Position numbers and translations under genes: made by a program. The notes beneath the pieces were generated by a model. The model saw only the letters and a program-made list of their open reading frames with translations. It was not told the origin of the DNA and searched no databases. From the NCBI RefSeq assembly GCF_030209375.1, contig NZ_JARVSC010000010.1, positions 1 to 64,000 of the forward strand: a DNA stretch of 64,000 nucleotides, in the 5' to 3' direction. Shown here in pieces: positions 1-64,000 of this stretch. Each line of letters starts with the position of its first letter. The first letter of the stretch is position 1. The stretch comes from Plantibacter sp. ME-Dv--P-122b. GTDB lineage: Bacteria > Actinomycetota > Actinomycetes > Actinomycetales > Microbacteriaceae.

Positions 1-9
1 TCTTCGTTG

Positions 10-42
10 AAATGGCCACCCAAGGTTCTTGGGTGGCCATTT
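10..42 (+). terminator. Rho-independent terminator of an upstream gene outside the window
   Basis: A perfect 15-bp stem (arms 10-24 and 28-42) closes on a 3-nt loop (25-27). The right arm ends in a short T run at 40-43. The gene it terminates lies left of the window. Confidence 0.85.
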
Positions 43-95
43 TGCGTTAAGTCGTAGAAACACGAATTTGCAAAACGCCTGGTCACAGCGTACGC

Positions 96-209
96 TTGAC
101 CCTTGGTGTGGACGCTCCATGTCCACATCGTGTTCACGATCCCCCACCGCTCACGCCGACCGGGATCGCGCACGCCGACAAGAGATCTTGGGCAGGGCAG
201 TCGCCCTGC
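96..209 (+). promoter_or_regulatory. Leader of the rpmB operon with two hairpins
   Basis: A TTGACC at 96-101 could be a -35 box, but no good -10 is visible. Two hairpins follow: TGTGGAC (107-113) with GTCCACA (121-127), and GCAGGGC (192-198) with GCCCTGC (203-209). The second sits just upstream of the GAAGGAG ribosome binding site at 216-222. Position and structure would suit a ribosomal-protein leader, but no known leader family was recognised. Confidence 0.35.
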
Positions 210-230
210 GGTAATGAAGGAGAAACTACT

Positions 231-467
231 ATGGCAGCAGTGTGCCAGGTGACAGGAGCCGTTCCCGGCTTCGGTCACAACATCTCGCACTCGCACCGTC
301 GCACGAAGCGCCGCTTCGACCCGAACGTGCAGAAGAAGACCTACTACGTGCCCTCGCTGCGTCGTAACGTCACCCTGAAGGTGTCCGCCAAGGGCATCAA
401 GGTGATCGACGCCCGTGGCATCGAATCCGTCGTCAAGGACATTCTCGCTCGTGGGGTGAAGATCTAA
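231..467 (+). CDS. rpmB: 50S ribosomal protein L28, zinc-free type
   Basis: 78 aa, a component of the large ribosomal subunit. The protein starts [20 protein letters not shown] and carries the basic [12 protein letters not shown] segment typical of L28. Only one cysteine is present, so the paired CxxC zinc ligands of the C+ form are absent. The ATG at 231 has GAAGGAG 8 nt upstream; an in-frame start further upstream would add an unrelated leader. First gene of the operon rpmB-rpmG-rpsN, overlapping rpmG by one base. Such Cys-minus sets are commonly Zur-controlled in actinobacteria, but the palindrome seen at 24291-24311 is not present here. Confidence 0.95.
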
Positions 468-634
468 TGGCTAAGCAGCAGGACGTCCGTCCAATCATCA
501 AGCTCCGTTCGACGGCTGGTACCGGTTACACGTACGTGACCAAGAAGAACCGTCGCAACAACCCAGACCGTCTCGTGCTCAAGAAGTACGACCCCGTAGT
601 GCGCAAGCACGTTGAATTCCGAGAGGAGCGCTAA
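467..634 (+). CDS. rpmG: 50S ribosomal protein L33, zinc-free type
   Basis: 55 aa, a large-subunit protein. Its core [19 protein letters not shown] is diagnostic of L33. It has no cysteine at all, so it is the C- form that needs no zinc. The ATG shares its first base with the rpmB stop codon (TAATG), implying translational coupling. rpsN follows after two bases. Confidence 0.95.
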
Positions 635-636
635 AC

Positions 637-942
637 ATGGCTAAGAAGAGCAAGATCGCCCGTAACGAGCAGCGCAAGGTTATCGTCGACCGCTACGCCA
701 CGAAGCGCGCCGAGCTGAAGAAGGCCCTCGTCGACCCCGCCGGGACCGACGAGTCGCGTGAAGCAGCTCGCCTCGGCCTCCAGAAGCTTCCTCGCAACGC
801 TTCGCCGGTTCGCCTCCGCAACCGCGACGCGATCGACGGTCGCCCGCGAGGCAACCTCTCGAAGTTCGGCATCAGCCGCGTTCGCTTCCGCGACATGGCG
901 CACAAGGGCGAACTGCCCGGCGTCCGCAAGTCGAGCTGGTAA
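637..942 (+). CDS. rpsN: 30S ribosomal protein S14, zinc-free long type
   Basis: 101 aa, a small-subunit protein near the decoding head. It starts [14 protein letters not shown] and ends with the conserved R[19 protein letters not shown] region of S14. The roughly 100-aa length and lack of cysteines mark the zinc-independent type rather than the roughly 61-aa zinc ribbon type. GAGAGGAG at 621-628 is its ribosome binding site. Last gene of the operon, closed by the hairpin at 992-1024. Confidence 0.96.
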
Positions 943-991
943 CACCCGCTCAGTCGGAGCTCACATTCCGCTGACACAGCATCGCAACATC

Positions 992-1024
992 GAAAGGGCC
1001 GTCCGCATCGCGGGCGGCCCTTTC
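992..1024 (+). terminator. Terminator of rpmB-rpmG-rpsN
   Basis: Arms 992-1006 and 1010-1024 form a 15-bp GC-rich stem with one mismatch or wobble and a 3-nt loop. The right arm begins GCGGGCGG and ends CCCTTTC. It lies 50 nt after the rpsN stop. Confidence 0.85.
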
Positions 1025-1083
1025 GCGTTGTCGGCGACAGCTGCAAGGATCGAACGATTCCCACATCCACCGAGGAGGCGCTG

Positions 1084-2475
1084 CTGGACGTCCGCACGCA
1101 ACGAGCCATCGCCCTCCTGGTCGCCGGCTGCTTCTTCATGGAGAACCTCGACGGGACCATCCTCACCACAGCCGCACCGAGTATCGCCCGGGACCTCGGC
1201 ACCTCGTCGACCGCCGTCGGGCTCGCCGTCACCGCATTCCTGCTCACGGTGGCCGTCCTCATCCCCGTCAGCGGTTGGCTGACGGACCGGTTCGGTGCCA
1301 AGCGCATCTTCGCGCTGGCGATCGCGGTGTTCACGATCGCCTCCGTGCTGTGTGCGTTGAGCTCGAGCCTGCCAATGCTCGTCGGCTTCCGGGTGCTCCA
1401 GGGTGTCGGCGGGGCGTTGATGGTGCCGGTCGGCCGCTTGGCCGTGCTCCGGGTGACGCCCAAGGAGCGGTTGATCCAGGCCATCGCCCTCCTGACGTGG
1501 CCCGCCCTCGCCGCCCCGATCATCGCGCCGTTCCTCGGTGGGGTCATCACCCAGTACGCCTCCTGGCATTGGATCTTCCTCATCAACGTGCCGATCGGTG
1601 TCGTCGCCTTCGTCGTGGCGCTCCGCATCGTCCCCGACTTCGCCGCCGACGAGGTGCCTCCGCTCGACTGGCTCGGCCTGTCGCTCGCCTGCGTCGGGCT
1701 CGCGTCGCTCCTCGTGGCGGCGTCCCTGGTGTCCGGCGCCGGGTTCGACGCCCGGTGGTTCGCCGGGTCGCTCGTGGCGGGCATCGTCCTGCTCGCCCTC
1801 GCGATCCGACACCTGTTCCGTGCGCCGCACCCGTTCGTCGACCTCCGTTCGCTGCGGATCGAGACCTTCCGGCTGGCCAACGCCGGCGGCAGCGTCTACC
1901 GACTCACGATCAGTGCCGTCCCCTTCCTCCTGCCGCTGCTGTTCCAGGACGCCTTCGGCTGGACGCCCGTGCAGGCCGGTTCGATGGTGCTCTTCCTCTT
2001 CGCCGGCAACCTCGCGATCAAACCGGCGACGACCTGGATGCTGCGGCGGTTCGGATTCCGGCTGGTGCTCGTGTCGTCGAACCTGATCGGGGTCCTGTGC
2101 ATGGCGGCGATGGCGTTCCTCACCGCCGACACGTCGATCGTGCTGACGGCGGCGCTGCTCTTCCTCAGCGGGGTCGCCCGGTCGATCGGGTTCACGGCCT
2201 ACAACACCATCACCTTCGCCGACGTCGAACCCGCTGCGATGTCGCGGGCCAACACGCTCAACTCGACCCTGCAACAGGTCGCGAGCGGCTTCGGTGTCGC
2301 TGTCGGAGCGATCCTGCTGACGACCGGATTCTCCCTCGAGGGCGGGATCGGTGGCGGCGAACTGCTGCCGTATCAGTTCGCATTCCTCGCGATCGCCGTC
2401 CTGACGCTCTTTCCGACGGTCGAGGCGTGGTTGCTGTCGCGAGCGGCCGGGCACAGTGTCATCGGCGTCCGCTGA
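1084..2475 (+). CDS. MFS multidrug efflux transporter, DHA2-like
   Basis: Predicted drug:proton antiporter in the cell membrane. The first ATG (1138) falls inside the first transmembrane helix, after A-L-L-V-A-G-C-F-F. A GAGGAGG at 1072-1078 sits 5 nt before a CTG at 1084, which gives the usual MDVRTQRAIALL N-terminus, so I place the start at this CTG (463 aa). There is no in-frame ATG, GTG or TTG upstream. Family signatures are the helix-1 motif MENLDGTILTTAAPSIARDL, the loop 2-3 motif A GWLTDRFGAKRIF and about 12-14 hydrophobic segments. It stands alone, and its substrate cannot be inferred. Confidence 0.85.
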   Translation: MDVRTQRAIALLVAGCFFMENLDGTILTTAAPSIARDLGTSSTAVGLAVTAFLLTVAVLIPVSGWLTDRFGAKRIFALAIAVFTIASVLCALSSSLPMLVGFRVLQGVGGALMVPVGRLAVLRVTPKERLIQAIALLTWPALAAPIIAPFLGGVITQYASWHWIFLINVPIGVVAFVVALRIVPDFAADEVPPLDWLGLSLACVGLASLLVAASLVSGAGFDARWFAGSLVAGIVLLALAIRHLFRAPHPFVDLRSLRIETFRLANAGGSVYRLTISAVPFLLPLLFQDAFGWTPVQAGSMVLFLFAGNLAIKPATTWMLRRFGFRLVLVSSNLIGVLCMAAMAFLTADTSIVLTAALLFLSGVARSIGFTAYNTITFADVEPAAMSRANTLNSTLQQVASGFGVAVGAILLTTGFSLEGGIGGGELLPYQFAFLAIAVLTLFPTVEAWLLSRAAGHSVIGVR

Positions 2476-2546
2476 GCGGCCATACCGACGCCTCCCAGCT
2501 GGGAAACGACCGACACGCGGGACCGTTTGTCCGCGTACAGCGGAGA

Positions 2547-2579
2547 AATCCGCGAAATCTCGCGGATTACTGCTACATT
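2547..2579 (+). promoter_or_regulatory. Inverted repeat plus extended -10 upstream of the HU gene
   Basis: AATCCGCGA (2547-2555) and TCGCGGATT (2560-2568) form a perfect 9-bp inverted repeat with a 4-nt spacer. Six bases later comes TGCTACATT (2571-2579), an extended -10 (TGN-TACATT). The repeat overlaps the -35 position and could be an operator. The regulator is unknown. Confidence 0.45.
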
Positions 2580-2678
2580 CGAGGCGGTCACACCGACCAG
2601 TTGGTGCCGTATCAGCGACACCTTCGCTACCAACACATCAGCTGTACGTTGCAGCAACGTCCGAGGAGGACCCTCACA

Positions 2679-2960
2679 ATGGCAAATTTGAACAAGACCG
2701 AACTCGTCGCCGCCATCGCCGCATCGACCGGCCAGAGCCAGGCGACCGTCGGCAGCGTTGTCGACGCGCTGTTCACCACCGTCGCTGAGACCGTCGCCAC
2801 GGGCGGCAAGGTCTCGATCCCGGGTTGGATCGCCTTCGAGCAGACCGACACCGCCGCTCGCACGGGCCGCAACCCGCAGACCGGCGCCGAGATCCAGATC
2901 CCGGCCGGCAAGCGCGTCAAGGTGACCGCCGGCTCGAAGCTCAAGGCTTCCGTCAAGTAA
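2679..2960 (+). CDS. hup: HU-family DNA-binding protein
   Basis: 93 aa, a nucleoid-associated protein that bends DNA as a dimer. It starts MANLNKTELVAAIA and has the HU beta-arm signature around residues 47-75, including G-W-I-A-F, A-A-R-T-G-R-N-P-Q-T-G and A-G-K-R-V-K. It lacks the long Lys/Ala-rich tail of mycobacterial and streptomycete HupB/HupS, so it is the short form. The ATG has GAGGAGG at 2663-2669. Monocistronic, with a regulatory palindrome upstream and a hairpin downstream. Confidence 0.95.
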   Translation: MANLNKTELVAAIAASTGQSQATVGSVVDALFTTVAETVATGGKVSIPGWIAFEQTDTAARTGRNPQTGAEIQIPAGKRVKVTAGSKLKASVK

Positions 2961-3027
2961 GTCGTCGCGGGCGTCAGCCCGCATGGACTCGGACCACGGA
3001 AACACTCCGCCGGTCCAGACCACACGG

Positions 3028-3053
3028 CAGGGCGTCGCGCGAGCGGCGCCCTG
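3028..3053 (+). terminator. Possible terminator after hup
   Basis: CAGGGCG (3028-3034) pairs with CGCCCTG (3047-3053) across a 12-nt loop. A shorter GCGGGC/GCCCGC hairpin precedes it at 2967-2982. Neither has a clear T tract. Confidence 0.4.
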
Positions 3054-3108
3054 CTGTCGTTCGTCCAGGGGTGGACCAGGCACGGGGCGAGGTGTCGGCG
3101 GCTCCGCC

Positions 3109-3114
3109 TAGCAT
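3109..3114 (+). promoter_or_regulatory. Leaderless -10 box of sbcD
   Basis: TAGCAT lies 7 nt before the ATG at 3122, placing the transcription start at or next to the start codon. No Shine-Dalgarno sequence is present. Confidence 0.5.
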
Positions 3115-3121
3115 TGCTGTC

Positions 3122-4291
3122 ATGCGGATCCTCCACACCTCGGACTGGCACCTCGGCCGTTCGCTGCACGGGGTCGACCTGCTCCCCTTCCAACGCGAGT
3201 TCCTGACGCACCTCGAGCAGGCGGTCGTGGACCACGAGGTCGACGTCCTCCTCGTCGCCGGCGACATCTACGACCGAGCGATCCCGCCGGTCGAGGCGGT
3301 GACGCTCCTCTCGGAGTCGCTCGGTCGTCTTGCCGGCCGCACCCGCGTCATCCTCGCCCCGGGCAACCACGACTCGGCCATCCGGCTCGGCTTCGGCGCC
3401 GCCATGCTGCGCGACGGGATCGACATCAGAGCCGACCTCGCGCGCGTCGGTGAACCGGTCCTGGTGGACGACGAACACGGACCTGTCGCCTTCTACCCGC
3501 TGCCCTACCTCGACCCCGACACCGCACGAGGTGTCCTCGCCCCGGACGACCAGCCGCTCGTGCGGTCGCACGCCGCCGTCATGGGTGCGGCCCTTGATCG
3601 AGTCCGCGTCGATCTCGCGCAGCGTCGCAGGCACGGAGCGGTCCGATCGGTCGTCGCTGCGCATGCGTTCGTCATCGGTGGTCTCGCGAGTGACAGCGAA
3701 CGCGACATCCGGATCGGCGGGGTCGATGCGGTGCCCGCCCAGCTGTTCGACGACTTCGACTACGTCGCGCTCGGCCACCTCCACGGTGCGCAGCGCGTCG
3801 GGGCCGCGACGGGCGTCGACCGCATGCGGTACTCCGGGTCGCCGCTCGCCTACTCCTTCTCCGAACGCAACCAGGTGAAGTCGAGCGTGCTGGTCGACCT
3901 CGCCGCCGACGGTTCCGTGCACCTGGAGCTGCTGCCGACGCCGGTGCCGCGACGGCTCGTCGACGTCACCGGAACCCTCGCAGCGCTGCAGGGTCCCGCG
4001 GGAGACGACGCCGTCGACGCCTGGGTGCGCGCCACGGTCACCGACGACGTCCGGCCACCGGAGCTGTACGCCACCCTGACCCGCCGCTTCCCGCACCTGC
4101 TCGTCTGGTCGCACGCGCCGGCGAACCGCTCGGAGGAGGCACGTGCCGCCGCCGTCACGGCGGTCTCCGACCCGGTCGAGGTCACCGCCGAGTTCATCGA
4201 GTACGCGACGGGTGCACCGGCGACGACCCGCGAACGAGAGCTCATCGTGGCGGCGAACGAGGCCGCACTCGCCGCGGAGGTGAGCGCCTGA
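3122..4291 (+). CDS. sbcD: Exonuclease SbcCD subunit D
   Basis: 389 aa, the Mre11-type nuclease subunit of the SbcCD complex, which cleaves hairpins and processes double-strand DNA ends. It starts MRILHTSDWHLGRSLHG, the first metallophosphoesterase motif (D-x-H). It continues with V-A-G-D-I-Y-D, P-G-N-H-D-S and G-H-L-H-G, which supply the two-metal site. The C-terminal capping region (about residues 270-389) matches the SbcD length. The ATG at 3122 is chosen because the D-x-H motif must be close to the N-terminus. Its TGA overlaps the sbcC ATG by one base, so the two subunits are coupled. Confidence 0.95.
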   Translation: MRILHTSDWHLGRSLHGVDLLPFQREFLTHLEQAVVDHEVDVLLVAGDIYDRAIPPVEAVTLLSESLGRLAGRTRVILAPGNHDSAIRLGFGAAMLRDGIDIRADLARVGEPVLVDDEHGPVAFYPLPYLDPDTARGVLAPDDQPLVRSHAAVMGAALDRVRVDLAQRRRHGAVRSVVAAHAFVIGGLASDSERDIRIGGVDAVPAQLFDDFDYVALGHLHGAQRVGAATGVDRMRYSGSPLAYSFSERNQVKSSVLVDLAADGSVHLELLPTPVPRRLVDVTGTLAALQGPAGDDAVDAWVRATVTDDVRPPELYATLTRRFPHLLVWSHAPANRSEEARAAAVTAVSDPVEVTAEFIEYATGAPATTRERELIVAANEAALAAEVSA

Positions 4292-7200
4292 TGCGACTGC
4301 ACCGACTCACGCTGCAGGCCATCGGCCCGTACGCCGGTGAGCACACCATCGACTTCGTCGAACTCGGACGGGCGGGTCTGTTCCTGCTGGAAGGCCCGAC
4401 CGGCGCCGGCAAGTCCACGATCATCGACGCCATCGTCTTCGGGCTGTACGGCGAACTCGCCGGGACCGGGGCCAGCAAGGACCGCCTCCACTCGCACCAC
4501 GCGCAGCCCGGGACGGAACCGTTCGTGGAGCTCGTGTTCGAGACCGGGTCCGGCGTGTACCGGGTACGGCGGACGCCGGCCTACCAACGGCCGAAGCAGC
4601 GCGGTGCCGGCTTCACGCCGCAGCAGGCGAGCGCAACCCTCGTCCGCCTGACCGATCCCGACGCTCCGGCGGGAGAGACCCTGTCGACCCGCGCGCAGGA
4701 GATCGGTCCTGAGATCAGCCGGATCGTCGGTCTCACCCGGGAGCAGTTCGTCCAGACGATCGTCCTCCCGCAGGGCGAGTTCGCGAAGTTCCTCGCCGCC
4801 GGCGGTGAGGAGCGCAGCGAGCTGCTCCGGTCCCTGTTCGGGACGGAGCACTACGAGCGGCTCGCCAAGCATCTCGTCGAACAGCGACGACAGGCCCACC
4901 GCGACATCGAAGGGGCTCGCGAGGCGCTCGGCCGCGCGATCGCCCGGTTCGCGGGAGCGGCCGAGCTCGACGACGCACGGGAACTCGTCGCGGGCCGGGG
5001 AACGGACGCCCCGGCCGGGATGGATGCCGTGGCGACGGCTGACGCTCTCGGCGACGACGCCGCGACGGCCTCCGACCCGTCGACCGCAGCACCTGACCCG
5101 GAGGTCGACACCGACCAGGCGACCCTCGCGGTCCCGCTCGAACCCGATTCCGAAGACCTCGTCGGCGATGCCGGGCGCATCGTCGCCGTCCTCGAGCGCC
5201 ACGCCGCCGCCGACGCCTCGACCGCTGCCGAGGCGCGGGACGCTCTCGACCGCGCTCGCGCCGACCACACTGCCGCTCAGACGCTGCTCGCGTCCATCGA
5301 ACGTCGCGCAGAGCTGCTGACCGAGCGCGAACTGCTGTCGGTGGACGACGAACCGGTCGCGCGGCTCTCCGAGCGGATCGCGGCAGCGGCTCGGGCGGAC
5401 ACCGTGGCGTCCGCGCTCGCCGGAGCGGCCAGGGCATCGGCGGCGCTCGACGACGCCATCGCGTCGCTCGCCGCGGTGGAGGAGCAGGCTGACGAGGCGA
5501 TCGTCGCGCTCGACGACGCGTCCGTTGCTGCGCGCCGCGAATCCCTCACCGTTGAGCGGGCGTCGATGGCCGCCGTGCTGGTCCTCGAAGCCGCCGCCGC
5601 CGAGCGAGAGCTCGCGCTCGCAGCGCTCACTGAGGAGCTCGCGACGGTCGACGAACGACTCGCCGAGCTCGCAGCGGAACAGACACGACGAGACGCGCGC
5701 CGGGCAGTGCTCGGCTCGGCACCGGAGCGCGCGTCGCGTGCCGCCGCCGAGCTGGCCACGGCCGCCCGGTCCGTCGAGCGCGTGGCTGAACGCCGCGCGG
5801 TGCTGGATCGGGTGGACGCGGCCGACGAACGCCTCGCCGGGCTCGCCGACGAGGTCACCGAGGCCGCCACGGCCGCGAAGTCCGCGATCGAAACCGAGAC
5901 GTCGCTGCGTCTCCGCCGGATCGAGGGCATGGCGGGCGAGCTCGCCGCGGGCCTGCGGGACGGCGAGCCGTGCAGCGTCTGCGGGTCGCTGAGTCACCCG
6001 GCGCCCGCCGTGCTCGACGGAGACCACCCCGACGAGGACGCGGTCGACGCGGCGTCCGTCGTACGGGCCGATGCCGAGGCGACGATGCAGGCGGCGCAGA
6101 ACACCCGCGACATCGCTCGAGCCGAGCACCGTCGCCTCGTCGAGCAGTTCGTCGCGCTGGCCGACGACCCGAGCGACGTGGCTGCGACCGGCTCCACCGA
6201 CGATCCGACGGCAGCGACGACCGGCTTCGACCCGGTCACTGCGCGAGCGGCCGTCGAGGCGGCCGCTGCGGAGGCCGACCGGCAGCACGCGGAGGCCGTG
6301 GTCATCGCCGAGCTGGCGGACGCCGAGGTCGCGGAGGCCGGGCGCCTCGCGGACGAGCACCTGGCCGGCGTGGTCGCGGTGGCGGAACGCACTGCCACCC
6401 GGGCGACGCTGACCGAGCGGCTCGCCGCCGCGCAGCGCGTCCACGAGCAGGCCCGCGCCGAGGTGGCCGGCGCCCTCGACGGTCGGGCAGCCTCGCTGGC
6501 CGAGCTCGACGCGATGCTCGAGGCCGAGCTGTCCTCGCTGTCCCTGCTCGCGGCGGCACGGGCGACCGTCACCGACCGGCGGCAGCGTGACGCTGAGCGC
6601 ACGGTCGAGCTCGCGACGGCGCTCGAACGGGCCGGGTTCCCCGACCGCGCAGCCGCGGAGGCCGCAGCCATGACCGGCGTCGAGCGGGCGAGTGCCGAAG
6701 CGCGGGTGGCCGATCACCTGCGTCACACGACCGCGAACGCGGAAGCGCTCGCGAGCCCGGCCATCGCCGGTGTCGCCGGGGCCGAGACCCCCGACGTCGA
6801 AGCGACGGCCCGTCGACTGGCCGACGCCGAGGCGGCGGCAGACACGGCGACCGCAGCGGCCGCCGTCTCCGCGCGACGAGCGACCAACGCGGCGGCGGCC
6901 TGTACGGCCCTCGCCGAGGCGGCCGACGAGAACGCCGACGCGGTCCGCGAGGCCGCGGCCGTGGTCCGCCTCGCCGACGTGGTGTCGGCCACGGGTAGTG
7001 AGAACAGCACGAAGGTCACCCTCGGCACCTACGTCCTCCTGCGCCGCTTCGAGGACGTCGTGGCGGCGGCGAACGCGCGCCTGGAGTCGATGTCCGGAGG
7101 TCGCTACGAACTCGTCCGCAGCGACCTCAAGGAAGGACCGTCCCGCAGTCAGCGCGTCGGGTTGTCGCTCACGGTCCACGACCACCGGACCGACCGGCGT

Positions 7201-7509
7201 CGCGATCCGAAGTCGCTGTCCGGTGGCGAGACGTTCTACGCCTCGCTCTGCCTCGCACTCGGGCTGGCGGACGTCGTGACGGGCGAGGCCGGCGGCGTCG
7301 AGCTCGGCACGCTCTTCGTCGACGAAGGGTTCGGCAGTCTCGACCCCGAGACGCTCGACACCGTGATGGCCGAGCTCGGTCGGCTCTCGGCCGGCGGGCG
7401 CGTCGTCGGCGTCGTCAGCCATGTGGAGGAGATGAAGCAGCGCATCGGTGAGCGCATCGAGGTGCGGCGGCTCGAAGACGGCTCCTCGACCCTGCTCGTC
7501 CGGGCGTGA
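4291..7509 (+). CDS. sbcC: Exonuclease SbcCD subunit C, SMC-like ATPase
   Basis: 1072 aa, the Rad50-type ATPase of SbcCD. The N-terminal Walker A is G-P-T-G-A-G-K-S-T (about residue 36) in the context FLLEGPTGAGKST. A long Ala/Glu/Arg-rich coiled coil follows, interrupted near residue 560 by a zinc-hook CxxC (E-P-C-S-V-C-G-S-L-S-H-P). The C-terminal lobe has the ABC signature L-S-G-G-E-T-F (about residue 976), Walker B T-L-F-V-D-E-G-F-G and the H-loop V-S-H-V-E-E. A complete, intact subunit translationally coupled to sbcD. Confidence 0.96.
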   Translation: MRLHRLTLQAIGPYAGEHTIDFVELGRAGLFLLEGPTGAGKSTIIDAIVFGLYGELAGTGASKDRLHSHHAQPGTEPFVELVFETGSGVYRVRRTPAYQRPKQRGAGFTPQQASATLVRLTDPDAPAGETLSTRAQEIGPEISRIVGLTREQFVQTIVLPQGEFAKFLAAGGEERSELLRSLFGTEHYERLAKHLVEQRRQAHRDIEGAREALGRAIARFAGAAELDDARELVAGRGTDAPAGMDAVATADALGDDAATASDPSTAAPDPEVDTDQATLAVPLEPDSEDLVGDAGRIVAVLERHAAADASTAAEARDALDRARADHTAAQTLLASIERRAELLTERELLSVDDEPVARLSERIAAAARADTVASALAGAARASAALDDAIASLAAVEEQADEAIVALDDASVAARRESLTVERASMAAVLVLEAAAAERELALAALTEELATVDERLAELAAEQTRRDARRAVLGSAPERASRAAAELATAARSVERVAERRAVLDRVDAADERLAGLADEVTEAATAAKSAIETETSLRLRRIEGMAGELAAGLRDGEPCSVCGSLSHPAPAVLDGDHPDEDAVDAASVVRADAEATMQAAQNTRDIARAEHRRLVEQFVALADDPSDVAATGSTDDPTAATTGFDPVTARAAVEAAAAEADRQHAEAVVIAELADAEVAEAGRLADEHLAGVVAVAERTATRATLTERLAAAQRVHEQARAEVAGALDGRAASLAELDAMLEAELSSLSLLAAARATVTDRRQRDAERTVELATALERAGFPDRAAAEAAAMTGVERASAEARVADHLRHTTANAEALASPAIAGVAGAETPDVEATARRLADAEAAADTATAAAAVSARRATNAAAACTALAEAADENADAVREAAAVVRLADVVSATGSENSTKVTLGTYVLLRRFEDVVAAANARLESMSGGRYELVRSDLKEGPSRSQRVGLSLTVHDHRTDRRRDPKSLSGGETFYASLCLALGLADVVTGEAGGVELGTLFVDEGFGSLDPETLDTVMAELGRLSAGGRVVGVVSHVEEMKQRIGERIEVRRLEDGSSTLLVRA

Positions 7510-7514
7510 GCGGC

Positions 7515-7537
7515 GCCCTTCGACAGGCTCAGGGACC
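7515..7537. repeat. Dispersed repeat, single copy
   Basis: One copy of the window-wide repeat in the reverse orientation (GCCCTTCGACAGGCTCAGGG) in the gap between sbcC and the CopD-CtaG gene. Confidence 0.8.
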
Positions 7538-7584
7538 AAGTGCCGGCTGAGCCCGCTGCGGTCTGGGTTCCCAGCAGCGCCGCG

Positions 7585-7590
7585 TAGGCT
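7585..7590 (+). promoter_or_regulatory. Leaderless -10 box of the CopD-CtaG gene
   Basis: TAGGCT lies 6 nt before the GTG at 7597, with no ribosome binding site, consistent with a leaderless transcript. Confidence 0.5.
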
Positions 7591-7596
7591 TGCAGC

Positions 7597-9591
7597 GTGA
7601 ATCGTGTCGTCCGCCTCGCGGGTCCTGCCCTCCTGCTCCTCGTGGCTGTGGCGACCCTCCTCGCGGGACTGGCCTTCGGCGGCGGAGCGGATGCGCAACT
7701 CCTGGGTGATCCCGGTGCCGTCGTGCGGTGGGGACTCCCGATCGCACAACTGCTCGTCAACCTGAGTGCCGCCGTCACCATCGGCGCGCTGCTCATGGCG
7801 TGCTGGGCGCTCAGCCCGGACCGACGCGAGTACGGCGCGGCGCTCGACGTCGCCGCAGCCGGCGCCGCCGTCTTCACCGTCGCGTCCGGTGTGACGGGCT
7901 TCTTCACCTTCCTGAACGTCACGCAGGTGCCGCTCACCTTCGACGACGCGTTCGGCGCGAAGCTCAGCCTCTTCTTCACCGGTATCGAGTCGGGCCAGGC
8001 CTGGCTGCAGACGACCCTCATCGCCGCGGCCGTCACGGTGCTCTGCTTCGCCGTCCGCAACCACACGGTGCTCGTGTTCGTCTTCGGACTGTCACTCGTA
8101 TCGCTGCTGCCGATGGCCCAGCAGGGTCACTCCGCCGAGGCGAGCGGGCACAACGCCGCCGTCACCGCGCTCGGCCTGCACCTCGTGTTCGCCGCCATCT
8201 GGCTCGGTGGTCTGCTCACGCTCGTCTTCATCCGCAAGACCCTCGAAGACGGCCGGCTCGCCCCCGTCCTCATGCGGTACTCGACCGTGGCGCTCGTGTC
8301 GTTCGTCGTCGTGGCGGTCTCCGGGTACGTGAGCGCCGAGCTGCGCATCGGCTCGCTCGACCGCCTGGGCACCCCGTACGGCATCCTCGTCCTCGTCAAG
8401 GTCTTCGCGCTGCTGGCGCTCGGCCTGTTCGGGGCGCTGCAGCGCCGGGTGCTCATCGGCCGCATCGAGCGCTCCGCTGCTGCACGTGCGGACACCCCCG
8501 CGGGCCGCACCGGCACCTTCTGGTGGCTGGTCGCCCTCGAGCTCGGGTTCATGGGCATCGCCTCCGGTGCCGCCGCAGCCCTCGCGAAGACGGCCCCGCC
8601 GGTCGACCAGACCGTGCCGACCGCGCCGACACCCGCGGTGCTGCTCACCGGTGAGGAACTGCCGCCGGAACTGACCTTCGCGCGGTACTTCACCGAGTGG
8701 AACATCGACCTCCTCTGGCTGCTGGCCTGCGCCTTCGGCATCTTCTTCTACGTCGCCGGCGTCGTCCGCCTCCACCGTCGTGGCGACTCCTGGCCGATCC
8801 TGCGCACCGTCAGCTGGGTCCTCGGGCTGCTCGTGCTCTTCTACCTCACCTGCGGCGGTATCAACGTCTACCAGCCGTACCTCTTCAGCGTGCACATGCT
8901 CGGTCACATGGGTCTCACCATGCTCGTCCCCGTGCTCCTCGTCCCCGGAGCCCCGGTCACGCTGCTCGCGCGCGCCGTGCGGAAGCGATCCGACGACTCC
9001 CGAGGGGGTCGGGAGTGGGTCCTCCTGGCCGTGCACTCGAAGTTCGCGGGGATCATCTCGAACCCGATCGTCACTGCGGTGCTCTTCGCCGGATCACTCT
9101 GGGTGTTCTACTACACGCCGCTGTTCCGCTGGTCGATGGAGGACCACATCGGTCACGAGTGGATGGTGGTGCACTTCCTCATCACCGGCTACCTCTTCGT
9201 GCAGTCGCTCATCGGCATCGACCCGGTCCCGTACCGCCTGCCGTACCCCATGCGTCTGCTGCTGCTCTTCGCGACGATGGCGTTCCACGCGTTCTTCGGG
9301 CTGGCGATCATCTCCTCGACCGGGCTGTTCCTCGCCGACTGGTTCGGGGCGATGGGACGGACCTGGGGGCAGGCGCCGCTCCTCGACCAGCAGACGGGCG
9401 GCGGGATCGCCTGGAGCGTCGGCGAGATCCCGACCCTGGCGCTCGCCGTCGCCGTCGCGATCTCGTGGAGCAAGAGCGACGCCAAGGACCAGAAGCGCCT
9501 CGATCGCAACGCGGACCGCACGAACGACGCGGAGCTCAACGAGTACAACGAGCGCCTCGCGCGCATGGCGGCCAACGACACCCGCTCCTAG
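7597..9591 (+). CDS. CopD / CtaG fused membrane protein (copper handling, cytochrome oxidase assembly)
   Basis: 664 aa, polytopic. The N-terminal half (about residues 1-320) matches the CopD copper-transport domain, with several His in membrane segments (for example Q-G-H-S-A-E-A-S-G-H-N-A-A around 180). The C-terminal half (about 350-640) is a caa3_CtaG domain with S-V-H-M-L-G-H-M, H-F-L-I-T-G-Y and M-A-F-H-A-F-F-G, the His-rich helices thought to carry copper. This fusion is common in actinobacteria and likely supplies copper to the aa3 oxidase. The GTG at 7597 is leaderless. Monocistronic. Confidence 0.9.
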   Translation: MNRVVRLAGPALLLLVAVATLLAGLAFGGGADAQLLGDPGAVVRWGLPIAQLLVNLSAAVTIGALLMACWALSPDRREYGAALDVAAAGAAVFTVASGVTGFFTFLNVTQVPLTFDDAFGAKLSLFFTGIESGQAWLQTTLIAAAVTVLCFAVRNHTVLVFVFGLSLVSLLPMAQQGHSAEASGHNAAVTALGLHLVFAAIWLGGLLTLVFIRKTLEDGRLAPVLMRYSTVALVSFVVVAVSGYVSAELRIGSLDRLGTPYGILVLVKVFALLALGLFGALQRRVLIGRIERSAAARADTPAGRTGTFWWLVALELGFMGIASGAAAALAKTAPPVDQTVPTAPTPAVLLTGEELPPELTFARYFTEWNIDLLWLLACAFGIFFYVAGVVRLHRRGDSWPILRTVSWVLGLLVLFYLTCGGINVYQPYLFSVHMLGHMGLTMLVPVLLVPGAPVTLLARAVRKRSDDSRGGREWVLLAVHSKFAGIISNPIVTAVLFAGSLWVFYYTPLFRWSMEDHIGHEWMVVHFLITGYLFVQSLIGIDPVPYRLPYPMRLLLLFATMAFHAFFGLAIISSTGLFLADWFGAMGRTWGQAPLLDQQTGGGIAWSVGEIPTLALAVAVAISWSKSDAKDQKRLDRNADRTNDAELNEYNERLARMAANDTRS

Positions 9592-9657
9592 CCCGCGAAC
9601 TGTCACTCCGGAACAGTGTGAGGGGTGTCGGACTGTGCCGGAGTGACAGTTCGCGGG
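9592..9657. terminator. Large 66-nt hairpin between convergent genes
   Basis: Arms 9592-9611 and 9638-9657 are a perfect 20-bp inverted repeat beginning CCCGCGAACTGTCACTCCGG, with a 26-nt loop. It starts directly after one stop codon and ends two bases before the opposing one. It can serve as a bidirectional terminator, though the long loop and absence of a T tract also suit a REP-type element. Confidence 0.7.
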
Positions 9658-9659
9658 CT

Positions 9660-10727
9660 TCAGCGGAGGTCGATGTAGAGGGAACCGTCGTCGCGGATCG
9701 TCACGAACGCCGACAGGGTGAAGGGGACGTCCTCGTCGAGGGTCGAGACCGTGCCGTCGAACAGCGACTTCACGTCGACGACGAGGTGCGCGGCTCCGGC
9801 CGTCGCCGGCATCTGCCAACCGGTCTCGCCCGGCTGGACCGCGACCACGGGGTAGGCGGCGATGGACCACACCGGCAGGTCGTCCACGCGATCGCGGATC
9901 ACCATGCCGAACGGGCACCCGGTGGGCTGGAGGACCTGTTGCGTGGCGCAGTTGTCGAGGTAGCCGTCGATCTGCGTCTGGACCTCGGAGACGAAGTCCG
10001 TGGTGGCGCTCGCCGTCACCTCGGCGTCGACGACGCTCGCGACCTCGGTCGTCGTCGCCGTCTCCACCGACGCCGCCAGGTAGGTGGTGTCGACGTCGAA
10101 GTCGACGCTGCCCGGTGTGAAGGTGAGGAGCGGGATGGTGGAGGTGAAGGCCCCCTCGGTGCCATCCGCGACCCGGCGGGTGTCGAGCTCGAAGCCGTTC
10201 GCTCGGAACCCGGTCGTGTGTGCGACGGTCAGCTGGACGACGCTCAGTGGGCTGGTCTCGAAGCGCCACGACGGGAACAGCCCGAAGGTACGCTCGCCGC
10301 TCGTGATCGAGAACGCCGTGCTGTGCGGCTGTCCCGCCAGTCGGTACGAGAACGTCACCTCGTGGGCGCCCGAGGCGGTCGTGACGTCGGAGACGAGGCG
10401 CACGTCTTCGATGGTGCCGAGCGCCTCGCTCCGGAGCAGGGCGTCCGAGCTCTCGGCGGGCAGGCCCGCGTCGGCGAGTTCGGTGGAGCTCAGGGCGACC
10501 CCTGGCAACGCGAGCGCGGTCGCGGCGTCGCCGTCTGCGAGGGCATCCAGGTACCCGCGCGCGAAGGAACCGGCGCCGTAGACGTCGCGCGCGACGGCCG
10601 ACCAGGCGGAGACGATGGCCGCGACGAGCAGTGCCGCGATGCAGAGCCACAACACGACGGCGCGGATGAACGCACCGCGCACCGTTCCCGGGCGTCGCAG
10701 CTCCCCACGTGTCGCGACATGGCTCAT
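9660..10727 (-). CDS. Membrane-anchored protein of unknown function
   Basis: 355 aa. A cytoplasmic N-terminus (about 20 residues) is followed by one transmembrane helix (A-V-V-L-W-L-C-I-A-A-L-L-V-A-A-I-V, about 23-43). The rest, about 300 residues, is a predicted extracytoplasmic domain rich in beta-strand-like Val/Thr segments, with two cysteines (C-A-T-Q and G-C-P-F-G, about 270-285) that could form a disulfide. No recognised catalytic motif. The ATG at 10727 has TAGGAT 6 nt upstream and is probably leaderless. Convergent with the CopD-CtaG gene. Confidence 0.75.
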   Translation of the reverse strand: MSHVATRGELRRPGTVRGAFIRAVVLWLCIAALLVAAIVSAWSAVARDVYGAGSFARGYLDALADGDAATALALPGVALSSTELADAGLPAESSDALLRSEALGTIEDVRLVSDVTTASGAHEVTFSYRLAGQPHSTAFSITSGERTFGLFPSWRFETSPLSVVQLTVAHTTGFRANGFELDTRRVADGTEGAFTSTIPLLTFTPGSVDFDVDTTYLAASVETATTTEVASVVDAEVTASATTDFVSEVQTQIDGYLDNCATQQVLQPTGCPFGMVIRDRVDDLPVWSIAAYPVVAVQPGETGWQMPATAGAAHLVVDVKSLFDGTVSTLDEDVPFTLSAFVTIRDDGSLYIDLR

Positions 10728-10733
10728 CCTGAC

Positions 10734-10739
10734 ATCCTA
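10734..10739 (-). promoter_or_regulatory. Leaderless -10 box of the 10727 gene
   Basis: Minus-strand TAGGAT, 6 nt from the ATG at 10727. Confidence 0.5.
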
Positions 10740-10793
10740 GGCGGGCACCTCGCGTAGGATTGGAGGGCGAAAACGGGAGGGAACCGAAGCATC

Positions 10794-12053
10794 ATGAGCG
10801 TAGCCCTCTCCGCCGAGCAGCAAGCCGTCTTCGACCGCATCGAGAGCACCCGCGAGCACCTGTTCGTCACGGGTCGAGCGGGCACGGGGAAGTCGACGCT
10901 CCTCAACCACCTCGCCTGGAACACCTCGAAGCAGCTCGCGATCTGCGCCCCGACCGGAGTCGCCGCGCTGAACGTCGGCGGACAGACGATCCACTCGCTG
11001 TTCCGCCTGCCGATCGGGCTCATCGCCGACCACACGATCGACCAGAACGATCAGACCCGCAAGCTGCTCAACTCGATCGACACTCTCGTCGTCGATGAAG
11101 TCTCCATGGTGAGTGCCGACCTGATGGACGCCATGGACCGGAGCCTCCGACAGGCTCGGCAGCGCCCTCGCGAGCCGTTCGGCGGCGTGCAGATCGTGCT
11201 CTTCGGCGACCCGTACCAGCTCGCTCCCGTGCCGGGCAGCCTCGAGGAACGGGCGTACATCGCCGACACCTATCGCTCGTTCTGGTTCTTCGACGCCAAG
11301 GTGTGGTCCGAGACGCCGCTGCAGCTCGTCGAGCTCACCGAGATCCACCGTCAGCACGAGGCCGAGTTCAAGTACCTCCTCAACGGCGTCCGGCACGGCC
11401 AGGTCACCGCCGAGATGGCCGGCCGGCTCAACGGCATGGGGGCGAGGACCCCACCGGAGGACGGCGTCATCACCCTCGCGAGCCGCAACGACACCGTCGA
11501 CCGCATCAACAAGGCGGCGCTCGCCAAGCTCGACGGCAAGCCGCTCACCGCCAACGCTGAGGTCTCGGGCGACTTCGGCGGGCGGGCGTTCCCCGCCGAC
11601 GAGGCGCTCGACCTCAAGGTCGGTGCGCAGGTCATGTTCCTCCGCAACGACAGCGAGCGTCGCTGGGTGAACGGCACGCTCGGGACCGTCGTGAAGATCG
11701 ACTCCACCGTCTGGGTCGAGGTCGACGGCGAGCAGTTCGAGGTCGAGCCGGCGACGTGGGAGAAGTACAAGTACTCCTACTCCTCGGTGACGAAGCAGCT
11801 GAAGCGCGACATCGTGGCCGAGTTCACGCAGTTCCCGCTGCGACTCGCGTGGGCGGTCACCATCCACAAGTCGCAGGGCAAGACCTACGACCGCGCGATC
11901 GTCGACCTCGGCAGCCGTGCGTTCAGCCCGGGGCAGAGCTACGTCGCGCTCAGTCGGATCTCGACGCTCGATGGTCTCTACCTCTCCCGGCCGCTGCGCC
12001 CGAGCGACATCATCGTCGACACCGACGTGAAGCGGTTCATGTCGGGGCAGTAG
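10794..12053 (+). CDS. PIF1/RecD-like DNA helicase (superfamily 1B)
   Basis: 419 aa, predicted 5'-3' DNA helicase. Walker A is F-V-T-G-R-A-G-T-G-K-S-T (about residues 24-35), motif Ia C-A-P-T-G-V-A-A-L-N-V, and Walker B L-V-V-D-E-V-S-M. Motif III is L-F-G-D-P-Y-Q-L-A-P-V. The C-terminal UvrD-like part has T-I-H-K-S-Q-G-K-T-Y-D and Y-V-A-L-S-R. It is shorter than PIF1 or RecD because N-terminal and accessory domains are missing. Its ATG follows a GGAGGGAACC leader, with TAGGAT at about 10754 as a -10. Possible roles are replication restart or DNA repair; the sequence does not decide. Confidence 0.9.
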   Translation: MSVALSAEQQAVFDRIESTREHLFVTGRAGTGKSTLLNHLAWNTSKQLAICAPTGVAALNVGGQTIHSLFRLPIGLIADHTIDQNDQTRKLLNSIDTLVVDEVSMVSADLMDAMDRSLRQARQRPREPFGGVQIVLFGDPYQLAPVPGSLEERAYIADTYRSFWFFDAKVWSETPLQLVELTEIHRQHEAEFKYLLNGVRHGQVTAEMAGRLNGMGARTPPEDGVITLASRNDTVDRINKAALAKLDGKPLTANAEVSGDFGGRAFPADEALDLKVGAQVMFLRNDSERRWVNGTLGTVVKIDSTVWVEVDGEQFEVEPATWEKYKYSYSSVTKQLKRDIVAEFTQFPLRLAWAVTIHKSQGKTYDRAIVDLGSRAFSPGQSYVALSRISTLDGLYLSRPLRPSDIIVDTDVKRFMSGQ

Positions 12054-12080
12054 CGTCTCCGGTCTCGGCCGAAGCCGTCC

Positions 12081-12185
12081 GGTCCCTGAGCCTGTCGAAG
12101 GGCGACGTTGCATCGGTGGCACGTGCCCTTCGACAGGCTCAGGGACCGGGTTGGGCTCAGGGACCGGGGTCGGGCTCAGGGACCG
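12081..12185. repeat. Inverted pair of the dispersed repeat plus two partial copies
   Basis: A 23-bp copy at 12081-12103 (GGTCCCTGAGCCTGTCGAAG...) is followed after 21 nt by its exact inverted copy at 12125-12147, forming a strong hairpin just after the helicase gene. Two truncated copies (GGCTCAGGGACCG) follow before about 12185. The hairpin may terminate transcription. Confidence 0.85.
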
Positions 12186-12235
12186 TCAGAGTTTCCGCGA
12201 GCGGGACGGCACCCGAAGAACTACGCTTATCGCTC

Positions 12236-12667
12236 ATGACCTATGGACAAGCTCAGTGGCCGCAGCCCGGTCCGATCACCGCCTGGCGCACGCTCGAGCT
12301 GAACGCCAGCAAGCCGCCGTTCGCCGGATACTGGGGGTTCATCCCACTCGTGGTCCGCATCGACGGTTTCGAGCACCGCCCGAGCTGGGGCCCGTCGCAG
12401 TTCACGGTTCCGGCCGACCGGCCCGTGCAGGTCTCGTGCTCGATGGCCTGGCTGTGGGAGTTCGGCCGTGCCGACTACCTGCTGCAGCCGGGCGAGGCGC
12501 CGACGCTCGACTACATCGCCCCGGCGCAGCAGTGGGTCTCAGGCTCGCTCGCGCCGAGGGGTCAGGCGGTCATCAAGGGACGCGGCGCGCAGATCGCCGT
12601 GTACGCCGTCCTCGCGCTGGTCTTCGTCGCCATGTTCGGCGTGCTGGCGCTCTCGCTCGCGATGTGA
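12236..12667 (+). CDS. Unknown protein with a C-terminal membrane helix
   Basis: 143 aa, starting MTYGQAQWPQPGPITAWRTL. The first 115 residues look like a beta-rich soluble domain with several Trp (P-S-W-G-P-S, A-W-L-W-E-F) and no cysteine catalytic pair. The C-terminus (about 118-142) is one transmembrane helix, so the domain is probably tail-anchored facing the cytoplasm. No family recognised. The ATG lacks a clear Shine-Dalgarno; TACGCT at 12222-12227 could be its -10. Confidence 0.7.
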   Translation: MTYGQAQWPQPGPITAWRTLELNASKPPFAGYWGFIPLVVRIDGFEHRPSWGPSQFTVPADRPVQVSCSMAWLWEFGRADYLLQPGEAPTLDYIAPAQQWVSGSLAPRGQAVIKGRGAQIAVYAVLALVFVAMFGVLALSLAM

Positions 12668-12703
12668 GGTGACCACGCTTCGTTCGCCCGTCTTCAGGAC
12701 GGC

Positions 12704-12743
12704 GAGCACCCGGTCGCCCGAGCGAATGGATGAACGGGTGCTC
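12704..12743. terminator. Bidirectional hairpin between convergent genes
   Basis: GAGCACCCG (12704-12712) pairs with CGGGTGCTC (12735-12743) over a 22-nt loop. It ends on the stop codon of the heme oxygenase gene. Confidence 0.5.
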
Positions 12744-13401
12744 AGGCGACGGCGGTCGCTGCGGCCTTCGCCGTCGCGAGGTCGCGGAAGAGGTCGGTGT
12801 TGAAGCGGTACGCCACCATGACCTCGTCGATCACGCGGGCCTGCTCCTCGTCGTCCCAGGGGACGGCGTCGAGCTGCTCGCGGTAGGTGTCCTTGAACTC
12901 GCGCGGCTTCGCGATGTCGCCGAAGAGGTAGAAGCCGACGCCGTTGGTGTCGAAGCCGAACTGGCGCTGCATGAGCGTGCGGATGATCTGCCCGCCCGAG
13001 AGGTCGCCGAGGTACCGGGTGTAGTGGTGCGCGACGAAGCCGCCGGGCCAGACGGCGCCGACCTCGTTGATCCGTGCCACATACCGGGCGGTGGTGGGGA
13101 GCGGGGTGATCTGATCGCGCCAGTCCGGACCGATCAGGAACTCGAGGTCCTGCACGATGGCGGGGAGCCGCGTCAGTTTGTCGCTGATGAACGGAGCGGC
13201 GACGGCATCGGCGCGCATGCGGTCGGCTGCGGCCTCGAGCGCCTCGTAGATGAAGAAGTGCTGTGCGACGAGGGCGATGTAGTCGTCCTTCGAACCCTTC
13301 CCGGTCATGAGGTCGCTCATGAAGTCCGCCCCCTCGCTGGAGGAGTGGCCGGACGACGTACGCTCGCGCAGGGCCTGGGAGAAGGGGATCACAGTGCTCA
13401 T
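12742..13401 (-). CDS. hmuO: Heme oxygenase (biliverdin-producing)
   Basis: 219 aa, a soluble enzyme that opens heme to biliverdin, CO and ferrous iron. The expected proximal His lies in T-S-S-G-H-S-S-S-E-G (about residue 19). The distal-helix signature is Y-L-G-D-L-S-G-G-Q (about 130-138) in the context H-H-Y-T-R-Y-L-G-D. The length matches the bacterial HmuO/HO-1-like class (about 215 aa). The ATG at 13401 is 21 nt from an iron-box-like sequence (13423-13441), so expression should rise when iron is scarce. Monocistronic. Confidence 0.94.
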   Translation of the reverse strand: MSTVIPFSQALRERTSSGHSSSEGADFMSDLMTGKGSKDDYIALVAQHFFIYEALEAAADRMRADAVAAPFISDKLTRLPAIVQDLEFLIGPDWRDQITPLPTTARYVARINEVGAVWPGGFVAHHYTRYLGDLSGGQIIRTLMQRQFGFDTNGVGFYLFGDIAKPREFKDTYREQLDAVPWDDEEQARVIDEVMVAYRFNTDLFRDLATAKAAATAVA

Positions 13402-13422
13402 GTCGGACTCCGCGTCGGCTGG

Positions 13423-13441
13423 TTCGGTAAGGGTTGCCTAA
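13423..13441 (-). promoter_or_regulatory. DtxR/IdeR-type iron box upstream of hmuO
   Basis: The minus strand reads TTAGGCAACCCTTACCGAA, matching 16 of 19 positions of the DtxR/IdeR consensus TWAGGTWAGSCTWACCTWA. It lies 22-40 nt upstream of the hmuO ATG, where bound repressor would block transcription under iron-replete conditions. Confidence 0.75.
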
Positions 13442-13495
13442 GTGTAACGGGCCGGGCTCGTGAACGGGAGGGTGGATCTGTCGCTGTGGAGGGAA

Positions 13496-14110
13496 TTAGT
13501 GGCTGCTGTGCAGGGAACCGTGCGGGACCGCGAACGCACCGGCGTTGGTCTGGGCCAATGCAGGGGTGGTGATCGCCGCCACGACCGCTGCCCCGGCGAG
13601 CAGAGTGAGCACGTACCGTCCGGTGCTCGGCTCGCGATGTGGCCGACGGCTCGCGCGCGTCACCAGGGCGTCGAGCTCGAGTTCGTCCGGCGCCGTCGAT
13701 GCGAGGGTGACCCGCCGGAGTCGCCGTGCGAGCACCCCGGCGACGATGAGCAGCAGGACCGTGGATGACAGGGTCGGCAGGAACGGGGGCACGGTCGTGA
13801 CACCGAGGGAGGCGAGACCGTACAGCACCACCCAGACGACCACCGCGCCGACGGTGCCGGCGAACGACGCGCGGAGTCCCGGCACCCGGTCGCGGACGAG
13901 GACCACGACTGACCAGAGCAGCGCGGCGACCCCCAGCGTGACAAGCGGGATCGCCCCGACAGGGGAGGACCCCGCTCCGGTCGCGATCAGCACGAGACCA
14001 GCGCCGAGTGCGCACATCGCGAGCAGGCTGTTCGAGATCGACGTCGTCCCGGAGCGGACCGCGGTGTCGCCGACCGCCCGGGCGTCCTGACGTTCGACGT
14101 GGACCGACAT
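13496..14110 (-). CDS. Polytopic membrane protein of unknown function
   Basis: 204 aa. Four to five hydrophobic segments are visible (about residues 24-45, 53-70, 82-105, 112-130, 165-185). An Arg-rich loop (R-R-L-R-R-V-T-L and R-A-S-R-R-P-H-R-E-P) lies before the last segment. The start at ATG 14110 is 1 nt beyond the stop of the DUF4383 gene, so the two form an operon. No family recognised. Confidence 0.7.
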   Translation of the reverse strand: MSVHVERQDARAVGDTAVRSGTTSISNSLLAMCALGAGLVLIATGAGSSPVGAIPLVTLGVAALLWSVVVLVRDRVPGLRASFAGTVGAVVVWVVLYGLASLGVTTVPPFLPTLSSTVLLLIVAGVLARRLRRVTLASTAPDELELDALVTRASRRPHREPSTGRYVLTLLAGAAVVAAITTPALAQTNAGAFAVPHGSLHSSH

Positions 14111-14111
14111 G

Positions 14112-14522
14112 TCAGGCGGTCGCGACGCGGTGCGTGCGCTTGTCCGCGGCCAGTCCGGCGCCGAGGAGCACCACGGCGCTCGCGAGGTGGAGGAAGTGGT
14201 CGGCGGTGTTGAGCGCGAGGATGTTGAGCGCCGAGCCCACGATGAAGAACCCGACGACTCCGAGCAGGAGGTAGAAGCCGCCGACCACCGTGTTGACGGT
14301 CTTGGCCGCGACGACGTTCGAGAGCCCGGCGATGAGCAGGGCCGCGCCGATGAGGACGTGCGCGATGTTGTGCAGCGGGTTGACCTCGAAGATCCCGAGC
14401 AGGAGGCCGCCCTCGGTGGTGAGGAACGGTAGGCCGCCCGCGACGATCCCACCGAGGAGTCCGACGACCACGTAGACCGCGCCGAACACGGTCGCGAGCA
14501 GACGGTTGGGTGAGTGACGCAT
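14112..14522 (-). CDS. DUF4383 membrane protein
   Basis: 136 aa with four hydrophobic helices, starting MRHSPNRLLATVFGAVYVV. The segment F-E-V-N-P-L-H-N-I-A-H-V-L-I-G and the later N-T-A-D-H-F-L-H-L are the paired N-x-x-H signatures of DUF4383. Function unknown. The ATG at 14522 has AGGAGG upstream, better than an upstream start at 14630. First gene of a two-gene operon with the 204-aa membrane protein. Confidence 0.88.
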   Translation of the reverse strand: MRHSPNRLLATVFGAVYVVVGLLGGIVAGGLPFLTTEGGLLLGIFEVNPLHNIAHVLIGAALLIAGLSNVVAAKTVNTVVGGFYLLLGVVGFFIVGSALNILALNTADHFLHLASAVVLLGAGLAADKRTHRVATA

Positions 14523-14660
14523 GAGTGCCTCCTGATCCTTCGTGCCGCGAGTCGTCTCGAGGCGTTGAGGAGTTCGGAGGTGCGGGTGTCGACGGTTTGG
14601 TCGCCCGATGCCGTGACCCGGGGCCGTCACCCGAGGTCGACGGCCGAGGGAGGCTGTCGC

Positions 14661-14987
14661 TCAGTCGTGCGGGCGTGGCTCCACGCCCAGTCGGGCGCAC
14701 GCGGCGTCGTAGAGGGCCACGACCTCGCGCCGGATCTCGCCGCGCTCGGTGATCGCTCCGGCGGGCCAAGGCACCCGCCCACCCGCGGCGGTGCCGTCGA
14801 CCGTCCAGGTCCACTCGCCACCCGTCCCGTCCAGCGCGATCATGGTGGCGGTCTCGGCCGCCGGCTCCAGGAAGGCGCGCACGATGAGCACGTTGTCGTC
14901 GGGGTGGTCGCCGTTCATGTGCGCCAGGACGGCGTCGACGGTGGTCTGCGGGAAGGCGTTCGAGGTCACCTCTCCAGGGAACACCAT
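14661..14987 (-). CDS. DUF2470 domain protein (heme-utilisation-like)
   Basis: 108 aa. The sequence V-L-A-H-M-N-G-D-H-P-D-D-N-V-L is the DUF2470 signature, the domain found at the C-terminus of heme-degrading HugZ-type proteins and related to pyridoxamine-phosphate-oxidase folds. As a stand-alone protein its activity is unknown. It lies 1.3 kb from heme oxygenase in the same orientation. Start placed at ATG 14987; a longer frame to 15155 would overlap the neighbouring divergent promoter. Confidence 0.8.
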   Translation of the reverse strand: MVFPGEVTSNAFPQTTVDAVLAHMNGDHPDDNVLIVRAFLEPAAETATMIALDGTGGEWTWTVDGTAAGGRVPWPAGAITERGEIRREVVALYDAACARLGVEPRPHD

Positions 14988-15115
14988 CGACGGGCCCCGC
15001 ACCAGGTCCGTCGCCCGAGTGACCGGCACGCGGCGTGCGGCCGCAGCTCCCAGCCGAGCCCGGTTACAATCGGGAACAGTCTGCAGCTCCGCAGACCGCT
15101 CATCAGGGGGATGAC

Positions 15116-16414
15116 TTGACTGCAACAGCTCCGAGGCGACGGCGTCTCGCCGCACTCCTTACCGCGGCGACCCTCGCGACGGTGCTCGTCGGCTGCTCGG
15201 GCCCTTCGGTGTCCGACACCGACTTCCCCGACCAGGTCAGCGGCACGCTCGCCGGCGACACGACCGACGCCATCACGGCGGCGGTCGAGGCCGCCGTCAC
15301 CCAGTCCGGATCCTCCGGTGCCATCGTCGGCGTCTGGGCGCCGTGGGCCGGGAGCTACACGGCCGGCGTCGGCACGACCGAGCCGGGTGGCGAGACCAAG
15401 ATGGACCCGTCCATGGTCTACCGCATCGGCGACACCACGCGCCCGATGACCTGCACCGTGCTCCTCGAACTCGTCGACGAGGGCAAGATCAAGCTCACCG
15501 ACCAGGTCCACAAGACCCTCCCGCAGGTCCAGGGCATCGAGGGCATCACCTACCAGCAGCTGTGCAATGGCACGTCGGGGCTCGGCACCTACACGCCCGC
15601 GCTGAACGCCCAGTTCGTCACCAACCCGACCCGCAACTGGTCGATGGCCGAGATCCTCGCGAACGGCCTCGCGAGCGGCACGCGGACGGCTCCGGGGGCG
15701 CTCTTCGGCTCGAGCGACACCGGGTACATCCTGCTCGGCATGGCGCTCGAGGAGCTGACCGGTCAGTCGTGGCAGTCGTTGTACGACCACTACGTGTTCT
15801 CGCCGCTCGGCATGTCGAAGTCCAGCTTCCCCGACGCCTCCACCGTCGAGTTGCCGGGCTCGCATCCCAGGGGGTACCTGACGCCGCGCATCGCGGACGG
15901 CACCTACCAGTGCGACGCACCGACGGACGAGACCGAGCTGTCGCCCTCGATGGTGTGGACCGCCGGCGGCGTCGTCTCCTCGGTCGACGATCTGCGGAAG
16001 TTCACCCAGTCGTTCGCGTCCGGCTCGCTGCTGAACGACAGCACGTACAAGAAGCAGTGGAAGGACCCCGTCTCGCTGGGTGAGGCCGAGCCGACCTGGA
16101 AGAGCTTCGGCGTGGGTGGGCTGCAGATCGGTCCGCTCCGGGGGCAGGCCGGGTCGATCCCCGGGTCGCTCTCGGCGGCGTTCTCCGACCCGACCTCCGG
16201 CCTCACGGTCGTCGTCATGCTCAACAACTCGACGCTCGGTGCGGGCTTCGCGCAGACGCTCGCCATGCAGCTCGCGTCGATCGGTGCGAAGGCGGCACCG
16301 GCGAGCGGGCAGAAGGCCCCCGAGATCGCACTCCCGTGGTCCGAGCAGCAGATGGCGGAGCAGCTCGCCGCCTCGGCGATGGTCTGCGCCCCGCCGGTCG
16401 CCCCCGCCGGGTAA
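15116..16414 (+). CDS. Lipoprotein with serine-hydrolase (beta-lactamase) fold, catalytic motifs altered
   Basis: 432 aa from a TTG at 15116 with CAGGGGG at 15104-15110. A signal peptide with lipobox L-V-G-C (Cys27) predicts a membrane-anchored lipoprotein. The remainder aligns by eye with class C/DD-peptidase-type beta-lactamase-family proteins: Y-R-I-G-D-T-T-R where active enzymes have I-G-S-x-T-K, L-C-N-G-T-S-G-L, and F-G-S-S-D-T-G-Y-I-L-L-G where Y-S-N-T-x-Y is usual. The nucleophile Ser and general-base Lys are therefore Asp and Arg. It may bind peptidoglycan without cleaving it. No partner gene adjacent. Confidence 0.82.
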   Translation: MTATAPRRRRLAALLTAATLATVLVGCSGPSVSDTDFPDQVSGTLAGDTTDAITAAVEAAVTQSGSSGAIVGVWAPWAGSYTAGVGTTEPGGETKMDPSMVYRIGDTTRPMTCTVLLELVDEGKIKLTDQVHKTLPQVQGIEGITYQQLCNGTSGLGTYTPALNAQFVTNPTRNWSMAEILANGLASGTRTAPGALFGSSDTGYILLGMALEELTGQSWQSLYDHYVFSPLGMSKSSFPDASTVELPGSHPRGYLTPRIADGTYQCDAPTDETELSPSMVWTAGGVVSSVDDLRKFTQSFASGSLLNDSTYKKQWKDPVSLGEAEPTWKSFGVGGLQIGPLRGQAGSIPGSLSAAFSDPTSGLTVVVMLNNSTLGAGFAQTLAMQLASIGAKAAPASGQKAPEIALPWSEQQMAEQLAASAMVCAPPVAPAG

Positions 16415-16505
16415 CGGAGGCATCGGCACGGCGCCGCCCGCGGACGGTGGCGGCGGATCGCGGCACGATGACGCTTTCGCGAGGGCGCTGAGCCGCGCTG
16501 CTTCC

Positions 16506-16511
16506 TAGAGT
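16506..16511 (+). promoter_or_regulatory. Leaderless -10 box of the DinB gene
   Basis: TAGAGT, 6 nt before the ATG at 16518. Confidence 0.5.
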
Positions 16512-16517
16512 GATCCC

Positions 16518-17066
16518 ATGACGACGCACACCCCCGACGACGACACCATCGTCCCGGACACGAAGAACTGGACCTGGGTCCTCGAGCGCGCCTGTCCCGA
16601 GTGTGGGATGGACACCTCGCGGTTCGGGTTCCGTGACCTCCCCGGCTTGATCCTGGCGAACGCCGCCGCGTGGCCGGCCGTGCTGGAGCGCGCCGACGTC
16701 CGGGAGCGGCCCGACCCGCAGACCTGGTCGCCACTCGAGTACGCGGCCCATGTGCGTGACGTGTTCCGCATCTTCGACGTCCGGCTGCGGCTCGTCCTCG
16801 ACGAGGACGATCCCGCCTTCGAGAACTGGGACCAGGACGCGACCGCTCTCGAGGAGCGCTACGGCGAGCAGGACCCGAAGCGGGTCTCGGCGGAGCTCGT
16901 CGAGGCCGCGACGGCGCTCGCCGCAGCGTTCGAGCGGGTGCCGGACGAGGCGCTCACTCGGACGGGTCGACGGAGCGACGGCGCGCGCTTCACGACCGAG
17001 ACCCTCGGCCGCTACTTCATCCACGATCCGGTGCACCATCTCTGGGACGTGACGAGATCGCAGTAA
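16518..17066 (+). CDS. DinB-family protein
   Basis: 182 aa. The DinB four-helix-bundle metal site is suggested by W-S-P-L-E-Y-A-A-H-V-R-D (His about 79) and the C-terminal I-H-D-P-V-H-H-L-W-D (His about 170 and 174). The extra N-terminal C-P-E-C-G-M-D is characteristic of an actinobacterial DinB subgroup. The family includes bacillithiol- and mycothiol-dependent transferases, so a mycothiol-linked role is possible but not shown. Leaderless ATG. Confidence 0.85.
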   Translation: MTTHTPDDDTIVPDTKNWTWVLERACPECGMDTSRFGFRDLPGLILANAAAWPAVLERADVRERPDPQTWSPLEYAAHVRDVFRIFDVRLRLVLDEDDPAFENWDQDATALEERYGEQDPKRVSAELVEAATALAAAFERVPDEALTRTGRRSDGARFTTETLGRYFIHDPVHHLWDVTRSQ

Positions 17067-17095
17067 CGGTCGGCATCCCGGTCTGGTGACGACCG

Positions 17096-17659
17096 CTACT
17101 GCGCTCTCGCGCGGAACGCGATCGTGTTGACGCGATTGCTGCAGCGGACGGAGCAGTAGCGTTTCGAACCGTTGCGGGACAGGTCGACGAGGAGGCCGTC
17201 GCAGTCGTCGGCGGCGCAGAGCCGCAGGCGGTCCCAGGCGTCGGACCGGACGACGTCGACGAGTGCCATGGCGATCTCGGTCTGAACGCGGTCGACGAGC
17301 GGCGCGTCGAACTCGGTCGCGTGGAGATGCCAGTCGAAGCCGTCGTGGCGGCGCAGTTGGGGGAGTGCGGCGGACTCCCGGAGCATCGAGTTGATCTCGG
17401 CGACGGCGCGGTCGCGGCTGTCCGGAGCGTCCGCATCGGAGGCCCAGAGCGCATGGATCCGCTCCCGGAGCCCGGCCACCGCGGCCCGCTCGGGCTCGTC
17501 GCCGTCGACGCGGCCCGAGTACCGGCTGACCCGCAGGAGCTCGACGAGCTGCGGCGGTGTCGCGAGCTCGTCGGATCCGCTTCGGGATGCCGATGCGCGG
17601 GTGTTCACGAGCAGCGCGGCGAAGAGCAGCGCATCCTCGGTGTCAGGGGCAAAATGCAA
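17096..17659 (-). CDS. CGNR zinc-finger transcriptional regulator
   Basis: 187 aa. The N-terminal ABATE-like domain holds the F-A-A-L-L-V-N-T-R start and the central helical part. The C-terminal zinc finger has L-C-A-A-D-D-C-D-G-L-L-V-D, then Y-C-S-V-R-C-S-N-R, a CSNR variant of the CGNR motif. The start is TTG 17659, with AAGGAGT 4 nt upstream. It diverges from an EamA exporter over a 90-bp gap with a palindrome, which suggests it represses that exporter and itself. Confidence 0.88.
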   Translation of the reverse strand: MHFAPDTEDALLFAALLVNTRASASRSGSDELATPPQLVELLRVSRYSGRVDGDEPERAAVAGLRERIHALWASDADAPDSRDRAVAEINSMLRESAALPQLRRHDGFDWHLHATEFDAPLVDRVQTEIAMALVDVVRSDAWDRLRLCAADDCDGLLVDLSRNGSKRYCSVRCSNRVNTIAFRARAQ

Positions 17660-17660
17660 G

Positions 17661-17690
17661 TTGACTCCTTACTCTCTGCGAGAGTAGCTT
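17661..17690 (+). promoter_or_regulatory. EamA promoter with embedded palindrome (likely CGNR operator)
   Basis: TTGACT (17661-17666) and TAGCTT (17685-17690) are separated by 18 bp. The spacer contains TACTCTC (17670-17676) and GAGAGTA (17680-17686), a perfect 7-bp inverted repeat with a 3-nt centre. On the other strand the same DNA carries the AAGGAGT ribosome binding site of the CGNR gene. Confidence 0.6.
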
Positions 17691-17749
17691 CATCTCAGCC
17701 GGGCGTCCACCCCTTCTGCCGGCCCCACTCGCGGCAGCTGGAGGCTCGC

Positions 17750-18685
17750 ATGAAGCACTCATCCTCGACCACGGTCGGTCTGCTCGTCGCGGTGCTCGCC
17801 GCGGTCGCGTTCGGCACCTCCGGAGCATTCATCAAACCGGTGCTCGCGTCGGGGTGGAGCCCCGCTGCCGCGGTCACTGTCCGCGCCCTGATCGGCGGCC
17901 TGGTGCTCGCGCCGTTCGCCCTCATCGCGCTCCGCGGTCGCTGGGACGCGGTCTGGCGTGGCCGCTGGCGACTGCTCGGCATGGGCCTCATCGGGGTGGC
18001 GGCGACGCAGCTCGTCTACTTCGCGGCGCTGCAGACCATCGCCGTCGGGACCGCGATCCTCGTCGAGTACATGGCACCGCTGCTGCTCGTCGTCGTCGCG
18101 TGGGTCCTGACCCGACGTCGTCCCGCGACGGTCGTCCTCGTCGGCTCCGTCGTATCGCTCGTCGGGCTCGTGCTCGTCGTCGCTCCGAGCGGTGGTTCGA
18201 CGCTCGACCCCGTCGGTCTCCTGTTCGCCATCCTCGCGATGGTGGGCTGCGCCGCGTACTACGTCATCTCGGCCCGACCGGCCAAGGGACTGCCGCCGGT
18301 CGCGTTCGCGTCCATCGGGCTGCTCATCGGGGCGCTCAGTCTGTGGCTCGCCGGGCTCGTGGGCGTGCCGTTCACGACCTCCGACGCCGACGTCACGGTG
18401 CTCGGCACCGACGTCGTGTGGTGGGTACCGCTCCTGTTCGTCGGGGTGGTGTCGACGGCCGTCGCCTATGCGGCGAGCATCACCGCGAGTCAGATGCTCG
18501 GCTCGCGGCTCGCCTCCTTCGCCGGTCTCCTCGAGGTGGTCGCGGCGACCGGCTTCGCGTGGATCCTGCTGGGAGAGCAGCTGTCGCTCGCGCAGCTCTT
18601 GGGCGGGGTCTGCATCCTGCTCGGGATCGGCTTCGTGCGCTCCGAGCGGGCTCCCGCCGTGCCGATCCCCGTGCCGGTGCAGTGA
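17750..18685 (+). CDS. EamA/DMT-family metabolite exporter
   Basis: 311 aa with about ten hydrophobic helices and two EamA repeats (about 10-140 and 155-295). It starts MKHSSSTTVGLLVAVLAAVAFGTSGAF; F-G-T-S-G is typical of helix 1. Y-F-A-A-L-Q-T-I-A-V-G-T-A and A-A-T-G-F-A-W-I-L-L-G-E-Q are the conserved ends of the repeats. Substrate unknown; relatives export amino acids or drugs. Probably controlled by the divergent CGNR regulator. Confidence 0.9.
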   Translation: MKHSSSTTVGLLVAVLAAVAFGTSGAFIKPVLASGWSPAAAVTVRALIGGLVLAPFALIALRGRWDAVWRGRWRLLGMGLIGVAATQLVYFAALQTIAVGTAILVEYMAPLLLVVVAWVLTRRRPATVVLVGSVVSLVGLVLVVAPSGGSTLDPVGLLFAILAMVGCAAYYVISARPAKGLPPVAFASIGLLIGALSLWLAGLVGVPFTTSDADVTVLGTDVVWWVPLLFVGVVSTAVAYAASITASQMLGSRLASFAGLLEVVAATGFAWILLGEQLSLAQLLGGVCILLGIGFVRSERAPAVPIPVPVQ

Positions 18686-18690
18686 CGGAC

Positions 18691-19839
18691 TCAGTGCAGC
18701 GGGACCGGGACGGCTGCGTCGAGGTCGGCGAGGATCGCCAGGACCGCCGCCCGACCGGCCCGGTTCGCGCCGACCGTCGACGCTGACGGGCCGTAGCCGA
18801 TGAGGTGCACCCGCGGCTCGTCGGCCGCCCTGGTGCCGTCGATACGGATGCCGCCCCCGGGCAGCCTGATGCCGAGCGGCGCGAGGTGGTCGAGCGCGGC
18901 CCGGAACCCGGTGGCCCAGAGGATGGCGTCGACCGGAAGGAACGAGCCGTCGGCGAGGACGACCCCGTGCTCCTCGATGCGGCGGAACATCGGCTGACGC
19001 GCCAGGACGCCTCGCGCCTCGGCCGCCCGCGCCCACGGCGTCCAGTGCATCCCCGTCACGGAGATCACGCTGCCCGGTGGGAGGCCCTGGCGCACGCGTT
19101 CCTCGACGCCCTTGATCGCCTCCACCCGGGCGGCGGTGTCGAAGTCGTCCTCCACCCACTCCGGTTCGCGCCGCGTCATCCACACCGTCTCCGCCACCCG
19201 CGAGATCTCCTCGAGGAGTTGGATGGCCGAGATGCCGGCACCGACGACGACGACGCGTTGGCCGCGGAACTCCTCGGCGGAGACGTAGTCGGCCACGTGC
19301 AGCTGGCGTCCGGCGAAGCGTTCGCGCCCCGGATAGGCGGGCCAGAACGGTTTCGTCCAGGTGCCGGTCGCGTTGACGACCGCTCGTGCCCGGAACGCAG
19401 CGACGGGGGAGTCGGCACCCGAGGATGCGGCGCTCGCAGCGGTCTCGACGAGGAGTCGGCCGTGTGGATCGTCGTCCTCGCGGCGGACGGCACGCACCTG
19501 TACCGGGCGGCGGACCGCGAGGGCGAACCGCTCCTCGAACGCGGCGAAGTACGGCGGGATGACGTCGACACTCGGCGAGGCCGGATCGAGCTCGGGCTTG
19601 GGCATGCCCGGCAGGTCGTAGATCCCGTTGACGGTCGACATGGTGAGCGACCGCCACCGGTGCTGCCAGGCGCCGCCCGGCGCATCGTTCGCGTCGAGGA
19701 CGACGAAGGTGCGCGCTGCGCTCGCGCCCTCGGTGGTGCCCAGTGGCACGAAACCGCGGCGATGCAGGTGGTACGCGGCCGACAGCCCCGCCTGACCCGC
19801 GCCGATCACGACGACGTCGACGGTCTCCGGAGTGCTCAC
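18691..19839 (-). CDS. FAD/NADPH-dependent flavoprotein monooxygenase-like protein
   Basis: 382 aa. An N-terminal FAD Rossmann motif G-A-G-Q-A-G-L-S-A-A-Y-H (about residues 13-24) and G-G-A-W-Q-H-R-W are present. An internal NADPH-binding G-A-G-I-S-A-I-Q-L (about 200-208) is followed by L-W-A-T-G-F-R near the C-terminus, a common ending of flavin-containing monooxygenases. Substrate unknown. Convergent with the EamA gene, whose stop is 5 nt away. Confidence 0.85.
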   Translation of the reverse strand: MSTPETVDVVVIGAGQAGLSAAYHLHRRGFVPLGTTEGASAARTFVVLDANDAPGGAWQHRWRSLTMSTVNGIYDLPGMPKPELDPASPSVDVIPPYFAAFEERFALAVRRPVQVRAVRREDDDPHGRLLVETAASAASSGADSPVAAFRARAVVNATGTWTKPFWPAYPGRERFAGRQLHVADYVSAEEFRGQRVVVVGAGISAIQLLEEISRVAETVWMTRREPEWVEDDFDTAARVEAIKGVEERVRQGLPPGSVISVTGMHWTPWARAAEARGVLARQPMFRRIEEHGVVLADGSFLPVDAILWATGFRAALDHLAPLGIRLPGGGIRIDGTRAADEPRVHLIGYGPSASTVGANRAGRAAVLAILADLDAAVPVPLH

Positions 19840-19902
19840 GTGCTCTGCAACGTCGTCGAGCGTCCGGGCATTTCCGAGGTGGTCCGAGCTCGAGTGAGCG
19901 GT

Positions 19903-20475
19903 TCAGCCGTGGGCCAGGACCTGCACGCCGATGACGAGGACACCGAGCAGCACGAGGGCCGCGAGCGCGACGAGCTGCTGCCAGACGGACAGCCGCGCGC
20001 GCCGGACGGCGAACCATCCGCTCAGTCCCAGGGTCACGAGGTAGACGATCGCGGACACCCGCAGTGAGGTCTCCACCTCCATGACGTCGAAGACGGCGAG
20101 GACGAGCAGGATCGTGGGCGTCGCGACGGTGAGGAGGGATCCCCAGGCGATCCGGAGCATCGTGCGCCAGCCTCGTTCGTCGGGGAAGGCTCCGTGCGCG
20201 GCGAGGTGCGCGATCATCTCGGCGACGAGACCGGCGAGGGTGATCCCGACGACACCGATGACGAGGGAGAAGAGCGCGTCGGCAGCGTCATGGTGCTCCG
20301 CGTTCGCCGCCAGCACGAGGACGATCGCGAGGCCGGTGAAGCTCGCGTAGACGCGCTCCTTCAGGTACTTCGAGACGGTCTCGACATCGCCCGGCGGGAG
20401 TCCTCGGCTGGCTGGACCGTACTCGTTCCCCCGTCGTCCCCGTCGTCGATCCGCCCACGTTCCGCCGTCCGTCAT
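19903..20475 (-). CDS. Four-helix membrane protein of unknown function
   Basis: 190 aa. After a basic N-terminus (A-D-R-R-R-G-R-R-G), four hydrophobic segments lie at about residues 50-70, 78-97, 118-135 and 143-190. A-E-H-H-D-A-A-D-A is a His/Asp-rich loop. Start chosen at ATG 20475, with minus-strand TACGCT 7 nt upstream and head-to-head with the SIMPL gene. The longer frame to 20535 would overlap that gene. Confidence 0.7.
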   Translation of the reverse strand: MTDGGTWADRRRGRRGNEYGPASRGLPPGDVETVSKYLKERVYASFTGLAIVLVLAANAEHHDAADALFSLVIGVVGITLAGLVAEMIAHLAAHGAFPDERGWRTMLRIAWGSLLTVATPTILLVLAVFDVMEVETSLRVSAIVYLVTLGLSGWFAVRRARLSVWQQLVALAALVLLGVLVIGVQVLAHG

Positions 20476-20482
20476 GGTCCAG

Positions 20483-20508
20483 AGCGTAGCCGCCGTCGGG
20501 GATAGAGT
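20483..20508. promoter_or_regulatory. Back-to-back leaderless promoters
   Basis: TAGAGT at 20503-20508 (plus) lies 7 nt before the SIMPL ATG. TACGCT at 20483-20488 (minus) lies 7 nt before the divergent membrane-protein ATG. The whole intergenic gap is 40 bp. Confidence 0.5.
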
Positions 20509-20515
20509 GCCGGGT

Positions 20516-21181
20516 ATGAGTGAAACGATCATCACCGTCGAAGGGCGCTTCGACTACCACCACCCGGCCGAGCGTGGCACCGTCCTCATCTCGGCGGGGT
20601 TCCAGGGGCCGGAGCGTGAGCCCGTCGTCTCGCACACCACCTCGCTGCACCGCGCACTCAGTCAGGCGGCGGAGCAGTTCCGCTCGCAGTCGGCCGTGAC
20701 CTGGTGGTCCGCCGACCGGCTCCGAGTGTGGAGTGAACGGCCGTGGAACAAGGACGGGAAGCAGTTGCCGCTCGTGCACCACGCGACGGTCGCGCTCGAG
20801 GTGAAGTTCGCCGACCTCCAGGCACTGGCCCGCTGGGCCGAGGAGATCGCGGCCCAGGACGGTGTCACGGTCACGGGGGTCACCTGGGCGCTCACCGAGG
20901 CGACGAAGCACCGCATCACGGCCGAGGCCCAGCACAACGCCGTCCGAGACGCGGTGGACCGCGCGACCGCGTACGCCAGGAGTCTCGGGCTCGGCTCCGT
21001 GCGGCCCGTCGCGCTGGCAGAACCCGGCATGCTGGGCGACGACACCCGCTCGCCGTCGAGCCAGGCCGCGGCACCGATGATGCGCGGGGCCGCGGCTCCT
21101 GCCGGCGACACCGCACTCGATCTCAAGCCGGAGGACATCACCGTCTCCTCCCGCGTGCACGCCCGCTTCGCAGCGGCATGA
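20516..21181 (+). CDS. SIMPL-domain protein (DUF541)
   Basis: 221 aa. It begins M-S-E-T-I-I-T-V-E-G-R-F and contains the paired beta/alpha SIMPL halves, with V-T-V-T-G-V-T-W-A-L-T and A-Q-H-N-A-V-R-D-A-V-D-R-A-T-A-Y-A, the most conserved SIMPL helix. No signal peptide, so cytoplasmic, unlike many periplasmic relatives. Function unknown; other members are linked to oxidative stress or kinase partners. Confidence 0.85.
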   Translation: MSETIITVEGRFDYHHPAERGTVLISAGFQGPEREPVVSHTTSLHRALSQAAEQFRSQSAVTWWSADRLRVWSERPWNKDGKQLPLVHHATVALEVKFADLQALARWAEEIAAQDGVTVTGVTWALTEATKHRITAEAQHNAVRDAVDRATAYARSLGLGSVRPVALAEPGMLGDDTRSPSSQAAAPMMRGAAAPAGDTALDLKPEDITVSSRVHARFAAA

Positions 21182-21189
21182 GCTGAGGT

Positions 21190-22098
21190 TCAGCTCGGCG
21201 CGATGCTCGGCTGCACCTCCGGTGCACGACCGCGCCGGGCCGAGAGCACGGCGCCGATGCCGGCACCGACCACGCAGACGATGCCGAGCCACTGCGGTGT
21301 CGTGAGCTGCTGACCGAGTACGAGGAGTCCGGCGATCGCGGCGATGGCCGGGGCCGAGGCGAGCAGGATCGAGAACGTCGCTGCGCTGAGTCGGCGGAGG
21401 GCGACGAACTCCAGCGCATACGGCACGGCCGACGAGAGTGCGGCGACGCCCAGGCCGAGCAGGAGGATGACGGGGTTGAACAGGGCGGTGCCGGCGGTCG
21501 TGGCAGCGAGCGGGATGGTCACCAGGGCGCCGATCGCGGCGGCGATCGCCAGACCGTTCAAGCCGGGGAACTCCGCGCCCGTCCGCGCCGACAGCAGGAT
21601 GTAACCGATCCAGAGGGCGCCGGCGGCGAGTGCGAGGACGACGCCGAGCGGATCGAGCGCAGCGGTCGGTCCGCTGTGGAGGAGCACCCCGCCGAGGAGG
21701 AGGACGCCGACGAGGGCGACGCCCGCCCAGAGCGCGCTCGTCCATCGACGACCCGCGACGACGCTGAGCGCCAGCGGGCCGAGGATCTCGAGGGTCACCG
21801 CCGGGCCGAGCGGGATGCGGTCCAGTGCCAGGTAGAAGCAGACGTTCATCGCGGCGAGGACAAGCCCGAAACCGATCGCCGATCGCCAGGCGCTCCTCGG
21901 GTGTCCGCGAAGGGCCGGGCGGGCGACGGCCAGCAGGATGACGGCGGCGAACACGAGGCGCAGCGTCACCATGCCGATCGGACCGACCTGCGGGAAGAGC
22001 GTGACCGCGATCGACGCGCCGAGCTCCTGGCACACGAGTCCGGCCAGGACGAGGAGGGCGCCGGTCGCCGCCTGGCTCGGTCGCGGACTGCGGATCAC
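21190..22098 (-). CDS. EamA-family transporter, RhtA-like
   Basis: 302 aa, about ten membrane helices in two EamA halves. V-C-Q-E-L-G-A-S-I-A-V-T-L-F near the N-terminus, and I-P-L-G-P-A-V-T-L-E-I-L-G-P-L and Y-A-L-E-F-V-A-L-R-R-L-S in the repeats, match the threonine/homoserine exporter (RhtA) branch. Head-to-head with the LysR gene at 22218, which is a plausible regulator. Confidence 0.88.
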   Translation of the reverse strand: MIRSPRPSQAATGALLVLAGLVCQELGASIAVTLFPQVGPIGMVTLRLVFAAVILLAVARPALRGHPRSAWRSAIGFGLVLAAMNVCFYLALDRIPLGPAVTLEILGPLALSVVAGRRWTSALWAGVALVGVLLLGGVLLHSGPTAALDPLGVVLALAAGALWIGYILLSARTGAEFPGLNGLAIAAAIGALVTIPLAATTAGTALFNPVILLLGLGVAALSSAVPYALEFVALRRLSAATFSILLASAPAIAAIAGLLVLGQQLTTPQWLGIVCVVGAGIGAVLSARRGRAPEVQPSIAPS

Positions 22099-22157
22099 TG
22101 CACCACGCTAGCGCGCCCCGGTCGCCGCGCTGCATCCGGTCACCGAGCGCCACCCCC

Positions 22158-22180
22158 GGTCACCGAGCTTGTCGAGGTGC
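22158..22180. repeat. Second dispersed repeat type
   Basis: GGTCACCGAGCTTGTCGAGG, a variant family in which GTCACCGAG replaces GTCCCTGAG. Here it lies between the EamA and LysR start codons. Further copies are at 39794-39813 and around 58000-58120. Confidence 0.6.
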
Positions 22181-22217
22181 GCCCCAGCCGGGCTCGCCGG
22201 TGCGGCATCATGAGGGC

Positions 22218-23099
22218 ATGAGGATCGACGAACTCGCGTACCTTCGGGCGCTCGCCGAAGACGGTCACGTCCCGTACGCCGCTGAGGCGCTCGGCATCTC
22301 CCAGTCGACGCTCACGCGGGCGATCGGCCGGCTCGAGGCGGACGCCGGTGTCGAGTTGTTCGACCGTCACCGCAGTCGGCTCGAACTCAATCGCTACGGC
22401 GAGATCCTCCTCGTGCACGCGCTCCGGGCGCAGACCGAGCTCGACAACGCGCAGTCGCGGATCGACGAGCTCCGCGACCCCTCGGCCGGCCTCGTGTCCA
22501 TCGCCTACGTGTCATCCCTCGGCGGCTGGCTCATCCCGCGCATCGTGAGCGAGTACCGCCAGCTGTTGCCGGACATCCGGTTCGTCCTCGACGGTGGGAA
22601 GGCCGACAGCGTGCTGGACGCGCTCCGCTCCGGCTCGGCCGACGTCGCCTTCCTCAGCCCGGAACCGCGTGATCCGGACATCGAGTGGCGTCCGCTCACC
22701 TCCGAGCGGCTCGCGCTGGGTGTGCCGGTCGGGCACGCGCTCGCCGATCGGACGTCGTTGGCGGCGTCCGACCTCGAGCAGACGGAGTTCCTCGCGATGA
22801 CGACGGACTCGGGGCTCCGGCAGATCGCGGACGCCTACTTCGCGAGGCACGGCGTCGTGCCGCGGGTGACGATGGAGGTGTCCGAGCTGTCGACGCTCCG
22901 GGGTCTCGTGCGCGCCGGGGTCGGGATCGCGGTCCTTCCCGATTCCACGAGCATGGAGGGCGTCGTGCTCGTCCCGCTCGACGACGAGGCGGTCCGGGTG
23001 ATCGGCGTCGCCACCAGCCGTGCCCGGGCGGTGTCGCCCGCCGTCGAGCAGTTCGTGCGGTTCGTCCGCGAGGAGTGGGTGAGCGCGCGGATCCACTGA
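22218..23099 (+). CDS. LysR-family transcriptional regulator
   Basis: 293 aa. The N-terminal winged helix-turn-helix spans about residues 2-62, with A-E-A-L-G-I-S-Q-S-T-L-T-R-A-I-G-R-L-E as the recognition region. The effector-binding domain spans about 85-290, including V-S-I-A-Y-V-S-S-L-G-G-W-L-I-P and G-I-A-V-L-P. It resembles the GltC/CynR-like branch. Divergent from the RhtA-like exporter, so it may control amino-acid or metabolite export. Confidence 0.92.
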   Translation: MRIDELAYLRALAEDGHVPYAAEALGISQSTLTRAIGRLEADAGVELFDRHRSRLELNRYGEILLVHALRAQTELDNAQSRIDELRDPSAGLVSIAYVSSLGGWLIPRIVSEYRQLLPDIRFVLDGGKADSVLDALRSGSADVAFLSPEPRDPDIEWRPLTSERLALGVPVGHALADRTSLAASDLEQTEFLAMTTDSGLRQIADAYFARHGVVPRVTMEVSELSTLRGLVRAGVGIAVLPDSTSMEGVVLVPLDDEAVRVIGVATSRARAVSPAVEQFVRFVREEWVSARIH

Positions 23100-23107
23100 G
23101 TCGCCCA

Positions 23108-23151
23108 AACCTGCACGAAATCGACCGAGATCCGAACCGTTTCGGGCAGTT
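23108..23151. terminator. Imperfect hairpin between convergent genes
   Basis: AACCTGCACGAAATCG (23108-23123) faces CGTTTCGGGCAGTT (23138-23151), forming about ten pairs with one mismatch. It sits in the 66-bp gap between the convergent lysR and COG0523 genes and probably ends transcription from both sides. Confidence 0.4.
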
Positions 23152-23165
23152 GACGGGCCCGCTGC

Positions 23166-24251
23166 TCAGTGTTCGTGGGTGGTGCTCCATGGCGTGAAGG
23201 CGTCCGGGTAGTGCGCCCACGCCGCTGGCCCGGCGAGGAGTTCCTCGTCCGTCAGGGTGCAGGCGTGCAGGGCGGCGGTGATGGCGACCTCGTCGAGGTC
23301 GATCCCGGTGACGACGAGCTCCTGACCGAGCGGTGCGCCGGGGTCGTTCGTCTCGAACGACGTGGGTTCCAGATCGATCATCGAGCCGACGTGCTGCAGC
23401 ACCCCGACGCGGGAGGCGCGCGTCGCGAGGACGAGGAACCCCGCCGTACGGAGGACCTGTCCGAACCGCCCCGCCTCGATCGGTCCGTCGAAGCAGGCGA
23501 GGAGTCGTTCCGGGTGCATCGGTCGGGGGCTGTCGAACCGCAGGGTGGTCACGCGGTCGTGATCCACCCAGGGCCGGTGCTCGCCGTTCAGCATCGCGAT
23601 CCACCCGGGGGACGTGCTGAAGCGGTCCAGTTCGAAGGGGGAGTCGCGGTAGCGGGCGAGCGGCTCACGGGTGCTCACGGTGGCCGGAGCGCCGGGTGTG
23701 GCGCGCGGTCGGGCCGCGACCGGCTCGACCATCCGCGTCAGCGCCGTCGGGTTCAGATGGCTGAGGAGGGCGAGGAGCACCGCGAGTCGTTCGTGCGTCA
23801 CGCCGCGTCGACCTGCGACGGCGATGGTGTCCGCATACTCGAGCTGCTCCACGGTGATCATCGATCGTGCGGTGTACGCCGTGTCGCCGTCCTCGTCGTG
23901 GGTGACGTACTCGTCGTCCTGGAGGTCGTGCAGGAGATGGGCTGCGTCGACGACGGTCACGACGGCGTCCAGGACGGCCGTGTCGCGGTGCCCGAGGACG
24001 GCGGAGACCGCGTCGACGGGACGGACCGTGCTCCCGCAATCGAGGACGAGATGCCGGGGAGCGAGCGGGTGTCGTACGACGGCGTCGATGGCGTCGTCGA
24101 TGTCGGGGTGGGCGCTCTCGTTGTCATCCTGCCGCTCGATCGTGACGAGCGCCGCGGATCGTCCGGCGATCTGTCGGGCCACGGTGCGACGCTCCGGCGG
24201 GCAAGCGCCGAGGACGAGCGTCACGGTCAGCGGGATGCGAGGCGTGGTCAC
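23166..24251 (-). CDS. COG0523/CobW-family protein with degenerate GTPase motifs
   Basis: 361 aa from a GTG at 24251. The C-terminal half (about 215-355) is a CobW C-terminal domain: S-P-G-W-I-A-M-L-N-G, D-S-P-R-P-M-H-P-E-R-L and Q-E-L-V-V-T-G-I-D-L-D-E. The N-terminal G domain is recognisable (T-V-T-L-V-L-G..., H-L-V-L-D-C-G-S, V-V-D-A-A-H-L, Q-L-E-Y-A-D-T-I) but has lost essential motifs. The P-loop GxxGxGKTT reads G-A-C-P-P-E-R-R-T, the CxCC metal site is absent, and NKxD is A-G-R-R. It is divergent from zinc-free L36 across a perfect palindrome, so it should be induced by zinc limitation. Metal chaperone or scaffold is possible. Confidence 0.85.
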   Translation of the reverse strand: MTTPRIPLTVTLVLGACPPERRTVARQIAGRSAALVTIERQDDNESAHPDIDDAIDAVVRHPLAPRHLVLDCGSTVRPVDAVSAVLGHRDTAVLDAVVTVVDAAHLLHDLQDDEYVTHDEDGDTAYTARSMITVEQLEYADTIAVAGRRGVTHERLAVLLALLSHLNPTALTRMVEPVAARPRATPGAPATVSTREPLARYRDSPFELDRFSTSPGWIAMLNGEHRPWVDHDRVTTLRFDSPRPMHPERLLACFDGPIEAGRFGQVLRTAGFLVLATRASRVGVLQHVGSMIDLEPTSFETNDPGAPLGQELVVTGIDLDEVAITAALHACTLTDEELLAGPAAWAHYPDAFTPWSTTHEH

Positions 24252-24290
24252 GGCGGGTGCTCCTGGTCGATGGGGTGCTACAGTGCGTTC

Positions 24291-24311
24291 TGTTGAGAAC
24301 CGTTCTCAACA
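24291..24311. promoter_or_regulatory. Perfect 21-bp palindrome, candidate Zur operator
   Basis: TGTTGAGAAC (24291-24300), a central C, and the exact complement GTTCTCAACA (24302-24311). It contains a possible -35 (TTGAGA, 24293-24298) for rpmJ, with TAGCAC at 24315-24320 as -10. It separates two genes typical of Zur regulons. Identification with Zur is inferred from those genes, not from a match to a known consensus. Confidence 0.75.
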
Positions 24312-24344
24312 AGGTAGCACGCATCGTGATCACAGGAGGTCGCC

Positions 24345-24467
24345 ATGAAGGTCCGCGCATCACTCAAGTCGCTCAAGGACAAGCCGGGGTCGCAGATCGT
24401 CCGCCGCCGTGGCCGGGTGTTCGTCATCAACAAGCAGAACCCGCGGTGGAAGGGTCGCCAGGGCTGA
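24345..24467 (+). CDS. rpmJ: 50S ribosomal protein L36, zinc-free type
   Basis: 40 aa, starting [20 protein letters not shown] and containing [20 protein letters not shown]. The zinc-binding CxxC...CxxxxH of ordinary L36 is absent, so this is the Cys-minus paralogue (YkgO type). AGGAGGT (24334-24340) precedes the ATG by 4 nt. Expected to replace zinc-containing L36 when zinc is scarce, freeing zinc. Divergent from the COG0523 gene. Confidence 0.94.
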
Positions 24468-24470
24468 GTG

Positions 24471-24890
24471 TCAGCCGCGCACCACGTTCACGACGATGGT
24501 GACGACACCCAGTGCGCCGATGACGTACGCCCAGAAGCGGACGGGGATGAAGAAGAGCGTGGAGCTCGGACGGCTGTAGAGCTGCTCGCCGGTCTGCGGG
24601 TGGCGCACGGGGACGGCCTCCTGCTTCACGGTGATGCCGTGCTCGTTGACGTACGGCTGCGCGAGCGGCTGCCAGACGACGACCGGCCGCGGTGCGTCCA
24701 GCTTCGCCAGCGCGAACTTCCCGAAGGCCCAGCATGCGACGGCGCCGAGCAGGAACCCGATGCCGACGAACACCCCGGACTGCGCCGATCCGCCGTCGGG
24801 TGAGACGATCGCCTTGAGGAGGAAGCCTGCGCCCACGGAGAGCCCGAAGATCAGGAAGACGACGATGCCCCAGCGGGTCCAGATGATCAT
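24471..24890 (-). CDS. Small membrane protein of unknown function
   Basis: 139 aa. Hydrophobic segments at about residues 5-25, 38-58 and 112-135. The loop between segments 2 and 3 has a Y-V-N-E-H-G-I-T-V-K-Q-E hydrophilic stretch and H-P-Q-T-G-E-Q-L. Start at ATG 24890, with GAGGAG upstream. Convergent with rpmJ (3-nt gap). No family recognised. Confidence 0.7.
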   Translation of the reverse strand: MIIWTRWGIVVFLIFGLSVGAGFLLKAIVSPDGGSAQSGVFVGIGFLLGAVACWAFGKFALAKLDAPRPVVVWQPLAQPYVNEHGITVKQEAVPVRHPQTGEQLYSRPSSTLFFIPVRFWAYVIGALGVVTIVVNVVRG

Positions 24891-25021
24891 GTGTGCTCCT
24901 CTTCGGGTGTCGGTCGCGACGCGCAGCTGAACGCGCTGTGCCCGCGCGACCGGCGGTTCGTCCATCACGGTACCGAGGTCGGGTGGCCGTCGGCGATGGG
25001 CACCACTCCCCATCTGCGGAG

Positions 25022-25035
25022 TGTTATCGCTCACA
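25022..25035. promoter_or_regulatory. LacI-type operator, distal site
   Basis: TGTTATCGCTCACA, whose complement TGTGAGCGATAACA closely resembles an E. coli lac operator core. It lies 90 bp (centre to centre) upstream of the proximal site at 25112-25125. Two sites at this spacing could support repression by looping. Confidence 0.65.
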
Positions 25036-25096
25036 ACGTTGTCGTGGCGCGGGGAGTCGTCGCAATGCCACGTGACCATTTCGTGACCAATCATCC

Positions 25097-25126
25097 TTGT
25101 GTGGCGAGAATTGTGAGCGCTAACAT
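25097..25126 (+). promoter_or_regulatory. Sugar-importer promoter with overlapping LacI-type operator
   Basis: TTGTGT (25097-25102), an 18-bp spacer and TAACAT (25121-25126). The operator TGTGAGCGCTAACA (25112-25125) covers the -10 box. A bound LacI-family protein would block RNA polymerase. The rest of the 320-bp gap 24891-25210 holds no convincing gene. Confidence 0.65.
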
Positions 25127-25210
25127 CAACCAGGCCAGAACGAACTGGTCCCCGGCACCCGCACCACAGCACCCTGGAGCACGCCGGTTCGCTGAACAAG
25201 GAGGTTCATT

Positions 25211-26194
25211 GTGAACAAGAAGATTCTGGGCGGAGCCCTGGCCGGCGCCATGCTGCTGGCGCTCGTCGGCTGTGCATCGGGCGGCGACGATTCCGCTGGA
25301 GGCGCGAAGGACCCGTCGGACATCGTCGTCGGATTCGCGCAGGTCGGTGCGGAGAGCGGTTGGCGCACGGCCAACACGAAGGACATCCAGTCCGCGTTCA
25401 AGGATGCCGGCATCGAGCTGAAGTTCTCCGACGCGCAGCAGAAGCAGGAGAACCAGATCAAGGCGATCCGCTCCTACATCTCGCAGCAGGTCGACGTCAT
25501 CGCCTTCTCGCCGGTCGTCGAGTCCGGCTGGGACGCGGTCCTCAAGGAGGCGAAGGACGCCGGCATTCCTGTCGTCCTCACCGACCGGGCCGTGGACTCC
25601 AAGGACGACAGCCTGTACGAGAGCTTCCTCGGCTCCGACTTCGTGCTCGAGGGGCAGAAGGCCGGCGAATGGCTCGTGAACGAGTACAAGGACACGACCG
25701 AGCCGGTCAAGATCATGCAGCTCGAGGGCACGACCGGTGCCGCTCCGGCGATCGACCGGGCCGAGGGCTTCGCCGAGGCCATCAAGGACGACGGCAAGTT
25801 CGAGGTCGTCGCATCGCAGACGGGCGACTTCACGCGGGCCGGCGGCAAGCAGGTCACCGAGGCGCTCCTGAAGTCCAACCCGGACGTCGACGTGATCTAC
25901 GCGCACAACGACGACATGGGCCTCGGCGCGATCGAAGCCGTCGAGGCGGCCGGTCTGAAGCCGGGCACCGACATCAAGATCATCACCGTCGACGCGGTGA
26001 AGGACGGCATGCAGGCGCTCGCCGACGGCAAGATCAACTACATCGTGGAGTGCTCGCCGCTCCTCGGGAACCAGCTCGTCGACGTGGTCAAGAAGGTCGT
26101 CGCCGGTGAGCCGGTCGAGAAGCGGATCCTCACGGAGGAGACGACGTTCGACCAGGAGCAGGCCAAGGCGGCACTGCCCGATCGCAAGTACTAG
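25211..26194 (+). CDS. ytfQ: Sugar ABC transporter substrate-binding lipoprotein, YtfQ-like
   Basis: 327 aa from GTG 25211 with AAGGAGG upstream. Lipobox L-V-G-C (Cys21) anchors it to the outer face of the membrane. The mature protein has the two-lobe periplasmic-binding-protein (family 1, ribose/galactose type) pattern: I-V-V-G-F-A-Q-V-G-A-E-S-G-W-R, Q-V-D-V-I-A-F-S-P-V-V and V-V-L-T-D-R-A-V. G-A-E-S-G-W-R-T-A-N is characteristic of YtfQ, which binds galactofuranose in E. coli, so a furanose sugar is the best guess. First gene of ytfQ-ytfR-ytfT-yjfF. Confidence 0.92.
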   Translation: MNKKILGGALAGAMLLALVGCASGGDDSAGGAKDPSDIVVGFAQVGAESGWRTANTKDIQSAFKDAGIELKFSDAQQKQENQIKAIRSYISQQVDVIAFSPVVESGWDAVLKEAKDAGIPVVLTDRAVDSKDDSLYESFLGSDFVLEGQKAGEWLVNEYKDTTEPVKIMQLEGTTGAAPAIDRAEGFAEAIKDDGKFEVVASQTGDFTRAGGKQVTEALLKSNPDVDVIYAHNDDMGLGAIEAVEAAGLKPGTDIKIITVDAVKDGMQALADGKINYIVECSPLLGNQLVDVVKKVVAGEPVEKRILTEETTFDQEQAKAALPDRKY

Positions 26195-26205
26195 GCACCA
26201 CGCCA

Positions 26206-26247
26206 CCGGACACCGGCCGACCGCTCATCCGATCGGTCGGTGTCCGG
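26206..26247 (+). promoter_or_regulatory. Intercistronic stem-loop between ytfQ and ytfR
   Basis: Arms 26206-26223 and 26230-26247 form an 18-bp stem with one mismatch and one wobble and a 6-nt loop, followed by no T tract. Such structures after binding-protein genes stabilise the upstream mRNA and give more binding protein than ATPase. Confidence 0.6.
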
Positions 26248-26290
26248 CACCCCGCGACGACCAGACCCGCCTCGACGAAGAGAGCGCACC

Positions 26291-27949
26291 ATGACCACTG
26301 TGCCGAGCACGCAGTCGACCCCGCACACCGCGACGATCACGCCCGTCGTCGACATGGCGGACATCTCCATCACCTTCCCGGGCGTGAAGGCGCTCGACGG
26401 CGTCGACTTCCGGATGTACCCGGGCGAGGTCCACTCGCTCATGGGCGAGAACGGCGCTGGCAAGTCGACGCTCATCAAAGCCCTGACGGGCGTCTACCAG
26501 ATCGACTCCGGCACCATCACCCTCGAGGGCCGCTCCGTCTCGTTCAGCGGCACGGCGCAGGCCCAGGCGGCCGGTATCAGCACGGTGTACCAGGAGGTCA
26601 ACCTCCTCACGAACCTCAGCGTCGCCGAGAACATCATGCTCGGCCGTGAGCCACGACGCTTCGGCGGCATCGACTGGCGGGCGATGCGCCGCCGGTCGGC
26701 CGAGCTGTTGACCCGCGTGAACCTCGACATCGACCCGGGTTCGCTGCTCGGGTCCCATTCCCTCGCCGTGCAGCAGCTCGTCGCCATCGCCCGTGCCATC
26801 GACATCAACGCGCGCGTCCTCATCCTCGATGAACCGACCTCCAGCCTCGACGTCGACGAGGTGCAGGAGTTGTTCCGCATCATCCAGACGCTCAAGGCCG
26901 ACGGGGTCGCGATCCTGTTCGTCTCCCACTTCCTCGACCAGGTCTATGAGATCTCCGACCGACTGACAGTGCTCCGCAACGGCAAGCTCGTCGGTGAGTA
27001 CCGCACGGAGGAGATCCTCCGCATCGAGCTCGTGCAGAAGATGATCGGCAAGGAGCTGACGATCCTCGACGACCTCGAACAACGCGCGAAGTCCACGACG
27101 GCCGAGAACGGCGACGACGAGGAGACGCCCTTCGTGCTCGCCACGGGCCTCGGACGGAAGGGCTCCATCGAACCCGTGGACCTGCGCGTGTACGAGGGTG
27201 AGGTCGTCGGGCTCGCCGGTCTCCTCGGTTCCGGTCGCACCGAACTCGCCAGATTGCTGGCCGGCGTCGATCGTTCCGACTCCGGTGAGCTGCAGGTGAC
27301 CGGCAAGCCGACGCGGTTCCGCAACCCGCGCCAGGCGCTCCGCGACCGCGTCGTCTACTCGAGCGAGAACCGGCGCACGGAGGGGATCGTCGACGAACTG
27401 TCGATCCGCGACAACATCGCCCTCGCGCTGCAGGCCGACCGAGGATGGTTCCGCCCGATCCCCAAGCGTCGTCTCGACGAACTCGCGGACAGCTACATCA
27501 CCGCCCTCAACATCCGTCCGGCGAACCCGGATGCGCTCGTCAAGAACCTCTCCGGCGGCAATCAGCAGAAGGTCCTCCTGGCACGGTGGCTCGCGATCGC
27601 GCCGCGCCTGCTCATCCTCGACGAGCCGACCCGCGGCATCGACGTCGGGGCGAAGGCCGAGATCCAGAAGCTCGTCGCCAACCTCGCCGACAACGGGATG
27701 AGCGTCATCTACATCTCGGCGGAGCTCGAGGAGGTCCTACGGCTGAGCCACCGGATCGCCGTGATGCGCGACCGGAAGCTCGTCGCCGACCTGCCCAACG
27801 AAGGGCTCACCACCGACACGTTGCTCGCGATCATCGCCGACGGCTCACAGGAGGAACCCACCGCCGAGGTCGACGTCGACACCGGCCCCGACCCCTTCGG
27901 GCCGGACCTCCCGGAGCGCCCCGCCATCGACCAGGAGACGACCCGATGA
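26291..27949 (+). CDS. ytfR: Sugar ABC transporter, tandem ATPase subunit, YtfR-like
   Basis: 552 aa with two ABC domains. The first (about 16-255) has Walker A G-E-N-G-A-G-K-S-T, Q-loop Y-Q-E-V-N and Walker B V-L-I-L-D-E-P-T-S-S-L-D. Its signature loop diverges (S-L-A-V-Q-Q-L-V-A). The second (about 275-515) has a degenerate Walker A G-L-L-G-S-G-R-T-E, signature L-S-G-G-N-Q-Q-K-V and Walker B L-L-I-L-D-E-P-T-R-G-I-D. This asymmetry is usual for ribose/galactose importers. Start ATG 26291; it overlaps ytfT by 4 bases (ATGA). Confidence 0.93.
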   Translation: MTTVPSTQSTPHTATITPVVDMADISITFPGVKALDGVDFRMYPGEVHSLMGENGAGKSTLIKALTGVYQIDSGTITLEGRSVSFSGTAQAQAAGISTVYQEVNLLTNLSVAENIMLGREPRRFGGIDWRAMRRRSAELLTRVNLDIDPGSLLGSHSLAVQQLVAIARAIDINARVLILDEPTSSLDVDEVQELFRIIQTLKADGVAILFVSHFLDQVYEISDRLTVLRNGKLVGEYRTEEILRIELVQKMIGKELTILDDLEQRAKSTTAENGDDEETPFVLATGLGRKGSIEPVDLRVYEGEVVGLAGLLGSGRTELARLLAGVDRSDSGELQVTGKPTRFRNPRQALRDRVVYSSENRRTEGIVDELSIRDNIALALQADRGWFRPIPKRRLDELADSYITALNIRPANPDALVKNLSGGNQQKVLLARWLAIAPRLLILDEPTRGIDVGAKAEIQKLVANLADNGMSVIYISAELEEVLRLSHRIAVMRDRKLVADLPNEGLTTDTLLAIIADGSQEEPTAEVDVDTGPDPFGPDLPERPAIDQETTR

Positions 27950-28977
27950 ACCTCCTCGCCCACCGCCTGTTCTGGCCCATCGCCATGCTCGTGGCACTGC
28001 TGCTCGTGAACCTGATCGCGTTCCCGGGGTTCTTCGCCCTGCAGGTCCGAGACGGTCACCTGTTCGGTAGCCTCATCGACATCCTCCGGAACGGTTCGCC
28101 GACGATGATCATCGCGGTCGGCATGACGCTCGTGATCGCCACCCGCGGCATCGACCTGTCCGTCGGTGCGGTCTGCGCGATCTCCGGTGCCGTCGCCTGC
28201 TCGATCATCCTCGGGGCTCCAGACCCGGACAACCTCGGCACGGTCCTCGTGGCCGTCGTCGTCGCGATCCTCGTGTCGCTCGTCCTCGGCGTCTGGAACG
28301 GCTTCCTCATCGCCGTACTCGGCATCCAGCCCATCATCGGTACGCTCATCCTCATGACCGCCGGACGTGGCGTCGCGATGCTCATCACCGAAGGCCAGAT
28401 CCTGACGATCCGCAGCGATCCGTTCAAATGGCTCGGCTCCGGCTTCATCCTCGGACTGCCGGTGTCGGTCGTCATCGCGGCGGTGATCCTGGCGCTCGCC
28501 GCGATCATCACCCGGCGGACCGCCCTCGGGCTCTTCATCGAGTCGGTGGGCATCAACCCGGAAGCCAGCAGGCTCGCCGGTGTGCGGTCGAAGAGCCTCC
28601 TGATCGGCGTCTACGTGTTCACCGCCTTCTGTGCGGCGATCGCCGGCCTGATCATGACGAGCAACCAGACCTCGGCCGACGCGAACAACACCGGCCTGTT
28701 CATCGAACTCGACGCGATCCTCGCGGTGGTCATCGGCGGCACCTCACTCGCCGGTGGTCGGTACTCCCTCTTCGGAACGCTCATCGGAGCCCTGGTCATC
28801 CAGACCCTCGTCACCACCGTCTACACGGTCGGTATCCCGCCGATCACGACCATGGTGTTCAAGGCGGCGGTCGTCACCGCCGTCTGCCTGCTGCAGTCGC
28901 CGCGTACCGCTCAGGCGATCGCGGGCTGGCGCCGGAGAGCGAACCGCACGAGCCCGAAGGAGGTGGTGGCGTCATGA
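27946..28977 (+). CDS. ytfT: Sugar ABC transporter permease, YtfT-like
   Basis: 343 aa, about eight to nine membrane helices, BPD_transp_2 family. G-M-T-L-V-I-A-T-R-G-I-D-L-S-V-G-A-V is the conserved G-I-D-L-S-V-G signature, followed by A-G-V-R and G-G-T-S-L-A-G-G-R-Y. Start ATG 27946 within the ytfR stop; stop overlaps the yjfF start by 4 bases. Forms the transmembrane pore with YjfF. Confidence 0.92.
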   Translation: MNLLAHRLFWPIAMLVALLLVNLIAFPGFFALQVRDGHLFGSLIDILRNGSPTMIIAVGMTLVIATRGIDLSVGAVCAISGAVACSIILGAPDPDNLGTVLVAVVVAILVSLVLGVWNGFLIAVLGIQPIIGTLILMTAGRGVAMLITEGQILTIRSDPFKWLGSGFILGLPVSVVIAAVILALAAIITRRTALGLFIESVGINPEASRLAGVRSKSLLIGVYVFTAFCAAIAGLIMTSNQTSADANNTGLFIELDAILAVVIGGTSLAGGRYSLFGTLIGALVIQTLVTTVYTVGIPPITTMVFKAAVVTAVCLLQSPRTAQAIAGWRRRANRTSPKEVVAS

Positions 28978-30041
28978 CCGCGACCCGTCAGGAACCGAAG
29001 CTGCGCCGACCGGTCGACGGTCGACCCAGCCGTCCGGGTCGGCCCGGCCGAACCGCCGCGGGTGGACCACTCGCCCTCGTCCGCGACGTCTTCACGAACC
29101 CGAAGTACGGGCCGGTGCTCGTCACGGCGATCCTTCTGGTGCTCATGTTCGTCGTCGGTGCGTCGCGATACCGCGGGTTCACGAACCCGCAGATCGTGTT
29201 CAACCTGTTCATCGACAACGCGTACCTCATCGTGCTCGCGGTCGGCATGACCTTCGTGATCCTCACCGGTGGCATCGACCTGTCGGTCGGTGCGGTGCTC
29301 GCGATGTCGACGATGATCACGGCGAAGCTGCTCGAGGCCGGTTGGCCGCCGGCGGTGATCATCCCACTCATCCTGGTGATCACCTCCACCCTCGGCCTGC
29401 TCGTCGGGTTGATGATCCATCGGTTCAAGATCCAACCGTTCATCGCGACCCTCGCGGCGATGTTCCTCGCCCGTGGCCTCTGCTACGTCATCAGCAACAC
29501 GACGATCACCATCACCGATCCGCTGTTCGTGGACCTCGCTAACACCCGCATCCCGCTCGGTGGGCGGTTGAGCATCACCTGGAGTGTCGTCGTCGCGGTG
29601 GTCGTCGTGATCGCGGCCGTGCTCGTGCTGCAGTTCACGCGGCTCGGGCGGACGGTGTACGCGATCGGTGGGAGCGAGCAGTCCGGCAACCTGATGGGTC
29701 TGCCGGTCGCCCGCACAAAGGTACTCGTCTACGTCATCAGCGGCTTCTGCTCGGGGCTGGCGGGGATCCTGTTCACCTTCTATACGCTCTCCGGCTACGC
29801 GCTCACCGCGATCGGGACCGAGCTCGATGCGATCGCCGCGGTGGTGATCGGCGGGACCCTGCTCACCGGCGGGTACGGCTACGTGCTCGGTTCGGTGCTG
29901 GGGGTGCTCGTGCTCGGCACCATCCAGACGCTGATCACCTTCGACGGCAATCTCACGTCGTGGTGGACGAAGATCTTCATCGGTGCGCTACTGCTCGTGT
30001 TCATCATCCTGCAGAAGGTGCTCACCTCGAGACGGACTTGA
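28974..30041 (+). CDS. yjfF: Sugar ABC transporter permease, YjfF-like
   Basis: 355 aa. An Arg/Pro-rich cytoplasmic N-terminus (about 35 residues) precedes about nine membrane helices with G-M-T-F-V-I-L-T-G-G-I-D-L-S-V-G-A-V and G-G-T-L-L-T-G-G-Y-G. Second permease of the importer. Coupled to ytfT by a 4-base overlap, and closed by the terminator at 30047-30076. The N-terminal extension is longer than in E. coli YjfF. Confidence 0.92.
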   Translation: MTATRQEPKLRRPVDGRPSRPGRPGRTAAGGPLALVRDVFTNPKYGPVLVTAILLVLMFVVGASRYRGFTNPQIVFNLFIDNAYLIVLAVGMTFVILTGGIDLSVGAVLAMSTMITAKLLEAGWPPAVIIPLILVITSTLGLLVGLMIHRFKIQPFIATLAAMFLARGLCYVISNTTITITDPLFVDLANTRIPLGGRLSITWSVVVAVVVVIAAVLVLQFTRLGRTVYAIGGSEQSGNLMGLPVARTKVLVYVISGFCSGLAGILFTFYTLSGYALTAIGTELDAIAAVVIGGTLLTGGYGYVLGSVLGVLVLGTIQTLITFDGNLTSWWTKIFIGALLLVFIILQKVLTSRRT

Positions 30042-30046
30042 GCGAC

Positions 30047-30076
30047 GGGAGGTCGGCGCCGTCGCGGCGACCTCCC
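30047..30076 (+). terminator. Terminator of the ytf operon
   Basis: GGGAGGTCG (30047-30055) pairs with CGACCTCCC (30068-30076), with further GC pairing inside the loop. It lies 6 nt after the yjfF stop and before lacI. Confidence 0.65.
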
Positions 30077-30142
30077 GGACAGCCAGATAATCTTCTCTGA
30101 GAGCGACGTGCGGAAGCCGTCAGGTGGGAGCCGGCAGGACTG

Positions 30143-31216
30143 GTGGGTAACGACGACGAGAAGGCACGGGTCGCGAACATCTTCGATGTGGCGCGCCTCG
30201 CCGGGGTCTCGCACCAGACCGTGTCCAGGGTGCTCAACGAGTTGCCGAACGTGCGACCGGCGACGCGGCAGCGGGTCGAGCAGGCGATCAAGCAGTTGCG
30301 GTACACGCCCTCGCAGGCTGCGCGGGCACTCGTCACCCGCCGTTCGCGGACGATCGGCCTCATCACGACCGGGGGGCCGGACTACGGGCCGTCGAGTACG
30401 GCGCTCGGCTTCAACGAGGCAGCACGGGACGCCCGATACGCGGTGAGTATGGCGAGCATGCTCGAGTCGGATCCGGCTTCGCTGCGGCAGGCCGTCGAGT
30501 TGTTGCTGCGGCAGAACGTGGAGGCGATCGTGCTCATCGCGGCGCATCGCGGGGCGCTCGACGCGGTGCGCGGGATCGAGCTCGGGGTGCCGCTCGTCGC
30601 GGTCGAGTCGAGTCGTCGGGACGGGTTCCACAGTGTCTCGATCGACCAGTACCAGGGGGCGCGGATCCTCGTCGACCACCTCGTCGGGTTGGGCCATCGC
30701 CGTATCGCGCATCTCGCGGGCCCGGCGGATTCGGTGGACGCGTTGGAGCGGGTGCGGGGGTGGCGGGATGCGCTGTCCGAGCACGGGCTCGTCGCCCGCG
30801 AGCCGTTGGTGGGCGACTGGACGCCGGCGAGCGGGTTTCGACTCGGGCGGGAGCTCGTGGCGGACTTCAGGGTCGATCGCGGGGACGGCGGCGCTGGGCG
30901 GTCCGGTGGTCGGGTCGGCGAATCGTTCACGGCCGTGTTCGCGGCGAACGACCAGATGGCGCTCGGCATGATCCATGCGCTGTCGGAGCGCCGCCTGCGG
31001 GTGCCGGGCGACGTGAGCGTCGTCGGGTTCGACGACATCCCGGAGGCCGAGCATTTCGCGCCGCCGCTGACGACGATGCGGCAGGACTTCCCGGAGCTCG
31101 GGCGGACGATCATGTCGACGCTGCTCGAGGTGCTGAGTGATGCGGACTCCGTCGGCGTGGTGCGTTCGGTGCCGCAGCTCGTCGTGCGGGAGTCGACGGC
31201 GGCCCCGAGCGCTTGA
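30143..31216 (+). CDS. LacI-family repressor of the sugar importer
   Basis: 357 aa from GTG 30143. The helix-turn-helix N-I-F-D-V-A-R-L-A-G-V-S-H-Q-T-V-S-R-V-L-N (about 12-32) has H-Q-T-V-S-R where E. coli LacI has Y-Q-T-V-S-R; the two lac-like sites upstream of ytfQ fit that recognition helix. Sugar-binding lobes follow (I-G-L-I-T-T-G-G, V-V-G-F-D-D-I-P). An insertion (R-G-D-G-G-A-G-R-S-G-G-R-V-G, about 245-260) is longer than usual. Encoded just downstream of the operon it should control. Confidence 0.9.
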   Translation: MGNDDEKARVANIFDVARLAGVSHQTVSRVLNELPNVRPATRQRVEQAIKQLRYTPSQAARALVTRRSRTIGLITTGGPDYGPSSTALGFNEAARDARYAVSMASMLESDPASLRQAVELLLRQNVEAIVLIAAHRGALDAVRGIELGVPLVAVESSRRDGFHSVSIDQYQGARILVDHLVGLGHRRIAHLAGPADSVDALERVRGWRDALSEHGLVAREPLVGDWTPASGFRLGRELVADFRVDRGDGGAGRSGGRVGESFTAVFAANDQMALGMIHALSERRLRVPGDVSVVGFDDIPEAEHFAPPLTTMRQDFPELGRTIMSTLLEVLSDADSVGVVRSVPQLVVRESTAAPSA

Positions 31217-31299
31217 GCTGAACTCTTCCCGTCCCTCGAGCTGGCGCCCTGCGCCGAGGTAGCGGCCCAGGTCTTCGAGGCGGTGTCCCCGCCCCCTGA

Positions 31300-31590
31300 G
31301 CAGGTGTCCCCGGTCCCTGAGCCTGTCGAAGGTCAGGTGGTCGCTCGTGTGCCGACAGGCTCAGGGACCGGGATGGCCGGTCTGTCGAAGACAGCGTCAT
31401 TCCCTGACGTGTCTGGGTGTGCTGGGTCCCCGTTTCGGTCCCTGAGCTTGTCGAAGGGTGGTGGTTGTCCGTGTGCCCTTCGACAGGCTCAGGGACCGTG
31501 GGGTCGGGTTCTCGGCTCTGGCGCCGGTGGCCGGTGGCTGGGGCGCGCGGTGGTTCCTGTGTCGGTCCCTGAGCTTGTCGAAGGGTGTGT
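31300..31590. repeat. Cluster of five dispersed repeats, two as inverted pairs
   Basis: The 397-bp gap 31217-31613 has no convincing gene. It holds copies near 31313, 31360 (inverted), 31439, 31479 (inverted) and 31564 of the repeat CCCTGAGC(C/T)TGTCGAAGG. Adjacent opposite copies can form hairpins that may terminate both flanking genes, which converge here. Confidence 0.8.
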
Positions 31591-31613
31591 GCAGGCAGAG
31601 GGGTGCCCCGGGT

Positions 31614-33155
31614 TCAGGCGGCGAGGTGGATTCGTCCGCCTCGGATGGGGGTTCGGTGGCGGTCGATGTGGCTGGGTGGGATGAACCAGGGGATGCCGTT
31701 CTGGATGGTGATGGTCCAGTGGTCGTCGTGGATGCGGTGGTGGTGGAAGGGGCAGAGGAGTACCCCGTTGTCGAGGTTGGTGGGTCCGCCTTGGGACCAC
31801 CATCGGATGTGGTGGGCTTCGGTGAAGGATGGTGGGTGGGTGCAGCCGGTCCAGGCGCAGCCGCCGTCGCGTTCGGCGAGGGCGAGTTTCTGGGCGCGGG
31901 TGAAGAGGCGGGTGCTGGTGCCGAGGTCGAGGACTTGGGAGGGGCCGTTGAGGATCATGGGGATGAGGTTGGCGTCGGCGGCGAGGCGGCGGAGGGCGCC
32001 AGGGCCGATGGGTTCGTCGATGCCGTCGATGGTGGCGGTGCCGAGGCCGGTTTGCAGGGTGTCGTGGTCGGTGCGGATGATGACGGTGACGGGGGTGAGT
32101 TCGGTGGCGGCGGCGCTGCAGCCGGCCAGGTGTCGGAAGGTCTCGGTGAGGGCGATGGCGCGTCGTCGGTCGATGGGGATGAGGGTGGGCCCGTCGGGCA
32201 TCGGGGTGCCGGATCCGTCGGGTTGCTCGGCGGGGTCGGCCGTGTCGGGGTGGATGAAGTGGGGACGGCGGGTGGTGGCTGCGATGAGGGCGTCGAGGCC
32301 GGCGCGGATGAAGGCGGCGCTTTCGGGGGCGAGTTCGGCGCGGAGGAGGGTCATGCCGGTGGGGAGTTCGTGGATGGTGCAGCGTTCGGCTCGGCGGAGG
32401 AGTTCGTCGCGGGGTTCGCGGCCGTCTTGGTCGAGGCGGGTGCGGACGAGTTTCGCGATGCGGGTGACGTCCTGCAGGGGTGCATGGGCGGCGTGCTCGA
32501 TGGCGATGACCGATGCGGCTTGCAGTTCGGGTTTGGTGCAGATGCGGCCCGCGTTGCGGAGCTCGCGGACGATGACCGCAGCACCATCGACGCTGAGGGG
32601 TGATCGGGGGCTGCCGAGCGTGCCGTGGTCGTGTGGATCACCTTCGGCCACGGCGGAGCGGGGATCGGCGGTGGGATCGGTTGTGCCGTCGAGAACGTGG
32701 GTCGGTTCGGTGTCGTCGTCGGGTTCGGGCGTCGGTTCGAGGGCGGCGGCGATCTCGGGGAACGGGCATTCCTCCAACTCGCCGAGCAGCCCGCGCGGTT
32801 GGGTGATGGCGGCACCGACCTCGGCGATCGCCGCGCCGCGGGCGCGGGAGACGCGCCACCGTTCGGCGACCATGACGCCCGGGTTGGCGTAGCCGGCGGC
32901 GCGCACGAGGGTGCCGTCGCGGCCACTGGGCGACGGCCGCAACGCGATCGCGCCGACGACGCGGGCCGCGAGGACCTCGACCGCATGCTGCACGGCACCG
33001 AGTTCGTCGAGGACCCGCAGGATCGCCTCGTCGTTCATGTTCTCGAGCTGCTCCGCGACACCGGAACCTGAACGGATCGCGTCGAGCGCACCCTGCCACA
33101 CCGCATTGAACCCGGCCGCGGCGGCGGCGAGCGGGCTTGGTGCGGTGCTGGTCAT
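31614..33155 (-). CDS. DUF222 and HNH-endonuclease domain protein (13E12 type)
   Basis: 513 aa. The N-terminal DUF222 region (about 1-370) is helical and variable. The HNH site near the C-terminus reads G-C-A-W-T-G-C-T-H-P-P, then E-A-H-H-I-R-W-W-S-Q-G-G-P-T-N-L-D-N, then L-L-C-P-F-H-H-H-R-I-H. This multicopy family is widespread in actinobacteria; its function is unknown and may be nuclease or mobile. Base composition and the dense flanking repeats suggest a mobile-like context. Start ATG 33155 gives MTSTAPSP; the frame runs open further upstream without better support. Confidence 0.88.
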   Translation of the reverse strand: MTSTAPSPLAAAAAGFNAVWQGALDAIRSGSGVAEQLENMNDEAILRVLDELGAVQHAVEVLAARVVGAIALRPSPSGRDGTLVRAAGYANPGVMVAERWRVSRARGAAIAEVGAAITQPRGLLGELEECPFPEIAAALEPTPEPDDDTEPTHVLDGTTDPTADPRSAVAEGDPHDHGTLGSPRSPLSVDGAAVIVRELRNAGRICTKPELQAASVIAIEHAAHAPLQDVTRIAKLVRTRLDQDGREPRDELLRRAERCTIHELPTGMTLLRAELAPESAAFIRAGLDALIAATTRRPHFIHPDTADPAEQPDGSGTPMPDGPTLIPIDRRRAIALTETFRHLAGCSAAATELTPVTVIIRTDHDTLQTGLGTATIDGIDEPIGPGALRRLAADANLIPMILNGPSQVLDLGTSTRLFTRAQKLALAERDGGCAWTGCTHPPSFTEAHHIRWWSQGGPTNLDNGVLLCPFHHHRIHDDHWTITIQNGIPWFIPPSHIDRHRTPIRGGRIHLAA

Positions 33156-33249
33156 GGATCCATCCAAACACGGACCACTGACATTCGAACGCACGCCGAA
33201 TCAGCCTTTGATCTGGTTATTTATCCGACAGGTGACGTCCGCTCGGGGC

Positions 33250-33440
33250 GCCCTTCGACAGGCTCAGGGACCGGCGGTGACACGGTCGCGGAGTCCGTGG
33301 AGGTGCGGTGGGGTAGGTCGCTCGGGGTGCCCTTCGACAGGCTCAGGGATCGGCGGTGATGCGGTCGTGGAGTCCGTGGAGGTGCGGTGGGGAAGGTCCC
33401 TCAGGGCGCCCTTCGACAGGCTCAGGGGTCGGCGTGACGC
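33250..33440. repeat. 79-bp tandem repeat, about 2.4 copies, containing the dispersed repeat
   Basis: Copies begin at 33250, 33329 and 33408 (79 bp each, the last partial). Each starts with GCCCTTCGACAGGCTCAGGG and continues into a CGGCGGTGA...GGAGTCCGTGGAGGTGCGGT body. Another isolated repeat copy is at about 33573. The gap 33156-33645 contains no supported gene. Confidence 0.85.
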
Positions 33441-33633
33441 GCCGTGGGAAGGTCGCTCGTGGCCGCTTCGAGAGGCTCAGGGAGCGAGGTTCGGCGGTTC
33501 TCGAGGAACGGGGCGGGAGATTCCCGCGGGTCGCACGATCGGTGCAGAGACTGAGACGCCGGCGATCGGCCCTTGAGCTTGTCGAAGGGCCCCACGCGGA
33601 CACCTTCCCCGACCGCAGCGCCAGGCCCGCGCG

Positions 33634-33639
33634 TAGGAT
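33634..33639 (+). promoter_or_regulatory. Leaderless -10 box of the SnoaL-like gene
   Basis: TAGGAT, 6 nt before the ATG at 33646. Confidence 0.5.
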
Positions 33640-33645
33640 CACCGC

Positions 33646-33981
33646 ATGCGTCCATCGGCGATCGACACGGTTCTGGCGTTCATGCGGGCGTTCCGCGAGC
33701 AGGATCGGGCTGCCGCCGAGGCGCTCATGCACGAGGACTTCGTCTTCACGAGCCCGCAGGACGACCACATCGACCGAGCGGCGTGGCTCAAGCGCTGCTT
33801 CCCGAGTGCCGACCATTTCGACACTCCGGGCGTGACGCTCCAGATCGTCGAGACCGACGGCATCGTCCTCCACCGCTACGAGTACGTCGTACAAGGGAAG
33901 ACGTACCGCAACCTGGAAGCGACTCGTGTCGTCGCCGGCACCGTCCGGGAGGTCGAGGTCTACTTCGGTGGCGCTGTCTGA
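33646..33981 (+). CDS. SnoaL/NTF2-like protein
   Basis: 111 aa, starting MRPSAIDTVLAFMRAFREQD, with the alpha+beta cone pattern of the NTF2-like superfamily: an N-terminal helix, A-L-M-H-E-D-F-V-F-T-S-P, and beta strands to the end (T-V-R-E-V-E-V-Y-F). No membership-defining catalytic residues; may bind a small ligand. Leaderless. Confidence 0.8.
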   Translation: MRPSAIDTVLAFMRAFREQDRAAAEALMHEDFVFTSPQDDHIDRAAWLKRCFPSADHFDTPGVTLQIVETDGIVLHRYEYVVQGKTYRNLEATRVVAGTVREVEVYFGGAV

Positions 33982-34016
33982 CGGGTCTCCGCCGATTCGC
34001 CCGGCAGGTCCGCGAC

Positions 34017-34490
34017 TCAGTGGGCGAGCAGCGCGTCGAGCCGTTCGAACCCCTCGACGACGCCGCGCTCCATCCCGTTCTCGATCATGCCGTCGCGTCC
34101 TTCGATGCTCGGGAACACACTCCATCCCGACACGCGCGTGCGGCCGTCGCCGAGGTCTGAGAACCGCATCGTCTCGAGGCTCACCTCGTCCGGCATGCCC
34201 TCCCATTCGAACGTCTGGATGATGAGCTCATCGGGCCGCACCCGGTGGAAGACGCCGGTGAAGGCGTACTCGTTCCCCTCCGGATCGGCGTGGACGTAGC
34301 GGTAGCGGCCGCCGGTCGTGAGGTCGTAGGCGTCGATCCGCATCTCGTAGCCGTTCGGGCCGTTCCACCTGCGGACGAGGTCCGGGTCGGCGTAGGCGTT
34401 GAAGACGGCGGCGATCGGGGCGTCGAAATCGCGGACGATCTCGATGAAGGGTGTGCCCTCAGGTGCGGTGATGGTCACGGGACTGGTCAT
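34017..34490 (-). CDS. SRPBCC / AHSA1-like domain protein
   Basis: 157 aa. Typical AHSA1 features are I-V-R-D-F-D-A-P-I-A-A-V-F-N-A-Y-A-D-P (about 18-36), P-D-L-V-R-R-W-N-G-P and G-G-R-Y-R-Y-V-H. Lipid- or ligand-binding cavity family. Its ATG overlaps the ArsR stop by 4 bases, a standard ArsR-SRPBCC operon. Confidence 0.9.
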   Translation of the reverse strand: MTSPVTITAPEGTPFIEIVRDFDAPIAAVFNAYADPDLVRRWNGPNGYEMRIDAYDLTTGGRYRYVHADPEGNEYAFTGVFHRVRPDELIIQTFEWEGMPDEVSLETMRFSDLGDGRTRVSGWSVFPSIEGRDGMIENGMERGVVEGFERLDALLAH

Positions 34491-34882
34491 GATTCCTGCT
34501 CCTCTGCGGCGAGGTGGTGTGGTGGTGTCGGTCGCTCCGGCGTCGACGTCGACGCCAAGAGCGTGTCCAGCCGGCGGAAGCGCTGCTCATGGTCGAGGCG
34601 GTAGTGGTCGATCCAACCGGTGAGCCGCGCGAGCATGGCGGGCGCGAGATGGACGGGTCGGCGCTGGGCGTCTCTCGTCCGGGTCACGAGGCCGGCCGTC
34701 TCCAAGACCTGGATGTGCTTGGACACCGCCTGCACCGTGATCGAGAACGGCTCCGCCAGCTCGTTGACCGTCGCTGGTCCACGACTCAGGCGGGCGATCA
34801 TGCGCCGCCGGATCGGATCCGCCAGCGCGAGGAACGCTCGGTCGAGCAGTGGTTCGTCCTGCTCGATCTCCTGTTCGCCCAC
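34487..34882 (-). CDS. ArsR-family transcriptional regulator
   Basis: 131 aa. The winged helix runs about 12-90, with A-L-A-D-P-I-R-R-R-M-I-A-R-L-S, A-T-V-N-E-L-A-E-P-F-S-I-T-V-Q-A-V-S-K-H-I-Q-V-L (recognition helix) and R-R-P-V-H-L-A-P wing. No CxC metal site, so it is probably of the non-metal type paired with SRPBCC proteins. Autoregulation through the palindrome at 34901-34922 is likely. Confidence 0.9.
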   Translation of the reverse strand: MGEQEIEQDEPLLDRAFLALADPIRRRMIARLSRGPATVNELAEPFSITVQAVSKHIQVLETAGLVTRTRDAQRRPVHLAPAMLARLTGWIDHYRLDHEQRFRRLDTLLASTSTPERPTPPHHLAAEEQES

Positions 34883-34900
34883 GTCGTCCGATCCGATCTA

Positions 34901-34922
34901 TATTCAACTGTACAATTGAATA
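34901..34922. promoter_or_regulatory. 22-bp imperfect palindrome, candidate ArsR operator
   Basis: Halves TATTCAACTGT and ACAATTGAATA are complementary at ten of eleven positions (mismatch C/A), centred on TGTACA. It lies 19 nt upstream of the arsR ATG and is AT-rich in an otherwise GC-rich region. Confidence 0.7.
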
Positions 34923-35004
34923 CGACTCTAGAGTGGTCGGTCGAGATCCGTCAAGGTTCGTGCTGCCCATCGGGCCGAATGACTCGCTCTGACAGGATTG
35001 AGTC

Positions 35005-35607
35005 ATGCGCATCACTTCTCGTCGAACGACCCTGGCCGCAGCTCTCGCGGTCGCTGCCCTCGCCCTCGCCGGTTGCTCCGCCGGCTCATCGTCGGACGCC
35101 GACCGCGCCTCCGCCTCACCGACACCGTCGGTGTCGCAGCCGCCGAGCACACCGGTGCAGGAGCAGACGCTCACCGACGCCGTCGACGGCACGAAGGTGA
35201 CCGCCCTCGCGATGGTCGACGACTTCCCGGCGCCTGCAGGCACCACCGATGGCCTGCGTCCGATGCTCGTCCAGGTCCGACTCGAAGCCGGCGACGAGTA
35301 CGGCGGGAGCGTCTTCCCTCATCGCGTCTCGGTCACCACCCGTGCCGTCAACCTCGATTACGTGACACTCGGCCTCGGCACGCCCGAAGAGTTGAAGGCG
35401 CCGATGGCGTCGGCCGGCTACTCGCTCCTGCAGGCGACACCGGCCGGCGAGACGGCGACCGGCTGGATCGGCGCCTGGGTCCGCACCGACGAGACCGAGT
35501 TCGACCTCGTCTACGACCGCCCGGAGGGCAAGGTCATCGGCGGCAGCAAGAGCGGCGAGGTCGTGCCGCCGAGCCGTGACATCGTCCCGCTCATTCCGCA
35601 GGACTAG
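35005..35607 (+). CDS. Lipoprotein of unknown function
   Basis: 200 aa. Signal peptide with lipobox L-A-G-C (Cys24), then a Ser/Pro-rich linker (about 25-50). The remaining ~150 residues are beta-rich, with V-T-A-L-A-M-V-D-D-F-P-A-P and W-V-R-T-D-E-T-E-F-D-L-V-Y. Resembles a small extracytoplasmic sandwich domain; not identified. Start ATG 35005. Confidence 0.75.
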   Translation: MRITSRRTTLAAALAVAALALAGCSAGSSSDADRASASPTPSVSQPPSTPVQEQTLTDAVDGTKVTALAMVDDFPAPAGTTDGLRPMLVQVRLEAGDEYGGSVFPHRVSVTTRAVNLDYVTLGLGTPEELKAPMASAGYSLLQATPAGETATGWIGAWVRTDETEFDLVYDRPEGKVIGGSKSGEVVPPSRDIVPLIPQD

Positions 35608-35631
35608 CCGGACCATCGAGCTGACGAGGCC

Positions 35632-36333
35632 TCACAGCAGGACGAGTACGCCGCCCGTCGTGTCCTCGAGGAGCGCGGCGAGGCCCGCCTGGAAGGCGTC
35701 GCCCGCACGCTGAGCCACCTCGGGCATGCCGTTCGGCGCCGTCCGTGGTTCGTCGGCCCGCCGAGCGGACGCACCCGGCCAGACCACCGCGGTGACGTTC
35801 ACCGTCGGTTCGGGCAACTGCGCACCGACGACGAGGAACTGCCGCCCGAGGTTCGACGCCGACGAACGGTCCGCCGCATCGAGCAGCTCGGGGCCGAGGA
35901 CGACGACGAGATCCGGCGCGTCGGCCAGCACGTCCGCGAAGGGATCGCCGGAACCGGACGCACCGGGAGACACCGTCGCCGTGCGAACCGTGGCAGAAGT
36001 CGCACGTGAGCGGATCGCGTCCACCGCGGCGTCGAGCTCGGGGTCGGTGCCAGGTGCCACGGCGGTCACGATCACGACGGTGAACCCGGCCGGCGCGACC
36101 GCGGTCGACCACGTCGTCGGGTCGGGCGTGCTCGATGCTCCCGGCACCGGCTGCGTGACCGCGTTCGGGCCGACCGGTGCCCTGGGCGTGCCGGTCGCGT
36201 CCGCCACCGACCCCGTGACGTCGCTCGCGGCTGGACCCGTGCACGCGGTGAGGGCGATGGTGAGCGCGACTGCGGCGGTGACCGCCGAGACGGAACCGAC
36301 CGTTCGCCGGTCGGATGTGCGGAACAGTGGCAT
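35632..36333 (-). CDS. Lipoprotein, BMP/periplasmic-binding-like
   Basis: 233 aa from ATG 36333 (an in-frame GTG at 36348 is an alternative). Lipobox L-T-A-C (Cys31). After a Pro/Thr-rich linker, the sequence V-V-I-V-T-A-V-A-P-G-T-D-P-E-L, D-L-V-V-V-L-G-P-E-L-L-D-A and F-L-V-V-G-A-Q-L reads like one lobe of a periplasmic-binding (BMP/PBP1) fold, truncated relative to full binding proteins. Ligand unknown. No transporter gene adjacent. Confidence 0.65.
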   Translation of the reverse strand: MPLFRTSDRRTVGSVSAVTAAVALTIALTACTGPAASDVTGSVADATGTPRAPVGPNAVTQPVPGASSTPDPTTWSTAVAPAGFTVVIVTAVAPGTDPELDAAVDAIRSRATSATVRTATVSPGASGSGDPFADVLADAPDLVVVLGPELLDAADRSSASNLGRQFLVVGAQLPEPTVNVTAVVWPGASARRADEPRTAPNGMPEVAQRAGDAFQAGLAALLEDTTGGVLVLL

Positions 36334-36452
36334 ACAGGATCCGATCACGGGATGAGTGGTTGGTCCAGCCGGGGCCGGACGACGGGAACGCGGGCGTCCC
36401 CGTCGTCCGCTCGCTGACGAGCACGGGCGACGAGGACGCCTGCGGGGTTGCG

Positions 36453-38840
36453 TCAGCCCTCGCGACGCGCGCGGGCGCGACGCTGCAGCAGCGTCAGCGC
36501 GCCGCCCAACAGGAGCATGAACGCGATCGCGACGATCCCGCCGATCTCCGCGCCCGTGTTCGCGAGCGGGTCGGAGCCGGATGCGACCGGAGCCGGGGAT
36601 CCCGCCCCGGTACCGCCCCCCGCACCAGGCGTGCCGGGCACGGCGGGAGCCGCGGTGACCGTGACCGTGCGGCTCGCCGTCGCCGTGTTGCCGGCGGCGT
36701 CGGACACCGCGTAGCTCAACGCGTATGTGCCCGGCGTCGTCGTGTCGACGGAGCCCGAGACGGTGATCGCCGCCGTCAGGTCGCCGTCACGCGCATCCGA
36801 GGCGGTGACGCCGGCGAGCGCGTCGAAAGTCGCGCCCTGCTCGACCGTGGTCTCGGCCTCGGGGAGCACGAGGCTCGGCGCGGCCGTGTCCTCACGCTGG
36901 AGGGTGACCTCGTCGACGACGCTGTTCACGGCCGCCCGAGCAGCACTGTTGGCTTCGCTTCGGAGCGTCGTGATCGTGATGGAGTCGTCGGTCACCGTGA
37001 TGTTCGAGTAGTTGCGCGTGTACTCCTGGTTGATGACCGAGGCGAACCAGGCGTCAGGCGCCTTCACGTCGTAGTACTTCGACCCGCTCGCGGAGTTGGC
37101 CGTGACGTAGAGGACCTCGCCCGCCCCGGCGGTGACCGTGCCCTGCGCGGCGGTCTCATCCGGGTTCGCGAGCTCGCCGTCCTTGATGAGGTAGCTGCGG
37201 GTGTAGCTGTGGTCGTGCCCCTGCAGGACGAGGTCGACACCGAGGTCGGAGATGATCGACGGCAGCTTCGCCCGCATGTCCACGATCTGCGTATCGTTCG
37301 TGTGCGCCGCCACCGAGTAGATGGAGTGGTGGAACGCGAGCACCTTCCACTTCGCGGTCGCGCCCTGCTCGGCGACGACCTGCTCGAGGAACGCGGCGTG
37401 CGAGTCGTAGTCGCTGCTGTTCGAGTTGATCACCATGAACAGGACGTCCTTGTAGGAGAACCAGTAGTCGCCGCCTGAGGAGGTGCCGGAGGTCGCCGCG
37501 CCGGCGGTGGGGTCCAGGTTCGGCACGTTGTAGTGCTGCTCGTAGGCCTTCGAACCGACGTCGTGGTTGCCGTTGACGGGCACGAGCGGCATGGTACGCA
37601 GCTGCTCGGGCGCGAGGAAGGCGTCGTAGTGGTCCTCGTTGCCGGCGCGCTCGACCTGGTCGCCCGCTGAGAACAGCAGTTCCGCATCGGGGTAAGCGGC
37701 CTGTGCGACGTTCAGGGTGTCGGCCCAGCCGGCCTGGTCGTTCGCGACGTTCCCGGAGGCACCGATCTGCGGGTCCCCGACGAAGAGGAAGTCGTAGTCA
37801 CCGGAGAAGGACTTCGTCGTGAACGCCGAGACCTCCGACCAGCCGTTGTCGTCACTACCGACCCGATAGACATAACCGGTGCTCTCGGCGAGTCCCGTGA
37901 TCGTCGCGAAGCGGTTGAACTCACCACTCGTCGTGACGCCGCCGACACCCGGCACGTTCACCGCCGACGCCTCGGGGAAGGCGTCACCGGTCATCGCGGA
38001 CGCCGGTGCGACCTGGGCGACCTGGGCCACATCACGGTCGCTGTACCAGGTGATGCCGCGTTCGCTCTCATCGGCGCCGATCGTGAGGACGACGTCGGAG
38101 ATGGAGACGGGTTCGTCAGCGGCGACCGGGGCGAGCGAGGTCAGGTCGAAGTAGATGTCCGAGCTCGTGGCCCGGTCCTGGTAGAGCGCGACCGCGACGG
38201 TGTTCTCGCCCGCGACGAGCGCGCTCGCCGGGACGGTGAACGCGGAGGTGAGCGGATCGCCGTTGCTGGCGCCCGCGTACATCTGGTTGCGTGATGCCTC
38301 GGGCGCCGCCTCGACCTGCTCGTCGACGAAGCCGGCGACCTTGGTGCCGTTCACGAAGACCTGCACGGCGTCGTCGTACACGATGCTGCCCTGGAGGCTG
38401 TCGAGTCCGTCGAGCTGCTCACCGGTCAGCTCGAAGTCCGAACGGAAGTGGTACGTCGGCACATCGGGTGCCGCGCTGCCGTCGATGTACTGGTTGAGCA
38501 GGGTCTTCGCGGTGTAGGGGCCGATGCCGGTCGCGCGACCGTTCTTCGCGCCGAAGCTGCCGTTCGCGGTCTTCCAGGCGCTGTCGTCGAAGCCGCCCTG
38601 CGTCCAGACCAGGCGATCGGTGGAACCGGCGGCCGGGTCGCTCGCGTCGTCGGAGTAGCTCCAAACGGTCGACGCGGTGTCGAGGAAGGTGTCGGGGTAC
38701 GAGGCCGCCTGCGCCGGTGCGGCGGCGGTGGTGCCGACGCCCGCGAGGAGCACGAGCGCTCCGAGGGTACCGCCGGTGAGTCGCGTCGCGCGGTGTCGCG
38801 AGCGGTGGCGCGTGTCAGTCGCGCCGGTGATGTCATTCAC
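36453..38840 (-). CDS. Cell-wall-anchored purple-acid-phosphatase-like metallophosphoesterase
   Basis: 795 aa from GTG 38840 (GGAGATCT upstream). Signal peptide about 1-41 (T-A-A-A-P-A-Q-A-A-S). An FN3-like N-domain is followed by a metallophosphoesterase domain (about 350-620) with F-V-G-D-P-Q-I-G, S-A-G-D-Q-V, P-V-N-G-N-H-D-V, F-H-H-S-I and L-Q-G-H-D-H-S-Y, all five metal-ligand motifs. Near the C-terminus an Ig-like DUF5011 domain precedes the sorting signal L-A-N-T-G-A, a hydrophobic helix and R-R-A-R-A-R-R. A PHO-box-like repeat lies 125 bp upstream, suggesting induction by phosphate starvation. Confidence 0.9.
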   Translation of the reverse strand: MNDITGATDTRHRSRHRATRLTGGTLGALVLLAGVGTTAAAPAQAASYPDTFLDTASTVWSYSDDASDPAAGSTDRLVWTQGGFDDSAWKTANGSFGAKNGRATGIGPYTAKTLLNQYIDGSAAPDVPTYHFRSDFELTGEQLDGLDSLQGSIVYDDAVQVFVNGTKVAGFVDEQVEAAPEASRNQMYAGASNGDPLTSAFTVPASALVAGENTVAVALYQDRATSSDIYFDLTSLAPVAADEPVSISDVVLTIGADESERGITWYSDRDVAQVAQVAPASAMTGDAFPEASAVNVPGVGGVTTSGEFNRFATITGLAESTGYVYRVGSDDNGWSEVSAFTTKSFSGDYDFLFVGDPQIGASGNVANDQAGWADTLNVAQAAYPDAELLFSAGDQVERAGNEDHYDAFLAPEQLRTMPLVPVNGNHDVGSKAYEQHYNVPNLDPTAGAATSGTSSGGDYWFSYKDVLFMVINSNSSDYDSHAAFLEQVVAEQGATAKWKVLAFHHSIYSVAAHTNDTQIVDMRAKLPSIISDLGVDLVLQGHDHSYTRSYLIKDGELANPDETAAQGTVTAGAGEVLYVTANSASGSKYYDVKAPDAWFASVINQEYTRNYSNITVTDDSITITTLRSEANSAARAAVNSVVDEVTLQREDTAAPSLVLPEAETTVEQGATFDALAGVTASDARDGDLTAAITVSGSVDTTTPGTYALSYAVSDAAGNTATASRTVTVTAAPAVPGTPGAGGGTGAGSPAPVASGSDPLANTGAEIGGIVAIAFMLLLGGALTLLQRRARARREG

Positions 38841-38964
38841 GCAGATCTCCAGTGTTCTTCCGAGGTGCGAGCATCGCCCGCACCGCCGAGCGAATCGCAA
38901 CGCTCGGCAGCCGATCACGGTACGGAGACCGGATGAATGCGCGGTTGCGGGCGGACGACCCCGC

Positions 38965-38982
38965 GGTGACCGAACGGTGACC
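38965..38982 (-). promoter_or_regulatory. PHO-box-like direct repeat
   Basis: Read on the minus strand, GGTCACCGTTCGGTCACC contains two GGTCACC units with an 11-bp period. The actinobacterial PhoP box is a pair of GTTCACC-like units with 11-bp spacing. It lies 125 bp upstream of the phosphatase start. Confidence 0.55.
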
Positions 38983-39082
38983 CCGCCCGCCAGGTGTCGT
39001 CCAATCACGCGTCAACCCCGGGCGGATCCGCTGATATTCGGTACGCTGATGGCATAGCATTCGCCGACGAAGGAGATCCCGC

Positions 39083-39733
39083 ATGCCCGTGCCCTCAGCC
39101 AACCCGCCCGTCGAGCGTCGTTCACTCCGCGAGGTCGCCGTCGAGCGCATCCGCACGGCCATCTTCGACGGCACCCTCGAGCCGGGCGAGCACCTCAACG
39201 ACGGCGAACTGCAGTCGTGGCTCGGGATCTCCCGCACGCCGATCCGCGAGGCCCTCAACGACCTCGCCCGTGTCGGCCTCATCGAGATGGCGGCCCAGCG
39301 GTACACCCGTGTCGCTTTGCCGGACCCGGCACAGCGCACCGAGGTCATGCAGACGCTGGGCGCGATGCTCGGCGGTATCGTCCGCGTCACGGTACCCGGA
39401 CTCGGCGCGACGCAGAAGAAGGCGCTCGTCCGCGCGATCAACCAGGTGATCGTGGTCGTCGAGCAGCGCGACATCGCCGAGCACGGGCGACTCAGCTGGG
39501 AACTCTTCGACGCGTTCATCACCGCCTGCCCGAACGCCACGCTCGTCGCGGCGACCAAGGACATCATCGACGGCCTCACCTACCGGTCCTCCGCGACGCG
39601 CACCGAGGAGAACACCGACTGGGCTGCCAAGGAACAGGGCTACCCGGCGCTCCGTGAGGCGGTCGAAGCCGGCGACGCGATCGCCGCCGAACTGGCCGTC
39701 GAGAACATCTTCCGCCTCTCCGCGCAGCTGTAG
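39083..39733 (+). CDS. GntR-family regulator, FCD domain
   Basis: 216 aa. The winged helix (about 12-80) includes L-E-P-G-E-H-L-N-D-G-E-L-Q-S-W-L-G-I-S-R-T-P-I-R-E-A-L, typical of GntR. The C-terminal FCD region is helical (about 90-210) but with few of the usual metal-binding His. AAGGAGAT at about 39069-39076 is the ribosome binding site. Targets unknown. Confidence 0.9.
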   Translation: MPVPSANPPVERRSLREVAVERIRTAIFDGTLEPGEHLNDGELQSWLGISRTPIREALNDLARVGLIEMAAQRYTRVALPDPAQRTEVMQTLGAMLGGIVRVTVPGLGATQKKALVRAINQVIVVVEQRDIAEHGRLSWELFDAFITACPNATLVAATKDIIDGLTYRSSATRTEENTDWAAKEQGYPALREAVEAGDAIAAELAVENIFRLSAQL

Positions 39734-39741
39734 CCGGTCGG

Positions 39742-39813
39742 CCCTTCGACACGCGGATCCTGAGCGTGTCGACGGGGAGGGACCAGGAGACGGTCACCGA
39801 GCCTGTCGAGGTG
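39742..39813. repeat. Degenerate dispersed repeats of both types
   Basis: Degenerate CCCTTCGACACGCGGATC...GTCGACGGG material (about 39746-39776) is followed by GGTCACCGAGCCTGTCGAGG (39792-39811). The second overlaps the end of the APC permease gene. Confidence 0.6.
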
Positions 39814-41044
39814 CCAGTACCGCCCGCCCGGCGAACCCGAGGAGCACGACCACCGTGCCCACGACGACCGACGTCGGCGGCAGGGTGAACATGAGGACGA
39901 CACAGCCGACGGCGCCGAACACACTCACTGCGCGCGGGTACCGACGGTGTTCGCGCGTCTGCCGGAGCGCCGCGACGTTGGCGACCACGTAGTAGAGCAG
40001 GACGCCGAACGAGGAGAAGCCGATCGCGCTCCGGAGGTCGACGAGCAGCACCAGCAGGATGACGACCGCGCCGACGAGCAGCTCCGCGCGGTAGGGCGTC
40101 GCGAAGCGCGGGTGCACCGCATCGAGCACTCTCGGCAGGTCGCCGGTCCTCGCCATCGCGAAGGCGGTCCGGCCGATGCCCGCGAACACGGCGAGGAGCG
40201 CCCCCAGACAGGCCCCCGCCGCCCCGAGCCGGACCAGGGTCGCAGCCCACGGCCAGCCGTTCGTCTCCACCACCGCGGCGAGGGGTCGCGCGCTGGACGC
40301 GAGGCCGTCCGCGCCGAGCGTGAGCAGTGACACGACCGCGACGGCCGCGTAGACGACCACCGCGACGGCGAACGCGATCCCGATGGCGCGCGGGATCGTC
40401 CTGGCCGGGTCGCGGACCTCCTCGCCGAGGGTCGCGATCCGCGCGTACCCGGCGAAGGCGAAGAACAGTAGCCCCGCGGACTGCAGTACGGCGAGCGGGC
40501 TGGCGTCGAACCCGAGCGGCGCGACTCCCGTCGAACCAGCGTCCGGCCCGACGACACCTGAACCGACGACCACGGCGAGCACCAGGAGGACGGCCACCAC
40601 GATCACCCGGGTCGCGGTCGCGGTGCGGGTGACCCCGAGACAGTTGGTCACGACGACCAGGGCGACCGCGAGCGCGGCGACCGGACGACTCCACTCGGCA
40701 GGTGCCGCATACGCGGCGAAGGCGACCGCCATGGCTGCGGCGCTCGCCGTCTTGCCCACCGCGAAGCTCCAACCGGCGGCGAAGCCCCACCACGGCCCGA
40801 TGAGTTCGCGTCCGTAGCGATAGGTGCCGCCGGCCGACGGGAGCTGTGCGGCGAGCTGCGCCGACGACATCGCATTGCAGCAGGCGACGACCGCGGCGAT
40901 GACGAGCCCGATGAGGAGTGCAGCACCGGCGACCTGCGCCGCGGGCTGGAATACCGCGAAGACGCCGGCGCCCATCATCGAGCCCAGGCCGATGAACACC
41001 GCGGCGCTCGTGCCGAGGCGTCGCTGCAGTCGGGGATCGCTCAC
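39794..41044 (-). CDS. APC-family amino acid permease
   Basis: 416 aa with about 12 membrane helices. The start is MSDPRLQRRLGTSAAVFIGL, followed by G-S-M-M-G-A-G-V-F (helix 1) and S-A-Q-L-A-A-Q-L-P-S-A-G-G-T-Y-R-Y, the conserved APC motif. F-A-F-A-G-Y-A-R-I-A-T-L-G-E-E is helix 6. Substrate unknown. The final residues (A-P-R-Q-A-R) and the stop codon are encoded by a dispersed repeat. Confidence 0.9.
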   Translation of the reverse strand: MSDPRLQRRLGTSAAVFIGLGSMMGAGVFAVFQPAAQVAGAALLIGLVIAAVVACCNAMSSAQLAAQLPSAGGTYRYGRELIGPWWGFAAGWSFAVGKTASAAAMAVAFAAYAAPAEWSRPVAALAVALVVVTNCLGVTRTATATRVIVVAVLLVLAVVVGSGVVGPDAGSTGVAPLGFDASPLAVLQSAGLLFFAFAGYARIATLGEEVRDPARTIPRAIGIAFAVAVVVYAAVAVVSLLTLGADGLASSARPLAAVVETNGWPWAATLVRLGAAGACLGALLAVFAGIGRTAFAMARTGDLPRVLDAVHPRFATPYRAELLVGAVVILLVLLVDLRSAIGFSSFGVLLYYVVANVAALRQTREHRRYPRAVSVFGAVGCVVLMFTLPPTSVVVGTVVVLLGFAGRAVLAPRQAR

Positions 41045-41087
41045 CCGATCACGGTAGTGCCGTCAGGTGAACAGCCGGGTGGTCCGC

Positions 41088-43088
41088 TCACCGACCCCGG
41101 CGGACGACGGTCTGCCGCAGAACGCGCAACAGACCGAGGAAGCCGAGGAACCCGATGAACGCCGCGATCAGGTCGAACACCCGCAGGCCGCCGGGGAGGA
41201 CCGGTCCGGCGCCCGTGACGACGAGGACGACGGCGATCACCAGGGCGGCGATCGAGATCAGGGTTCCGACGATCTCAGCGGTCACGCCCTCCACGAGCCC
41301 CTTGGCCGGTTCATCGGCGAAGCCCTTCAGCGTCACGCCGACCGTCCCGTCTTCGAGCCCGGACAGCAGCGAGTCGAGTCGACGTGGAAGGTTGCGGGCC
41401 AGTGCGGCGGTGACCGCGGCCTGCGCCTGCAGCGTGACGGCCGTCTGCCGGACCGACCGCGAGCGGCGGAGCAGGCGCGGGACCATCGGGAGCGCCTGTT
41501 CGAACATGTCGAAGTCGGGGTCGAGCGCTTTGAGGCACCCCTCGAGCGTTGCGAAGCTGCGGAACGCGGCGGCGAGGTCGCCGGGGAGCGCGATGTGGTG
41601 CTGCCGGATGACGTCGAGGAGTCGGCTGAAGATCGAGCCGTCGCCACCCGGCCGGTGGCGCTCGGTCGTGATGACGATGCCCACGTCGTGGCGCAGCGCG
41701 TCGAGATCGGCGTCCTCCGGCAGGTCGACGATGAGGAGGAGGGCGTCGGTCGCCGCGATGTCGTCCTCGCTGACGGTCGCGAGCATCACCGCGGTGAGTC
41801 GCTGCCGCTGGCTGCGTTCGATGACGCCGACGGCCCCGAAGTCGATCAGCCCGAGCGAGCCGTCCTCGCGGAGGATGACGTTGCCCGGGTGGAGGTCGGC
41901 GTGGAAGACGCCGTGCACGAGGATCTGTTCGAGCACGACCTCCATGAGGCCGGTCGCGAGGGTCTCGCGTTCCTCTTTGGGGATGGTCGCGATCCGGTCC
42001 CGCGCTCGACTGAGGGGCAAACCGTCGACGAGGTCCATGGTGAGCAGACGGGCACCGGAGGCCGCCGGGTAGACACGTGGCACCGTGATCCGGACGCCCT
42101 CGTCGCGCTCCTCACGGCGCTTCAAGGTGCTGCGGATCATCTCCACGTTGCGGGCTTCGATCCGGTAGTCGAGCTCTTCGAGCAGCGTCGAGGTGAAGGC
42201 GCGCGCGACGGAGGCGAGGCGGAGGTCCTGCCCGAACTTGGTGTGCGTCTCAGCGCGCTCGGCGAGGCGGACGACGATGTCGGCGTCGGCCTCGACCTGC
42301 ACCCGGGCGGCGGGTCGCTGGACCTTCACGACCACGGGGGTGCCGTCGAGCAGCTCGGCGGTGTGCACCTGGGCGACGGACGCAGCGGCGAGCGGTTCGG
42401 AGTCGATCGACGCGAACACGGTGTCGATCGGTGCGCCGAGTTCGGTCTCGATGACGACCTGCACTTCGTGCCAGGGCAGGGTGGTCGCCTCGGACTGCAG
42501 CGATGCGAGGGCGCTGAGGTAGGGCTCGGGGACGAGGTCGCGTCTCGTCGAGAGCACCTGTCCGAGCTTCACGAAGGTGACGCCGGAGTCGTTGATCGTT
42601 GCGATGATCGCGTTGGCGCGCTGCTCGCTCGTGGTGAGTTCGAGCTGGACACGGGACCGGCCGTGCACGAGCCAGCCGGCACCGTGCCGTGACGCGATGG
42701 CGAGGATCTGCAGATATCGCCTCGTCCGTCGCCGTCGTTTGATCGCGGAGCGGACGACGTCGATCGGGTTCATCAACGGGCGGGTGGGGATGATGACCTC
42801 GATGGCGACGAGGACGCCGAGCCCGAGGGCGAAGATCCAGCCGATCGCGAGGAGCGCGACGGCGATCGCCGCGAAGGCTGCACGGGCGTCCCCGGACTCA
42901 CCCGGCTGGACCAGGCCGGTCTGCTGCAGCAGCCAGTTCACGAAGGGCGGGCCGGTGACGAACACGACGAGCCCCACCAGGATGCTGCGCGGCCATCCCA
43001 CCGGGGCGTCGAGCACGCGGCGGGCGGCGAATCCGAGGAGGAGCGCCGACACGACCGCCAGCACGATGGTGAGTGCGTCAGTCAGCAT
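41088..43088 (-). CDS. UbiB/AarF (ABC1) atypical kinase
   Basis: 666 aa. N-terminal membrane segments (about 1-20, 37-55, 70-95). The kinase-like domain has F-V-K-L-G-Q-V-L-S-T-R-R-D (KxGQ motif, about 172-184) and A-A-A-S-V-A-Q-V-H-T-A (Ala-rich loop). V-V-V-K-V-Q-R-P, H-A-D-L-H-P-G-N and L-I-D-F-G-A-V-G are also present. The C-terminus ends in two hydrophobic helices and a basic tail. The family supports isoprenoid quinone biosynthesis; menaquinone is the likely quinone here. Monocistronic. Confidence 0.93.
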   Translation of the reverse strand: MLTDALTIVLAVVSALLLGFAARRVLDAPVGWPRSILVGLVVFVTGPPFVNWLLQQTGLVQPGESGDARAAFAAIAVALLAIGWIFALGLGVLVAIEVIIPTRPLMNPIDVVRSAIKRRRRTRRYLQILAIASRHGAGWLVHGRSRVQLELTTSEQRANAIIATINDSGVTFVKLGQVLSTRRDLVPEPYLSALASLQSEATTLPWHEVQVVIETELGAPIDTVFASIDSEPLAAASVAQVHTAELLDGTPVVVKVQRPAARVQVEADADIVVRLAERAETHTKFGQDLRLASVARAFTSTLLEELDYRIEARNVEMIRSTLKRREERDEGVRITVPRVYPAASGARLLTMDLVDGLPLSRARDRIATIPKEERETLATGLMEVVLEQILVHGVFHADLHPGNVILREDGSLGLIDFGAVGVIERSQRQRLTAVMLATVSEDDIAATDALLLIVDLPEDADLDALRHDVGIVITTERHRPGGDGSIFSRLLDVIRQHHIALPGDLAAAFRSFATLEGCLKALDPDFDMFEQALPMVPRLLRRSRSVRQTAVTLQAQAAVTAALARNLPRRLDSLLSGLEDGTVGVTLKGFADEPAKGLVEGVTAEIVGTLISIAALVIAVVLVVTGAGPVLPGGLRVFDLIAAFIGFLGFLGLLRVLRQTVVRRGR

Positions 43089-43179
43089 CCGGCATCCCCT
43101 CGTCCGTCGAGCGGTCGTCTCGCCCCGACCGCCAGCGTATCCGGACTGGCTGAGCGAGCGCGAGCGGTGGTGCGCTCAC

Positions 43180-43236
43180 CGAGAGCGCACAAGACGCTCT
43201 CAAACGCAGTCTGAGCGAGCATCTTCTGCACTCTCG
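43180..43236. repeat. 57-nt palindromic element, copy 1
   Basis: Begins CGAGAGCGCACAAGACGCTC and ends ATCTTCTGCACTCTCG; the ends are near-complementary, forming an imperfect hairpin. Same length and plan as the element at 44269-44325. It lies just 12 nt from the stop of the intervening gene. Confidence 0.75.
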
Positions 43237-43248
43237 CCGGGTGAAGCA

Positions 43249-44238
43249 TCACTCGAGGGCGTCGCGTTGTCGGATGAGTTCCTGCAGGTGCTCGTCACGG
43301 CGGTCGGCGTCCGCCCTGACCATCGCGCGGAGCGATGCGTCGTAGACCGATGCCGCCTGCTCCGTCGTGGTCCCGAGCACTGCCGCGATGCGCTCCATCG
43401 CCTCGTCGTCCGACACCGCGCTCCCGATCACCTCGGCGATCTCGGGCCAGGACTGATGGGCACCGACTTGCAGCTGCTCTGCTTCGATCTCTCGATCGAA
43501 GGCTCGGCGCTGACTCGCGGGATCTGCCCGGTGGCGGTCACGCTTGGCGACCTGACGCGCCACCAGCTCAGCGGTCAGCTCGACCCGGAGCGGCTCGGCG
43601 AGGCGCAGGCCGAGTTCGACGACCACGACCTGCAGGTCGTAGGGGCCGGGCCGCAGTGACGTCGGGTCCGACGGCGGTTGCAGCTGCACGGGGACACGGG
43701 CGTACTCCCCGGGGTCGAGCGGGACGGCACGGCCCGCCGCGGAACCCATCCACCCGAAGGAGAACCCGGTCTCGCCAGGAGCGGTGAGCGCGCCGACGGC
43801 GAAGAACCCCTCATCGGTGGGCGTCCATCTGGTGGTGCCCGCGTTGACGATGTCGATGACGAGCTCGATCGGGTCGGCGATCTCCTCGACGAACGGCGGC
43901 CACCGCAGCACCAAGCCCTGTCGGCGCTCGGCTCGGCTCGGTCGCACGTCCAGCGTGTCCGGGTGCACGCGCACGACCGGAGACAGCTCTCCCGGATGCA
44001 CCTGCGCGACGCGCCAGGTCCGGTGGTCCGCGTCGACCGGCGAACCGAGATACACCGCGCCGCCCTCCAACCGGCGGAGCACCCGCCAACCAGCCGCCGG
44101 TGCCTCGGCGGTGGTGGTCTCGTCGACGCCACAGGCCAGTTCCTCCGCCAGCTCCGAGAGTGTCGTGCCGTCGCCGGTGAGTTCGTCGCCGTCGACCTCG
44201 AGGTCCCCGATCCGCGGTGCAGTGTCCATGGAAGCCAT
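43249..44238 (-). CDS. Unknown protein with beta-rich and C-terminal helical parts
   Basis: 329 aa. Two regions: about 1-215 is probably beta-rich (for example R-W-P-P-F-V-E-E-I-A-D-P-I-E-L-V-I-D-I-V-N-A-G). The remainder, about 216-329, is charged and helical (R-D-R-H-R-A-D-P-A-S-Q-R-R-A-F-D-R-E, then A-V-S-D-D-E-A-M-E-R-I-A-A-V-L and L-R-A-M-V-R-A-D-A-D-R-R-D-E-H-L). The last 25 residues recall the C-terminal helices of DNA gyrase A. The start could be GTG 44253, ATG 44238 or ATG 44229; none has a good ribosome site. Bracketed by two 57-nt palindromes. Confidence 0.7.
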   Translation of the reverse strand: MASMDTAPRIGDLEVDGDELTGDGTTLSELAEELACGVDETTTAEAPAAGWRVLRRLEGGAVYLGSPVDADHRTWRVAQVHPGELSPVVRVHPDTLDVRPSRAERRQGLVLRWPPFVEEIADPIELVIDIVNAGTTRWTPTDEGFFAVGALTAPGETGFSFGWMGSAAGRAVPLDPGEYARVPVQLQPPSDPTSLRPGPYDLQVVVVELGLRLAEPLRVELTAELVARQVAKRDRHRADPASQRRAFDREIEAEQLQVGAHQSWPEIAEVIGSAVSDDEAMERIAAVLGTTTEQAASVYDASLRAMVRADADRRDEHLQELIRQRDALE

Positions 44239-44268
44239 GCCCGATGGTCTCACGACGGTGCCGTCTCA

Positions 44269-44325
44269 CGAGAGCGCAGCAGACGCGCTTCCAGGGCGGA
44301 TGTGAGCGCATCTGCTGCGCTCTCG
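44269..44325. repeat. 57-nt palindromic element, copy 2
   Basis: Arms CGAGAGCGCAGCAGA (44269-44283) and TCTGCTGCGCTCTCG (44311-44325) are perfectly complementary, extending to 21 pairs with one mismatch. It falls between the stop of the rpiR gene (44336, minus) and the unknown gene, so it may also terminate the muropeptide operon. Confidence 0.8.
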
Positions 44326-44335
44326 CGGAGCACGA

Positions 44336-45205
44336 TCAGGTGTCGATGCGGTGGTCCTGGATCGACTCGTAGGTGACGCGGAGCGACTCCGCCGCGGCGT
44401 CGTAGCGACGCTGGGCGACGCGGATGAAGAGCAGGTCGACGAGCGCGAGCTGGGCGATGCGCGAGGACATCGCACCCGAGCGGTAGCGGCTCTCCCTCGC
44501 CTGGGTCGCGAGGACGAGGTCGCAGCGGCTGGCGATCGGGGAGTCGGGGAAGTTCGTGATGCACACCGTCGTCGCGCCGGCGGCCCGCGCGAGCTGCATC
44601 GCCTGCTCGGTCTCGACCGTGAGCCCGGAGTGGGAGATGCCGATGGCGACCCCACCGGGCCCGAGGAGCGCGGCCGAGGGCAGCGCGAGGTGGGCGTCGA
44701 CGAAGGTGTTGGCCGGCATGCCTATCCGGTAGAGCTTCTGGTGGAGGTCCTGTGCCGTGAGGTTCGAGGACCCGAAGCCGATGATGTCGATCCGTGGGGC
44801 GACGAGGAGGGCGTCGACGACCGCGTCCAGGGCGTCTCGGTCGAGTGAGCGGGCGGTGAGCTCGATCGCCTGCACCTCCTGGTACGCGACCTTCGCGACG
44901 ACCGTCTCCACCGAGTCGTCCGGATCGATGTCGGCGTCGTCGACCTCGAACCGGTCCCGCTCCGCCTGCTCGCGACTCGTGGAGGTCGCGACGGCCACCC
45001 GGAACTCCCGGTAGCCGGTGTATCCGATGGTCTGGCAGAACCGTGCGACGGTCGCCTGCGAGGTGCCGCACGCCTTCGCGAGTTCCGTGATGGTCAACTC
45101 GACGACGAGCGAGGGGGTGCCGATGATGGTCTCGGCGACGCGCGTCTCGGCGGCGCTCAGACGAGGGATCGCCTGGCGGAGCACGAGCAGCGCGTCAGTG
45201 GACAT
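44336..45205 (-). CDS. RpiR/MurR-family transcriptional regulator
   Basis: 289 aa. N-terminal RpiR helix-turn-helix (about 18-80), with S-A-A-E-T-R-V-A-E-T-I-I and C-G-T-S-Q-A-T-V-A-R-F-C-Q-T-I-G-Y-T-G-Y. SIS sugar-phosphate domain (about 118-250): I-D-I-I-G-F-G-S-S-N-L-T-A and G-I-S-H-S-G-L-T-V-E-T. Overlaps the murQ stop by 11 bases and ends the operon; likely senses a MurNAc-derived sugar phosphate. Confidence 0.93.
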   Translation of the reverse strand: MSTDALLVLRQAIPRLSAAETRVAETIIGTPSLVVELTITELAKACGTSQATVARFCQTIGYTGYREFRVAVATSTSREQAERDRFEVDDADIDPDDSVETVVAKVAYQEVQAIELTARSLDRDALDAVVDALLVAPRIDIIGFGSSNLTAQDLHQKLYRIGMPANTFVDAHLALPSAALLGPGGVAIGISHSGLTVETEQAMQLARAAGATTVCITNFPDSPIASRCDLVLATQARESRYRSGAMSSRIAQLALVDLLFIRVAQRRYDAAAESLRVTYESIQDHRIDT

Positions 45206-46232
45206 CCGGTGCGGCCCCCGTCGAGTCTTCGACGGCGTGCGCTGCGATGGCCGCGCTGAGGGAGCCGTCGCCACCGCGGAGGCGGGCGACTGCTTCATCT
45301 GCGGCGATGCCGGTCACGAGGACGAGGATAGCGGCCTTCACCCAGCCGTCCACGGATGCGAGCGTCTTCGCGGCCGTGGCGGCGTCGACGTCGGTCGCCA
45401 ACATCACCGTGCGTTCCGCCCGCGCCCGCAGCTTCTCATTCGTGGTGAGGAGGTCGACCATGAGGTTCCGGTACGTCTTCCCGAGCCGCACCATCGAGAT
45501 CGTCGAGAGCATGTTGAGCACGAGCTTCTGCGCCGTCCCCGCCTTCAGCCGGGTCGATCCCGTGAGGAGCTCCGGACCGACGACCGCCTCGATGCCGATG
45601 TCCGCGTCCCGGGCGAGCGGGGAACCGGCGTTGCACGACAGGCCGATGGTGATCGCACCGATCGAGCGCGCGTACTCGAGGGCGCCCAACACATAGGGCG
45701 TGCGGCCGGACGCGGAGACCCCCACGACGGCGTCGTCCGCGGTGATCGACAGCGATTCCAGATCCGCCCGACCGAGGTCGTCGCGGTCCTCGGCGTTCTC
45801 CACCGCCTGCTGCATGGCGCCCGGACCGCCCGCGATGAGCCCGACGATGAGGCCGGGGTCGGTCCCGAAGGTGGGTGGGGCCTCGCTCGCGTCGAGGATG
45901 CCCATGCGTCCCGCGGTGCCGGCGCCCAGATAGATGAGGCGCCCGCCCCGGCGGAGGCGCTCGACGATCGCTTCGACGGCCTCGGCGATCTCGGGTTCGA
46001 CGGCCGCGACGGCGTCGGGGACGGAACGGTTCTCCTCGTTCATCGCGGCGACGAGTTCCCGGGTGGAGAGGGCGTCGAGGTCGGGGTGTCGCTCGTTCAC
46101 CTGCTCCGTCGAGAGCGTGGCGAGCTCCGCGCGGATGGTGTCGCGGTCGGAGGTCAGCCCTGCGGTGATCGGCCCAGGCCCTTCGACAGGCTCAGGGACC
46201 GGTGGTGAGGCGCTCTCAGGCTGCGTGGACAT
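45195..46232 (-). CDS. murQ: N-acetylmuramic acid 6-phosphate etherase
   Basis: 345 aa. Cleaves the lactyl ether of MurNAc-6-phosphate to yield GlcNAc-6-phosphate and D-lactate. I-Y-L-G-A-G-T-A-G-R-M-G-I-L-D-A-S-E-A-P-P-T-F is the signature, with the catalytic Glu in D-A-S-E. The N-terminus (first ~22 residues) is extended; V-P-E-P-V-E-G-P-G-P there is encoded by a dispersed DNA repeat. Start ATG 46232; a frame runs open further to 46307. Overlaps the kinase gene by 17 bases. Confidence 0.94.
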   Translation of the reverse strand: MSTQPESASPPVPEPVEGPGPITAGLTSDRDTIRAELATLSTEQVNERHPDLDALSTRELVAAMNEENRSVPDAVAAVEPEIAEAVEAIVERLRRGGRLIYLGAGTAGRMGILDASEAPPTFGTDPGLIVGLIAGGPGAMQQAVENAEDRDDLGRADLESLSITADDAVVGVSASGRTPYVLGALEYARSIGAITIGLSCNAGSPLARDADIGIEAVVGPELLTGSTRLKAGTAQKLVLNMLSTISMVRLGKTYRNLMVDLLTTNEKLRARAERTVMLATDVDAATAAKTLASVDGWVKAAILVLVTGIAADEAVARLRGGDGSLSAAIAAHAVEDSTGAAPDVH

Positions 46233-47157
46233 CGTCGCGCACGACCCTTCCGTCGTAGGAGATCGCGGTGTCGAGTGCGACGAGTCTGGCTCCGTCGAGG
46301 GCGTCACCGCGGGGTGCGACGAGGTCGACGCCGACCTCGTGCACGGCCGTCGCGAGATGCGCGGCGACGTAGGGGTGGGAGGCGATCCCGCCGACGACGC
46401 ACACGGCGCCCGTGCCGGCAGCGGCGGCGCTCACGGCGAGATGGGCGCAGGCGGCGTCGACGATGTCCGCGGCGACGGCGTCGCCCTCCTCGGCGCGCGT
46501 GATGACCGTGGGCGCGAAGGTGCCGAGTTGGCGGGCCGGCGCTCCGGTGCTGGAGACCCAGCGGGGGAGCGCGGGGATCGACCCGATGAGCGCCTCGGCG
46601 TCGGCGAGCATGGTGGTGGCGGGGCCGCGGCCGTCGAAGGCACGCATGCACGCCTCGAGGCCCTGCTGCCCGATCCACCGACCGCTGCCCTCGTCGCCGA
46701 GCCAGGGACCCCAACCGTCGATCTGCTTCACGGAGCCGTCGGCGTCGACGTCGAACACGACGGATCCGGTGCCGGCGATGAGCACCGTGCCGGGACCGCC
46801 GGCGAACGCACCGGCGTGGGCCGCGAGGGCGTCGTTCACGACGGCGATCGTCGCTCCGAGCGCCAGGCGGAGCTCGGCGGTGAACGCGGCGACCTCGTGC
46901 GGTGCCGCCTCCACCCCGGCGGCGCCGATCCCGACGTGCTGCACCTCGGCGAGGAGGTCGGCCGGGAGGTGTGCGACCGTCTCGAGGACCGCGCGGGCGG
47001 ACAGCTCCGCACCCTCGTGATCGGCGAGCCCCGGTGCCCCGTGTCCGCGGGCCTCCGCGAGGACGGTCAGGTCGTCGCCGGATCCGTTCGTGATGCGGGC
47101 GCGACAGGAGGTCTTCCCGAGATCGATGGCGAGGACGGGCGCTGCGAGGTGGTTCAT
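46216..47157 (-). CDS. Amino-sugar kinase, BadF/BadG type (GlcNAc/MurNAc kinase)
   Basis: 313 aa. The ASKHA ATPase fold has a phosphate-1 loop V-L-A-I-D-L-G-K-T-S-C-R-A-R, phosphate-2 I-A-G-T-G-S-V-V-F and adenosine-binding V-C-V-V-G-G-I-A. G-P-W-L-G-D-E-G-S-G-R-W-I-G is the GDEGS signature of GlcNAc kinases. Beside murQ it most likely makes MurNAc-6-phosphate (MurK-like). ATG 47157 overlaps the nagZ stop by 4 bases. Confidence 0.9.
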   Translation of the reverse strand: MNHLAAPVLAIDLGKTSCRARITNGSGDDLTVLAEARGHGAPGLADHEGAELSARAVLETVAHLPADLLAEVQHVGIGAAGVEAAPHEVAAFTAELRLALGATIAVVNDALAAHAGAFAGGPGTVLIAGTGSVVFDVDADGSVKQIDGWGPWLGDEGSGRWIGQQGLEACMRAFDGRGPATTMLADAEALIGSIPALPRWVSSTGAPARQLGTFAPTVITRAEEGDAVAADIVDAACAHLAVSAAAAGTGAVCVVGGIASHPYVAAHLATAVHEVGVDLVAPRGDALDGARLVALDTAISYDGRVVRDDVHAA

Positions 47158-48788
47158 GATCCGTTCCGGTGGTGCTGGTCGTGCAGGTGGTGCGTCGGCG
47201 CTGCGGTGGAGCCAGCGGTGAGGAGTTCGGTGACCCGGTCGGCGGACGCTCGAGAGGCCGCGAGCGTGTCGATCACCGGCAGGGGGAGGACGGCGTCCTC
47301 GGAGAGCGGCAGTCCGACGCTCACGACGACGGCGTCCGGGCGGACCAGCGCGACGCGGTCCACCGCGAGCCGCTGCGGGGTGTCGTCGCCGAGGCGGTCC
47401 GCGAGGAGGACGACCCCGTCGTCGGCGGGGATCGTCTCGAGCAGGAGGGTCAGCTCGTCGGAGGCGGGTGCCTCGGCGTCTGGATCTGGTGTCCGGAGGC
47501 TCGGGCCGGCAGCGAGCCGGGTGACGTCGAACCGTTCGGCGAGCGACTCGGCGAACGGATCGTGGGCCGAGGCGACGGCGAACGTCGGTCGGTCGCGGAG
47601 GTCGACGAGGGTGATCGCCGACGCGTCGATCGCGACGTCTCCCCGGACGCGCACGACCCGACGGATGGCGTCGGAGAAGCACCCTCCGACAAGCTCAGGG
47701 ACCCGGGCTGGTGCTGGCTCAGGGACCGCGGAGGGCTCGGGGACTGATTCCCCGGTCCCTGAGCCTGTCGAAGGGCTGACGGACCGTGCGAGCCACGCCA
47801 CCCGGGCGGCCGCGCGCTCGACGATCGCTCGATCGAGCTCACCGTCGGCGATTGCGGCGCAGACCGCCTCGAACACCTCGAGGTAGTCGTCCTCGTCGGT
47901 CGTCGCGCCCTGCTTCGGCCCGAGGTTGGACGGGTTGCCGATGCAGAGCAGGTCGACCCCGGCCTCGAGGGCGAGGACCGCCCCGCGTCCGGAGCCGGTC
48001 GTGGAGCGGATGGCGGCCATGTCGAGCGCGTCGGAGATGATCACGCCGTCGAAGCCGCTCTCGCGCAGCCGGCGGAGGGGGATGGGGTTGAGTGTGGCCG
48101 GGGCGTCGCCGAACGCCGGGACGACGATGTGAGCGGTCATGACACTCGCGACACCGGCGGCGATGGCCGCGTCGAACGGTGGCAGGTGCTCGGCTTGGAG
48201 CTCTGTCAGGTCCAGGTCGATGCGGGGCAGGTCGAGGTGCGAGTCGCTCGCCGTGTCGCCGTGGCCGGGGTAGTGCTTGACGCACGCGGCGACCCCGCCG
48301 GTCTGCAATCCGTCGACCATCGCGGCGACGTGGCGGGAGACGAGGTCTGCGGTGGGGCCGAACGAACGCACCCCGATCACCGGGTTCGCAGGGTTGGTGT
48401 TCACGTCGGCGACGGGCGCGAGGGCGACGTTCGCCCCGGCGGCGAGGAGCCGCTCGGCGAGTGCCGCACCCACCGCGCGCGTCGTCTCGATGTCGTCGAG
48501 TGCACCGAGCTGCGCATGCCCGGGCAGGGTGGAGCCCGTCAGCGCCTCGAGGCGGGAGACGTTGCCACCCTCCTCGTCGACGCCGATGAGGACCTCGGGT
48601 CGGTGGTCGCGGAGTTCGGCCGACAGTCGCGTGACCTCCGCGGGGTCCGAGGAGAGGTTCTGCCCGAAGTACACGACGCCCGCGAGGCCGCCGTCCAGCT
48701 CGCGCAGCAACCAGTCAGGGGCGGTCCGGCCGAGGAACCCCGGCCAGAGGACGCCCCGGACGAGCCGCGCGACGTCGGGGTCGATCAT
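47154..48788 (-). CDS. nagZ: Family 3 beta-N-acetylglucosaminidase
   Basis: 544 aa, no signal peptide, so cytoplasmic. N-terminal GH3 barrel: I-G-V-D-E-E-G-G-N-V-S-R-L, then K-H-Y-P-G-H-G-D-T-A-S-D-S-H-L-D-L-P (His/Asp acid-base dyad), then G-V-I-I-S-D-A-L-D-M (nucleophile Asp). A Pro/Glu/Ser-rich linker (about 350-390; P-S-T-G-S-G-T-G-E-S-V-P-E-P) encoded by dispersed repeats joins a C-terminal domain. Releases GlcNAc from GlcNAc-MurNAc fragments. Overlaps the permease stop by 4 bases. Confidence 0.93.
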   Translation of the reverse strand: MIDPDVARLVRGVLWPGFLGRTAPDWLLRELDGGLAGVVYFGQNLSSDPAEVTRLSAELRDHRPEVLIGVDEEGGNVSRLEALTGSTLPGHAQLGALDDIETTRAVGAALAERLLAAGANVALAPVADVNTNPANPVIGVRSFGPTADLVSRHVAAMVDGLQTGGVAACVKHYPGHGDTASDSHLDLPRIDLDLTELQAEHLPPFDAAIAAGVASVMTAHIVVPAFGDAPATLNPIPLRRLRESGFDGVIISDALDMAAIRSTTGSGRGAVLALEAGVDLLCIGNPSNLGPKQGATTDEDDYLEVFEAVCAAIADGELDRAIVERAAARVAWLARSVSPSTGSGTGESVPEPSAVPEPAPARVPELVGGCFSDAIRRVVRVRGDVAIDASAITLVDLRDRPTFAVASAHDPFAESLAERFDVTRLAAGPSLRTPDPDAEAPASDELTLLLETIPADDGVVLLADRLGDDTPQRLAVDRVALVRPDAVVVSVGLPLSEDAVLPLPVIDTLAASRASADRVTELLTAGSTAAPTHHLHDQHHRNGS

Positions 48789-49714
48789 CCCTTCACCGCT
48801 CCGGACACCAGTCCGCCGGAAAGGCGGCGCTGCACGAGGATGAAGAAGATCATGACCGGGATCGTGATGATGGTCGACGCCGCCATGACCGAGCCCCAGT
48901 CGTTGGAGTTGAGGCCGAAGAACTGCTTGAGGCCGATGGCCACCGTGTAGTTCTCCGTCGAGCCGCCGAGCAGGGTCATCGCGAAGATGAACTCGTTCCA
49001 GGCCGTGATGAAGCTGAACACGCTCGTCGCGACGAGGCCGGGGGCCACGAGCGGGAGCATGATCGAGCGGAACATCCGCCACCAGCTGGCACCGTCGAGG
49101 AACGCCGCCTCTTCGAGCTCCACCGGCACCGCCGCGACGAAGCCGCGCAGCATCCAGATGCCGAACGGCAGCGCGAGCGCGACGTACACGATGATGAGCC
49201 CGAGCAGCGTGTTGAGCAGCTGCAGGTCGCGGATCTGCACGAACAGCGGGATCACGAGCGCCTCGAGCGGCACCATCTGCACGACGAGGATCATGAGCAG
49301 CACCGCGGTGCGGAACTTGAACCGGAAACGGGCGACCGCGACCGAGGCCAGGAGGGCGACGGCGGCGGAGATGAGCACCGTCGCACCGGCGACGATCGCG
49401 GAGTTGCGGAGGAAGACCGCGAACCCGCCGTCGGTCAGCACCGACTCGAAGTTCGTGAACGACAGCTCCTTCGGGAAGAAGGACTGGCCGCCACTCGACG
49501 CCTGAGCGTCGAACGCGCTCGACAGCATCCAGTACGCCGGGAACAGCGTGAACACGAGCAGGAGGGTGACGAGGATCGCCTTGACGGTGTTCGAGCGGAT
49601 CTTCCGACCGCTCGCCTTCCGGTGCATCGGGACCTGCGGCTTGGCGGACCGGTCGGTGCCCGGTCCCTCAGCCTGTCGACGGGCGGCCGTGGGGGCGGGA
49701 GCGTGGGTGGTCAC
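48785..49714 (-). CDS. Carbohydrate ABC transporter permease, MalG type
   Basis: 309 aa from GTG 49714. Six to seven membrane helices (from about residue 48), with E-E-A-A-F-L-D-G-A-S-W-W-R-M-F-R-S-I-M-L-P-L-V, the EAA loop that contacts the ATPase. The basic N-terminus (A-R-R-Q-A-E-G-P-G-T-D) is partly encoded by a repeat remnant. No ATPase gene lies in the operon, so a shared MsiK-like ATPase elsewhere is expected. Confidence 0.9.
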   Translation of the reverse strand: MTTHAPAPTAARRQAEGPGTDRSAKPQVPMHRKASGRKIRSNTVKAILVTLLLVFTLFPAYWMLSSAFDAQASSGGQSFFPKELSFTNFESVLTDGGFAVFLRNSAIVAGATVLISAAVALLASVAVARFRFKFRTAVLLMILVVQMVPLEALVIPLFVQIRDLQLLNTLLGLIIVYVALALPFGIWMLRGFVAAVPVELEEAAFLDGASWWRMFRSIMLPLVAPGLVATSVFSFITAWNEFIFAMTLLGGSTENYTVAIGLKQFFGLNSNDWGSVMAASTIITIPVMIFFILVQRRLSGGLVSGAVKG

Positions 49715-50682
49715 AGTTCGTCCTCCTTCATGAGGGCGCGGATGTAGACGATCGTGATGCCGAGCAGGACGAGCGTCAACAGCACCGCGATCGCGGAGCC
49801 GAAGCCGTAGCGGTTCTGCCCGAAGGACTCCACGTACGACCACACGCCGAGGTTCAACACCTCGCGGTTCGAGCCGGAACCACCCGGCATGAGGTAGATC
49901 TGCGCGAACACCTTGAAGTCCCAGATGGTCGACAGGATGATCACGACCGAGAACACCTGGCGCAGCGACGGGAAGGTGATCTGGAAGAAGCGACGGATCG
50001 CGCCCGCCCCGTCCATCTCGGCGGCTTCGAGCATCTCCTTGGACACGCCGAGCAGGCCGGCGAGGACGGTGATGGCCACGAACGGGAAGCCGTGGTGGAT
50101 CACGTTCAGCAGCGCGATGCCGTAGAACGTGAACTGGTTCGTGAACCAGTTGAAGGGCTCGTCCATGAGCCCGAGCCCCATGAGCGTCTGGTTGACGATG
50201 CCGCGGTCGGCGTCGAAGATCCAAACCCAGACGTAGGTGCCGGTGACGGCGGGCATCGCCCAGGCGACCATGATGGCGCTGCCGACGATGGTGCGCCAGA
50301 AGGAGCCGAGGTTCGCCATGAGCAGGGCGACGAGGGTGCCGAGGACGACCGTGCCGATGACGGCGGCCGCGGCGAAGAAGACGGTGTTCGGGAGGACGAC
50401 GGTCCAGAGGGTCGGGTCGGCGAAGACCTCGGCGTAGTTCGCGCCGCCGTTGAAGTTGGTGTCGCCGCTGACGATCTCGCGCAGGCCGTAGTCCTGCAGG
50501 GAGAACAGGACGACACGGATGAGTGGCCAGAGGAGGAGCACGGCGAGGATGAGGAGCGCCGGCGCGAGCAGCAGCCAGGGGCGGGTGCGCATGAGGAGGC
50601 GCAGCCGCTTGGGGGAGGGGCCCCCGGCCACCCGCGAAGCGGGGGCTTCGCGGGTGACCGTGGGCGGGGTGAGGGTCGACAC
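49711..50682 (-). CDS. Carbohydrate ABC transporter permease, MalF type
   Basis: 323 aa from GTG 50682. About six membrane helices; the EAA loop is E-A-A-E-M-D-G-A-G-A-I-R-R-F-F-Q-I-T-F-P. Pairs with the downstream MalG-type permease (stop/start overlap of 4 bases). Six bases separate it from the binding-protein gene. Confidence 0.91.
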   Translation of the reverse strand: MSTLTPPTVTREAPASRVAGGPSPKRLRLLMRTRPWLLLAPALLILAVLLLWPLIRVVLFSLQDYGLREIVSGDTNFNGGANYAEVFADPTLWTVVLPNTVFFAAAAVIGTVVLGTLVALLMANLGSFWRTIVGSAIMVAWAMPAVTGTYVWVWIFDADRGIVNQTLMGLGLMDEPFNWFTNQFTFYGIALLNVIHHGFPFVAITVLAGLLGVSKEMLEAAEMDGAGAIRRFFQITFPSLRQVFSVVIILSTIWDFKVFAQIYLMPGGSGSNREVLNLGVWSYVESFGQNRYGFGSAIAVLLTLVLLGITIVYIRALMKEDEL

Positions 50683-50688
50683 GATCGG

Positions 50689-51975
50689 CTACTTGCCGTT
50701 CATGATGTCGTCCATCTCCTTGGCGGCATCGGTCGTCGCCTGGTCGACCGACTTGCTTCCGGAGAGGATGGCCTGGATCATCGCGTTGGTGGTCTTCTTC
50801 GCCTGCACCGCACCGAACTTCGGCGTCACGGGGAGGGAAGCGCCGCCGTCGACGAACTGCTCGGCGAAGGGCTTCACCAGCGGGTCGTCGCTCTCGGTCG
50901 CGTCGCTGAGGAGCGAGGTCTGGCCGGGGAAGTACCCGGTCTGCTCGGCCCACTCGGAGGCGTACTTGCCGGTGGTCATCATCTCGATGAACTGGAACGC
51001 GAGGTCCTTGTTCTTCGAGGTGTTGAACATGCTGAGGTGCGAACCGCCGAGCACGGAGGGCGACATGCCGCCGTCTTCACCCGGGATCGGGATGGCGGCG
51101 AACTTGCCCTCGAGCTCCGGGTTCTTCTGGACGATCGTCGCCGGGGTCCAGGAGCCCATGATCGCCATGGCGACCTTGTCCTGCACGAAGTTGTCGAGGA
51201 CGTCGGTCTCCTTCCACGTGGTGGCACCCGAGGAGGAGAGGTCGTACTTGGTGGCCAGGTCGGTCCAGAACTGGATGCCCTTGCGCGAGTCGTCGCTCGC
51301 GAGACCCGACTTCCAGGTGTCGCCGTCGAGCTCGGAGACCTCGCCACCGGCGCCCCAGACCCAGGGGTACGCCGTGAACTCGGCGTCACCGGGGACGGGG
51401 AACGGGATCATGTCGGGCTTGGCGGCCTTGATCGCGGTGCCGGCGTCGATGATCTCCTGCCAGGTGGTCGGTGCCTTGAGGCCGAGCTCCTCGAAGACGT
51501 CGGTGCGGTAGACGATCGAGCGGACGCCGGCGTACCACGGCATGCCGTAGAGCTCGCCGTCGTACGTGCCGGAGTCGGCGAGGCCCTGGACGAGGTCGTC
51601 CTTCAGGCCGGCCTTGTCGACATAGTCGCCGATGGGGGCGAGGGCGCCGGCGTCGGCGAACTCGGCCGTCCAGGTGGTGCCCGTCTCGGCGACGTCGGGG
51701 GTGGTGTTCCCGGCGATCGACGTCACGAAGCGGTCGTGGGCGTCGGCCCACTGCACATACTCGACCTTGAGGGTGGCGCCGGTCTCCTTCTTGAAGGCCG
51801 AGCCGACCTCCTTGAAGAAGGCCTCGGAGTCGGGGTTGGTGCCCTGCATGATCCAGACGGTGAGCGTCTGGCCGTCTGCCGAGACGTCGCCTGAGCCGGA
51901 ACCGCCACCGGCACAGGCGGTGAGGCCGAGTGCCGCGGTGGCGAGGACGGCCAGCGGAAGGGTGCGCTTGCGCAT
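50689..51975 (-). CDS. Carbohydrate ABC transporter substrate-binding lipoprotein
   Basis: 428 aa. Lipobox L-T-A-C (Cys21). Family 1 extracellular binding protein: Q-T-L-T-V-W-I-M-Q-G-T-N-P, P-D-V-A-E-T-G-T-T-W, M-P-W-Y-A-G-V-R-S-I-V-Y-R-T-D-V-F and K-P-F-A-E-Q-F near the end. Context with NagZ, the kinase and MurQ suggests a muropeptide disaccharide or GlcNAc/MurNAc as substrate. ATG 51975 has GAGGAG upstream. First gene of a seven-gene operon. Confidence 0.92.
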   Translation of the reverse strand: MRKRTLPLAVLATAALGLTACAGGGSGSGDVSADGQTLTVWIMQGTNPDSEAFFKEVGSAFKKETGATLKVEYVQWADAHDRFVTSIAGNTTPDVAETGTTWTAEFADAGALAPIGDYVDKAGLKDDLVQGLADSGTYDGELYGMPWYAGVRSIVYRTDVFEELGLKAPTTWQEIIDAGTAIKAAKPDMIPFPVPGDAEFTAYPWVWGAGGEVSELDGDTWKSGLASDDSRKGIQFWTDLATKYDLSSSGATTWKETDVLDNFVQDKVAMAIMGSWTPATIVQKNPELEGKFAAIPIPGEDGGMSPSVLGGSHLSMFNTSKNKDLAFQFIEMMTTGKYASEWAEQTGYFPGQTSLLSDATESDDPLVKPFAEQFVDGGASLPVTPKFGAVQAKKTTNAMIQAILSGSKSVDQATTDAAKEMDDIMNGK

Positions 51976-52085
51976 GGTGCTGCTCCTCGATTCTGGGATC
52001 GGGAGTCCGAGCCGTCGTTGGCCCGGGATCCGTGATGACCGGGAAACCGCGGTCGATCCCTGCTGTTTTCAGTGGGTGTGGAAAC

Positions 52086-52122
52086 AGTATTCAATAAGTA
52101 CAGGAAGCTTGCAAATATTTTC
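52086..52122 (-). promoter_or_regulatory. Candidate promoter and AT-rich operator of the muropeptide operon
   Basis: On the minus strand, TTGCAA (52109-52114) and AATACT (52086-52091) are separated by 17 bp. An AT-rich near-palindrome GCAAATATTTTC (52111-52122) overlaps the -35. RpiR-family operators are commonly AT-rich dyads, so it may be the regulator's site. Support is positional only. Confidence 0.35.
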
Positions 52123-52215
52123 CGGCACTGCAACACGGTCGTTACCTGCGTGACGGACGTGTTTCACGAAGCTGCGAGAACCGTGTGTGAGGACGGTGGT
52201 CGGGCGCCGCCGTCG

Positions 52216-52893
52216 TCAGGCCGTGCGGAGGATGATCACGCGCATCGTCGCGGCGGCCCGCTCGCCGTCCTGCGCCTCGATCGCCGACGCGAGGTCCGTG
52301 TGCAACGCCGCGTCGTGGTGGTCGATACCGTCGCCGGGCAGCCGGTCCACGCGATCCCGGAGAGCCTCGTCGACGGCGTCGCCGACCCGGTCGAGGATCG
52401 GGTTCGCCGCCGCGCGCCGGATGAGGCGGTGCAGCAGGAGGTCGGCCTCGAGGAACGCGATCGGATCTTGTCGAGCCGCAGCCGAGCGGAGTGCCTCGCT
52501 CGTCGCGCGGAGCTCACGGGCGTCGTCGTCGCTGCGTCGCTCGGCCGCGAGTCGTGCCGACTCCGGCTCGGTCGCGGTGCGGAGTTCGCGGATCGCGAGG
52601 AGGGTGGACTCCCGTCGTCCGCTCGCCAGTGCCCAGCGGAGCACCCGAGGCTGCAACCAGTCCCAGCTCGACGACGGCTGCACCGTGTGACCGACGTGCG
52701 CCTTGCTGGCGAGGAGCCCGAGGCCGGCCAGGACGCGGGTGGCCTCCCGGACGACCGAGCGGGAATGCCCCGCCCTGGCGACCAGCTCGTCCACCGTGCA
52801 CACCGTGCCGGCGGGCAGTCCGCCGTCGACGATGTCGGTGCCGATCCCGTCGAGCGTCCGTTCGAAGGCCGAGGTCCCCGGTGAGCGGCTCAC
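52216..52893 (-). CDS. GntR-family regulator, FCD domain
   Basis: 225 aa from GTG 52893, overlapping the preceding dehydrogenase stop by 4 bases (GTGA). N-terminal winged helix with G-L-P-A-G-T-V-C-T-V-D-E-L-V-A-R-A-G-H-S-R-S-V-V-R-E-A-T-R-V-L. FCD domain with R-E-L-R-T-A-T-E-P-E-S-A-R-L-A and F-L-E-A-D-L-L-L-H-R-L-I, whose Asp/His pattern suits an FCD metal site. Likely controls the two divergent dehydrogenases. Confidence 0.9.
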   Translation of the reverse strand: MSRSPGTSAFERTLDGIGTDIVDGGLPAGTVCTVDELVARAGHSRSVVREATRVLAGLGLLASKAHVGHTVQPSSSWDWLQPRVLRWALASGRRESTLLAIRELRTATEPESARLAAERRSDDDARELRATSEALRSAAARQDPIAFLEADLLLHRLIRRAAANPILDRVGDAVDEALRDRVDRLPGDGIDHHDAALHTDLASAIEAQDGERAAATMRVIILRTA

Positions 52894-53618
52894 GCCCGCG
52901 CTGACGGGCGGGTTGGGGAGATCACGAGTTCGTCGATCCGCACGTGCGGTGGGCCGTCGAGGATGAACCGCACGGCCCGGCCGATGTCCTCGGGTTTCAG
53001 CATCGTCTCGCGCGCCGACGCGTCCGGCACCTGCGGCCGCATGGAGAGGAACGGGGTGTCGACGTCGCCCGGGCAGAGGTGGGTGGCGCCGACGCCGTGG
53101 GTCCCCTCCTCCTCGTTGAGGGTCGCGCAGAGCGAGGCGAGCGCGGTCTTGCTCGCGCTGTAGGCGACCCCGCCCTTCGTCGAGAAGCGCCAGCCGGCGA
53201 AGGAGGAGATGACGACGATCCGTCCCTGTGCGTCGCGGATGGTGGGCAGCGCGAGGTCGATCGTGCGGGCGACCGAGGTGAGGTTGGTGTCGACGATCGC
53301 GGCGAACTCCGTCATCGACTGGTCGTCCCACCGGCGCCGTGGTGCGTTCAAGCCCGCCGCGGTGACGAGGTCGTCGACCGGGCCGAGCTTGGCGACGATG
53401 CGGTCGTGGGCCCGGGCGAGCGAAACGGGGTCCGTCGCGTCGGCCTCCGCGGCGACGGCCGTACCGCCCGCGGAGGTGACGGCTTCGACGGTCTCGAGGA
53501 GTGCCTCACGCCGCCGCCCCGTCACGGCGACACGCCATCCCGCCTCGGCGGCCGACACCGCCACGGCCTGTCCCATACCGCTGCCGCCACCCGTCACCCA
53601 GAGCATTCGATCCGTCAT
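52890..53618 (-). CDS. Short-chain dehydrogenase/reductase
   Basis: 242 aa. NAD(P)-binding T-G-G-G-S-G-M-G (about 9-16), an N-A-A-G-like L-V-T-A-A-G-L-N, Ser in V-V-I-S-S-F-A and Y-S-A-S-K (catalytic Tyr-x-x-x-Lys). Sugar or hydroxy-acid oxidoreductases with an FCD regulator are common. Start ATG 53618. First gene of a two-gene operon with gntR. Confidence 0.92.
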   Translation of the reverse strand: MTDRMLWVTGGGSGMGQAVAVSAAEAGWRVAVTGRRREALLETVEAVTSAGGTAVAAEADATDPVSLARAHDRIVAKLGPVDDLVTAAGLNAPRRRWDDQSMTEFAAIVDTNLTSVARTIDLALPTIRDAQGRIVVISSFAGWRFSTKGGVAYSASKTALASLCATLNEEEGTHGVGATHLCPGDVDTPFLSMRPQVPDASARETMLKPEDIGRAVRFILDGPPHVRIDELVISPTRPSARA

Positions 53619-53642
53619 GACGCCAGTGTATCGAGCCGGTCG

Positions 53643-53656
53643 AACATAAGTATGTT
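53643..53656. promoter_or_regulatory. Palindrome between divergent dehydrogenase genes (likely FCD-GntR operator)
   Basis: AACATA and TATGTT flank a 2-bp centre, a perfect inverted repeat in a GC-rich surround. Its position in the 116-bp divergent gap and AT-rich form fit an FCD-type GntR operator. Confidence 0.65.
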
Positions 53657-53734
53657 TTACTCGCCTGGTGCGCACATGGCCGTCGACACCGGGTCGACGC
53701 ATCGCCGGATGCGCTCGGACGACGGGAGACACCG

Positions 53735-54505
53735 ATGCTGCTGGACCTGACGGACCGCCGGGTGATCGTGACCGGAGGCGCTCGCGGGATCGGACTCGCC
53801 CTCGTGGAGTCCTTCCTCGCCGAGGGGTCCCGCGTCGCGGTGCTCGACCTCGACGTCTCCTCCCTCGACGCGCTGGTGGCGTCCCATCACGGTGACCTCG
53901 TCGCCATCGCGTGCGACGTGCGTTCCGAAGACTCGGTGGCGAGCGCGGTCGCGGCGGCTGCCGCCGGGCTCGGAGGGATCGACGTCCTCGTGAACAACGC
54001 CGGGGTCAACGTGCAGTCACTGCTCGAGGAGACGAGCGACGCCGCGTGGACGAGGTGCTTCGACGTCAACGTCGGCGGCGTCTTCCGGGTGTCGAAGGCG
54101 GTCATCCCGTATCTGAAGGAACAGCGCTCCGGCCGCATCATCAACGCGGCGAGCTTCGCCGCGGTCATCCCGAGCGTCGGCAGCGCGGCCTACGCGGCGT
54201 CGAAGTCCGCGGTGGTCCAGCTGACCAGGGTCCTCGCGAGCGAGCTGGGGCCGTGGGGCATCACGGTGAACGCCTACGCGCCCGGGATGGTGCCGACGGC
54301 GATGAACGGTTTCGCCGAGCTGCCGACGGCACAGCAGGACGAACTCCTCGACACGCTCTCGGTGCGCCGTTGGGAGGAACCGGAGGACGTCGCGAACGTC
54401 GTGCGGTTCCTCGCGAGCGACCAGGCGGGCTACATCACCGGAGCGCTGATCGACGTCAGCGGCGGCAAGTTCGCGACCCAGTTCCCAGCCCGCGCCCGCG
54501 GCTGA
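53735..54505 (+). CDS. Short-chain dehydrogenase/reductase (FabG-like)
   Basis: 256 aa. T-G-G-A-R-G-I-G-L-A-L (about 13-23), N-N-A-G-V-N (about 90), and Y-A-A-S-K-S-A (catalytic Tyr/Lys). P-G-M-V-P-T-A-M-N and G-Y-I-T-G-A-L-I-D-V-S-G-G-K complete a classical SDR. Divergent from the other dehydrogenase. It probably acts in the same sugar or polyol pathway. Confidence 0.92.
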   Translation: MLLDLTDRRVIVTGGARGIGLALVESFLAEGSRVAVLDLDVSSLDALVASHHGDLVAIACDVRSEDSVASAVAAAAAGLGGIDVLVNNAGVNVQSLLEETSDAAWTRCFDVNVGGVFRVSKAVIPYLKEQRSGRIINAASFAAVIPSVGSAAYAASKSAVVQLTRVLASELGPWGITVNAYAPGMVPTAMNGFAELPTAQQDELLDTLSVRRWEEPEDVANVVRFLASDQAGYITGALIDVSGGKFATQFPARARG

Positions 54506-54774
54506 TCCTGAGCTGAAACCCGCGGGATCCGGGCGGTGGACCGACCGGATTCGCGGCTGATGGAAGCGACGGATGTCGGACCGACGCGCCCGGGATCGAG
54601 GTTCCCGGGCCCAGATTCGCAGCCAGCGCGAAGGCCGCTTACGATACCGTGGACGGCACATCCGGAGGCCCGCAGCGCGGGTCGCCGGACGGCCGTCGAG
54701 TGGGCTGACCGGGGCAGGTCCACACCCGCAGGATCGTCGGGATCACCATCTGGAGCAGAGGAGTTCGGTCAGCC

Positions 54775-55680
54775 GTGGCTTCACGAGTGCACGAGTCGGA
54801 ACGTCGCCGTTCGCGCGATGCGCGTCGAGGGCGCCACCGTGCCTCAGCCCAGATCGAGCCCTTCACCCGTGGATTCAGCGCACTCGGTGAACTGGCCGCG
54901 TCGGGCGCGCAGGTCAGCCTCCGGATCAACGACATCACCACCGGCGAGATGCTCATGTCGGCAGACGACCACGTGGTCGTGCCCACCGCCTCGATCGGCA
55001 AGGTCCTCCTCCTCATCGAGGTCGCGGCCCGCCTCGGCGACGCCGACTTCAGCGGCCTCACCATCCTCGACCGCGAGCCGCTCGACGCCGTCGCCGACTC
55101 CGGGATCTGGCAGCACCTCCAGGCGCCGTCCCTCCCGGTGGCCGACCTCGCGGCCCTCGTCGGCGCCACGAGCGACAACCTCGCCACGAACGTCCTGCTC
55201 CGCCACATCGGTCTCGACGCCGTCCGCCACCGTGCCGAGGCGATCGGGCTGAAGCGCACGGCCCTCCTCGACATCGTCCGCGACCACCGCGGCCCCGACA
55301 ACGCTCCGCAGCTCTCCGTCGGTTCCGCCCGTGAACTCGCCTGGCTGTTCCAAGCGCTCGCGACGGGCGAGATCGTCGACGCGACCACGAGCCGCCGGGT
55401 CCTGGCCTGGTTGTCCCTCAACACCGATCTCTCGCTCGTCGCCTCGGGCTTCGGGCTCGACCCGCTGGCCCACCGTGAGCCCGACCACGGCATCCAGCTC
55501 TTCAACAAGACCGGCTCCGGCGTCGGCGTGCGAGCCGAGGCGGGCATCCTCCGCGGCCCGAACGGCGCAGTGAGCTATGCGGTGTGCACGAGCTACGACG
55601 ACACGGAACTCGGCACGCGCCTCGGGGTGGTCGACGCCGTCCGGATCCTCGGCCAGGACCTCCTCGAGTACGTGCACTGA
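54775..55680 (+). CDS. Class A beta-lactamase-like serine hydrolase
   Basis: 301 aa from GTG 54775. The four core motifs are present: S-I-G-K (in T-A-S-I-G-K, about 73), S-D-N (in A-T-S-D-N-L-A-T-N), and K-T-G in F-N-K-T-G-S-G (about 245). The Glu of the omega loop is not obvious. No signal peptide or lipobox, unlike true secreted beta-lactamases, so it may be cytoplasmic or exported without a recognised leader. The 269-bp gap upstream contains only GC-rich filler and a possible TACGAT -10. Confidence 0.88.
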   Translation: MASRVHESERRRSRDARRGRHRASAQIEPFTRGFSALGELAASGAQVSLRINDITTGEMLMSADDHVVVPTASIGKVLLLIEVAARLGDADFSGLTILDREPLDAVADSGIWQHLQAPSLPVADLAALVGATSDNLATNVLLRHIGLDAVRHRAEAIGLKRTALLDIVRDHRGPDNAPQLSVGSARELAWLFQALATGEIVDATTSRRVLAWLSLNTDLSLVASGFGLDPLAHREPDHGIQLFNKTGSGVGVRAEAGILRGPNGAVSYAVCTSYDDTELGTRLGVVDAVRILGQDLLEYVH

Positions 55681-55715
55681 CCCGGTCTCGCTCGTCCGGT
55701 CTCGGGTGTAGCGGT

Positions 55716-55917
55716 CCCTGAGCTTGTCGAAGGGCTCACCCCCCCCGCTCCCTGAGCTTGTCGAGGGGCTCACCCCCGCTGGTCCCTGAGCTAGTCGAAG
55801 GGCTCGCCCCCCCCCGCTCCGGTCCCTGAGCTTGTCAAAGGGCTCGCTCCTGCTCCGGTCCCTGAGCTTGTTGAAGGGCTCGCTCCTGCTCCGGTCCCTG
55901 AGCTTGTCGAAGGGCAT
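55716..55917. repeat. Array of six direct copies of the dispersed repeat
   Basis: Copies start at 55716, 55750, 55784, 55824, 55860 and 55896. The consensus is CCCTGAGCTTGTCGAAGGGC; spacing is 34, 34, 40, 36 and 36 bp, with C-rich filler. Unlike other loci, all copies point the same way. The stretch 55681-55942 holds no gene. Confidence 0.9.
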
Positions 55918-55942
55918 GACCCGCGAGCAGGGCGACTGCCGC

Positions 55943-56374
55943 TCAGTCGATGAGCCCAGCCGCCGCCAAGCGCTCGAGCACGTCGCGCCCCGCGGGTGGG
56001 CAGCGGTCGAGCGACTCCGTGCCCGCCCAGTGGACCGCGCTCACCTCGGCGGAGGGCGTCGGTGTCTCGTCCGTCTGGGCCGCGAAGACGTGCATCCGCA
56101 CGAGCCGACCGTCGGGCTCCCCGTGCGCCTGCGTGACCACCGTGAACAACGGAGTCACCCGCGCCGGATCGATCTCGACCGCGACCTCCTCGCGCGCTTC
56201 CCGGACGGCGGCCTCGGCCGGCGTCTCACCCGCGTCGATCTTCCCGCCCGGCATGTAGAGGACGTCGCGACCGCGGGCCGTCACCATCAGCACCCGCCGT
56301 CCGCGGATGATCGCGACCGCGGACACGAGGATGTCGGGGAGCGGGCTGTTCGAGCCCTCGGGTGCGCCGCTCAC
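55943..56374 (-). CDS. Nudix hydrolase
   Basis: 143 aa. The Nudix box G-x5-E-x7-R-E-U-x-E-E-x-G-U is seen as G-K-I-D-A-G-E-T-P-A-E-A-A-V-R-E-A-R-E-E (about 44-63). It most resembles the MutT-like branch. The ATG at 56374 overlaps the stop of the hydrolase gene by 4 bases. Confidence 0.92.
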   Translation of the reverse strand: MSGAPEGSNSPLPDILVSAVAIIRGRRVLMVTARGRDVLYMPGGKIDAGETPAEAAVREAREEVAVEIDPARVTPLFTVVTQAHGEPDGRLVRMHVFAAQTDETPTPSAEVSAVHWAGTESLDRCPPAGRDVLERLAAAGLID

Positions 56375-57189
56375 TGCTCGACCGGGTTCCCGGTGTCGAG
56401 GGCGGGCCGCACCCGATCGGCGAACCCGTCGACGGCGAGCTCCACGGCGTCCTTGAGCTCGTCCGTGCTGAGGATCACGAAGTGACCCGGCACCGGGAGG
56501 AGCACGTTCGTCGCTCCGGGCAGCACGCTGCTGGAGGGCACGTGCGGGTCGAAGGTGCTGTAGATCGAGACGATGTCGGCGTTGACGTCGTGCGGGGCGC
56601 CGAGCGCGACGATGGTCTCGTCTGTCGGGAGGAACGCGCGGAGGCTCGGGTCGACGACGTACTTCGCGAGCACCGATCCGGAGAACGGCGAGCAGATCGC
56701 GACGACCCCGAGCAGGCCCAGCCGCTCGCGTTCGGTGAGGAGCAGCTCCTTCCCGACGAGCCCTCCCTTACTGTGCGCGACGATGACGCACCCGGCGGCG
56801 GGCTTCGGCAACCGCCCGAGCGCACGGGCGAAGCGGGCCGCCGTGTCGCGGATGGGTTTGCGGTTGTACCCGAGGCCGCGGGCGATGCGGATGCGGTAGC
56901 CGTCGGCGTTCAGGCGGTCGGCGACGGGCTTCAGGAACGCCCACGTCTCGTACACGCCGGGGATGAGGACGACGACGGGGCGGCTCGCCTCGCCGCGGGC
57001 GTACTCCCTCGGGATGCGGCCGCTGAAGAAGGCCCGCGTGTGCCAGACGACGGAGTGGACCCAATCGACGGCGACGATCCCGGCGATGGTCAGCGCGCCG
57101 GGTCGCTCGGCCACCGGCGGGGTGTCGGCGAGCGTGACGTCCTCGGCTTCCGCCACCGACTCCTCGTCCATCCGCACCCCCTCGTCCAT
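56371..57189 (-). CDS. Alpha/beta-hydrolase, lipase-like
   Basis: 272 aa. V-V-V-L-I-P-G-V-Y-E-T-W (oxyanion strand) and V-I-V-A-H-S-K-G-G (nucleophile Ser about 147, G-x-S-x-G variant A-H-S-K-G). H-F-V-I-L-S near the C-terminus gives the likely catalytic His. G-L-G-Y-N-R-K-P-I-R is typical of this family. No secretion signal. Start ATG 57189. Confidence 0.85.
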   Translation of the reverse strand: MDEGVRMDEESVAEAEDVTLADTPPVAERPGALTIAGIVAVDWVHSVVWHTRAFFSGRIPREYARGEASRPVVVLIPGVYETWAFLKPVADRLNADGYRIRIARGLGYNRKPIRDTAARFARALGRLPKPAAGCVIVAHSKGGLVGKELLLTERERLGLLGVVAICSPFSGSVLAKYVVDPSLRAFLPTDETIVALGAPHDVNADIVSIYSTFDPHVPSSSVLPGATNVLLPVPGHFVILSTDELKDAVELAVDGFADRVRPALDTGNPVEQ

Positions 57190-57324
57190 CTTGCCACCGC
57201 CCCGGTGCACGCTGCGCGATCCCAGTGAACACGCGGGATCGCCGGTTACCCTGTGTTGACAAGGCGACGGCACGCTGCAAGCATGAGTCCGTTCGTCGAA
57301 CCCCTATGCGCGAGGTGCACCTTC

Positions 57325-57918
57325 ATGACTGATCCGAACTCCGGCCAGCCGAACGACCCATACGGTCAGAGCCAGAACCCCCAGCAGCCGGCCTACGGCG
57401 AATCGCAGGTTCCGCCGGCTCCGCAGTACGGCGAACAGGCTCCGCAGTACGGCCAGCCCTCGCCCTACGGTGAGCAGCAGGGCCAGCAGGCTCCCCAGTA
57501 CGGCGAGCAGCCGAAGTACGGTCAGCCGCAGGCGCCCTATGGCGAGCAGCAGAACCCCTACGGTCAGCCGCAGGCGCCCTACGGTCAGCAGCAGAACCCC
57601 TACGGCCAGCCCGCCGCTCCGTACGGACAGCCCCAGGCGCCGTACGGCTATGCGCAGCCGACCGGCCCGAAGACGAACGTCATGGCGATCATCTCGCTCA
57701 TCGCCCCGTTCGTCGGGTTCGGCGTCGTCGGCCTCGTGCTCGGCATCATCGCGCTCGGTCAGATCAAGCGCACCGGCGAGCAGGGCCGTGGCCTCGCCCT
57801 CGCCGGCACCATCGTGAGTGGCGTGTCGGTGCTCGTCGGCGTCATCCTCATCATCTTCTACGTCCTGCTCATTGCGGGCGCGATCGGTACCGCGAGCAGC
57901 TACAACTACGACTACTGA
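57325..57918 (+). CDS. DUF4190 membrane protein with Tyr/Gln/Pro repeat tail
   Basis: 197 aa. The N-terminal ~115 residues are a low-complexity, Pro/Gln/Tyr/Gly region built on P-Y-G-Q-P-Q-A and Q-Y-G-E-Q units. The C-terminus has two membrane helices (about 120-150, 160-185): N-V-M-A-I-I-S-L-I-A-P-F-V-G-F-G-V-V-G-L-V-L-G-I-I-A-L is the DUF4190 signature. Function unknown. ATG 57325 chosen; an in-frame longer ORF begins upstream. TTGACA occurs at 57256-57261. Confidence 0.82.
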   Translation: MTDPNSGQPNDPYGQSQNPQQPAYGESQVPPAPQYGEQAPQYGQPSPYGEQQGQQAPQYGEQPKYGQPQAPYGEQQNPYGQPQAPYGQQQNPYGQPAAPYGQPQAPYGYAQPTGPKTNVMAIISLIAPFVGFGVVGLVLGIIALGQIKRTGEQGRGLALAGTIVSGVSVLVGVILIIFYVLLIAGAIGTASSYNYDY

Positions 57919-57994
57919 TCCGCAGCCCGCTCGACAGGCGGATCACGACGGGCATCGGCATCGCGCCGGTGCCCGTTCGTCGTTCCGGGCGCGC

Positions 57995-58205
57995 ACCGCG
58001 ACAAGCTCGGTGACCGGACGGCTTCGGCCCCTGAGTGGCCCCCCGCCGGTCCCTGAGCCTGTCGAAGGGCACACGAGGAACGTTCCTGGCCGGGTGTGGT
58101 GTGTTCGCGCGCACTTCGACAGGCTCGGTGGCCGGGTTCGGATCGGTGACCGGGGTTCCTCTCGGTGACCGGGGTCGGCCCGGTGATCGGGGTTCGGCTC
58201 GGAGA
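57995..58205. repeat. Mixed dispersed-repeat region
   Basis: The 329-bp gap 57919-58247 holds no supported gene. It contains the main repeat (GGTCCCTGAGCCTGTCGAAG, about 58049-58072), a copy of the second type (CGACAAGCTCGGTGACCGG near 58000) and several GGTGACCGGGGTTC units between 58113 and 58205. Confidence 0.7.
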
Positions 58206-58247
58206 CCGGAGCGGTCCGAGGCGAGAGCCCCGCCGCCGCCAGGGAGC

Positions 58248-59702
58248 CTAGGAGGCGGAAGCGGCCGCGTCGGTGTCGGCGACCGGTGCGACGACCGCGG
58301 GCGCCTGCGGGACGTCGATGCCGAAGAGTGTCTGCAGTGCCGTCGTGTACGCGGCCTGCTCGCCGTTGCGGGCGAGGTTCCGGGCCCGCACCGTCGGTTC
58401 GTGCAGCAGCACTCCGGCGAGGTGGCGCAGTGCGCGGGCGGTCGAGCCGTCGTCGTCGCCGCGAGCGGCCGCACGGGCGACTTCGGCCTCGACGAGTGCG
58501 TGCACGTGGCTGCGGAGTGCGACGACGGCGGGCTCGAGGCTACGCTCCTCGCCGACCGCGGCGAACTTCTGCGCGGCGCGGCTGACGATGGAGCGCGCGA
58601 CCTCGGTGGCCTGGAGCTCCTCGAGCGGCGCGTGGATACGGATGGTCTCGAGGTCGAGCAGGACGACACCGGAAACGGTGGAGACGTCGGGGTCGACGTT
58701 GCGCGGCAGGCCGAGGTCGATGACGAGCTGAGCCGAGGCGTGGGGCACCGGGCATTCGGCGGCAGCTTCGGTGATGACGTCGTGGACGAGTGCGGAGACC
58801 CCGGTGGGCTCGGGTGCGGCTGGCGCGTCGGCCGGGGTGACCAGGGAGAGCGTCGGTGCGTCCGTGACAGCCTCGGCGCGTGCACGGTGGTCGGCGGCGA
58901 CGGCCGTGCGACCCGCGCGGAGCAGCTCGGCGTCGACCACGTGGCCCTCGGCGGTGGTGCAGGTGACGATGATGTCGACCTCACCGGTGGTGCGGGCGAG
59001 GTCGTCGTGTCCGATCCAGCCGATCTCGTGCGAGCGCGCGAACTTCTCGGCGCGGCCGGACGGCGAGTACACGAGGACGTCGGTGACACCGCGGTCGCGG
59101 AGGGCGGCGAGGCTCGCGCCGGCGTACGCACCGGTGCCGACGAGCAGGACGCGCTGCGTGGCCCAGTCGTCGATGCGGCTCTCCGCGAGGTCGAGGGCGA
59201 GCCGCACGATGGAGCGGCCCGCTCGCCCGAGCGGCGTACGGTTCTTGATGCCGCGGGAGGTCTGGGACGCGCGCTGGAACAGGCGCTCGAGCTCGGAGCT
59301 GGTGGTGCCACCGGCGCGAGCAGCCTCGAGGGAGCGGCGCACCTGACCGGCGATCTCGCCCTCGCCGACGACGACGGACTCGAGTCCAGCCGACACGGCG
59401 AAGAGGTGCTCGGCTGCCGCGGTGCCGACGCTGAGGTCGAACACCTCGCGCAGCTGCTCGGCGGGGATGCCCGTGGTCTCGCTGACGGCCTCCGCAGCGG
59501 CCTCGAAGGCGACGGACGCGGCGGCGGTGACGGGCTCGTCGAGGTCGATGTAGGCCTCGAACCGGTTGCAGGTGGCCACGACGACGGCACCCGAGACGCA
59601 CTCGTGGTGCTCGACCAGGCGCGCAGCAACGCCCTCGGCACCGACTGAGAGTCGTTCGAGGAGGTCGAAGGTGGCGTTCTTATGGCTCGCCGTCACACAC
59701 AT
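58248..59702 (-). CDS. hemA: Glutamyl-tRNA reductase
   Basis: 484 aa. Reduces glutamyl-tRNA to glutamate-1-semialdehyde, the first step of heme synthesis. Catalytic Cys in [11 protein letters not shown] (about 47-57), NADPH site [10 protein letters not shown] (about 168), and the C-terminal dimerisation region (about 390-450). ATG 59702 taken; an in-frame GTG at 59708 adds two residues. Divergent from hemE over about 120 bp. Confidence 0.95.
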
Positions 59703-59822
59703 GAGCACCCGATGAGTCTACCCGAGCACGCACGTCGGCCTCTCCTGGAAGCCACCCAGGTCACCCTCACCCGGCCGCGCGCGAGACCCTCCTGCGCAGG
59801 GTGGAGATGGGAGGATGGAGGG

Positions 59823-60914
59823 GTGAGTCTCCCACCCGAACACCCGCTCGTCACCGGCGTGACCCAGTCGTCGCCGCTCATCACCGCGTACCGCGGCACC
59901 CGTCCCGAGCGGACGCCCGTCTGGTTCATGCGGCAGGCCGGCCGGTCGCTGCCCGAGTACCGCGAGTTGCGGATCGGGACGGCCATGCTCGACGCCTGCC
60001 TCGACCCGGCGATGGCGAGCGAGATCACCCTCCAGCCCATCCGACGGCACGGGACGGACGCGGCCATCTTCTTCAGCGACATCGTGGTGCCGCTGAAGCA
60101 GGCCGGGGTCGCGGTCGAGATCGTGCCGGGCCGCGGTCCGGTCATGGGGTCGGCGGTCCGGACGGCCGCCGAGGTCGACGCGCTCGTCGCACTCGACCCG
60201 ACCGTCCTCGACGACACGCTGGCACCCATCCGCGAGGGCGTCGCGCTCACCGTGGCCGGGCTCGCGGGGATCGGCGACGGCCGCACGCCGCTCATCGGCT
60301 TCGCGGGTGCGCCGTTCACGCTCGCCGCCTATCTCGTCGAGGGCGGACCGTCGAAGGACCACCTCGCCGCCCGCACCCTCATGCACGCCGACCCGGAGTC
60401 GTGGGCGAAGCTCATGGCCTGGTGCGCGGACGTCACCGGTCGCTTCCTCCGCGCCCAGGTGCTCGCCGGGGCGTCGGCTGCGCAGCTCTTCGACTCGTGG
60501 GCGGGGGCACTCTCCCTCGAGGACTACGAGCGTCACGTCGCCCCGGCCTCCCGGGCCGCGCTCGCGCACGTCGCCGACCTCCCCGTCCCGAAGGTGCACT
60601 TCGGTGTCGGGACCGGCGAGTTGCTCGGTGCGATGCACCGGGTCGGCGCCGACGTGGTCGGGATCGACTACCGGCTGGCGCTCGACGAGGGCATCCGACG
60701 TCTCGGTGGCGGCGTCCCCGTGCAGGGCAACATCGACCCGGCACTGCTCGCCGCCCCATGGCCGGTCCTCGAGGCGCACGTCCTCGACATCCTCCAGCGG
60801 GGGACGGCGGCGCCGGCGCACGTCCTCAACCTCGGCCACGGGGTCCCGCCCGAGACCGACCCGGACGTCCTGACCCGCATCGTCGCCCTCGCCCACGATT
60901 GGCAGCCCGCATGA
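59823..60914 (+). CDS. hemE: Uroporphyrinogen decarboxylase
   Basis: 363 aa from GTG 59823. Converts uroporphyrinogen III to coproporphyrinogen III. W-F-M-R-Q-A-G-R-S-L-P-E-Y-R (about 34-47) is the substrate-binding signature. H-G-T-D-A-A-I-F-F-S-D-I and G-F-A-G-A-P-F-T-L-A are conserved. Overlaps hemG by 4 bases. Confidence 0.96.
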   Translation: MSLPPEHPLVTGVTQSSPLITAYRGTRPERTPVWFMRQAGRSLPEYRELRIGTAMLDACLDPAMASEITLQPIRRHGTDAAIFFSDIVVPLKQAGVAVEIVPGRGPVMGSAVRTAAEVDALVALDPTVLDDTLAPIREGVALTVAGLAGIGDGRTPLIGFAGAPFTLAAYLVEGGPSKDHLAARTLMHADPESWAKLMAWCADVTGRFLRAQVLAGASAAQLFDSWAGALSLEDYERHVAPASRAALAHVADLPVPKVHFGVGTGELLGAMHRVGADVVGIDYRLALDEGIRRLGGGVPVQGNIDPALLAAPWPVLEAHVLDILQRGTAAPAHVLNLGHGVPPETDPDVLTRIVALAHDWQPA

Positions 60915-62455
60915 GTCTCGAGCCGAAGCGTCTCGTCGTCATCGGCGGTGGTGTGGCCGGACTCGTCGGCGCGGTCGACTGCGCCAAGGTCGGCATCTCG
61001 GTGACGGTCGTCGACGCGCAGGAGTCGTTCGGTGGCGCGCTCGCGGCCGCCGAGGTCGCAGGTCTCCGCGTCGACGTCGGCGCCGAGAGCTTCGCGACGC
61101 GCGGTGGCTCGGTCGCCGAGCTCATCGAGCAGCTGGGCCTGACCGGCCGCGTCGTGCGTCCCAACCGGGCCGGGGCCTGGTTGCACGTCGCCAAGCCCGG
61201 ACAGCCGCAGCGGAGTGTCCCGCTCCCGAAGGCCGGGCTGCTGGGCATCCCGACGAACCCCCTCGCCGACGACGTCCGTCGGGTCATCGGCTGGAAGGGT
61301 GCCCTGCGCGCCTACCTCGACCGCATCCGCCCGCCGCTCACGATCGGCACCGAGCACAACCTCGGTGCGCTCGTCCGGAAGCGCATGGGCGCGGCCGTCC
61401 ACGACCTGCTCGTCGCTCCGGTCACCTCGGGCGTCTACTCGGCCGCTCCGGACGACCTCGACGTCGACCGCGCGGCTCCCGGGCTGAACGCCGCGCTGAC
61501 GCGCACCGGGGCGCTGTCCCTCGCCGTCGCCGCCCTCCGGGAGAACGCGCCGGCGGGAGCCGCGGTCGGCGGCCTCGACGGTGGCATGACCGTCCTCGTC
61601 GACGGCTTGACCGCGGAGCTCGAGCGGTGGGGGTCGACGCTCATCACCGGCGTCGCCGTCACGGCGATCTCCCGGAACCCCTTCGACATCGACGTGGACG
61701 GACCAGGTGTCGGCCTCGGAGACGCCGGCCTCCCGCGGATGAGCGAGCGTCCCGCGGCCGCGGGCGCGTCGAAGGCCCCCTGGTACGTCGCCCTCACCGA
61801 CGGCCGGGCGCTCGAGGCCGATCTCGTCCTCATCGCGACGCCCGAGCAGCCGGCCCGCAACCTGCTGGCCGACGTCGGACCGGCACTCCGCGACCTCCCC
61901 GCCGCCGGCGACGACGCGGGCGACCCGGTCCTGCCGGCGCCGATCGAGCTCGTGACGATCGTGCTCGACGAACCGGCACTCGACGCCGCACCGCGCGGTT
62001 CCGGGTTGCTCGTCGCACCCGGCTCGACGCTCCACGCCAAGGCGCTCACCCACGCGACCGCGAAGTGGGCCTGGCTCGCCGACCGCGCGAGGGAGCACGG
62101 CGACCATCGACACGTCATCCGCCTGTCCTTCGGCCGTCAGGGCGAGGCCGACGCGACGAGCGCGTTGACCGACGGGGAGCTGCTCTCGACGGCGTTGCAC
62201 GACGCGTCCGCGATGCTCGGCGTCCAGCTCGACCCGGGCAGCGTCCGCGGCTTCCACCGCATCTCCTGGACGGGGACGCAGCCGACCGCCGCCCGCGGCC
62301 AGCGTGAACGCTCGACGGCCATCCGGGAAGCGGTGGCCGAGGTGCCCGACCTCGCGGTCACGGGTGCCTGGTTGTCGGGCACCGGGCTCGCCTCGGTGGT
62401 CCCCGACGCCCACGAGGCGGCGGCACGACTCCGGCATCAGGCGCTGCAGCGGTAG
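60911..62455 (+). CDS. hemG: Coproporphyrinogen/protoporphyrinogen oxidase, HemY-like
   Basis: 514 aa. FAD-binding I-G-G-G-V-A-G-L-V-G-A (about 11-21), then G-A-E-S-F-A-T-R-G-G and the C-terminal P-D-L-A-V-T-G-A-W-L-S-G-T-G-L-A. In actinobacteria this family acts as the coproporphyrinogen III oxidase (CgoX) of the coproporphyrin-dependent pathway. No hemQ or hemH follows in the window. ATGA overlap with hemE. Confidence 0.93.
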   Translation: MSLEPKRLVVIGGGVAGLVGAVDCAKVGISVTVVDAQESFGGALAAAEVAGLRVDVGAESFATRGGSVAELIEQLGLTGRVVRPNRAGAWLHVAKPGQPQRSVPLPKAGLLGIPTNPLADDVRRVIGWKGALRAYLDRIRPPLTIGTEHNLGALVRKRMGAAVHDLLVAPVTSGVYSAAPDDLDVDRAAPGLNAALTRTGALSLAVAALRENAPAGAAVGGLDGGMTVLVDGLTAELERWGSTLITGVAVTAISRNPFDIDVDGPGVGLGDAGLPRMSERPAAAGASKAPWYVALTDGRALEADLVLIATPEQPARNLLADVGPALRDLPAAGDDAGDPVLPAPIELVTIVLDEPALDAAPRGSGLLVAPGSTLHAKALTHATAKWAWLADRAREHGDHRHVIRLSFGRQGEADATSALTDGELLSTALHDASAMLGVQLDPGSVRGFHRISWTGTQPTAARGQRERSTAIREAVAEVPDLAVTGAWLSGTGLASVVPDAHEAAARLRHQALQR

Positions 62456-62587
62456 ACGCGTCCATATGCCCGACCCGGCATCTTTTCCTGTCAACCCCCG
62501 ACCGGATGGTGGCGTGGGAGTGACACCCGACTACGCTGGTCCCGTTGGATGCAGCATCACAGCACCACTCGAACAGACGGAGGCGCC

Positions 62588-63010
62588 ATGAAGGGCAAGG
62601 TCATGTTCGTCGTCGGTGGGCTCACGGGCTACGTGCTCGGTACCCGCGCCGGACGCGAACGCTACGAGCAGATCAAGACGCAGTGGGTCAAGCTGTGGAA
62701 CGCGAAGCCGGTCCGCGCGCAGCGCGGCAAGGTCGAGGACTTCGCCAAGGCACGCATCAGCGAGGTCCCCGCGGCTCTGTGGAGCGGCGTCAGCGCCGTC
62801 GCGAAGGTCGTCAGCCAGCAGGGCTCGACGCCCGGCGAGAAGCTCGACAAAGCAATCTCGAAGACCGAGGACACCGTCCAGGACGTGTCCGAGACGGTTG
62901 AGGACGCACGCACGGCCTCCGGCACCTCGACGTCGTCGGCCTCGAAGCCCGCAGTGCGCAAGCCTGCCGCGCCCAAGACGACGGCTCCGAAGCCCAAGAG
63001 CGGCGAGTAG
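62588..63010 (+). CDS. YtxH-like small envelope-associated protein
   Basis: 140 aa. N-terminal membrane-like segment M-F-V-V-G-G-L-T-G-Y-V-L-G-T-R-A-G (about 5-21), then a helical part and an Ala/Lys/Pro-rich tail (K-P-A-A-P-K-T-T-A-P-K). The G-Y-V-L-G-T-R-A-G-R-E-R-Y motif is typical of YtxH-like proteins. Function unknown. First of three small envelope genes. Confidence 0.8.
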   Translation: MKGKVMFVVGGLTGYVLGTRAGRERYEQIKTQWVKLWNAKPVRAQRGKVEDFAKARISEVPAALWSGVSAVAKVVSQQGSTPGEKLDKAISKTEDTVQDVSETVEDARTASGTSTSSASKPAVRKPAAPKTTAPKPKSGE

Positions 63011-63018
63011 CACCGACG

Positions 63019-63450
63019 ATGCCGTTCATGAGTGACCGCAACCGGTCGGAGCCGCGCTACGACAAGCGCGACGAGTCCCTCCTGACCCTCGTCGGCCAGC
63101 TGCCGGGGGTCGTCTCGAACCTGGTCAAGGCCGAGATCGCCAACCTCAAGACGCAGCTCGCCCACAAGGGCAAGTACGCGGGCATCGGAGCGGCGTTCGT
63201 CGCCGGTGCCGCGGTGTTCCTCTTCTTCGCGGTCGGCGTGCTCGTCGCCGTGCTGATCCTCGCGCTCGCCCTCGTCATGCCCTCGTGGTTGGCGGCGCTG
63301 TGCGTCTTCGTGCTCTTCGTCCTCGTCGCGGCGGTCCTCGTGCTGATCGCGCTGCGGTATTTCAAGAAGATCAACGAGGACCCGAGCCCGATGGACAACG
63401 TGAAGGAAGACATCAAGGCAGTGAAGGGACTCGGCGAGTATGACCGTTGA
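63019..63450 (+). CDS. Phage-holin-3-6-like membrane protein
   Basis: 143 aa. A hydrophilic N-terminus (~45 aa, with L-T-L-V-G-Q-L-P-G-V-V-S-N-L-V-K-A-E) is followed by two membrane helices (about 58-85, 90-115) and a C-terminal amphipathic tail. Despite the family name it is a chromosomal actinobacterial protein, not phage. An in-frame ATG at 63028 is also possible. Overlaps the DUF3618 gene by 11 bases. Confidence 0.8.
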   Translation: MPFMSDRNRSEPRYDKRDESLLTLVGQLPGVVSNLVKAEIANLKTQLAHKGKYAGIGAAFVAGAAVFLFFAVGVLVAVLILALALVMPSWLAALCVFVLFVLVAAVLVLIALRYFKKINEDPSPMDNVKEDIKAVKGLGEYDR

Positions 63451-63691
63451 CCAGTTCCCGGGGGCGACGCCCTCGCCCGAGCAGGCTCGCGCCGAGCTCG
63501 TCGCCACGCTGAACGCGATCGAGGACAAGCTCAACGTCCCGAAGCAGGTGCACCGCGCCAAGCGTCGTGCCATCGTCCGCATCGCGACCGTCAAGGTCGA
63601 ACGCCCGGCGGTCTTCTACGCCGGTGTCGCGGGCCTCGCCGGTGCGGCCGGGCTGGCCGTGTGGGGTCTCGTCCGCGCCATCGCGCGCTGA
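63440..63691 (+). CDS. DUF3618 protein
   Basis: 83 aa. Helical N-terminal part (A-R-A-E-L-V-A-T-L-N-A-I-E-D-K-L-N-V-P-K) and one C-terminal membrane helix (A-G-V-A-G-L-A-G-A-A-G-L-A-V-W-G-L). Typical DUF3618 architecture. Translationally overlaps the preceding gene. Confidence 0.88.
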   Translation: MTVDQFPGATPSPEQARAELVATLNAIEDKLNVPKQVHRAKRRAIVRIATVKVERPAVFYAGVAGLAGAAGLAVWGLVRAIAR

Positions 63692-63707
63692 CGCGTCCCG
63701 CCGCCGG

Positions 63708-64000
63708 TCAGTCGCTCGGGGTGGCCAGGCGCGTCATCGGGACGTGCACGATGTCGTCCTCCACGTAGTCGGGGCCGCTGATCTCGAACCCGAACTGGCC
63801 GTACCAGTCGGCGAGGCGTTTCTGGGCGCCCATGCGGAGTTCCCGGTGCCCGTGGTCGGCGACGGCGCGGCGGATCAGTTCCGCGGCGAGACCTCGCCCG
63901 CGGGCGGTGAACGCGGTGGCGACCCGTCCGATCTCCGAGTGTTCGGCCTCGGTCAGGATCCGGATCGTCGCGAGCACCTCGTCGCCCTCCTGCGCCCAGG
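63708..64000 (-). CDS. GNAT acetyltransferase, ElaA-like (partial)
   Basis: The frame runs open to the right edge, so the N-terminus is missing. Visible residues include V-L-A-T-I-R-I-L, then I-G-R-V-A-T-A-F-T-A-R-G-R-G-L-A-A-E-L-I (the acetyl-CoA R-G-x-G-L/A loop) and W-Y-G-Q-F-G-F-E-I-S-G-P, typical of ElaA. Substrate unknown. An internal GTG at about 63977 is not the real start because the family sequence continues upstream. Confidence 0.88.
   Translation of the reverse strand, partial: WAQEGDEVLATIRILTEAEHSEIGRVATAFTARGRGLAAELIRRAVADHGHRELRMGAQKRLADWYGQFGFEISGPDYVEDDIVHVPMTRLATPSD

Follow-up and report, generated by a model that had tools for sequence, protein, structure and literature searches.

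In actinobacteria, Zur sites are conserved 21-bp palindromes in which two ten-base arms flank a one-base centre (10-1-10), and Zur of C. glutamicum binds such sites in a zinc-dependent manner (PMC2823685). A single Zur box can serve two divergent genes, as described for cg0042 and cg0043 of C. glutamicum (PMC2823685). Actinobacterial Zur regulons include znuACB among their targets, along with paralogues of ribosomal proteins and a gene of the COG0523 type, and Leifsonia xyli is given among the genomes with ribosomal proteins predicted to belong to the Zur regulon (PMC2823685, PMC7174638). One further protein has to be considered here, the MPY recruitment factor MRF (MSMEG_6069/Rv0106). Rv0106 is described as lacking the GTPase motifs, so that loss of these motifs in this protein is already known (PMC2770081). 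MRF recruits Mpy to zinc-free ribosomes, and it carries a CxxC and is turned over by Clp when zinc is present (PMC13418864). The protein is Zur-controlled and encoded beside zinc-free ribosomal protein genes (PMC7174638, PMC13418864).

The locus described here lies in a stretch of 64,000 nucleotides, referred to as the window, from the genome of Plantibacter sp. ME-Dv--P-122b. Plantibacter belongs to the same family as Leifsonia xyli. A first-pass annotation had noted that genes for a zinc-free L36 and a COG0523-type protein diverge across a perfect 21-bp dyad, and had taken the palindrome to be the likely Zur operator. The arrangement is as it described (Table 1), and the operator assignment is supported by a match to the published box type, by the score in a position weight matrix (PWM) and by related boxes at zinc genes. 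We put the probability that the locus is a Zur-controlled zinc-starvation divergon, with the dyad as its predicted operator, at about 0.9.

Table 1. Features of the divergent locus, in window positions.
Feature	Position	Strand	Evidence and remarks
COG0523/CobW-like pseudo-GTPase, 361 aa, GTG start	23166..24251	-	domain profiles, motifs, AF2 model, dN/dS
CAGGAG, likely ribosome-binding site of CobW-like gene	24260..24265	-	sequence
GTGCTAC, left arm of outer 7-bp inverted repeat	24275..24281	.	sequence; intact in 4 of 5 aligned Plantibacter gaps
Dyad, predicted Zur operator, perfect 10-1-10, TGTTGAGAAC-C-GTTCTCAACA	24291..24311	.	sequence, PWM, Plantibacter comparison
TTGAGA, possible rpmJ -35 within operator	24293..24298	+	sequence; candidate -10 TAGCAC at 24315-24320, 16-bp spacer
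GTAGCAC, right arm of outer inverted repeat	24314..24320	.	sequence; intact in 4 of 5 aligned gaps, TAGCAC in 5 of 5
AGGAGG, ribosome-binding site of rpmJ	24334..24339	+	sequence
rpmJ, zinc-free (C-, type B) ribosomal protein L36, 40 aa	24345..24467	+	NF002021, 79.1 bits (cut-off 70)

The dyad compared with published Zur boxes

The dyad, TGTTGAGAACCGTTCTCAACA, is the longest perfect palindrome of the 64-kb window. In the 93-bp gap between the two genes it is separated from the GTG of the CobW-like gene by 39 nt and from the rpmJ ATG by 33 nt. The first-pass annotation found the half-site unlike published boxes and suggested a lineage-specific variant. This suggestion must be abandoned, since both halves occur in sites listed for M. 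smegmatis. With these trimmed to 21 bp, the left half of the dyad is the left half of TGTTGAGAACAGTTTTCAGTA (MSMEG_1122) and its right half is the right half of TACTGAAAACTGTTCTCAACA (MSMEG_1123) (PMC7174638). To build the PWM, 14 published sites were picked from larger lists, three from C. glutamicum and eleven from M. smegmatis, the latter being motif predictions. Neither the cg2911 site nor that of adhA, which is not bound, is part of this selection, and M. smegmatis sites were used only where they lie near zinc genes. The dyad scores 24.9 bits and ranks first of the 75,960 positions that make up the window and the znu region, although its value is near the low end of the range of the training sites (23.0–34.0). 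After removal of the two most similar training sites it still reaches 21.3 bits and remains the top position of the window. The second-best match in the window, GTGTGGAAACAGTATTCAATA at 52076-52096, scores about 11 bits, far under the dyad. The shared halves and the PWM score together place the dyad, by its sequence, in the known actinobacterial type of 21-bp Zur box. It has the length and 10-1-10 layout of the boxes of C. glutamicum, S. coelicolor and Mycobacterium, and like the box at cg0042/cg0043 it stands alone between divergent genes. It differs from these boxes in having GAGAAC half-sites with TGT ends.

The dyad could instead belong to another regulator, such as the second FUR-family protein of the genome, encoded beside a catalase-type gene, LexA or some other dyad binder, with a likeness to Zur boxes that is coincidental. 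Palindromes with 10-bp arms are not rare in a window this GC-rich, at least one being present in 30 of 60 Markov simulations. The full core is likewise a poor discriminator at genome scale. The pattern TTGAGAACNGTTCTCAA with up to three mismatches has one match in the window, where shuffled sequence would give 0.03, and in the whole genome it matches at two places, the dyad (0 mismatches) and C13:129164 (3 mismatches), while its reversed control also matches at two, so that pattern and control are not separated. Coincidence is nevertheless difficult to reconcile with the base composition of the arms, because a 10-bp-arm palindrome as AT-rich as the dyad (at least 6 A/T of 10) arose in none of the 60 simulations. 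The fit to the matrix of published sites and the presence of the same box class at znu and azt genes also argue against it, and the LexA box has a longer spacer than the dyad. We therefore consider control by another regulator very improbable.

A box is kept in the gap between the CobW-like gene and rpmJ in all seven Plantibacter genomes. The left arm is identical throughout in its outer nine bases, and the right arm in all of its ten. The two bases between these conserved parts vary and the innermost pair is broken in the six other genomes, the perfect 10-1-10 form being found in the window genome only.

Overlap of the dyad with the -35 box of rpmJ, as noted in the first pass, is no more than possible. 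TTGAGA could serve as the -35 hexamer, but a promoter scan of 24200-24520 recognised no sigma-70-like promoter at its threshold. The outer 7-bp inverted repeat is not centred on the operator. A scan of the gap region detected no RNA hairpin or terminator, and a function of the dyad as either was dropped. Outside the divergon, inverted stretches resembling LacI-type operators, TGTTATCGCTCACA (25022-25035) and TTGTGAGCGCTAACA (25112-25126), were seen upstream of an apparent sugar-binding ABC transporter gene at 25211.

Zur-type boxes elsewhere in the genome

Recurrence of the dyad at other zinc genes, as the first-pass annotation would have it, was found for the box class and not for the exact core, of which a pattern search detected no second copy elsewhere in the genome. 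With at most one mismatch, TGANAANNNTTNTCA occurs at seven sites in the 3.92-Mb genome, against three for its reversed control. Four of the seven score at least 20 in the PWM: the dyad, a box at a znuACB-like operon, one at aztB/aztA and one at a FecCD-type transporter. The remaining three (C6, C10 and C9:148005) score no more than 2.9 in the PWM, and inspection of their surroundings by eye revealed no zinc gene; they were judged to be chance matches. As in known Zur regulons, the boxes accompany znuACB-like, COG0523-type and ribosomal-protein genes. Unlike in known regulons, only one of the four strong boxes detected in the genome has an intact ribosomal gene beside it (that for L36), and one further box stands at a FecCD-type transporter; the genome scan amounts to these four strong sites, so that zinc-free ribosomal proteins lacking a box would be missed.

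The box at C9:7011 precedes a znuA-znuC-znuB-like operon that includes a FUR-family gene. The transporter proteins of this operon match zinc/manganese ABC models with scores under the cut-offs. The azt box (C7:246359-246373, about 4357 in L184) lies in a gap of some 50 bp between aztB-aztC and the divergent aztA, an arrangement resembling cg0042/cg0043 of C. glutamicum. All three azt proteins are over their NCBIfam cut-offs, and the box falls to 18.4 bits when two of the 14 training sites are removed from the matrix. The fourth box (C13:129162-129182; L183 9163-9183) is perfect and scores 33.5 bits. It is located upstream of genes for a FecCD permease, a binding protein and an ATPase (C13 126140-129211; L183 6141-9212) and is present in three of the seven Plantibacter genomes. 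The FecCD transporter is a candidate Zur-controlled importer, perhaps for a zinc metallophore.

Two FUR-family proteins were found in the genome. One is encoded within the znu operon, and the other has as its neighbour a catalase-type gene (432.9 bits, under the cut-off, for a partial gene). The protein of the znu operon, which scores 88.6 bits as a FUR-family member, is the candidate for Zur, and a cluster of His residues and two pairs of CxxC are recognisable in it by eye. It is under every curated NCBIfam cut-off; its highest score is 64 bits, with the Fur model, and the E. coli Zur model gives 49.8 bits where 167 are required. Its name therefore rests on its place in the operon, on the boxes and on residues that look like ligands by eye.

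The FecCD locus also bears on rpmJ. In the window genome, the C13 box is followed by an apparent remnant, identified by eye, of a second rpmJ, and the dyad-linked copy is intact. The opposite is found in G175, where the dyad-linked rpmJ has lost its start codon and frame and the FecCD locus has, behind its Zur-type box, another type-B rpmJ that is intact (C1:546018-546172, L186). The two genomes thus show reciprocal rpmJ loss, and G342 keeps both copies intact. Since the dyad-linked copy is intact in six of the seven Plantibacter genomes and G175 keeps the other one, every one of them has a Zur-type box in front of at least one gene for zinc-free L36. G175 has kept both the dyad and the CobW-like gene intact despite the broken rpmJ, which argues that the dyad also serves the CobW-like gene.

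A COG0523-type protein without P-loop and metal motif

The leftward gene had been assigned in the first pass to the COG0523/CobW family. This is correct as to type, but the product is not an ordinary CobW/YciC GTPase, its P-loop and metal motif being gone. The CobW_C domain scores 48.2 bits (cut-off 22). The nucleotide-binding domain scores about 19.4–20.7 bits, at the Pfam cut-off of 20.7, and its profile match begins at profile position 69, past the end of the P-loop. The Walker A position is occupied by GACPPER, and motif checks of the Plantibacter protein found no GxxGxGK[ST] P-loop and no GCxCC metal motif. The absence of NKxD is weak evidence because only 12 of 34 canonical homologues match this pattern. 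An AF2 model (pLDDT 86.3, pTM 0.85), with YjiA as best solved match, gives the protein a predicted COG0523 (G3E) fold with a CobW_C domain; a sequence search of solved structures returned weak YjiA matches only. The protein is 96% identical to its counterpart in P. flavus VKM Ac-2504. The gene is under purifying selection, with dN/dS values of 0.10–0.15 in ten of ten Plantibacter pairs. These values, together with a complete frame in 7/7 Plantibacter genomes, rule out that it is a pseudogene. A search of the own genome with the CobW model gave three matches above the cut-off, the window gene, C8:318852 and C6:40776, and C8:318852 reads by eye as Ffh.

The family was followed in 199 Microbacteriaceae genomes, the own genome included. 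A CobW-like protein is present in 43, and 30 family loci, counting the window, were fetched. C..C is absent from all 30. The P-loop is gone in every locus except L021, while the frame of L009 lacks the N-terminal part and its P-loop region is not judgeable. A second set of 36 actinobacterial loci, collected with peptide patterns and overlapping the family-search loci by about six genomes, has neither P-loop nor GCICC (0/36), and GxC.PER is found in 33. Because the peptide patterns include G[AT]C[PAG]P, the P-loop absence and the GxC conservation in this set are partly selected. Of 18 window-group rows from the family search, which used no motif, 14 contain GxC and 11 contain C.PER. GxCxPER thus takes the Walker A position in most of the clade. 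Three actinobacterial proteins of the peptide-pattern set contain C..C elsewhere in the protein. Proteobacterial homologues, used as a canonical control, have GCICC in 34/34 and the P-loop in 32/34; both loci without it (L149 and L153) begin at contig ends.

It could be proposed that the operator is indeed that of Zur but that the CobW-like protein is a zinc-handling factor, acting as metallochaperone or competitor through other ligands and not at the ribosome. The two genes would then have a common operator as zinc-starvation genes. Fold, CobW_C domain and link to zinc starvation are shared with the COG0523 zinc GTPases ZigA/YciC and YjiA, and the protein scores 111 bits with the ZigA model, above its 62 bits with the MRF model. 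Unlike these GTPases it is without P-loop and GCxCC. With the P-loop gone (in all but L021), a GTP-driven chaperone cycle cannot run as known, and the absence of C..C and GCICC across both sets of loci further argues against zinc handling, as does the association with a zinc-free ribosomal protein, which co-occurs with the CobW-like gene in 42 of 43 genomes. We regard a zinc-handling function as rather unlikely.

Pairing with zinc-free L36

The rpmJ product has no Cys and no His in its 40 residues, and the zinc ligands are thus absent. A Cys-type L36 is also encoded in the genome (C7:599866). Among the matches listed, type-B and canonical L36 separate by score, with at least 60.8 against at most 54.2 bits. 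With a threshold of 60 bits, which is our own (41 genomes pass the curated cut-off), type-B L36 is present in 53 of the 199 genomes; 42 of the 53 also have the CobW-like protein, and 11 have no CobW-like match. Co-occurrence with the CobW-like gene has a Fisher p of 1e-31, a value that ignores kinship. Where both genes are present they are adjacent in 39 of 42 genomes, 38 times divergently and once on the same strand. The only genome with a CobW-like match and no type-B L36, G082, has a short C-terminal match only.

At the level of loci, a zinc-free-type L36 (or its remnant, in G175) adjoins the CobW-like gene in 29 of the 30 family loci by pattern match. In all 30, the PWM site directly upstream of the CobW-like gene or of an rpmJ-cobW pair outscores every other site of the locus. 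In the peptide-pattern set a divergent type-B L36 is next door in 34 of 36 loci by strict count. The site in the gap is the best of the locus in 35 of 36, though the gap makes up about 3% of the sequence, and scores at least 10 bits in 35 and at least 15 bits in 30. A site of at least 12 bits was found within 400 bp upstream of 28 out of 30 type-B L36 genes, which also speaks against a chance likeness to Zur boxes. The exceptions are L106 (G070) and L109 (G186), and in L108 (G133) the site is 184 bp from the gene; G070, G186 and G133 are all without a CobW-like match. In the literature searched, in which subscription papers are thinly covered, no earlier report of a pairing of CobW-like and zinc-free L36 genes was found.

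The tight pairing allows for a role of the pseudo-GTPase as an assembly or exchange factor specific for zinc-free L36, and not in hibernation. Its partner is specifically L36, judging from the adjacency in 39 of 42 genomes and in 34 of 36 peptide-pattern loci, and MRF-model loci are instead mostly near patterns for L28, L33, S14, S18 and L31. The state of G175, with a broken rpmJ, a retained CobW-like gene and dyad, and another type-B L36 elsewhere, would fit a factor that accepts every type-B L36, or one with a broader role, and the 11 genomes with type-B L36 and no CobW-like match are a second point against such a specific role. We hold this role to be unlikely.

Relation to MRF

The MRF model (NF047431) has matches in 43 of 148 genomes of the class, only seven of them over the cut-off. 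In 30 MRF-model loci that were fetched, C..C is always present (30/30) and the P-loop never (0/30). Ribosomal-protein genes of types that have zinc-free forms are near 28 of these, as identified with neighbour patterns that are loose and with zinc ligands checked for L36 only. The Plantibacter protein resembles MRF in being COG0523-like without GTPase motifs, and its gene in having a Zur-type box and a zinc-free ribosomal protein as neighbour. Unlike MRF, it has no C..C, has L36 as partner and falls in a separate clade. Membership in MRF is ruled out by the score (62.1 bits, cut-off 375), the clade and the missing CxxC.

The trees were built without near-duplicates, and the 88-row tree was thinned; its canonical rows were chosen to contain a P-loop, which excluded L219 and L224. 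Four groups split off in this tree, each in 100% of 200 bootstrap trees: the canonical COG0523 proteins, the MRF-model hits and two Microbacteriaceae groups, the first of which is the window group. On the unrooted tree the P-loop changes at least twice, with several losses if loss is irreversible. The second Microbacteriaceae group has 11 rows (L021-L023, L025, L026, L028-L032 and L034), which are COG0523-like without C..C, and zinc-free L36 adjoins ten of them by pattern, L023 being the exception. Its member L021, with an intact P-loop, is a possible intermediate.

Proposed mechanism and implications

We infer that Zur binds the dyad, that it responds to zinc there, and that the binder is most likely the FUR-family protein of the znu operon. 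In its zinc-loaded form this protein would repress both divergent genes, and it would leave the dyad when zinc falls. The rpmJ gene would then supply zinc-free L36, which would replace the zinc-containing L36 and so spare or release ribosomal zinc. The GTPase-dead COG0523-fold protein would act together with the remodelled ribosome, and its most likely function there is that of an MRF analogue that helps long HPF to bind zinc-free ribosomes. A ribosomal role is suggested by the partner gene, by the parallel with MRF and by the long HPF encoded in the Plantibacter genome, for which no Zur-type box was found in the 2-kb stretch of its gene. That the Plantibacter pseudo-GTPase plays an MRF-like role is put forward tentatively, at somewhat less than even odds. 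Because the protein is without the CxxC that presumably governs turnover of MRF in the presence of zinc, remodelling and hibernation would in this case be set by Zur alone.

On a wider scale, one could imagine that a Micrococcales-centred COG0523 clade swapped its P-loop for GxCxPER, in most members, dropped the metal site and became a zinc-insensitive partner of ribosomes with zinc-free L36. Beside MRF, dead COG0523 proteins that act on ribosomes would then have a second lineage, in which only Zur couples remodelling to hibernation, in place of two zinc checkpoints. Such a scenario is speculative and we would not call it probable.

The operator itself is ordinary. The notable part is a GTPase-dead COG0523 protein, free of the metal site, that is tied to one zinc-free ribosomal protein across many genera. 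The labels 'CobW GTPase' and 'zinc chaperone' are probably incorrect for genes of this kind. The theme known from MRF is extended by it beyond proteins that bear the CxxC, and Plantibacter, as a plant-associated and non-mycobacterial genus, would be suited for asking if proteins of this kind act on ribosomes and if they can do so without the zinc check that the CxxC provides in MRF.
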